Positions 1 to 27,598 of a stretch of DNA of 27,598 bases are shown piece by piece; the first letter of the stretch is position 1; each line of letters opens with the position of its first letter. Position numbers and translations under genes: made by a program. This DNA is from a virus. The DNA lies in IMG/VR virus record IMGVR_UViG_3300046532_004699, positions 1-27,598 of that record; one strand, 5' to 3'. The notes under the pieces are model-generated. The model was not told the DNA's origin, did no database searches, and worked only from the letters and a program-made list of their open reading frames with translations.

Positions 1-963
1 GAGCCTGCTTATAGATTTTGCCCAATGATCCACGGAACAAATCCAATAATATGGCAAGGCAAATCCTACCAGCCCCTTCCGATAAAAATGGAGAACTTTG
101 AGCATCAGGCTGACGGAAGATTGCCTCGCCCCAAGTTGACCATAGCAAACCCAGAAGGATTATTGTCTATAGTGACTCACTCCAATCATGATTTTGCAAA
201 TTGCATGGTTACGAGGAGGAGGACTTTTGCTAGATTTCTGGATGACGAAAACTTTCAAAATAGAGGGCTTAACAGGGAGGGTAAAAATCCATTTGGCGCA
301 GCGGATAGAGCGTCTCATTTTCCCGATGATGTTTATTTTGTAAACAGGAAAACCGCAGAAAATAAGGAGTCTCTTGAGTTCGAGTTGGTTTCCGCATTAG
401 AACTAGAGGACGCTCAGGTTCCAGCGAGAATAGTTTTGTCTGGCTATTGTCCTTTTAAGTATAGGTGTTCGGTTGGATGCGGATATAGTGGATATCCTAT
501 AGAGAATTCTGACGGAAAGAATTTTAAGGACCATTTTCTGGCAGACGTTTTGCTTCTGGAAGACATGAGTCCTTTGGAGAGCCACCTCCTCGCCACCGCC
601 GCCCAGGACGCATTGGGCCTCGCCAAAAAAAGCGTCGACCCAAGATTTCCAGAATGGAGCCCATTTGGCCCCAAAGGCTCCGAAGGCAATATAAGACCAT
701 ACGAGGTGGGGAAGATGGTTCAAGTGAATCCAACCCACGAAACGGACCCTGCGCCATTGGTTTTTATGTGTATTAAATGGCACTCTACTCCAGGCAAGCA
801 TAATCCTTTGCATGATCGAGAGCATTGGGGGTTGGATGAATGCAACAAAGATGTAAGCGCTTGTAAGAAGCGGTTTGGTAAAGTAAACTCGTGGAACCAG
901 TCTGATGAAAAGGGATTAAGATTCGGAGGATTCCCATCTACTGAGAGATATTCTTTTGAATAA
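1..963 (+). CDS. Minor tail protein L, lambda gpL-like (5' end outside window)
   Basis: This is a tail-tip protein of the lambda gpL family, which sits between the tail tube and the J hub and carries an iron-sulfur cluster. The frame is open from base 1, so the ATG at 25 is probably internal. Family marks seen: IIWQGKSYQPLPI, then RLPRPKLTIANPEG, VTRRRTFARFLDDENF, PARIVLSGYCPFKY, GCGYSGYP, and a C-terminal DECNKDVSACKKRFG with GGFPS. The cysteines in YCPF, GCG, DEC and SAC match the four cluster ligands of lambda gpL in order, and there is one extra Cys (RCS). Between GYSG and DEC there are about 115 residues where lambda has about 20, so an extra domain is inserted. The stop overlaps the next gene by 8 nt. 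The family call is firm; cluster binding is inferred from the Cys pattern. Confidence 0.9.
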   Translation, partial: EPAYRFCPMIHGTNPIIWQGKSYQPLPIKMENFEHQADGRLPRPKLTIANPEGLLSIVTHSNHDFANCMVTRRRTFARFLDDENFQNRGLNREGKNPFGAADRASHFPDDVYFVNRKTAENKESLEFELVSALELEDAQVPARIVLSGYCPFKYRCSVGCGYSGYPIENSDGKNFKDHFLADVLLLEDMSPLESHLLATAAQDALGLAKKSVDPRFPEWSPFGPKGSEGNIRPYEVGKMVQVNPTHETDPAPLVFMCIKWHSTPGKHNPLHDREHWGLDECNKDVSACKKRFGKVNSWNQSDEKGLRFGGFPSTERYSFE

Positions 964-1297
964 ACGAATTCTGCAGGATATTAAGGAGTACGCAAGACTC
1001 TACCCAGGTCAAGAAACCTGTGGTCTGGTGGTTCGCGAAGGAGAAGGGTTGTCGTTTGTTCGTTGTGATAACGAGCATCCACGTCCAGAGTCCGCTTTCC
1101 TTATGTCTGCTCAAAAGTTTTTATCCTACGAGAATGTTGAATATATTTATCACTCTCACCCCAATTCCTCGTCCGCTCCTTCGGATCTAGATAGAGATTA
1201 TTCCGACGAATTAATGATGCCATTTTTAATTTATAGCTTGCCTGATGATAATTTCACTTTATATAAAAATAAAAGTGTATATTCTGATTGGGTATAA
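956..1297 (+). CDS. Tail assembly protein K-like, JAMM/MPN peptidase domain only
   Basis: This small JAMM-type metallopeptidase (113 aa) corresponds to the N-terminal domain of lambda gpK. The metal and catalytic set is complete: E20 (in PGQETCG), H66 and H68 (HSHPN), S76 and D79 (SDLD), which fits HxH-x7-SxxD. Lambda gpK also has an NlpC/P60 cell-wall hydrolase domain after the JAMM domain, and that is absent here. The start is TTG at 956, overlapping the L stop as TTGAATAA. No ATG in frame would keep the JAMM Glu, so this start is favoured. The place between L and I/J is the lambda order. Its role is probably in tail tip assembly or processing; peptide targets are unknown. Without the NlpC domain it would not cut peptidoglycan itself. 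Confidence 0.87.
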   Translation: MNKRILQDIKEYARLYPGQETCGLVVREGEGLSFVRCDNEHPRPESAFLMSAQKFLSYENVEYIYHSHPNSSSAPSDLDRDYSDELMMPFLIYSLPDDNFTLYKNKSVYSDWV

Positions 1298-1303
1298 GGT
1301 AAA

Positions 1304-4300
1304 ATGAAAACGATCCATCTTCACGGGGAACTAGGAGAACGCTTTGGTAAAAAGTGGAACTTTGCTATTGACACTCCGAACGAAGCGTTTAGTGCAATAC
1401 ATGCAAATACAAGCGGGTTTATTGAATATCTAAATAAGCAGGCGAGAAAGGATATTCAATATGTTGTCCTAACTAAAAACCCAGAGAAGCTTAAAACAGA
1501 AAAAGATTTCTTGAAAAACGCTATTACTTCCGATGGTTTAGGAATGCGCACTTCGAAGAAAGAGTTTCATATTATTCCTCTGATTCAGGGAGGGGGACCC
1601 GTAGTCGGAGCGTTTATTGTTGAAGTTCTTGTATATACCGCAGTTGCTATCGTTGTCGGCCTTATCGTGCAGGGCATTATGAAAATGCTATTTAAGCCTC
1701 CAGAGAAAAAGGATCCCGTAACGAGCAAGTCTTACTTGTTTTCTGGACCCCAAAACGTAGAAGCTCAAGGGATTCCAGTGCCCCTAGGTTACGGAAGGTT
1801 AAGAATCGGCTCTGTTGTCGTAGGGGCAAAAAAAAGCTCCCGCAGAGATAAGAATAGGAACACTTCTACAACCAGCCAGAACGAGGCGGCGAGGATGCTC
1901 CTAGAGTCCATCTCCGAATTTGAGTATTCGGAGTTGCTATGCGAGGGTCCAATTGAGGGATTTGTAAATATGAATGGGGGTCCAATATCTTCTCCAGAGG
2001 CCGTTACAGAGGGGATATTCTTTAATGAGGTTCCAGTTAAGAATACTCCAAAATACGGAGCTGGAATGGGCGACCCTAATTTCCTTAGGCCAGGAGGGGG
2101 AAGGGACGAATACGGAACTCTAAATTTCATCATGAACGAAGGAGTGGAGAGGGAAGATGGCTCCATGAAGATGAAGATGCCTCAAGTAAGGTTGGGACAT
2201 GCTAAAGAGTGGGATAGCTCCTTCTTTGGAGAGGAGGCGGCCGAAGCTTGGGTTGGCACCTCATCGACGTCTAATTATCAGACTATCTTATATGGCGGAG
2301 CGCCTTATAGAAAGTCGTCGGAGAGGCTTTTTGCCAGTGCGGACTCTACGGTAAACAGCACGGGAAATGAAAAAGGCGATCTCACAACTTTAAGGCTTAG
2401 TTTTGAGGAATCTATAGCTGGAGGAGCGAAGCTTTGGAGCCACAGCGTAATAAATAGTGATGTTGATCATATCAAAATTAGCTTGCGCTCCATGCTGAGT
2501 CGCCAAAAGGACAACGGTGAGGTTGCACCCAATCATATTATGTTTGGCATTCGGGTAAGGATAGGAGATAGGTATTATAACCCCTTGGAGCAGAGCCACT
2601 TCCCTCTGAGCTCTTATTTTGTTAATGCCAGTAAGGTTCGCAACGATAAGGGTGACTTGTGGAATATTATACCTAATCAAACGAGAATTCATGGTGGTGT
2701 TACCTTAGTGAAAGAAGGTCAAAAGATTCGATTTTTCTCCAATCACATTGGGCTTCCGCCGCCACGAGACGGAGAACCCCGTCGGATGCTTCCGACAACA
2801 AATGAAGGCGTTCTGCTTGAGGATAAGGAATATTTCGTGCGAAATGTCGAACGCGGCGAAGATATGAAGATTCAAGGTTACGGAACTACGGGAACGTCTA
2901 CTTTTGAAATATCTGAAACGATAGATGGTGCCGTTCTTACTTTTACCAAAAAGGGTGCGTGGACCAGTAAGTCCGTAGAAGCGTCCGAAAGGATCGGTGT
3001 CGCATCATATTGGGGGTTTGTGGAACCCTCTTGGAATCTTAGCTACAAAGGCACGCAAGAAATGAGGGATGGAAAAGGAGGCCTCAACCAGGTTGTTGGA
3101 AATATCCCTGATAATGCTTTTTTTCAACTAACGGGTTGTTGCACTTCAGAGTATGAATTTGACATAGAGTTTAATATTCCAAAGGTAGATGCTTCTGGAT
3201 ATAAAATACCTACGCTGGGCGAGGCTTCACAGATACAGATTTGCAAGTTCTCTTCGGAATTGGATCCAAGCGTAAAGTTTACTCCTGCAAGCATTAGCAA
3301 CACAGATGAGTTTGTTCTTCCAAAAAATTACAGTAACTTAAACAACCCCGAGCCGATAACAGTTCAAAGAGTTCATACTGGGACTTCTCAAAACTGGAGG
3401 GTTCTTGTGCTGTTGGAAGCCTGGGAAAAAAGGCAAGGCTCTCCCTTTCCCATTCCGAGGCACTGGTGGACAACTGAAAAACAGGTAAGCGAGGGTATAG
3501 GCGGAGTCAACCAGATAAAAAATCTAACCATTTCCTCCATAACTGAATCCGTGCAAGAGAAGTTCTTGTATCCTCACAGCGCTATGATTAAATTGTTTTT
3601 TGATAGCAAGAATTTCTCGCAAATCCCAACGAGGTCTTATCATTTAAAATTAAAAAAGGTGCTGGTCCCTTCTAATTATGACCCAGTTTCGAGAGTGTAT
3701 GATGGGCCATGGGACGGGCTGTTTCGTGGGCAGAGCACCTCATCCGCTTCCATTCATAGTGTTGATGATAGGGATTTAGCGTGGACAGATAACCCAGCTT
3801 GGATATTTTATGATTTGGTGACTAACACTAGGTATGGATTGGGCAAGTTTGGGGTGGGTGAGGCTAATGTGGATAAGTGGCAGTTATATAAAATTGCAAA
3901 ATATTGTGACGAATTAGTTGAGACTGGCTATCCCTATGAATCCCAAAGAAGAGGTTGCCTTATTAGCAATACCTTAGGTTTTCTTAAAATAAACACCTCG
4001 GACAACGGGGGCGTTGTCGGCTCAGACTGGGAGAATCATTATCCCACTGAGGGCAAATCCGCAATGATTGATTACGGCGCGAGGAATAAAATGCTGCGGA
4101 GGGAAGCTTTGAAATCTGGAGGGTCGGATGAGGTGTTCGCAGTTGCAGTGGAAAACCTTACTGCGGAAGAGTTTGAATTTGAGTTTGGGGATAAGTTTAG
4201 CTTTAAGGGGAAGAGGGTCGCCTTTTTCATAAATGAAAATAGCTCCGACGACGTGAGTGCATCTTCTGCTCAATTATTCGCGTGGACTGATGAGGGAAAT

Positions 4301-7222
4301 AATCCAATAGGTTCTGTTGAGGAAAGGGCTATTTTCTGGAGCAGTAAACAGGATAGAACGATTTACTTGAAAGGTCCAACTTTTGCGAATCACCCCCTGG
4401 CGAAGGAGTATATTGATGCAACCTTGAATGATTTTGATACATATGTTGACTACAGCGGAAACACAGACCTCTTGGCGGCATTTAATTCATATGCTGCAGG
4501 AACCCAAGAGGGGCAGGGGGGTGTGGCATCTGCGGCATATGGAGTTTGGAGTAAAGACTTACCTAAAGAGGGGTGGGGTTTTGCCCATTGGGAAAATCAC
4601 GGCCAATTCGAAACTACACGCCACATGCCAAAGAAGGACGTTCGAATCCGCGGCTCGTTTATAGTTGGATCGAATGCAAAATGCATTACTCAAAATAACT
4701 ACAACTTAGTTGAACCAAGGTTTTCTGCGAACATGTATATAACCGACAGGATGCAGGCCGTAAAGATACTGAATCACCTGGCCTCTATATTTAGGGGTAT
4801 AGTCGCTTATTCAGGAGGGAAAGTTCTTGCGATTCAGGACGCCTTAAAGGAGCCGATTCAACTATTTAATAATTCTAATGTTTCTCCAGACGGATTTTCC
4901 TATATGGGGACTGTGAAAAATAAAAGATTCACAGCTGTTTTGGTTCGATATAATGATAAGGATAATAACTTTAAGCCCGCCGTCGCGTATATGGAGGACG
5001 CTGATGCAATAAATAAATTTGGATATATAGAAAATGACACAATCGGCTTTGGGGTAACTTCTCCCAGTCAAGCTCAAAGGCTAGCCAAATGGATTCTTCA
5101 CACCTCCCAACTGGAAACTGAAACCGTAACTTTTGTCACAGGGCAAGAAGCTGGTTATCTTTTTCCTGGATCAATTATAGAAATTTCAGATGAATCTAGG
5201 GCTGGGTCGTGGAGAAGCGGTCGTCTCTTGGGGGTGTACCCAACAACAGAAACTAGCGACTCCAACGGAGAATCCATAACAGTCAATTCTTCTTATTTTG
5301 CTATAGATAAGACTCCTTCTGCTCCGACAACCGATAGGGTGGAGATTACCGTTCCTGCTGGTAGGGCGAACACTGCTCTACATAATCTAGACTCGAGAGC
5401 CGCTTCTGAAGGCAGCGCAGAAGATCAAGACTCTGAAATAGCAAATGTCCACGCCGCTCAGATGTTTAAATTTGACGGAATAATCTCCTCCTCTTCGAGT
5501 CAGCATACTACAAAGGGGCCTCGGGGACAGGATTCTATAATAAGAGACTTGAAGCTCAAGACGATAATCCGAGTTAAGTCTGAGGAAAACAAAATTACCT
5601 CCCCCTCTCACGGCTTAAAAATGGGGGATCGGGTAAGCTTTGTTTCTGAAGGAATTTTGCCCAAACCTTTAAGCAAATACAAGAGGGGGAGCACTGCCTA
5701 TTGGGTGGTGGGCGCCACGAAGCACACTTTCCAAGTTGGCTTGGAAAATCCTTTTCTACCTCCCGCGAAAAGCGCCGTGTATATGTCATTTTTTCCAGAA
5801 TATAAATCACTTCATACTGCAGAAAATCAGTGGGGATTACCCCTAACGTTCTCAGACCTAGGAAGGGACGAATTCAATAACGAAGGTGGGTATCACTATT
5901 GGTGTCCAGAAGATCCTAAAAAAACTAGGGATGCAGTCTCTCAGGTGATGATCGGATCTCCTTGGGCTATTAAGGGTAGGGTTGGAGTGTCGGAAGATTC
6001 TCCGCTTGTCCTCGCTGGAGGAACCTTAGATAAGCTTTTCGGAATTTTTGATGTTGTAGGAGGGGTTGATGCGGGATATGGTTGGTACGAGTCTACCTGG
6101 CTTGGGTATTTTCAGATCACTGGTGTCGAAGGGTGGGTTTATACAACCTCCATAGGTTGGATATATTCCAAGGAAATTTATAATAGAGACCCAGGTAGCG
6201 ACGATATATGGTTTTGGAGCACCTCGCTCGGGTGGATTTGGACTAATGATGATAATAAAAATACTTATTGGTACGTTAATGCGCGGGAGAGTCTCGACGC
6301 CTCAGCAGCTGTCTTCGCTGGATGGCTATATATCTCTAAGCTACCCTCTCACTTTTTCGTATTTGTGGATAATGCCAGGGAAGCATTTGTTACAAAAATG
6401 AACGAAGAAAAACGATCAAACTGGGTTGGAACCTCTCATCGTATAGGCGGGGGCAGTGAATCGTTTAGTCTTATCGGGTCTGTAGAAAATCTGGGGTATT
6501 GGTTCGCAGCCAGTCAGTGGAAAAAGGGAGACTCGACCAGCACCTCTCCAGCATCCCCGTCTGCTCTGTCTAAAGCGGCTCTGGCCGCTAGGGATCCAAT
6601 CTCTGCCATAGACGATATACCTATTGTGGAAATCTCCGCCTTGACGGACAGCCAGTCTGCCCTTGGAAGTTATTCGATAAAAATTAGCACTTATAATCCT
6701 GTGGGATTGGTTGGGAACTTGCATAAATTGGAAACTGGGGACGAGATTAGAATGAATGGAACTGATTCTTCATTGTATTTTGACTCAGATAGCCAAGATT
6801 TGGATAATGAGTTGATTGGCTCTGACCCGAATCCTGATCCTCACCCTGGGAAATATTGGGTAATAGTTAGGCTTAATGAATACGAGTTCGAGTTGCAGGA
6901 TTCGTCTGTCGCCGCCAAGCTCATGGATGGGGCAACAATCTCAACTAAGGGCAGTATAAACAAGGAAAGGCGCCCAGAAATCTCCGTAGAAAGGAAGCTT
7001 CAGGGGCAGTTCTTTAGAACAATTTCCATTAAAGAGGCTTCTGGTGGTAAATATGAAGTAGCTGGACTTGAATACAACCCAGCGAAATTTGACTCGATTG
7101 ATAAAAAGACCGTAATCAAGAAGCCTTCTTTGCCTATGCCTCCGCAGGAGGACATGTCTCTCCCCGTCGCTCCAGACGATTTGAAACTAGTCGACTTAAG
7201 TTACAACACGAAAGCTCAATAG
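1304..7222 (+). CDS. Tail tip attachment protein: gpI-like domain fused to gpJ-like host specificity protein
   Basis: The 1972-aa baseplate hub protein has, in order: a gpI-like N terminus (residues 1-95, HLHGELGERFGKKWNF), a Gly- and Val-rich hydrophobic segment (about 97-130), and the start of J proper (SYLFSGPQN, IPVPLGYGRLRIG, about 143-170). The TIP-J core follows, with DNPAWIFYDLVTNTRYGLG near 829-850 and a hub segment near 1136-1181 with VLAIQD. PGSIIEISDES lies near 1287. Next come a first 'HGL-GD' module (1425-1479), a Trp-rich module (1589-1680), a second 'HkL-GD' module (1806-1868), and the J element FFRTISIKEASGGKYEVAGLEYNP. It ends inside a fibronectin type III-like domain (APDDLKLVDLSY) that seems to continue in the next ORF. 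In lambda, I and J are separate. The SD-like AAGGT lies 4 nt before the ATG. The role is receptor contact and DNA ejection, inferred from J. Confidence 0.88.
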   Translation: MKTIHLHGELGERFGKKWNFAIDTPNEAFSAIHANTSGFIEYLNKQARKDIQYVVLTKNPEKLKTEKDFLKNAITSDGLGMRTSKKEFHIIPLIQGGGPVVGAFIVEVLVYTAVAIVVGLIVQGIMKMLFKPPEKKDPVTSKSYLFSGPQNVEAQGIPVPLGYGRLRIGSVVVGAKKSSRRDKNRNTSTTSQNEAARMLLESISEFEYSELLCEGPIEGFVNMNGGPISSPEAVTEGIFFNEVPVKNTPKYGAGMGDPNFLRPGGGRDEYGTLNFIMNEGVEREDGSMKMKMPQVRLGHAKEWDSSFFGEEAAEAWVGTSSTSNYQTILYGGAPYRKSSERLFASADSTVNSTGNEKGDLTTLRLSFEESIAGGAKLWSHSVINSDVDHIKISLRSMLSRQKDNGEVAPNHIMFGIRVRIGDRYYNPLEQSHFPLSSYFVNASKVRNDKGDLWNIIPNQTRIHGGVTLVKEGQKIRFFSNHIGLPPPRDGEPRRMLPTTNEGVLLEDKEYFVRNVERGEDMKIQGYGTTGTSTFEISETIDGAVLTFTKKGAWTSKSVEASERIGVASYWGFVEPSWNLSYKGTQEMRDGKGGLNQVVGNIPDNAFFQLTGCCTSEYEFDIEFNIPKVDASGYKIPTLGEASQIQICKFSSELDPSVKFTPASISNTDEFVLPKNYSNLNNPEPITVQRVHTGTSQNWRVLVLLEAWEKRQGSPFPIPRHWWTTEKQVSEGIGGVNQIKNLTISSITESVQEKFLYPHSAMIKLFFDSKNFSQIPTRSYHLKLKKVLVPSNYDPVSRVYDGPWDGLFRGQSTSSASIHSVDDRDLAWTDNPAWIFYDLVTNTRYGLGKFGVGEANVDKWQLYKIAKYCDELVETGYPYESQRRGCLISNTLGFLKINTSDNGGVVGSDWENHYPTEGKSAMIDYGARNKMLRREALKSGGSDEVFAVAVENLTAEEFEFEFGDKFSFKGKRVAFFINENSSDDVSASSAQLFAWTDEGNNPIGSVEERAIFWSSKQDRTIYLKGPTFANHPLAKEYIDATLNDFDTYVDYSGNTDLLAAFNSYAAGTQEGQGGVASAAYGVWSKDLPKEGWGFAHWENHGQFETTRHMPKKDVRIRGSFIVGSNAKCITQNNYNLVEPRFSANMYITDRMQAVKILNHLASIFRGIVAYSGGKVLAIQDALKEPIQLFNNSNVSPDGFSYMGTVKNKRFTAVLVRYNDKDNNFKPAVAYMEDADAINKFGYIENDTIGFGVTSPSQAQRLAKWILHTSQLETETVTFVTGQEAGYLFPGSIIEISDESRAGSWRSGRLLGVYPTTETSDSNGESITVNSSYFAIDKTPSAPTTDRVEITVPAGRANTALHNLDSRAASEGSAEDQDSEIANVHAAQMFKFDGIISSSSSQHTTKGPRGQDSIIRDLKLKTIIRVKSEENKITSPSHGLKMGDRVSFVSEGILPKPLSKYKRGSTAYWVVGATKHTFQVGLENPFLPPAKSAVYMSFFPEYKSLHTAENQWGLPLTFSDLGRDEFNNEGGYHYWCPEDPKKTRDAVSQVMIGSPWAIKGRVGVSEDSPLVLAGGTLDKLFGIFDVVGGVDAGYGWYESTWLGYFQITGVEGWVYTTSIGWIYSKEIYNRDPGSDDIWFWSTSLGWIWTNDDNKNTYWYVNARESLDASAAVFAGWLYISKLPSHFFVFVDNAREAFVTKMNEEKRSNWVGTSHRIGGGSESFSLIGSVENLGYWFAASQWKKGDSTSTSPASPSALSKAALAARDPISAIDDIPIVEISALTDSQSALGSYSIKISTYNPVGLVGNLHKLETGDEIRMNGTDSSLYFDSDSQDLDNELIGSDPNPDPHPGKYWVIVRLNEYEFELQDSSVAAKLMDGATISTKGSINKERRPEISVERKLQGQFFRTISIKEASGGKYEVAGLEYNPAKFDSIDKKTVIKKPSLPMPPQEDMSLPVAPDDLKLVDLSYNTKAQ
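6068..6343 (+). other. Trp-rich 'GWxY' module in the J-like protein
   Basis: The encoded stretch has GWYESTWLGYFQ, GWVYTTSIGWIY, IWFWSTSLGWIWTN, TYWYVN and AGWLYISK: regularly spaced aromatic blocks of the form 'WLGyF..GWiY...GWiY...iWfws..lGWiWT..yWyv..WLY'. It lies between two 'HGL-GD' modules. From memory it resembles C-terminal modules of large Verrucomicrobiota surface proteins; not checked. Confidence 0.55.
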
Positions 7223-7223
7223 A

Positions 7224-10200
7224 ATGGAAAACATGCAAACTTCAATTGGGATAGGTTTTGACGTTAATGATGTAAAGTCTTCTTATGAAGTTATAGGCAC
7301 TTCAGATAATTATTCTTTCCAGGAAAAACTAGGAAGGGGAGGTTCGCTAGTTCTCTCTGAAGGGGAAAGATTTGAAAAGGCTATATCTTTGAAGGGTAAT
7401 TACGGTTATTTTAATGTTAGAGTTTTCGCCGTAAGCGATATAGGTATCCGATCCTCATTTATTGAATCGGGCATACATATTAACCCTCCCCAGTTCGATG
7501 ACACTTTTACTTTTTCAAAACTCGAAATCTCTAACCTTCCCAAAAATCCAACTGTAGGGTCTGCAATTGCGAATCTGCCAGAGCGTGAAAATAATATTCT
7601 CTCTGTTTCGTCTGAATATGTTGGCTCAGAAGTGCAATTTAACTGGGAGTTGACTCCTCCTCCTGGGCACTCTAGGGAGGGAACCTCTCTCTCGGACCAA
7701 CTCCTGTCTGATGATTTATTTGACAAATTCTCATTGGAGCTAAAAAACGAAGGGACTGGTACGCTGGGGAATTTAAACGAATGCCAATCTCTTGTTTCAT
7801 ACTTAAAAACCCAAGATATATCTGGGGCTTTTTCGAGCTACAAGAACTTCTCTTTGCTTTTGGATGAGCAATGTTTCCACGAACTCAATATCGACAGGGC
7901 TTTTTCCCTTAAAGTTGTCGCTCACGACGTTTTTGGAAATACCTCTACAGGGGTAATAACTGGAACAAACTACAAGCCAGTAATAAATACCTTCAGCTCT
8001 TCTGTTATTGATTCCATTGCTGTTTTTCAATGGGGTCTTTTTGATACAGATTCAGCAGGGGTTTATGTCGGTCAGTTGGGGCTTCCTTATGGCGCTAGCT
8101 TGTATGACCCAAAAAGCTTAAACAAAAGCTTAGATCATCTTAAATCTCTTCAAGGCGCAGAGGCATTTTCTGAGATGCGCACTTATGAGTCTGGGGAAGT
8201 TGCTTTATATTATGAAAATGTATACAAAGCCTCAGGAGACTTTGATGGCGCTGGAGTATTTAACCTTGCAGATTGGGATAATCTGGGACCTCCTATAGAG
8301 TATCATCATCAAACCTATCACCAAGATTCTGATGAAATTGCCCTAGAACAAAATTGGGGATGGTCTTATTGTTATGCTTTTCAGCCTGAAGACGGCTACG
8401 GAAGGGGAGAGGTACATAACTTAATGCAAGACGGGAATATAGCCACAGGGTCGACGCTGGGGCAATTTAGGTCTACTTTAACGATTGCAGATCTTCGCTT
8501 TAGTGAGAGCGCTGATTCTTTTGCGTTTAACTGGAAAGTTAAGGATGATTCAGATAATACTATCGACCTTAATCGTTATAGGTTTTTAACGGATAAATCT
8601 GCTGGTATCGCGCCCAGGGTATTGGGGCTTAGTGGCTCCCTCTTTGATGCTGACACGAATCTATTTCTCTCTGGATTAACACAGGGAACCACTCAAGACT
8701 ATAAGAGAAACACATTAAATATCGACAGCTTTGAGTATAAAAGAGAGCTAAATAATTTATTATATGGTACTGAAGGATGGCCTGGTGTTCCTCAAGCCTG
8801 GAGCTCTGCGGAATCATACTCTAGTGGGGATTTGGTTTTGGCTGATACTTTGTATGATATCTGGTCCGCAACTTCTGGCGTCGATTCCGACGTTTCCCCT
8901 TATGTGTCTCCAACGTATTCATCATGGAAATCTAGTGGAAATTATACCTACCAGTCCAGCCCGCTTTACTACGATGTTGTTTCACAAGGAGGTTCATTAT
9001 ATGCTCCTACTGGCACTGGGTCTAAGTATGTCATGGGGCCGCTGGGCAATAATGTAAGCGGCGTATATAATGAACTATTGGATTATGTATCTGGAGACAA
9101 GGTTATTTGCCCCCTGTTTGTTAATATTTATTCTTCTGGGGAGGAGTACGCCGTTGGAGATAAGGTTTTATATGAAGGTAACATGTATAAGTGCGGCGTT
9201 ACTCATGACCCTATCGATCCAGTTTCCCCAGGCGGGATTTATCCTCTGTATGTTGGAGTCGTAAAGGATTGGTGGTGGGCGGATCCATTCAGGGATGCTT
9301 ATTCTGACGTTTATTTATGTACTGGTGCGAATGGCACGGGATCTGTTAACCACCTATCTTTACCAAGTACTGGATATCGCCACTGGCATTGGGAGGTTCC
9401 TGAGACCTCTTCTGGCTGGGTTAAGATTATTGACGCTTATCCGCTATCAGCTAAGGAGTGGAGCGACAAAGTAGCTTATACGGCTGGAGACTTTGTTTCT
9501 TATTCTAATGATATATGGAGCGGAAGCAAGTATAGTGGGCCAATGTTCGCTAACGGAGCCCAGCCCCCCTCAGAAGGGTCTCTTTACTGGGACAATGAGC
9601 CATATGGAAACGATATAACTACCAGTCACCAAAAAGGCAATAAGGCTTACTTCTATAACTCTGTATATACCGCCTTAAGTGACAACCCAACTGGCTCCCC
9701 CATGAAGCCGATCCAAGGTCATTGGGGCGTAGACTCTCAATGGATGCCTTATTGGGAACAAGTACAACTTAACTCCAATGTTGTCTATAAACACTTAGCA
9801 ATCCCGCAAAGCGGAAAAAGAAGCGTTGGTTTTGAAATAGGAATTATTGATAGGGACGGAAAGCTCATTAGCTCTGAAAAAATCACTGCAGATAATCCCG
9901 CTCCAGCAATTCAGCAAGAGGGGTTTTCGGTAAATAGTCTAGAGGAAGCTGAAAAGGTCAAGTTTAACTTTAAGTACGCATTTGGACACAGGGAAAAAGT
10001 AACTAAAGTTGAGCTTTATAGATCATCTAGCGATTCAGATTTATCCATACTTGACTCAAACGGACTTCCTGGATCTGGAGCACCCACTTTTGTGCAATCT
10101 TATTTCGGAGGAGCAGAAAGGGATTTTGGTCAAAATATAACCCAAATAACTGACACTCCCCCCATAACTAACATCCAGGGAGAGGATCAAATTGTTTCGA

Positions 10201-13200
10201 ATTATTACAAAATTCTACCATACGATGACTTTGGTAGTGGTTACGAGTTCGATGTGAGTGAGTGGTTGGTGTCTATTGGGGAAAGTCCTGGGGTTTTGTG
10301 CTACCCAAAAACCTTAAATAATAAAGATCCAAGCGTTCCTCCTGGGCCCATTCTTCGCCTTGCGTCTGGAGATATGCCTGGCGCGCCTTCAGGCTTCTCT
10401 GGAAGCTCTTCTTTTGAAAATTATTTTCTAAAATGGAGCATCCCTCCCGTTCACCCGCATCTATCCCCCGAAAGACAACCTAATGATCTTAGTCATTACG
10501 AATTATGGTCTACTTCCAAGGGCGCTGCAGGAAACGATGCTCAGGATTACTTATATTTTCAAAGCGAAGCAAGCAAGTTAACCCATTATAGCAATACTGG
10601 CTACAGGAGAATACTTGGAGATGTTTCGTCTGTAGGTCTCGTCCCTAATACTCAAGTTGATGCCTCCGAAGGAATTACAAACGCAACCAATATACTAAAT
10701 GTGGACGCGTCTTCTCCGTATGTAAATATATCCGTCAAGGGGAGCTCGAACGAGAAAAGATATTTCTGGGTAAGGGCTGTTGATCAGGCTGGGAATAAAG
10801 GGCCATTCACTGGCAGTGCTAATTTGGTTGGGAGCGACGTCTTGGGTTTGGATGCGGGAACTCTCGGTCAGGTAAAAACCACAGACGTTGCAGATTTTGA
10901 GCAAAATATAACCAAGACGTTCCCTAATACCTTAGCTCTAGTCCCCACTAATCCATTTGAGAATGAAGATCCAAACTCCAACTCTATTAGTTGGCCGCAA
11001 CATTTTCTTTATCAAGATGGAGATGGTTATGTCGTCTCTGCGGGTAATACGGACGACTCTTATGTATACTGGAACTCAACTGGAGATAACGTAGTTGCTC
11101 TTACCTCGTCTCAATCTGGCGAGCTAGGCTTGTTGCCGTCTCAAACTATAAACTCAAGCAATCCCCTGAGAAATATTGTCTGGAGCGGAAGATATGACTC
11201 TATAGATCGTCATCCAGCTGGCAATAATGCTCAAGCCAGCGTTTTAGGGGAGAATAATTTCATTATCGCGAGAAACAGTAATGGCTTGGCCGTCCCGATG
11301 TGGCACGCATTTGCAAATGCCTCGATAGGAACTGCGCATATCCAGAACGCTGCGATTACAAATCTGAAGATTCATACTATGACCGCAGATAAAATAACTG
11401 CTGGAGAAATTCATAGTGAAGATGTTCAGATTGGAGGGACTGGACAAATTAGGTCCGCTGGCTTCGAAGGGCTGTCTGCCCCTGTTGGTCAGCAAGGTTT
11501 TGCCCTAAGTGGTGACGGCAGTTTTATATTTGCTGGAGACACGGGGAGGTTGTACTTCGATAATGGCGTCTTAACTATCGAAGGTATTATAAGAGAGAAA
11601 GACGGAAGGCCGTTTACCATGACCACGGTAAGAGCAGAGCCTAGTATGTTTAAGTATACCCCAGCGGGAGTTGCGGATGGGCCTTCATATATAGATATAT
11701 ATGCGCAATTTCAAAACGTAGATGCCCACCTGGTCGAAAACGATATAAAATGGGCTATAGAGGGAGGGCCTACGTTAAACCCTTTCTCTTTGGGTTTCTC
11801 TGATTCTCCATCGGTTGGACAAGAAATCAGCGGATTCACTTACGAGGGTTATAATGCAACCTCTATGGAGGCGCACGCAACGCTAACCTTAACTGGTTTT
11901 AATGCTATGATAAGCGGTTTGCCCCCCTCGTCCTCAAGGTCAGACAGCGTTACGGTTTACGTCTCTGGATTTGAAACTAGAGCAATACATGCTGTAACTG
12001 TATACAAAAATGAAGATGGGGAAGCTGGGGTAACCGCCAATATAAACGCAGGAACTCAAGCGTTTGCTTATGGAACAAATCCTGCCGACGGGCTGATTGG
12101 GCCAGCAAGCGTTGAGGTGACTGGCGAAAGCTTTAAGTCTTTCGGTGATATATATTATCAGTTCTATGTTACTGGGGGTGAAGTGCAGAACTCAAATAGC
12201 GACACTACTATTACATACACTCCTCCCACTGGCTTTAATCAGATGCCAGAAAAAATAGAGTTGATCATAAGGGATGGCGCAACCAACGGCCCGATCCTAG
12301 CTAAGGACGCATTTACCATGTACGGAGTTAAGGCTGGCGAAGACGCTTATAGCGTATTTTTGACTAACGAAGCTCATACCTTTCCAGCAAACGAAAACGG
12401 AGACGTTTTGTCTTCGAATTTATCTGACGGCTCAACAGAAATAAGGTTCTTTAGGGGGGACGATCAATACACTTATTCAAACGGAGGGTCTGCGGCAAAT
12501 ACATATAGTGTCGCATCCAACACGAATGGAATTACTTTAAGTAGTGCCACTGTTGACAACCAACTGAAATTAACTCCCACAGACGTAACCAGCTCGAAGG
12601 GGTCTGTGGATTTTACTATTACAGATAATAAATATGGAGATTCCTTTGATAAAAGTTATACTTTTTCCGTCTCGTCGGTAGGCAGTGGAGCCAGAAGCGT
12701 CGCTTTGGCCTCAAGCTCTCAGGCGTTTTCCTATTCGATGCAGTCATTAACAAGGGCAGAACCAACGGGGCTACTGGACCCCGATGACCAATACCAAACT
12801 GTAACTGCAACAGCCGAGGGCTTTACTGGTACCCCATATTACATTTTCTCGACTGGATTTTCAGGGGATATGGAAGCAAGTCACCGCGGGCCATGGAGGT
12901 CGCATTGGCTTCCTCATCACACATATTATCCCCAGAAGCTTTTCGATGATATGCCAGAAACGCTTGAGGCGAGGGCTTATGATGGAATTCAGTGGACTGG
13001 CACATTACTGTGGGACGGAGACAGGTCTTTATCTCCCGATGATGTTTTCCATTTTTACAATTCCAACATGAATCCTCATTCTACTTCTTGGGATTCGGAC
13101 CTGGGGCACTATGTTGGAGAAGGAACGGGTTGGATGTATCAAAACCCTTATCCCACGCTAAAGAATCCGCTTATCCCATATTACTCCCTCTGGAACGCTG

Positions 13201-16200
13201 CTGGTGGTGATGGTCGCTTTAATCCATATGGACCTGTTTTGGCCTATGACCAAGTAACGATGTTCGGCTTAAAGCCTGGCGAGGACTCCTATACCGTATT
13301 TTTAACCAACGAAAACGTAACCTTTAAAGCAAACGAAAAAGGAGAAATTTCCAATTCGGAGTTTGAGCTAGGAGCTACAGAGGCGAAATTTTTCCACGGA
13401 CTACAAGAATACAGCTACGGATATGTCGGACAAGCTAATACATTTGGCCTTAGTACTTCGTCCCCTGAACAAGGAGGGGCCCTCTTCAGTATCAATGGAG
13501 GAAAGGCAACTCCTACAAGTGTAACCCCCGACAATGGCACTGGTTTTGCAACTTTTACGTTTTTTGACAACACTTCCGATCTTACGTTTGAAAAGAAATA
13601 TACTTACACTGTAGTCTCTGAAGCTAGCGGCTCTAGAACCGCCTCCTTTGAGACTGCGACTCAGGCGTTTTCCTATAATCAAACTGGATCTCTTGATCCT
13701 GATACACAAAGTACGAAAATAACTGGTTCAGTTTTAGGTTTTACTGGGGTGCCGTATTATGATTTCATAACACCAACTGGAAGCATCTTGGGAACCTCAA
13801 CTAATACTTTTGAGTATTACCCCGCAGGGGGAGGAGGGAGAGTTCACGGAACGAACTTTGATACGATGCCAGAACTTATCAAGATGAATGTCAGGGACGG
13901 ATCTCCTGATGGTAAGGTGCTTGCTCAAGACCTCCTTACTATGTTTGGGGTTAAGCCAGGAGAAGACTCCTATACCGTATTTTTAACTAACGAGACTCAT
14001 GCTTTCCCAGCTAATTCAGCGGGAGTTGTAGCGCCGTCAGATTTACCATTTGGATCCACAGAGACGAGGTTTCTTAAGGGGAAGGTTCCATATAGCTATG
14101 GAACGGGCCCGAATACTTACACTATTTCAAATGTTGAATTGCATAACATCGCCTTTTCTCCCGCAGACGGAACTGCCGCTGGCACTAATAGAAAGTTTAC
14201 TCCAAGCTCTATAACTTCAAACATAGGCTCTGGGGTTTTTACGTTTAAGGATAATGCCAATAACCTAACTTTTGATAAGGCTTACACTTTTACAAAATCG
14301 TTGGATGGGGCAAGCGGAGAAGATGGAAAAACTGGGATGTCCCCAGTCTACAGAGGGAACTGGAAAAATGCTGAATCTTATTATGGAGACCCAGCTGGGA
14401 GGAGGGGGGATGTTGTCTACTATACGGGGACAGATTCGTATTACATAGCCGAACTTAGCCATACTAGCAGTGAACCTCCAAGCGCAGATAAAAGACCTAG
14501 CGCCTCAAGTATATACTGGAATCAATTTGGCGCAACATTCGATAGCGTCGCAACTGACCTACTATTATCTAAAGACGTTTTCGTCACCAACGAGCTCGTA
14601 ATGGGAGAGTATGACGCGAATAATCCGAGCCAAGGAGATGGCGGAACATTTAGAAGCGCAAACAAAAAAGAATTCGGAAGGGGTACAGGGTACTTTTTTA
14701 AGCATGGGGGACATAAAGATTATGAAGCTTATGTTGGAGGAACGTTTACTGGCGAACAAGATGTATATGGACTAACTACAGGATCTTATGTTGGGATAGG
14801 ATTTAGCGGTTATGGTCAGCCTGGAGAATCCGATGATCCGAGCGTGGGTTCGAATGGCGGCCATTATAATTATGATTTATCCTATGCGTGGGCGAATTAT
14901 GTTTTAGGGGGAAAGAAATCGGTTGGAGCGTTTGGGGCTGGACTCAGTTTATTTGATTGGGGCAGAACTCATTATTGGAGTTATTATAACGAATATAATC
15001 AGGGCGTTTCTAGATATATGCCCTTACATACTGGGGTTAAATTTGACATAGGGCATGATCATATATCTGAACACATGACCTTGTTTGATGGCATCTCTGG
15101 GGCTCTCAGGAAAGATTCGTATATTCGCTATGACGGAGCCAGGGGGAAGGTTGAAATAAAAGGAGCTTTTCAAAACAACTCTATTCAGGATTCGTCTATT
15201 GGGAGCAATATTACACAACTCCTTGAAAACAATTCTGATCCATTGGCTACGTTTATTGGCGGAGGATACAATAACGAAATTCTAATGACCCAGGACGGGC
15301 TTGGTTATGATAGCGTAGGCTCTTCGATTGTTGGCGGCGGATCAGGGGTTATCCAAGGAAGGTTCTCTTTAATTGGTAATGGATTTGGAAATGAATGTTA
15401 CGATAACTTTTCGGTAATTGGAGGAGGGCTTTATAATACTATGCCCGCGAAAACCCCAAGTAATGAAGGGGGGAATTTCATTGGGGCAGGATCTTATAAC
15501 TCAATAAGCGGGGCAAGTTTCTCTTCTATCATTGCGGGGACAGCTAATTCCATACAAAGGTCTAACAGCTCTTCCATTGGAGGCGGAAATAATAATTTTA
15601 TTATCGGCGAGTCTGGCTCTGTCCGATTTGATGAAGATAATAGCCCTATGGGGCATAGGTTCCTTGGGCATTTTGGCGCTAAGGAAAGCTTGGGGGTTAG
15701 TAGTGAAGCTCCTGGCTGGGTAACGGGAATGTGGTTTCCCGCTTCTGGCAGTCGGGCTGGGGTTCAAAATTGGGGAAATGATATGTGGGCTGGAAACCAA
15801 CTAAGGGGATTGGCTTCATCTGCATGGGCCTACCATTCGGACTTTAGCTGGATCTATATTGCTGAAAATACTTTTACTGGACAGGCTTATTCAACTTCCG
15901 CAATGAACGGTATGACGATTTGGTTACAAGATCCAGTTGCGACGTCCCCCGATGCAGGCCCAGGGTGGTGGCACTTTTATAGAGAATCAACCTTGTCTGT
16001 TGGGATATTTAATGGCTTAACCCCATCTCACTCACATTGGGTTTTCGAACACCCCTCATACGCCCCAGCGCAAAACTGTAATACGGGAGAAGGGGTAATT
16101 GCTTATTCCTATGGGGAAGAAAAGTATTATGCCCTACAGGCGGGGTCTGATGGTAAAGTTTATTGGAATGACCCGCTATCTCCATACCCCAAGAACAACT

Positions 16201-16220
16201 GGCAAGTATTCTGTAACTAA
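7224..16220 (+). CDS. Giant tail fibre / J C-terminal half with FN3, CBM-like, Ig-like repeat and beta-roll modules
   Basis: The 2998-aa fibre continues the J protein. It opens in the middle of an FN3-like domain (SSYEVIG, FNVRVFAVSDIG) with no N-terminal cap. Later modules: four short CBM5/12-like W...YxxGDxV elements (about 523-837); FN3-like domains (about 1050-1203); the J/DUF1983-type central-fibre stretch IQNAAITNLKI then TADKITAGEI (1370-1397); three Ig-like tandem units (about 1602-2361) with the mark VFLTNE; a collagen-like GASGEDGKTG; another CBM-like YRGNW module; YadA-head-like beta-roll repeats (about 2676-2796) of the kind SIGGGNNN; and a Trp-rich C terminus (about 2810-2998). 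No S74 domain is present; it lies in the next ORF in the same frame. There is no clear SD before the ATG, which starts 1 nt after the J stop. The protein is probably trimeric and binds host glycans (inferred from module types). Confidence 0.85.
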   Translation: MENMQTSIGIGFDVNDVKSSYEVIGTSDNYSFQEKLGRGGSLVLSEGERFEKAISLKGNYGYFNVRVFAVSDIGIRSSFIESGIHINPPQFDDTFTFSKLEISNLPKNPTVGSAIANLPERENNILSVSSEYVGSEVQFNWELTPPPGHSREGTSLSDQLLSDDLFDKFSLELKNEGTGTLGNLNECQSLVSYLKTQDISGAFSSYKNFSLLLDEQCFHELNIDRAFSLKVVAHDVFGNTSTGVITGTNYKPVINTFSSSVIDSIAVFQWGLFDTDSAGVYVGQLGLPYGASLYDPKSLNKSLDHLKSLQGAEAFSEMRTYESGEVALYYENVYKASGDFDGAGVFNLADWDNLGPPIEYHHQTYHQDSDEIALEQNWGWSYCYAFQPEDGYGRGEVHNLMQDGNIATGSTLGQFRSTLTIADLRFSESADSFAFNWKVKDDSDNTIDLNRYRFLTDKSAGIAPRVLGLSGSLFDADTNLFLSGLTQGTTQDYKRNTLNIDSFEYKRELNNLLYGTEGWPGVPQAWSSAESYSSGDLVLADTLYDIWSATSGVDSDVSPYVSPTYSSWKSSGNYTYQSSPLYYDVVSQGGSLYAPTGTGSKYVMGPLGNNVSGVYNELLDYVSGDKVICPLFVNIYSSGEEYAVGDKVLYEGNMYKCGVTHDPIDPVSPGGIYPLYVGVVKDWWWADPFRDAYSDVYLCTGANGTGSVNHLSLPSTGYRHWHWEVPETSSGWVKIIDAYPLSAKEWSDKVAYTAGDFVSYSNDIWSGSKYSGPMFANGAQPPSEGSLYWDNEPYGNDITTSHQKGNKAYFYNSVYTALSDNPTGSPMKPIQGHWGVDSQWMPYWEQVQLNSNVVYKHLAIPQSGKRSVGFEIGIIDRDGKLISSEKITADNPAPAIQQEGFSVNSLEEAEKVKFNFKYAFGHREKVTKVELYRSSSDSDLSILDSNGLPGSGAPTFVQSYFGGAERDFGQNITQITDTPPITNIQGEDQIVSNYYKILPYDDFGSGYEFDVSEWLVSIGESPGVLCYPKTLNNKDPSVPPGPILRLASGDMPGAPSGFSGSSSFENYFLKWSIPPVHPHLSPERQPNDLSHYELWSTSKGAAGNDAQDYLYFQSEASKLTHYSNTGYRRILGDVSSVGLVPNTQVDASEGITNATNILNVDASSPYVNISVKGSSNEKRYFWVRAVDQAGNKGPFTGSANLVGSDVLGLDAGTLGQVKTTDVADFEQNITKTFPNTLALVPTNPFENEDPNSNSISWPQHFLYQDGDGYVVSAGNTDDSYVYWNSTGDNVVALTSSQSGELGLLPSQTINSSNPLRNIVWSGRYDSIDRHPAGNNAQASVLGENNFIIARNSNGLAVPMWHAFANASIGTAHIQNAAITNLKIHTMTADKITAGEIHSEDVQIGGTGQIRSAGFEGLSAPVGQQGFALSGDGSFIFAGDTGRLYFDNGVLTIEGIIREKDGRPFTMTTVRAEPSMFKYTPAGVADGPSYIDIYAQFQNVDAHLVENDIKWAIEGGPTLNPFSLGFSDSPSVGQEISGFTYEGYNATSMEAHATLTLTGFNAMISGLPPSSSRSDSVTVYVSGFETRAIHAVTVYKNEDGEAGVTANINAGTQAFAYGTNPADGLIGPASVEVTGESFKSFGDIYYQFYVTGGEVQNSNSDTTITYTPPTGFNQMPEKIELIIRDGATNGPILAKDAFTMYGVKAGEDAYSVFLTNEAHTFPANENGDVLSSNLSDGSTEIRFFRGDDQYTYSNGGSAANTYSVASNTNGITLSSATVDNQLKLTPTDVTSSKGSVDFTITDNKYGDSFDKSYTFSVSSVGSGARSVALASSSQAFSYSMQSLTRAEPTGLLDPDDQYQTVTATAEGFTGTPYYIFSTGFSGDMEASHRGPWRSHWLPHHTYYPQKLFDDMPETLEARAYDGIQWTGTLLWDGDRSLSPDDVFHFYNSNMNPHSTSWDSDLGHYVGEGTGWMYQNPYPTLKNPLIPYYSLWNAAGGDGRFNPYGPVLAYDQVTMFGLKPGEDSYTVFLTNENVTFKANEKGEISNSEFELGATEAKFFHGLQEYSYGYVGQANTFGLSTSSPEQGGALFSINGGKATPTSVTPDNGTGFATFTFFDNTSDLTFEKKYTYTVVSEASGSRTASFETATQAFSYNQTGSLDPDTQSTKITGSVLGFTGVPYYDFITPTGSILGTSTNTFEYYPAGGGGRVHGTNFDTMPELIKMNVRDGSPDGKVLAQDLLTMFGVKPGEDSYTVFLTNETHAFPANSAGVVAPSDLPFGSTETRFLKGKVPYSYGTGPNTYTISNVELHNIAFSPADGTAAGTNRKFTPSSITSNIGSGVFTFKDNANNLTFDKAYTFTKSLDGASGEDGKTGMSPVYRGNWKNAESYYGDPAGRRGDVVYYTGTDSYYIAELSHTSSEPPSADKRPSASSIYWNQFGATFDSVATDLLLSKDVFVTNELVMGEYDANNPSQGDGGTFRSANKKEFGRGTGYFFKHGGHKDYEAYVGGTFTGEQDVYGLTTGSYVGIGFSGYGQPGESDDPSVGSNGGHYNYDLSYAWANYVLGGKKSVGAFGAGLSLFDWGRTHYWSYYNEYNQGVSRYMPLHTGVKFDIGHDHISEHMTLFDGISGALRKDSYIRYDGARGKVEIKGAFQNNSIQDSSIGSNITQLLENNSDPLATFIGGGYNNEILMTQDGLGYDSVGSSIVGGGSGVIQGRFSLIGNGFGNECYDNFSVIGGGLYNTMPAKTPSNEGGNFIGAGSYNSISGASFSSIIAGTANSIQRSNSSSIGGGNNNFIIGESGSVRFDEDNSPMGHRFLGHFGAKESLGVSSEAPGWVTGMWFPASGSRAGVQNWGNDMWAGNQLRGLASSAWAYHSDFSWIYIAENTFTGQAYSTSAMNGMTIWLQDPVATSPDAGPGWWHFYRESTLSVGIFNGLTPSHSHWVFEHPSYAPAQNCNTGEGVIAYSYGEEKYYALQAGSDGKVYWNDPLSPYPKNNWQVFCN
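8790..9735 (+). other. Cluster of short CBM5/12-like modules in the giant fibre
   Basis: Four copies of a 'W/Y...Y..GD.V.y.g..y.a' pattern are seen: AESYSSGDLVLADTLYDIWSA, GEEYAVGDKVLYEGNMYKC, VAYTAGDFVSYSNDIWSG and KGNKAYFYNSVYTAL. A fifth copy is at about 14348-14530 (YRGNW...RRGDVVYYTGTDSYYIA). The pattern is that of small carbohydrate-binding modules common in chitinases and phage fibres. Glycan binding is an inference. Confidence 0.5.
12028..14308 (+). repeat. Three tandem Ig-like two-domain units in the giant fibre
   Basis: Units begin near 12028, 12690 and 13628. Each has a 'tQAFsY' domain, a 'MP' turn with an 'RDG' or 'YDG' loop, then 'GvKpGEDsYtVFLTNE..tF.AN..G', a 'GsTE.rF..G...YsYG' strand and a closing 'T..n.tFdK.YTF'. 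Units 2 and 3 share a stretch of over 20 identical bases in the EDSYTVFLT part, suggesting recent duplication or gene conversion. Unit 2 has about 100 extra residues rich in Trp, His and Tyr (12853-13255). Such repeats usually act as spacers in tail fibres. Confidence 0.75.
15250..15612 (+). other. YadA-head-like beta-roll repeats
   Basis: Short repeats of the form 'siIGgG..N.I.g' are seen: FIGGGYNNEI, SIVGGGSGVIQG, SLIGNGFGNE, SVIGGGLYNT, FIGAGSYNSISG, SIIAGTANSIQ and SIGGGNNNFIIG. These form left-handed trimeric beta-rolls in adhesin heads and phage fibres. The same repeat type resumes after the stop codon in the S74 ORF (16260-16440). Confidence 0.65.
15650..16220 (+). other. Trp-rich C-terminal module of the giant fibre
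   Basis: About 190 residues follow the beta-roll: HRFLGHFGAKES, APGWVTGMWF, SSAWAYHSDFSWIYI, GMTIWLQDP, GPGWWHFYRES, HWVFEHP, NNWQVFCN. The spacing of aromatic pairs is like the module at 6068-6343. It ends at the TAA that separates the fibre from the beta-roll/S74 ORF, so it sits between two parts of one beta-roll. Confidence 0.5.
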
Positions 16221-16235
16221 AGTGTAATATATTGT

Positions 16236-16811
16236 ATGAGCGAAAATCCTACATTCATTGGTATAGACCAAGGCCCCTTTGGTGATTATTATAACGATAC
16301 CAACGCTATATTGTGCGGACAAGACAACACTATTGAAGGCTGCCAAAGATCCACCATCATTGGCGCTAATAATTATTTGAGCGGGACATATAACTGTCAT
16401 GTTATTGGTGATTATATAGGCACGATTTATCCCGCAACAAGCAACGCTCTTCATGTTGCTACCCAGAATGGGTTATTTTGTTATGGGGACGTTGTGTCGT
16501 TTTCTGCATCGGATGAAAGACTAAAGGATGATATATCTCCAATCAAGGACCCCTTAAGCAAGGTAACATCCTTGGACGCTATAGAGTTCAGGTGGAACTC
16601 GAAACAAGAGACTCACAAGGGTCGGGATATAGGTCTCGTAGCTCAGCAGGTCGAATCTATTGCTCCAGAAATCGTATCCGAAAGAATGGATGGGTATAAG
16701 GGAGTCAAATATGAAAAGGTGGTGCCTCTACTGGTTGGGGCAATCAAGGAACAGCAGAAAATAATAGAGTCTCTGGAGGGAAGAATAGAAGACTTGGAAT
16801 CTATTCGTTAA
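16236..16811 (+). CDS. Fibre tip with beta-roll repeats and peptidase S74 intramolecular chaperone
   Basis: In this 191-aa protein, residues 1-75 carry beta-roll repeats (NAILCGQDNTIEG, STIIGANNYLSG) like those at the end of the upstream fibre. Residues 88-191 are a peptidase S74 chaperone: SASDERLKDDI holds the Ser-Lys dyad (S92, K97), followed by the family's EFRW, DIGLVAQQVE, VKYEKVVPLLVGAIKEQQ and a C-terminal coiled coil. Known S74 domains trimerise phage fibres and then cut themselves off just before the Ser, so cleavage between A91 and S92 is expected. The ORF has the same frame as the fibre, separated by TAA and five sense codons, and there is no SD before the ATG. It may be a readthrough extension of the fibre or a separately made partner. 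The 3' end overlaps the convergent minus-strand gene by 11 nt. Confidence 0.88.
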   Translation: MSENPTFIGIDQGPFGDYYNDTNAILCGQDNTIEGCQRSTIIGANNYLSGTYNCHVIGDYIGTIYPATSNALHVATQNGLFCYGDVVSFSASDERLKDDISPIKDPLSKVTSLDAIEFRWNSKQETHKGRDIGLVAQQVESIAPEIVSERMDGYKGVKYEKVVPLLVGAIKEQQKIIESLEGRIEDLESIR

Positions 16812-17679
16812 TTAATTTCATTAATACCCTAGATTCTATTGCGGGGATATCCGAAAAATCATTCCACTCCTTAACTGCTGGATTTTGATATTTATTTGAT
16901 TTCCACCAATCCCTTAGCACGACCTTAAACTCTTCAAAGTTGGAACAATTTAATTTTTCTTTAGACGCAGTCAGGAGCATGCCTTCTGGGGTTAGTGCCG
17001 CCCCAGTTGTAACTCCAGAAAAGTTGCTCTTTGAATTTGATTTGTCTATTTCGTCGTCTCCGACAATGTGGACGTTTAAAAAATTCCTGACGCACCTTAC
17101 GAAGGCTCGATTGCATGCAATAGTTTCTAGGAACTTTGTTGCGAAACTACTAGTGTTATTTAGGGTTGCATTTGCGACGTCTTGAAACGCAATGGTTCTG
17201 CTTCCTGTTTCATAATTTGCTGTGAAGCAGATGGTGCAAGTGACCGCAACGTGATCGCTTTCGCATTTTTCCATGTTATAGCTAACCGATGAAAATCCGC
17301 GCAATCGTGCGAGCTCTTTGATTCCTCCAAGTTTAATTAGTAATTGGTGGTCTTTTAGTCCCTCTATGGAGTTTGGCACGTCCTTCTTCCGCCCTTCAAA
17401 CCAGGAGCGATTTGGGAATAATTGATCATCCTTGATCATAGCCCTCCAGTTGACAGATCCGTCTTCGTTGAAAATATAGCTTGCATTAACTAATAGCCCG
17501 TACTGGTCTCGCCTATACTTTTGGGGACCCTCTAGGTTGGGGTTGTCTGCGACCTCCGCTTCTTTTACCCATGGAACTTTCGTTAAGGAGTCGCCCTCTC
17601 CGTTGGCGACTGCTTCAATTGTGACGCTATTATCCGACGAGCTCTCGCTCTTGTTTTTGCTCCCTTTTGGTCTTCCCAT
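16801..17679 (-). CDS. Putative Rad52/ERF-like single-strand annealing protein with AT-hook-like N terminus
   Basis: This 292-aa protein is not firmly recognised. The N terminus MGRPKGSKNK is an AT-hook-like DNA-binding motif (GRP core), followed by an acidic, Ser-rich linker to about residue 50. The core runs from about 55 to 211, with YIFNEDGSVNWRAMIKDD, two beta-strand-like stretches (VAVTCTICFTANYE, RTIAFQDVANAT), then a conserved-looking helix LETIACNRAFVRCVRNFLNV ending in HIVGDDEI. The beta-strands followed by 'KFLETIA.NRAFVRCVRN' recall Rad52-superfamily annealing proteins ('AETxAxKRAxxRALR'), and an ssDNA-binding candidate lies in the same transcription unit. Both are inferences. A C-terminal extension (about 215-292) is Trp- and Lys-rich. 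The first 50 nt overlap the end of the GT9-like gene; upstream AGAAGAG could be a weak SD. Confidence 0.45.
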   Translation of the reverse strand: MGRPKGSKNKSESSSDNSVTIEAVANGEGDSLTKVPWVKEAEVADNPNLEGPQKYRRDQYGLLVNASYIFNEDGSVNWRAMIKDDQLFPNRSWFEGRKKDVPNSIEGLKDHQLLIKLGGIKELARLRGFSSVSYNMEKCESDHVAVTCTICFTANYETGSRTIAFQDVANATLNNTSSFATKFLETIACNRAFVRCVRNFLNVHIVGDDEIDKSNSKSNFSGVTTGAALTPEGMLLTASKEKLNCSNFEEFKVVLRDWWKSNKYQNPAVKEWNDFSDIPAIESRVLMKLINE

Positions 17680-18844
17680 TTTTCTCTTCTTTGTTGTAAA
17701 GTTTTAGTGTGTTGATCTCTTCCCAGAATTCTGGACAATCGATAATCTTCTCATCTGTTGTTTGGGGTATGTTTCTAAGCCACGCGGCCTTACTTGAGTA
17801 CTTTTGTCCACCTGAGTATAATGTTCTTGAATTTTTATACCTTGTATTGTCGCATATTTCGATGCAGTTGTCAAGATCTTTTTTTGTTTCATTTTTGATG
17901 AGCGCAATATTCCAGTCAAAAAGGTGTAGTCTAATGTCTTTGATTTTATCCTCATCTTTCGAGAAGATTTGAGTTTTGATCCCAGCCCTGTTCAGGACCT
18001 TGAGGTATGTTGGGTTTGTGTCCATGGATGCTTCGTAGTTGATTTGAATAATATTACTCTTTATCATTTGCAGATATTTAATTTGCATAGGCTCCTTTAG
18101 GAAAATGTTTACCTTTCTGCCGTAACCCCATCTCGCTATGTTCTGTTCGTCAAGGCATTCGTTTCCTAATATATTGACTGGTTGACCGCCGAGGAAATCA
18201 AGAGGCATAACGAAATTTGGGACAATCGCGACAGAGGGGAGGTGGTACTCTTTCCCTATGTGCAATGTTTTAGGTAGGGGGGTTTTGGGGGGACTTTTTA
18301 ATAGTTTGAGCACTGCCCCCGCTATGTCTTCTGGTTTAATCTGATTTACGGATTTAGGGTTTTCTTCTGAAGAAAACGAAGGTTTTGTTTTTGACCTGTT
18401 TGGCTCTAGTAGGATTTGTTGGGACTTGTCTCCCCAGTAGGGTCCACAGCACTCCTTGAAGAGGACGCTGTACAGCGCCACGATTTTCTTATTGAATCCG
18501 CTCGCCACGTGGACGCCGAAGGAGTCGTTTCCCAAGTGTAATGTTGAGTTCTGTATCAAATAGCAGACTTGTTTTAGGTTGGTTGCTCCATTATAGTGGA
18601 TGCATCCATTTATCCTTCTATCTTCCTCCCCTCCAATTTGTATGATGTCTATACCTTGTTCGTTGAGGTTGGGAAGGAGGAGATCTACTACGTCGTTATA
18701 GTAGTCGTAGTTCTTGGACGCCATTCCGCTGCTAGCGTGAAGGGTAATGTACTTATCTGACGGAACTGGATAAAAACAAGTCTCTATAGATGGTTGATCT
18801 ATTTTAACTCCGCAAGAGAGAGCGTACTGTTCAATTAGGTGCAT
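17630..18844 (-). CDS. GT9-like glycosyltransferase, C-terminal (nucleotide-sugar-binding) half
   Basis: This 404-aa protein has, at residues 28-175, the C-terminal Rossmann domain of heptosyltransferase-type GT9 enzymes: ITLHASSGMASKNY, DIIQIGGEED, NGATNLKQVCYLIQ, then LHLGNDSFGVHVASGF and KIVALYS, matching the family's 'GxDSGpmHlAaalg.p.valf'. The GT9 N-terminal acceptor domain is missing here and is found at the end of the gene just upstream, which overlaps this start by 10 nt (ATGCACCTAA). The two products may associate to rebuild one GT9 fold. Residues 195-385 form an unrecognised domain (VAIVPNFVMPLDFLGGQ). The C terminus is very Lys/Glu-rich. No slippery heptamer is visible at the overlap, so termination-reinitiation is the likelier way of making it. 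Donor and acceptor cannot be told. Confidence 0.72.
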   Translation of the reverse strand: MHLIEQYALSCGVKIDQPSIETCFYPVPSDKYITLHASSGMASKNYDYYNDVVDLLLPNLNEQGIDIIQIGGEEDRRINGCIHYNGATNLKQVCYLIQNSTLHLGNDSFGVHVASGFNKKIVALYSVLFKECCGPYWGDKSQQILLEPNRSKTKPSFSSEENPKSVNQIKPEDIAGAVLKLLKSPPKTPLPKTLHIGKEYHLPSVAIVPNFVMPLDFLGGQPVNILGNECLDEQNIARWGYGRKVNIFLKEPMQIKYLQMIKSNIIQINYEASMDTNPTYLKVLNRAGIKTQIFSKDEDKIKDIRLHLFDWNIALIKNETKKDLDNCIEICDNTRYKNSRTLYSGGQKYSSKAAWLRNIPQTTDEKIIDCPEFWEEINTLKLYNKEEKNGKTKREQKQERELVG

Positions 18845-20760
18845 AAATCGAATTGAAGTTTATCTTTCCCGTTATGCATATAGTTAAGAATCCTTTGTGT
18901 TCCTATGAAAGGAAGAAAGGCTATCTCGAAGTATCCCTCGTGCTCTCCTTGCCCTTCCATTGTTGGCAAGTTGTCTAAGTGGCTAGAATATGGGATCGTT
19001 TTGAATATGTACGGATTCCCTTCTAGAATGTGAAAATACTCTGGTTTCGTAGCGAAATAGATATTGTACTCTGGATAAGTTTCTTTTATGTTTTTAAGAA
19101 GAGCTGTACATAGGTAAACGTCTCCAATGCTTTGAGGCATGCTTATTAATAGCCTTCTGCCTTTGTCGTCCTTTCCTAAAATATCATTAAAGTCTATTGA
19201 TCGATTCTTTTGGTTGTCTTCCAGAGCGACTTGCTTGAAGTAGGCCAACACGTCCCCTCTGTTGCTATCTTGGGAAAGTCTATTCATCCAGTGCTTGTGA
19301 CCATCTTCACTCTTGTCTACTTCCATATCTAAAATATTTTTGTAGAGATCAATAAGCCACTCTGCATCGTTTTCTATTTTTGGAGGATTGTATTCTGGGT
19401 TTTTGAGTTTCCCTGTGAAGTCGAAGTCCCAATCGATTTCTGGCAGAGAGTCAATGAGTTTCTCTAGTTTTGTGCATACTGCCTCTATGCTGTAGTTATC
19501 TATAACATATTGTCTGGCCTTCCTTCCTAGTTCGGTCCTCTTGGAGGGCTTCATATTATAGACTTTTTTTAATTGTTTTGCTATGCTGGAGGGGCTGGTA
19601 CTAGCCTTAATGAATTGGGTTCCTGGCTCTCTGTATTCTGACCAATCTAGAGGCAATCCTCCGCTTTCGTTGGAGCACCCCTCTTCTCCGCAGCTATAGT
19701 TTGTAACAATCGTAATTAGCTCCGTAAGCTTTGCCTCCTGTACGGGAATCTCCTGCCCTCCGCTAGTGAAGGGGTGACAATAAACGTCCATGAGATTATA
19801 TATCTGGTTTAGCTCGTCTTCTGAAACCCCCACCTTTACGTTGGTAGTGACTTGGGACCCTTTCGCTCCACAAAATCTACAGTCCTGGTTTTCTCCCGAC
19901 TCTTTAACTTCTCCAGCAAAGCTTTTGATTTCATATTCTTTACAATTTTGACAAACATAGGTTGTAAGGATACTGGAGGGGTCTAAGCCTTTTTCTTGAA
20001 TTAACCTAGGAATGTCCCAACCTTCTTGCCAGTGGGTGTGTAGGAATAGCTTGGCTCTGCTTCCTGGGTTCTGTTGTAAAAACAACTTGAAGCCCTCTAG
20101 TAAATTTGGGACGCTTTTTCTGAGTTGATTTCTGAAAACGAATCCAATAATAAACTCGTCTTCAGGTATCGAATATTTCTCCCTAAGCTTCTTTCTCGAC
20201 TCATCTTTTAGTCTGTGGTATACTCCTGTGTCTACTGCTCCGTGTAGTGTTTTAACGTGATCGTGCCCCAGTTCTTTTAGGGCTCTCTCCGCGAAAGACG
20301 ACCAAACATAATAGTGTTTAATTTTCGAGGCTACTTTTTCCGCTTCTGGAAGAATGGGGAGGCTGTCTAGCGTTGTCCATATCATGGAATTGATCTTGTT
20401 CCACCATTTTTTATCTGTATACCCACTGAACCCCCAAATGTCTTCAATTCCTATATACATATCTGGCTTCTCCTCTTTTATTATTTGGTCTATCATCTGT
20501 GCACCATAACCAGCTTGCCTGCCTAAGTTTGGGTCTTGATTAAGTTTTCGAAGGAGTCCTGGGTCATTAGGAAGAGACCCTTCGCACTTCCAAGGGAGCT
20601 TTTTAAGCTCTGGGTCGCCCCAGTGCATTCCGTTGGAAAATTCTACAATATCATACTTGCCTGTTTTGTGCAAGTGGATTAATATGTTTTTTGTATGCTT
20701 ACCGAAGCCAGTGAAGGCCTTGCAGTGATTGCTGTGAATCAACAGCTTTTTCTTTTTCAT
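18835..20760 (-). CDS. GT4 glycosyltransferase with zinc-ribbon insert, DUF4214 domain and GT9 N-terminal half
   Basis: This 641-aa multidomain protein has a GT4/GT-B glycosyltransferase at residues 1-440: HSNHCKAFTGFGKHTKNIL, the second Rossmann domain from FIIGFVFRNQLRKSVPNLLEGF, and the donor site SGGQEIPVQEAK. The usual first Glu of the EX7E motif is replaced (G334); E342 is kept. A CxxC...CxxC zinc-ribbon-like insert (C270, C273, C294, C297) interrupts the C-terminal domain. Residues 464-515 (EWLIDLYKNILDMEVDKSED, HWMNRLSQDS) resemble DUF4214, a small helical domain of surface and glycan proteins. Residues 535-641 (LLISMPQSIGDVYLCTALLK) are the N-terminal half of a GT9 enzyme, cut off by the stop; the rest is the next gene. 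The start overlaps the upstream stop as TAATG. Confidence 0.8.
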   Translation of the reverse strand: MKKKKLLIHSNHCKAFTGFGKHTKNILIHLHKTGKYDIVEFSNGMHWGDPELKKLPWKCEGSLPNDPGLLRKLNQDPNLGRQAGYGAQMIDQIIKEEKPDMYIGIEDIWGFSGYTDKKWWNKINSMIWTTLDSLPILPEAEKVASKIKHYYVWSSFAERALKELGHDHVKTLHGAVDTGVYHRLKDESRKKLREKYSIPEDEFIIGFVFRNQLRKSVPNLLEGFKLFLQQNPGSRAKLFLHTHWQEGWDIPRLIQEKGLDPSSILTTYVCQNCKEYEIKSFAGEVKESGENQDCRFCGAKGSQVTTNVKVGVSEDELNQIYNLMDVYCHPFTSGGQEIPVQEAKLTELITIVTNYSCGEEGCSNESGGLPLDWSEYREPGTQFIKASTSPSSIAKQLKKVYNMKPSKRTELGRKARQYVIDNYSIEAVCTKLEKLIDSLPEIDWDFDFTGKLKNPEYNPPKIENDAEWLIDLYKNILDMEVDKSEDGHKHWMNRLSQDSNRGDVLAYFKQVALEDNQKNRSIDFNDILGKDDKGRRLLISMPQSIGDVYLCTALLKNIKETYPEYNIYFATKPEYFHILEGNPYIFKTIPYSSHLDNLPTMEGQGEHEGYFEIAFLPFIGTQRILNYMHNGKDKLQFDLCT

Positions 20761-21353
20761 TAAAACGGAACATCGGATGGGGCTTTGTAGGGCTTCGTGT
20801 CTTTGGCTGGTATTTTTTCCATGCCCATTTCTGTGGATTTCTTATTTTTGTGTAGTTTAATTTCCTCTCTGCGGCGATGCTTGTACAGCTCATGGAGAAA
20901 GAACTTTAGAAACTCCGAAAGCGTTTCTACCTCTCCAGGCTCTAGGGGGATCCTGAAGGTCTGATTGCCGTTTCTGGTAAATACTGCCCCGAATGCAGGA
21001 ACCTTAATGGTGGCTTCCTTATTGTTTTGTACTATTTTGACTGGCTTGTCCCATGGGGTGAATTTAATTGAAGTCTTATTCTCTTCAAAACTATGAAATG
21101 CGGAATATTCGTTTCTGTTTTTAAATGCGCTTAGGATGCCGCCGATTTCAAATTCATTGAATTTTACGTTTATGTTTTTGTCTGGATCGTCTTTGTTCCC
21201 AGAAAAATTACCAGAGCGCTTAGACGAATCCCAGCCGAACTGCTGTATGGCGCTGACGTATAGAGTTGGTTCGAACTTTTTATTTGTACCGATGCGAAAA
21301 CTAAAGGCGCATCCAGCGTTCTTGCTGTTGGGTTTATATAAAGCTAATGACAT
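20760..21353 (-). CDS. Putative PC4/Whirly-like single-stranded DNA-binding protein with SSB-like C-terminal tip
   Basis: This 197-aa protein is not named with certainty. Residues 1-150 are rich in beta strands with PTLYVSAIQQFGWDSSKR, NVKFNEFEIGGILSAFKNR, YSAFHSFEENKTSIKFTPW and TFRIPLEPGEVETLSEFLKF. This layout (strands, a helix starting 'F-E-ggIL-A', a 'siKF.P' strand, then a long helix) is like phage proteins with a PC4/Whirly-type ssDNA-binding fold. A basic, disordered-looking tail ends in APSDVPF, similar to the DDIPF tip by which bacterial SSB recruits partners. It is the first gene after the 21373-21400 promoter, ends in TAATG with the GT4 gene, and is in the same run as the Rad52-like protein. 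Fold and function are inferences. Confidence 0.5.
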   Translation of the reverse strand: MSLALYKPNSKNAGCAFSFRIGTNKKFEPTLYVSAIQQFGWDSSKRSGNFSGNKDDPDKNINVKFNEFEIGGILSAFKNRNEYSAFHSFEENKTSIKFTPWDKPVKIVQNNKEATIKVPAFGAVFTRNGNQTFRIPLEPGEVETLSEFLKFFLHELYKHRRREEIKLHKNKKSTEMGMEKIPAKDTKPYKAPSDVPF

Positions 21354-21361
21354 TGTTGCTA

Positions 21362-21386
21362 TTTGTTTCTAGATTATAGAAACAAA
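21362..21386. promoter_or_regulatory. Perfect 10-bp inverted repeat over the -10 box (candidate operator)
   Basis: The arms TTTGTTTCTA (21362-21371) and TAGAAACAAA (21377-21386) are exact reverse complements around a 5-nt centre GATTA. The palindrome covers the -10 box and the likely transcription start. That is a classic place for a repressor dimer. No T-run follows on the minus strand, so it does not look like a terminator. It could also form an RNA hairpin if transcription came from upstream. Confidence 0.5.
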
Positions 21387-21400
21387 AGCAAGGAAATCAA
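21373..21400 (-). promoter_or_regulatory. Sigma70-type promoter before the SSB-like/GT4/GT9/Rad52-like genes
   Basis: On the minus strand a perfect TATAAT (-10, 21378 to 21373) lies 16 nt after TTGATT (-35, 21400 to 21395; four of six consensus bases). Transcription would start near 21366, about 13 nt before the ATG at 21353. This is in the 50-nt gap after the protease gene, the largest gap of the minus-strand run. Confidence 0.6.
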
Positions 21401-21403
21401 GTC

Positions 21404-22333
21404 TTATTTTTTGGAAGTCCTAATAAGGAAGGGGAGCTCTCCGCCGCCAAAACCAAAAGAGGATTCTTCGCTTTCTTCTTTATCTTCGCCATCGCCATCC
21501 TCCTTTTTCTTGGAAATACTTTCTACTGGAAGTTTTCTGATTTCTTCAAGGGTTGGTGTCTTGACGGACGGATCTAGGGCCCAGGTTATTTCGTGTTTTT
21601 CCGCCCATCTTTTGAGCCTGCGAACTGGAACAACAAAATTAAATCCTTCTCCAGCCCCTCGAACCAACATTCCCATGTATCTTCCATCTTCAAGGAATAC
21701 TCCTCCGCCAGAGGAGCCTGGAAAAGCCGTAACGGTTGTTTGGTCGAACTCAACTTTTCCGTGAATCCGACCAACTTGAGATACGATTCCGCTCGTCATG
21801 CTGTTTGCTCCCATTTGGCCCAGTAGGGATCCGACATGAAAAAGTCGGGTTCCTATAGGTATGATAGGTTCATCTTTATCTAAATAAAATCTAGCACTAT
21901 CTTTCCCGTAGTCCTTTGCTCTTACCATAAGAAGTGCCAGGTCTTGGCCGTCATCTGCATCGCTATACTTTACAACCGTGGCATCCATTTTGATTTCGCC
22001 CACCCTCCTGCCTTTCTCTACTAATTCCTTAATAATTTGGACATCATTAAATTCAATAAGTTTTTTGGTTTGCCCTTCTATAATTACGCTGCGAACTTCA
22101 CGAAGGTGATCTATCACGTGTGCAGCTGTCCACACGAACGTAATTTTCTCACCTTCTATTTCCCTAGTAATTAAGACTCCAGAGCCTTCGGATTTTTGAT
22201 AGCCGTCTTCCGCCTGAATCGTTACGGAAATATCCTGAAGGTAGTCAGCGACATCCCTTCTTTCTTTCGTGGATAAACCTAGGCAGATTGATAGGATAAA
22301 TAAGGGAAGTAGGGTTGCGCATATTTTTTTCAT
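21404..22333 (-). CDS. Exported trypsin-like serine protease (S1 fold)
   Basis: The first 20 residues (MKKICATLLPLFILSICLGL) are a Sec-type signal peptide: two Lys, then a hydrophobic core. A Cys sits at 17, but the preceding Ile does not fit a normal lipobox. The catalytic triad of chymotrypsin/HtrA-type proteases is complete: H72 in WTAAHVI, D131 in GQDLALL, S208 in PGSSGGGVF. FNFVVPVRRL near 231 resembles the 'n.avPv..l' end of the domain. There is no PDZ domain; instead residues 275-292 are strongly acidic (GDGEDKEESEE) and a short Gly-rich tail follows. The product should act in the periplasm or outside the cell. Such a protease is unusual in a phage; it may process envelope or virion proteins, or be a host acquisition. 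Its gaps to the neighbours are 35 and 50 nt, larger than most here. Confidence 0.85.
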   Translation of the reverse strand: MKKICATLLPLFILSICLGLSTKERRDVADYLQDISVTIQAEDGYQKSEGSGVLITREIEGEKITFVWTAAHVIDHLREVRSVIIEGQTKKLIEFNDVQIIKELVEKGRRVGEIKMDATVVKYSDADDGQDLALLMVRAKDYGKDSARFYLDKDEPIIPIGTRLFHVGSLLGQMGANSMTSGIVSQVGRIHGKVEFDQTTVTAFPGSSGGGVFLEDGRYMGMLVRGAGEGFNFVVPVRRLKRWAEKHEITWALDPSVKTPTLEEIRKLPVESISKKKEDGDGEDKEESEESSFGFGGGELPFLIRTSKK

Positions 22334-22368
22334 AGTTTTGTATGTTGTTGGTTATAAGTACACTAGAA

Positions 22369-23178
22369 TTAAAGCTCTTCTATGCTATTGCACCAGTCCT
22401 CTTCATTGACGAGCGGGCGGTATTTTCTGTAGCTTGAGGTCCAGATATGAGCTGGAAGATCTTTTATTCTTATTATATCTAAATGTTTCTCCATGATTTT
22501 TATGGAATTAGAGGGGTCCAGTCCACAAAAGCTACCCCGCTTGTTGTTCCACTTGGACTCTATTATGGCCTTGCAAAGAAGTTGTTCTGGGAATTTTATG
22601 GCTTTGCTCTCTTTTAAGGAGCATAGGAATCTCGCCCGATTAAAACAGTCTCTCATTCTGGACGTTGTGCCCGCGACTAAGTGGTCGGACGGGTGGAATT
22701 GCGCTTCTTTATCTTTTCTAAAGTAAATGTTTGAGGTTATTATTCGGTTTTCAAATTCTCCCGTAATGGGGTCTCTCTCCTCGTTTTGTTTGATTAGTTT
22801 ATCGATTAATGGGGCGAGTACTGGATAGGCTTCGTCTGACCTAACCTTTATTGAAAAGTGTGAGGTCGCCTCTCGCAATCCATTGGAGGTTGAGTGGTGC
22901 TGGTAGATCCACGGGGCTTGCGCTAAGTGTTGATAAATAACGGGATTTGGATAAGTGTTTATTACTGTTTTTATTTTATCTTTATATTTATCTAATAGCC
23001 TGAGGTTGTCGTTTTCCCAGCAGGACACTACCACTTCTCCTTGTTTTAGATACTCTGGTATCTTAGAAATGGACCTTTCGTTGAGTCGGCCTTGTATAAT
23101 TATGGACACAGTTCTCTCTAGTTTTTGAAACCTTTTGAGTATCTCCTTAAGCAAGGATATTTGCTGCTCATTTGTCAC
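22369..23178 (-). CDS. WavE-like lipopolysaccharide synthesis protein (probable glycosyltransferase)
   Basis: The 269-aa protein matches the layout of the WavE family of LPS core synthesis: TVSIIIQGRLNERSISKIPE at 23-42 ('vsvviQGpl'), EVVVSCWEND at 48-57, GLREATSHFSIKVRSDE at 100-116 ('K.RtD'), and SNIYFRKDKEAQFHPSDHLVAG at 149-170 ('..SDh...g'). The family is thought to be a GT-A-like glycosyltransferase, with the SDE and SDH acidic pairs as candidate metal or donor ligands; this is family inference. The start is GTG at 23178, three bases after the phosphodiesterase gene's double stop (TAATAAGTG). No in-frame ATG lies near, and the 'SIIIQG' strand would need this N terminus. The protein is part of the tight minus-strand glycan gene run. 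Confidence 0.75.
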   Translation of the reverse strand: MTNEQQISLLKEILKRFQKLERTVSIIIQGRLNERSISKIPEYLKQGEVVVSCWENDNLRLLDKYKDKIKTVINTYPNPVIYQHLAQAPWIYQHHSTSNGLREATSHFSIKVRSDEAYPVLAPLIDKLIKQNEERDPITGEFENRIITSNIYFRKDKEAQFHPSDHLVAGTTSRMRDCFNRARFLCSLKESKAIKFPEQLLCKAIIESKWNNKRGSFCGLDPSNSIKIMEKHLDIIRIKDLPAHIWTSSYRKYRPLVNEEDWCNSIEEL

Positions 23179-23181
23179 TTA

Positions 23182-23601
23182 TTAAAGCGTATCTGAGCAT
23201 AGCCCGAAACACTCAGCTCCATTGTATTTTGTTGCGTCTTTAACTACTAATACGCTTCTGTCGCACACATCTCTCCCTGGAAAAGTCCACACGAATCCTT
23301 TTGAGGTTAATGTATAGTCATCTTCCTGGTGCCAAAATACATTTAAATTCCCAATTCCGTTTAGAACCTCAAGGGCTTTTAGATTTTTGCAATGAATCCA
23401 TAGTTTGTCTGAATTCTTTGTTAGGAAATTTACAGAAGATTTATATTGAGGCTCGTCGTGGCCTAGATAAATGTGGTCGGTTATCCAAACGTCAACCTCC
23501 GCATCGAAACCTCGTTTTAGCGTATTGCGTATGTAATTTGGGTGATTCTCGAGGGATTTGTTTCTTCCTTCTGTGTTTCCTCTATGGGCTATCAGTTTCA
23601 C
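23182..23601 (-). CDS. Short GDPD-like phosphodiesterase
   Basis: This 139-aa protein is of the glycerophosphodiester phosphodiesterase / PLC-like TIM-barrel superfamily. The key residues are in place: H6-R7 (LIAHRGN), E18 (SLENHPNY), E35 and D37 (DAEVDVWI), and H48 (LGHDEPQY), matching the catalytic His pair and metal-binding acids of GDPD enzymes. It is about half the length of a usual GDPD, but ends in a well-formed FWHQEDDYTLTSKGFVWTFPG segment seen in short relatives near surface-polysaccharide genes (recalled, not checked). It could hydrolyse a glycerophosphodiester or trim a phosphodiester-linked glycan substituent. The start overlaps the cupin gene by 20 nt. Confidence 0.75.
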   Translation of the reverse strand: MKLIAHRGNTEGRNKSLENHPNYIRNTLKRGFDAEVDVWITDHIYLGHDEPQYKSSVNFLTKNSDKLWIHCKNLKALEVLNGIGNLNVFWHQEDDYTLTSKGFVWTFPGRDVCDRSVLVVKDATKYNGAECFGLCSDTL

Positions 23602-23923
23602 TCACTAAATGCTTATCCCCTGGGATGGACGGCGTTTTTATTACGCACGTTATAGTTCCGTCTTCCAGTGGGTAGAAGTCGGTGGCCTCACCTTTCTCCA
23701 TGAGAATTATGTCTCCTTTTTTATAAACTTTTTCATTCATCCTTGCTGACCCTTTGACAATGATGCTAAGTTCGTCGGCCTCGTAATGAACGTGCCTTTC
23801 TTGGTATTCGCCCTCTGTATAATTCTTTACGGACACTTCAAAGTCTGGAGTTTTGATTATAGTAGGATCAAAGTCTCCAGCTACCCAACCTCCAATGAAA
23901 TCATCTAAATGATAAATTTTCAT
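23582..23923 (-). CDS. Small cupin-domain protein
   Basis: The 113-aa single-domain cupin has the first motif as G-E-Y-Q-E-R-H-V-H-Y-E-A-D-E-L-S-I-I-V-K-G (residues about 38-58), the family's HxH-x3-4-E-x6-G with two His and a Glu as metal ligands. The second motif is GDIILMEKGEATDFYPLEDG (about 70-89), where the expected His is replaced (DFYP), so the metal site may be incomplete. Cupins in glycan clusters are often sugar isomerases or epimerases or small binding proteins; the reaction cannot be told here. It overlaps the upstream NTF2-like gene by ATGA and the downstream phosphodiesterase gene by 20 nt, so these three genes look co-translated. Confidence 0.75.
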   Translation of the reverse strand: MKIYHLDDFIGGWVAGDFDPTIIKTPDFEVSVKNYTEGEYQERHVHYEADELSIIVKGSARMNEKVYKKGDIILMEKGEATDFYPLEDGTITCVIKTPSIPGDKHLVSETDSP

Positions 23924-24240
23924 AAGTAAGCGACAAGCGAAATCATTTTATTGTTGTTCCATTTTATGATGTCTGTACCGTGTAGCGTTTTGTCATTAAT
24001 TTTGATTTTGAAATGAATGATCGAATGGTCTCCGTCTACAAATATATTATGTGCATGAAAGCTGATGTCGTTGATAAATAAATTTTTGAAAAACTGCCCG
24101 CAGTCCGCCCTTCCTTCTATGTGGTTACCTGGATCGGTCAATTTAAAATTTTCATCCATCAGGGATAATACTTCAGGGAGATTTTTGTTATTGAACTCCT
24201 CCACATACTTCTCCGTTAGGGCTCTTAATTTTTTATTCAT
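23920..24240 (-). CDS. NTF2-like / SnoaL-like protein
   Basis: This 106-aa protein has the length and pattern of a small alpha+beta-barrel NTF2-like protein: an N-terminal helix (NKKLRALTEKYVEEFNNKNL), 'EVLSLMDENFKLTDPGNHIEG' with the usual 'l...ya.d..l.dP....G' look, then strands ISFHAHNIFVDGDHSIIHFKI and GTDIIKWNNNKMISLVAYL. The fold family includes cyclases, isomerases and non-enzymatic subunits, so no reaction is claimed. The ATG at 24240 is chosen because it overlaps the stop of the HAD-nucleotidyltransferase gene as ATGAATAA, like its neighbours. An ATG at 24267 would add nine residues inside the upstream gene and seems less likely. Confidence 0.68.
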   Translation of the reverse strand: MNKKLRALTEKYVEEFNNKNLPEVLSLMDENFKLTDPGNHIEGRADCGQFFKNLFINDISFHAHNIFVDGDHSIIHFKIKINDKTLHGTDIIKWNNNKMISLVAYL

Positions 24241-25648
24241 TTGGATTGGGTGCATTCGCCCATACATCAGGATCTTTATCAGCGTCTTTTCTTCTGAGGA
24301 AGTAATTTAAGTCCTCTGGGGTTCCTAGTCCCCACATTTGTTTTATATCAAAAATCTTAATTTTAGAACCGTCCTCGATTGCTTCATTGTAAACTGGACA
24401 AACGTAAAACTCATCGTTTACTCTAATATTCTTTTTAATCATTTGTTCTGCATACTTAACATAGTCCGAACCTTTTCTCCAGAAATATATTCCTACTGTT
24501 GCTTTGTCGCTAATGGGTTTCTTTTCTTGAACCTCCGAAACGAACCCTGAGTCATCTAGCCTAGCGTAACTCCATTTAGGATGGGTTGAGTAGAAGGTTA
24601 AAATCCCTCCATCTACTCCATCTCCCACCATTGAGTACATGAATTCATTACTGTCCCAGTCTACGTACTGGTCGGAATTTGCTATTAGTAATGGTTCATT
24701 ATTGTCTATTAACTCCTTTGCTAAAAGGGTTGTGCAGGCAGCCCCCTCTGTGATTCCGTTTGTTTTGACAATTTCACAATTCGGAGAGATTCTTTTTAGG
24801 GTTTCGTTTAGGTTGTATTTTTTGTAATGTTCTTCTTGGACTATAAAAATATGTCTCGCTTCTATGTTGAGATTGTCTACAACCGACTGAATCATTGGTT
24901 TTCCCTCTACGTCTATAAGTGGTTTTGGGAAAGTGTATCCCGCCTCTGAGAAGCGGCTTCCAGCTCCAGCCATTGGTATTAGTACGTTCATTTTTCCTCC
25001 TTGCCATTTTGGTTTGATTTTTCCATGAGAGTTTGCTTTATCTATTGTAATTTTTATTTTATCATATTCAACGTCTTCTGTGTCTATAACCCCGCATAAA
25101 TGCGCGCCAGAACTTAAGGCGGCCTTACGGCCAATATGAGAGTCTTCCACTATCACGCATTCTTTTGGCGCAACTTCAAGGTTTATCATTGCCTTTAGAT
25201 ACATTTCAGGATTGGGCTTTGGGTTTTTTACGTCTTGGTTTGATATATAGAATTCGCAGTACTCTATTAACCCCTTTCTGATGAGCATTAATTTGGTCGT
25301 TTCCCTTATTGAGTTTGAGCAAACGCAAATCTTTAATCCGTCACCTCTTAGCCTTGAGAGTACTTTGCGAAGCCTCTCATCGAAATCCATGTTGTTTATT
25401 ATCTCGATTGTGGCGCGCTGTTTATCTTTCCATACATCATCGTGCTTAAGAGGGTCTAGACCCCTCGCCTTACTTAATGTTTTTAATTTTTTGGTCGTGG
25501 GAAGCCCGTCGTAGGTTGACAGGTGCTCTTCTCTTTTGATTATATATTTCTCCCCCTGTCTTGCTAGCGCTTCATTTAGGGCGTTATAATGAATTTCCCT
25601 GGCGTCAACTAAGACGCCGTCTAGATCGAATATGACTACTTTAATCAT
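24233..25648 (-). CDS. Bifunctional HAD phosphatase - sugar nucleotidyltransferase
   Basis: In this 471-aa fusion, residues 1-200 are a HAD-like phosphatase (beta-phosphoglucomutase type): IFDLDGVLVD with D8 and D10, CSNS (S111), NPKPNP (K144), and VEDSHIG (E168, D169). Residues 220-455 are a GT-A nucleotidyltransferase of the RmlA/GlmU type: PMAGAGSRF (225-233), FPKPLIDV with K242, EGAACTTLL, and ANSDQYVD with D326, ending in MWGLGTPEDLNYFL. It may dephosphorylate a sugar- or polyol-phosphate and make the NDP- or CMP-activated donor for the glycosyltransferases beside it; substrates are inferred only as a class. An ATG at M220 (24991) has the strongest SD seen in the window, so the second domain may also be made alone. 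Confidence 0.85.
   Translation of the reverse strand: MIKVVIFDLDGVLVDAREIHYNALNEALARQGEKYIIKREEHLSTYDGLPTTKKLKTLSKARGLDPLKHDDVWKDKQRATIEIINNMDFDERLRKVLSRLRGDGLKICVCSNSIRETTKLMLIRKGLIEYCEFYISNQDVKNPKPNPEMYLKAMINLEVAPKECVIVEDSHIGRKAALSSGAHLCGVIDTEDVEYDKIKITIDKANSHGKIKPKWQGGKMNVLIPMAGAGSRFSEAGYTFPKPLIDVEGKPMIQSVVDNLNIEARHIFIVQEEHYKKYNLNETLKRISPNCEIVKTNGITEGAACTTLLAKELIDNNEPLLIANSDQYVDWDSNEFMYSMVGDGVDGGILTFYSTHPKWSYARLDDSGFVSEVQEKKPISDKATVGIYFWRKGSDYVKYAEQMIKKNIRVNDEFYVCPVYNEAIEDGSKIKIFDIKQMWGLGTPEDLNYFLRRKDADKDPDVWANAPNPNE
24989..25002 (-). promoter_or_regulatory. Strong internal Shine-Dalgarno and ATG within the HAD-nucleotidyltransferase gene
   Basis: On the minus strand AAGGAGG (25002 to 24996) is followed by four bases and ATG (24991 to 24989), which is codon 220 of the fusion, exactly at the start of the nucleotidyltransferase domain (MNVLIPMAGAGSRF). 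It is the best SD seen in the window, while most annotated starts here lack one. It decides a likely second start giving a 252-aa stand-alone nucleotidyltransferase. Confidence 0.6.
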
Positions 25649-25659
25649 TTATATATCTA

Positions 25660-26367
25660 TCATCTTAAAGAAAGCTCTCTCCAATATTTCAGTTCGTGTT
25701 TATTTAGGAGGTTTTTGTATGTATCTGTTTTTTTAGTTAGTCCGTAAATTGGGGTATAGAGGAAGTTCGTTCCGTCTTTTGAGAAGTAGTTAATGTTGTT
25801 CGCTGGGAAGTGTCCATCGATCAAGCGTAATTCAAACTCTTTTGATATAAACCTTTGGAACGCATGAGGCCCCGTAATGTCTATACCTGGGAATATATTT
25901 TTTCCGCAGATTTGATCTTTTATTAAAAATATGTTTTCTGAAATTGCTTCTACCGCTTTTTTGAAAAGGTTGCTATTTGCGGTACCAGATACAAGCATGT
26001 AACTTATATTTTTGTGGCCAAGATCAAAGAAGAGATTTTCGTTGTTTAAATGAGATTCATTTATGTGGTCCATTAAGCTGAATGGGGACATGTCGAAATC
26101 GAACCATATCCCCCCTTTGGCATGTATGTAGCAAATTCTAAAAAAATCCGCTATCCCCACTCCATTCTCAAGAATGTCGTACGTTGATTTTCCTAAATCG
26201 TACTCACTGAAGAAATGGCTTACGTCTTCGTCTGAGAAATACAAAACTTCGAAATCAGGATTTAATGACTGCCACTTTTCTATAATGCCTTTGCATTCGC
26301 CGCACTCATTTAGGTTTGGCTTGAAGGATGTGAATATTTTTTTTGGAATCATTTCGAGAAATTTCAT
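25660..26367 (-). CDS. GT32-like DXD glycosyltransferase
   Basis: This 235-aa protein is of the 'glycosyltransferase sugar-binding region containing DXD' family (OCH1/capsular-type GT32). Seen: the N terminus IPKKIFTSF, then EKWQSLNPDFEVLYFSDEDV, and the signature GIADFFRICYIHAKGGIWFDFDM at 71-93 holding the D74...R77 pair and the DXD motif D90-F-D92 that binds the metal and nucleotide sugar. The C-terminal NLLNKHELKYWREL is the usual tail. The start at 26367 gives five residues before MIPKKIF; the ATG at 26352 is an equal choice. The protein is cytosolic, with no membrane segment. Sugar specificity cannot be read from the sequence. The stop lies 11 nt before the HAD-nucleotidyltransferase start. 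Confidence 0.82.
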   Translation of the reverse strand: MKFLEMIPKKIFTSFKPNLNECGECKGIIEKWQSLNPDFEVLYFSDEDVSHFFSEYDLGKSTYDILENGVGIADFFRICYIHAKGGIWFDFDMSPFSLMDHINESHLNNENLFFDLGHKNISYMLVSGTANSNLFKKAVEAISENIFLIKDQICGKNIFPGIDITGPHAFQRFISKEFELRLIDGHFPANNINYFSKDGTNFLYTPIYGLTKKTDTYKNLLNKHELKYWRELSLR

Positions 26368-26402
26368 TTGTTACCCGTAGGTGTTGGCGGAAGTTGTTTG
26401 GC

Positions 26403-27170
26403 CTACTGTGATAAGTGGGTTAGCCTTGTGTTGATTAGTTTATCTATTTCTTGCTTGTTTTCACAATAAGGCCTCAAGAGATGTGAGTCTATGTATTTAT
26501 CCTCCTTTACTAAAACTGGATCATACCCCCAGTTCTTTCTGTCTATGCGACGCTTTGCGGGACCAGAAGGCTCCCACCCGCGATTCATTAATGTCACCCT
26601 GTCACTATTAAACTCTTTAATACATTTTCCAAAATATACCTCATCCGTGCCCCCGCCCCAGTTAAACTTAGCCGTTTTGTTCCAGTACTCTTCGAAGGAG
26701 CATTCTAGATCTAAAACTTCATTAAAAGTATCTCCTTTAGCTACATTATAACAAATTGGGTATCTTGCCACCGCCCCAGGAATTTGTGAAAAGGATCTTC
26801 GTTGCGCAGATGGAGCATCTGAGCTTAGTATTGCGATAGAGTTCTCGTTTATGTTTTCTGTGATCGTATTAAAATACTCAACTCCAAGTGGGAGCATGTC
26901 GATATCTGAGGTTATGCTAACGTCATCTTGATAGTGTTTTGTTATGTACATTCTTACTATCTTCGACTGAAGTCCCGTGCAGACGCCTTCGATTTTTCTT
27001 ACTTCATGTATAATGCAGTCTCCTTGATCTATAATGTGATCCCTGTCCGACATTAACACCAGGATTGGTTTTATCCCTATTAGTTCCGCCCAGATTTTTT
27101 TAACTATTGGCCAAAATTCAAGATACATTGGGTTACTGTCGGAGCTTACTATAGCGTAATCGATTTTCAT
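26403..27170 (-). CDS. GT-A-type glycosyltransferase-like protein
   Basis: The 255-aa soluble protein starts YAIVSSDSNPMYLEFWPIVK, followed by IKPILVLMS and KIVRMYITKHY, then TSDIDMLPLG, where D89-I-D91 looks like a DXD metal/nucleotide-sugar site at the end of a Rossmann-like strand. FNWGGGTDEVYFGKC (near 168-182) resembles the acceptor-side 'GgtDE' segment of GT-A enzymes. The LLRPY near the C terminus could carry a further metal ligand only if a His were present; SHLLRP has one (H229). It resembles no single named family that can be recalled with confidence. It starts 1 nt after the stop of the GT31-like gene, so it is probably co-translated with it. It is a probable glycosyltransferase of the same glycan pathway. 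Confidence 0.68.
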   Translation of the reverse strand: MKIDYAIVSSDSNPMYLEFWPIVKKIWAELIGIKPILVLMSDRDHIIDQGDCIIHEVRKIEGVCTGLQSKIVRMYITKHYQDDVSITSDIDMLPLGVEYFNTITENINENSIAILSSDAPSAQRRSFSQIPGAVARYPICYNVAKGDTFNEVLDLECSFEEYWNKTAKFNWGGGTDEVYFGKCIKEFNSDRVTLMNRGWEPSGPAKRRIDRKNWGYDPVLVKEDKYIDSHLLRPYCENKQEIDKLINTRLTHLSQ

Positions 27171-27171
27171 G

Positions 27172-27598
27172 TTAATAACCTAAGTGTTTGTGCAAAAAAT
27201 GCATTCTTTGTATATCGATAGATCTATTTTGTGGAAATTTGCATCTAAAATGAAATATGTTATCTGGTATATCTATATTAATACTGCTATCGAGGTGCGG
27301 AAAGTTAAAGCGTTCTTGTGGTAAAGGGCTGATCCCTTCTTGAAGAAAAATTTGTGATATAGCTACATCGTCTGGCAAAGAGTGGTCCCATAATTGTTTT
27401 TTGCTCAAGCATAGATTTATTAGATCTCTAGAAATAAAATAACCAGCCCCCGAACAAAACATTTGACCTATTCTCTCGCAGGAGTCCTTGCAGATATAAC
27501 CGCCGTAAAATTTATTTTTAGGTATCTCTTCTATATGATTTATAAATGTATGGTAATGTATGTATGAAGAGATGTTTGTCCTGTAAATAAAATCTGGG
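27172..27598 (-). CDS. GT31/Fringe-like glycosyltransferase, C-terminal part (5' end outside window)
   Basis: The frame stays open from the stop to the right edge (142 codons), so the ATG at 27462 is internal and the start lies outside. Seen in order: KNKFYGGYICKD, SGAGYFISRDLINLCL ('yp.y..GggYvlSrdlv..l' of GT31), then LPDDVAISQIFLQEGI, matching the 'EDV..G..l...gi' motif in which the acidic pair is near the catalytic base. The C terminus is HFRCKFPQNRSIDIQRMHFLHK. GT31 enzymes (beta-1,3-galactosyltransferases, Fringe) are best known in eukaryotes, with some in bacteria and viruses. The family call rests on the C-terminal half only, as the DXD motif would lie outside the window. Confidence 0.65.
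   Translation of the reverse strand, partial: PDFIYRTNISSYIHYHTFINHIEEIPKNKFYGGYICKDSCERIGQMFCSGAGYFISRDLINLCLSKKQLWDHSLPDDVAISQIFLQEGISPLPQERFNFPHLDSSINIDIPDNIFHFRCKFPQNRSIDIQRMHFLHKHLGY

Follow-up and report, generated by a model that had tools for sequence, protein, structure and literature searches.

A tail-fibre gene that ends in a stop codon shortly ahead of an ORF for an S74 chaperone raises the question whether a fibre has been broken at this locus or whether the phage builds its fibre tip from two genes. The locus lies in an IMG/VR virus record 27,598 bases long (the whole of which is called the window below), where the fibre ORF follows a lambda-like tail module (gpL-like, 25–963; gpK-like, 956–1297; J-like hub, 1304–7222). 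The initial annotation described a beta-roll followed by a Trp-rich module, a TAA and a resumed roll, and proposed that a normally C-terminal module with its own stop had recently been inserted into the roll, the chaperone being produced by stop readthrough or re-initiation. The succession of roll, Trp-rich module, stop and an ATG exactly five codons further on, in the frame of the fibre ORF, is confirmed by the ORF coordinates (Table 1), and the premise that S74 is usually a covalent part of the fibre is right, S74 chaperones being described as intramolecular. The history that we reconstruct is a different one: the locus is probably a conserved two-gene fibre tip, exchanged as a cassette and provided with a trimeric partner of fission origin that is translated on its own and cleaves itself, rather than a damaged fibre.

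Table 1. Features of the fibre tip locus (window coordinates).
Feature	Position	Strand	Remarks
Fibre ORF, 2998 aa	7224..16220	+	Phage-tail-like in its N-terminal half, followed by carbohydrate-binding-like segments in repeat; ends in the roll and the Trp-rich part; lacks S74
Beta-roll, conserved anchor of the distal fibre	15252 to about 15612	+	~15-residue rungs, motif G-G-x-x-N-x-I
Trp-rich variable C-terminal module of fibre	15613..16217	+	No Pfam match; homologous modules in relatives
TAA stop of fibre ORF	16218..16220	+	Identical stop in near-copy contig L002/L038
Stop-to-start gap, 15 nt	16221..16235	+	Neither length nor frame kept in relatives
Separate roll-S74 gene, 191 aa	16236..16811	+	Conserved in 18 aligned relatives
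Leader of S74 protein, variable	16236..16301	+	Often Pro-rich in relatives (alignment)
Three roll rungs of S74 protein	16302..16409	+	Motif as in the last rungs of the fibre; model strands at 24–57
Ser92 codon, predicted autocleavage site	16509..16511	+	Lys97 codon at 16524–16526
S74 chaperone domain and C-terminal helix	16509..16808	+	PF13884; pLDDT ~90 or more across most of the domain
Convergent neighbour gene, 292 aa	16801..17679	-	Present in all relatives; 53–100% identity in the 80 contigs kept; synteny marker

The architecture of the fibre ORF is common to the relatives. Its roll (60% mean identity in an alignment of 17 phages) may be a trimeric left-handed beta-roll of the kind seen in YadA heads, with rungs of ~14–15 residues: a rung periodicity shows both in sequence and in the AlphaFold model (a strand every ~15 residues, pLDDT 55–74), the Pfam roll match (PF21300) being weak and the model that of a monomer. 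The part that follows contains 12 W within 221 aa counted from 15555 and is the probable receptor-binding tip of the fibre; its AlphaFold model is poor (pLDDT mostly <50), and for the roll and the Trp-rich part together the models do not allow a fold to be assigned. Further upstream, a short segment (aa 636–661, window 9129–9206) matched carbohydrate-binding module family 5/12, barely over the Pfam cut-off.

The Pfam scan of the second ORF returned Peptidase_S74 (PF13884; aa 92–147, E-value 4e-14, 53 bits against a curated cut-off of 22) and a weak beta-roll, and nothing else; the DUF4376/gp27 family was not among the matches. The fold was recovered in a confident AlphaFold model, for which Foldseek identified the ICA domains of MyRF (7dc3, E-value 9e-6) and endoNF (3gw6, E-value 7e-3). 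Ser92 and Lys97 are invariant in 19 of 19 aligned sequences, and the same +5 spacing is found in the catalytic pairs S587/K592 of MyRF and S911/K916 of endoNF (PMC8326128). By sequence and by predicted fold, the 191-aa product is thus a member of the S74 chaperone family, while the trait that defines this family, a covalent link to the fibre, is absent from the window and from about 40 relatives, in which only a short roll of its own is attached to S74. The gene is under purifying selection, with dN/dS mostly between 0.05 and 0.2 for pairs of relatives in both gene parts; higher values came from a few pairs that straddle an exchanged segment (see below) or show very few changes. The idea that the fibre roll resumes after the stop needs qualification: the ORF does start where it was said to, but the rungs appear only from about aa 23, after the leader, and they match the fibre roll modestly in profile-profile comparison (E-value 1e-4, probability 58).

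An assembly error as the cause of the split was ruled out by an independent, near-identical contig from a different metagenome (IMGVR_UViG_3300047669_002593, L002/L038), which has the same TAA and spacing and a fibre of 99.8% identity. Within the Trp-rich module, an in-frame gap of four residues (~15975–16010, RESTLSVGIF vs RESGIF) sets this contig apart from the window. Among 42 distinct S74 starts, the distance to the preceding stop ranges from -14 to +31 nt, ATGA overlaps included, and the junctions fall into frames 0, 1 and 2 in 6, 24 and 12 cases, so that the in-frame share does not exceed chance. Since all three frames occur, neither readthrough nor frameshifting can be the mechanism shared by these phages; of the two routes offered by the initial annotation, only re-initiation agrees with the junctions, as does independent initiation. 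It is true that the ATG at 16236 lacks a Shine-Dalgarno sequence, but this is uninformative because the fibre ORF and most other genes of the window lack one as well, as do nearly all S74 genes in 20 relatives.

Relatives were collected by scanning viral contigs with the S74 gene and with the neighbour gene, and the phage group was defined by the same convergent neighbour together with two glycosyltransferase genes. A trypsin-like protease gene (PF13365, 21404–22333, minus strand) adjoins the glycosyltransferase genes of the window; it is unmatched in the relatives' flanks that were compared and is possibly lineage-specific. In 49 rows, the window and its near-copy counted in, the fibre region is present and could be classified. 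The roll fibre and the roll-S74 protein are separate ORFs in 41 of them (including L199, where another domain replaces the S74 end), and most split relatives have a Trp-rich fibre C-terminus. They supply the kind of refutation by relatives that the initial annotation itself had named for recent insertion. The remaining 8 rows have a continuous chain, 4 with a roll and 4 as a roll-less fibre-S74 protein. Relatives with an unbroken roll-S74 chain do exist: L139/L227, L217, L222 and L230 encode roll, insert, roll and S74 in a single chain of >3,300 aa. In a tree of three neighbour genes (79 rows), these four contigs cluster with good support beside the split clade, in which the earliest branch leads to the window and its near-copy. 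The arrangement in the window looks like a broken-up form of the roll-insert-roll-S74 chain; the inserts of the sister chains resemble the Trp-rich module in place and aromatic content, and no match between them was detected with the module's profile. The split and continuous states require at least three changes on the tree, two of which led back to a fused fibre-S74 protein, in this case devoid of the roll (L174/L175 and L177), and the split probably goes back to one old gene fission near the base of the group, reversed twice.

Comparison of close relatives revealed how the tip changes. Up to where the fibre roll ends, L042 and L044 share 98.6% identity, and from just upstream of the S74 domain onward 99.0%, while ~0.9 kb in between (L042 7326–8207) is unrelated in the two phages: a clean swap that covers the Trp-rich module and the fibre stop as well as the start, leader and rungs of the S74 gene. 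A similar divergent block separates L053 from L062. What these phages exchange is a single cassette, made up of the fibre tip and the front of the S74 gene and flanked by conserved arms, the fibre roll on one side and the S74 domain on the other; this suggests a two-piece exchangeable tip and not a gene that was broken recently. For 25 distinct phages, divergence of the Trp-rich module correlates with that of the N-terminal part of the S74 protein (r 0.66; partial 0.55 after accounting for the neighbour gene and the S74 domain), while the partial correlation with the S74 domain itself is 0.06 (p 0.2). This co-divergence supports contact between the two proteins, with linkage contributing; physical linkage alone could also be the cause of the co-exchange. 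A second exchange block, with near-identical flanks, is found in the fibre shaft when L044 (5000–7000) is compared with L045.

The gene borders are not fixed with respect to the modules. Most relatives resemble the window in that the fibre itself carries the Trp-rich module; in L050, L054, L057, L058 and L059 the fibre stops at the roll, and the module forms a stand-alone gene followed by two S74 genes, while in L056 it is joined to the S74 gene. Such arrangements switch between close relatives (e.g. L194 vs L197). By the logic of domain fusion, modules that change partners in this way would be expected to work in one structure. In the tandem S74 genes (L050 3749–8829; L054 6383–8842; L056–L059), the first has a leader and up to ~900 aa from the rungs to S74, and the second is short and leaderless. 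L031 (= L061) carries big aromatic-rich inserts within the loops of the fibre roll itself, and its second gene (5944–7182) keeps the rungs but ends in a different domain where the other phages have S74.

We propose that the fibre chain terminates past its own Trp-rich tip module and that the S74 gene would be translated separately, by termination-reinitiation or by ordinary initiation independent of a Shine-Dalgarno sequence. The S74 part may then trimerise the product and fold its roll; self-cleavage at Ser92 would leave a trimeric piece of ~91 residues, which may dock non-covalently where the fibre roll ends, alongside the Trp-rich module, as a cap or extension. The arrangement most likely originated by fission of a continuous roll-insert-roll-S74 fibre near the base of the group. 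Since then, the gene borders have shifted from one fixed module border to another, and exchanges have moved the Trp-rich module together with the front of the S74 gene as a cassette. That S74 works between chains in this way, a short trimeric roll cap non-covalently completing a fibre that ends at its receptor-binding module, is a more tentative part of the proposal, which we regard as a real possibility.

The main rival explanation sees in the S74 gene a pure helper that folds or trimerises the fibre in trans and is absent from the virion, like the chaperones of T4 or of phages V22 and A5. The position of the gene directly behind the fibre is the one known from these systems, and V22 gp27 and A5 gp9, products of separate genes, resemble S74-type domains (PMC7289586, PMC10579305); a helper, however, would hardly need the roll rungs and the self-cleavage dyad which this protein retains, and the long stretches (hundreds of residues) that separate the rungs from S74, or the tandem S74 genes, in some relatives would be superfluous for it, so that we consider this reading unlikely. 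Still less probable is that the gene encodes a small fibre or tip protein in its own right, assembled without regard to the preceding fibre and adjacent to it only by operon order. Its self-sufficient design of roll plus chaperone and the differing middles of the tandem genes would suit such a protein, while the union of the same kinds of modules in the continuous chains of the sister clade, the movement of the Trp-rich module among fibre, own gene and S74 gene, and the exchange of the S74 front together with the fibre tip all tie it to the fibre.

The recent insertion of a stop-bearing module, with the chaperone still fused to the fibre through readthrough, is scarcely credible and already contradicted: the shared frame and close spacing of the two ORFs in the window, together with the continuous chain of sister phages, speak for it, but with 6 of 42 junctions in frame and several of them overlapping, the in-frame continuation that readthrough implies is not kept in the relatives, and the split is common to the whole clade, about 40 relatives being divided alike. 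A further alternative concerns the history only and is compatible with the same mechanism: the separate genes may be ancestral and the sister clade may have fused them. Because the outgroup phages lack S74, the choice between fission and fusion at the base rests on parsimony. Continuous roll-S74 chains occur also in unrelated phages (L137, L144, L149, L155, L161 and L166) and the fused fibre-S74 form is the usual one in known phages; fission is therefore favoured, and ancestral separation appears unlikely. Thermus phage phiYS40 and Synechococcus phage S-8S56 were dropped as examples of continuous roll-S74 chains, both lacking the roll.

The phage group to which the window belongs is uncultured and apparently marine. 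Neither the Trp-rich module nor the roll nor the neighbour gene has an isolated-phage homologue among 50,697 phage records, and searches of bacterial genomes gave only distant S74 matches, mostly in Bacteroidota, so that no host was assigned. Under the two-gene reading, the continuous, split and re-fused versions found among close relatives constitute a natural series for studying which attachment the chaperone requires. The S74 domain itself, separate IMC-like chaperones (V22 and A5) and fibre tips as variable islands are already known. In the open-access papers searched we found no description of a separately encoded S74, nor of the combination reported here, a separate S74 gene that retains its dyad within an exchangeable two-gene tip.

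The known carriers of the S74 or intramolecular chaperone domain (ICA/IMC, PF13884) include endosialidases, T5 pb1, the GA-1 neck appendage and MyRF. The window protein is like them in domain and fold, Ser-Lys dyad, C-terminal position and long helix, and unlike them in that its S74 stands in a gene of its own behind three rungs and does not close the fibre chain. Fibre assembly proteins such as T4 gp38/gp57A and Mu Tfa likewise come from helper genes associated with fibre genes; they are not known to contain S74 or a self-cleavage dyad. Alteromonas phages V22 (gp27) and A5 (gp9) have intermolecular fibre chaperones that are encoded right behind the fibre, as is the chaperone gene in the window, and form IMC-like caps (PMC10579305). 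These chaperones are DUF4376-like, lack roll rungs and are not known to cleave themselves, whereas the window encodes a true S74 with its dyad. Finally, in the metaviromic islands of marine phages close relatives vary in the fibre C-terminus, which serves host recognition and in one case has a YadA domain (PMC3909814). Unlike in those islands, the block exchanged here crosses a gene border and takes in the front of a second gene, which places the tip-exchange site of these phages between two conserved parts, the roll and the chaperone domain. If our reading is true, a gene border inside the tip would allow the receptor module and its matching cap to be exchanged together while shaft and chaperone are kept.
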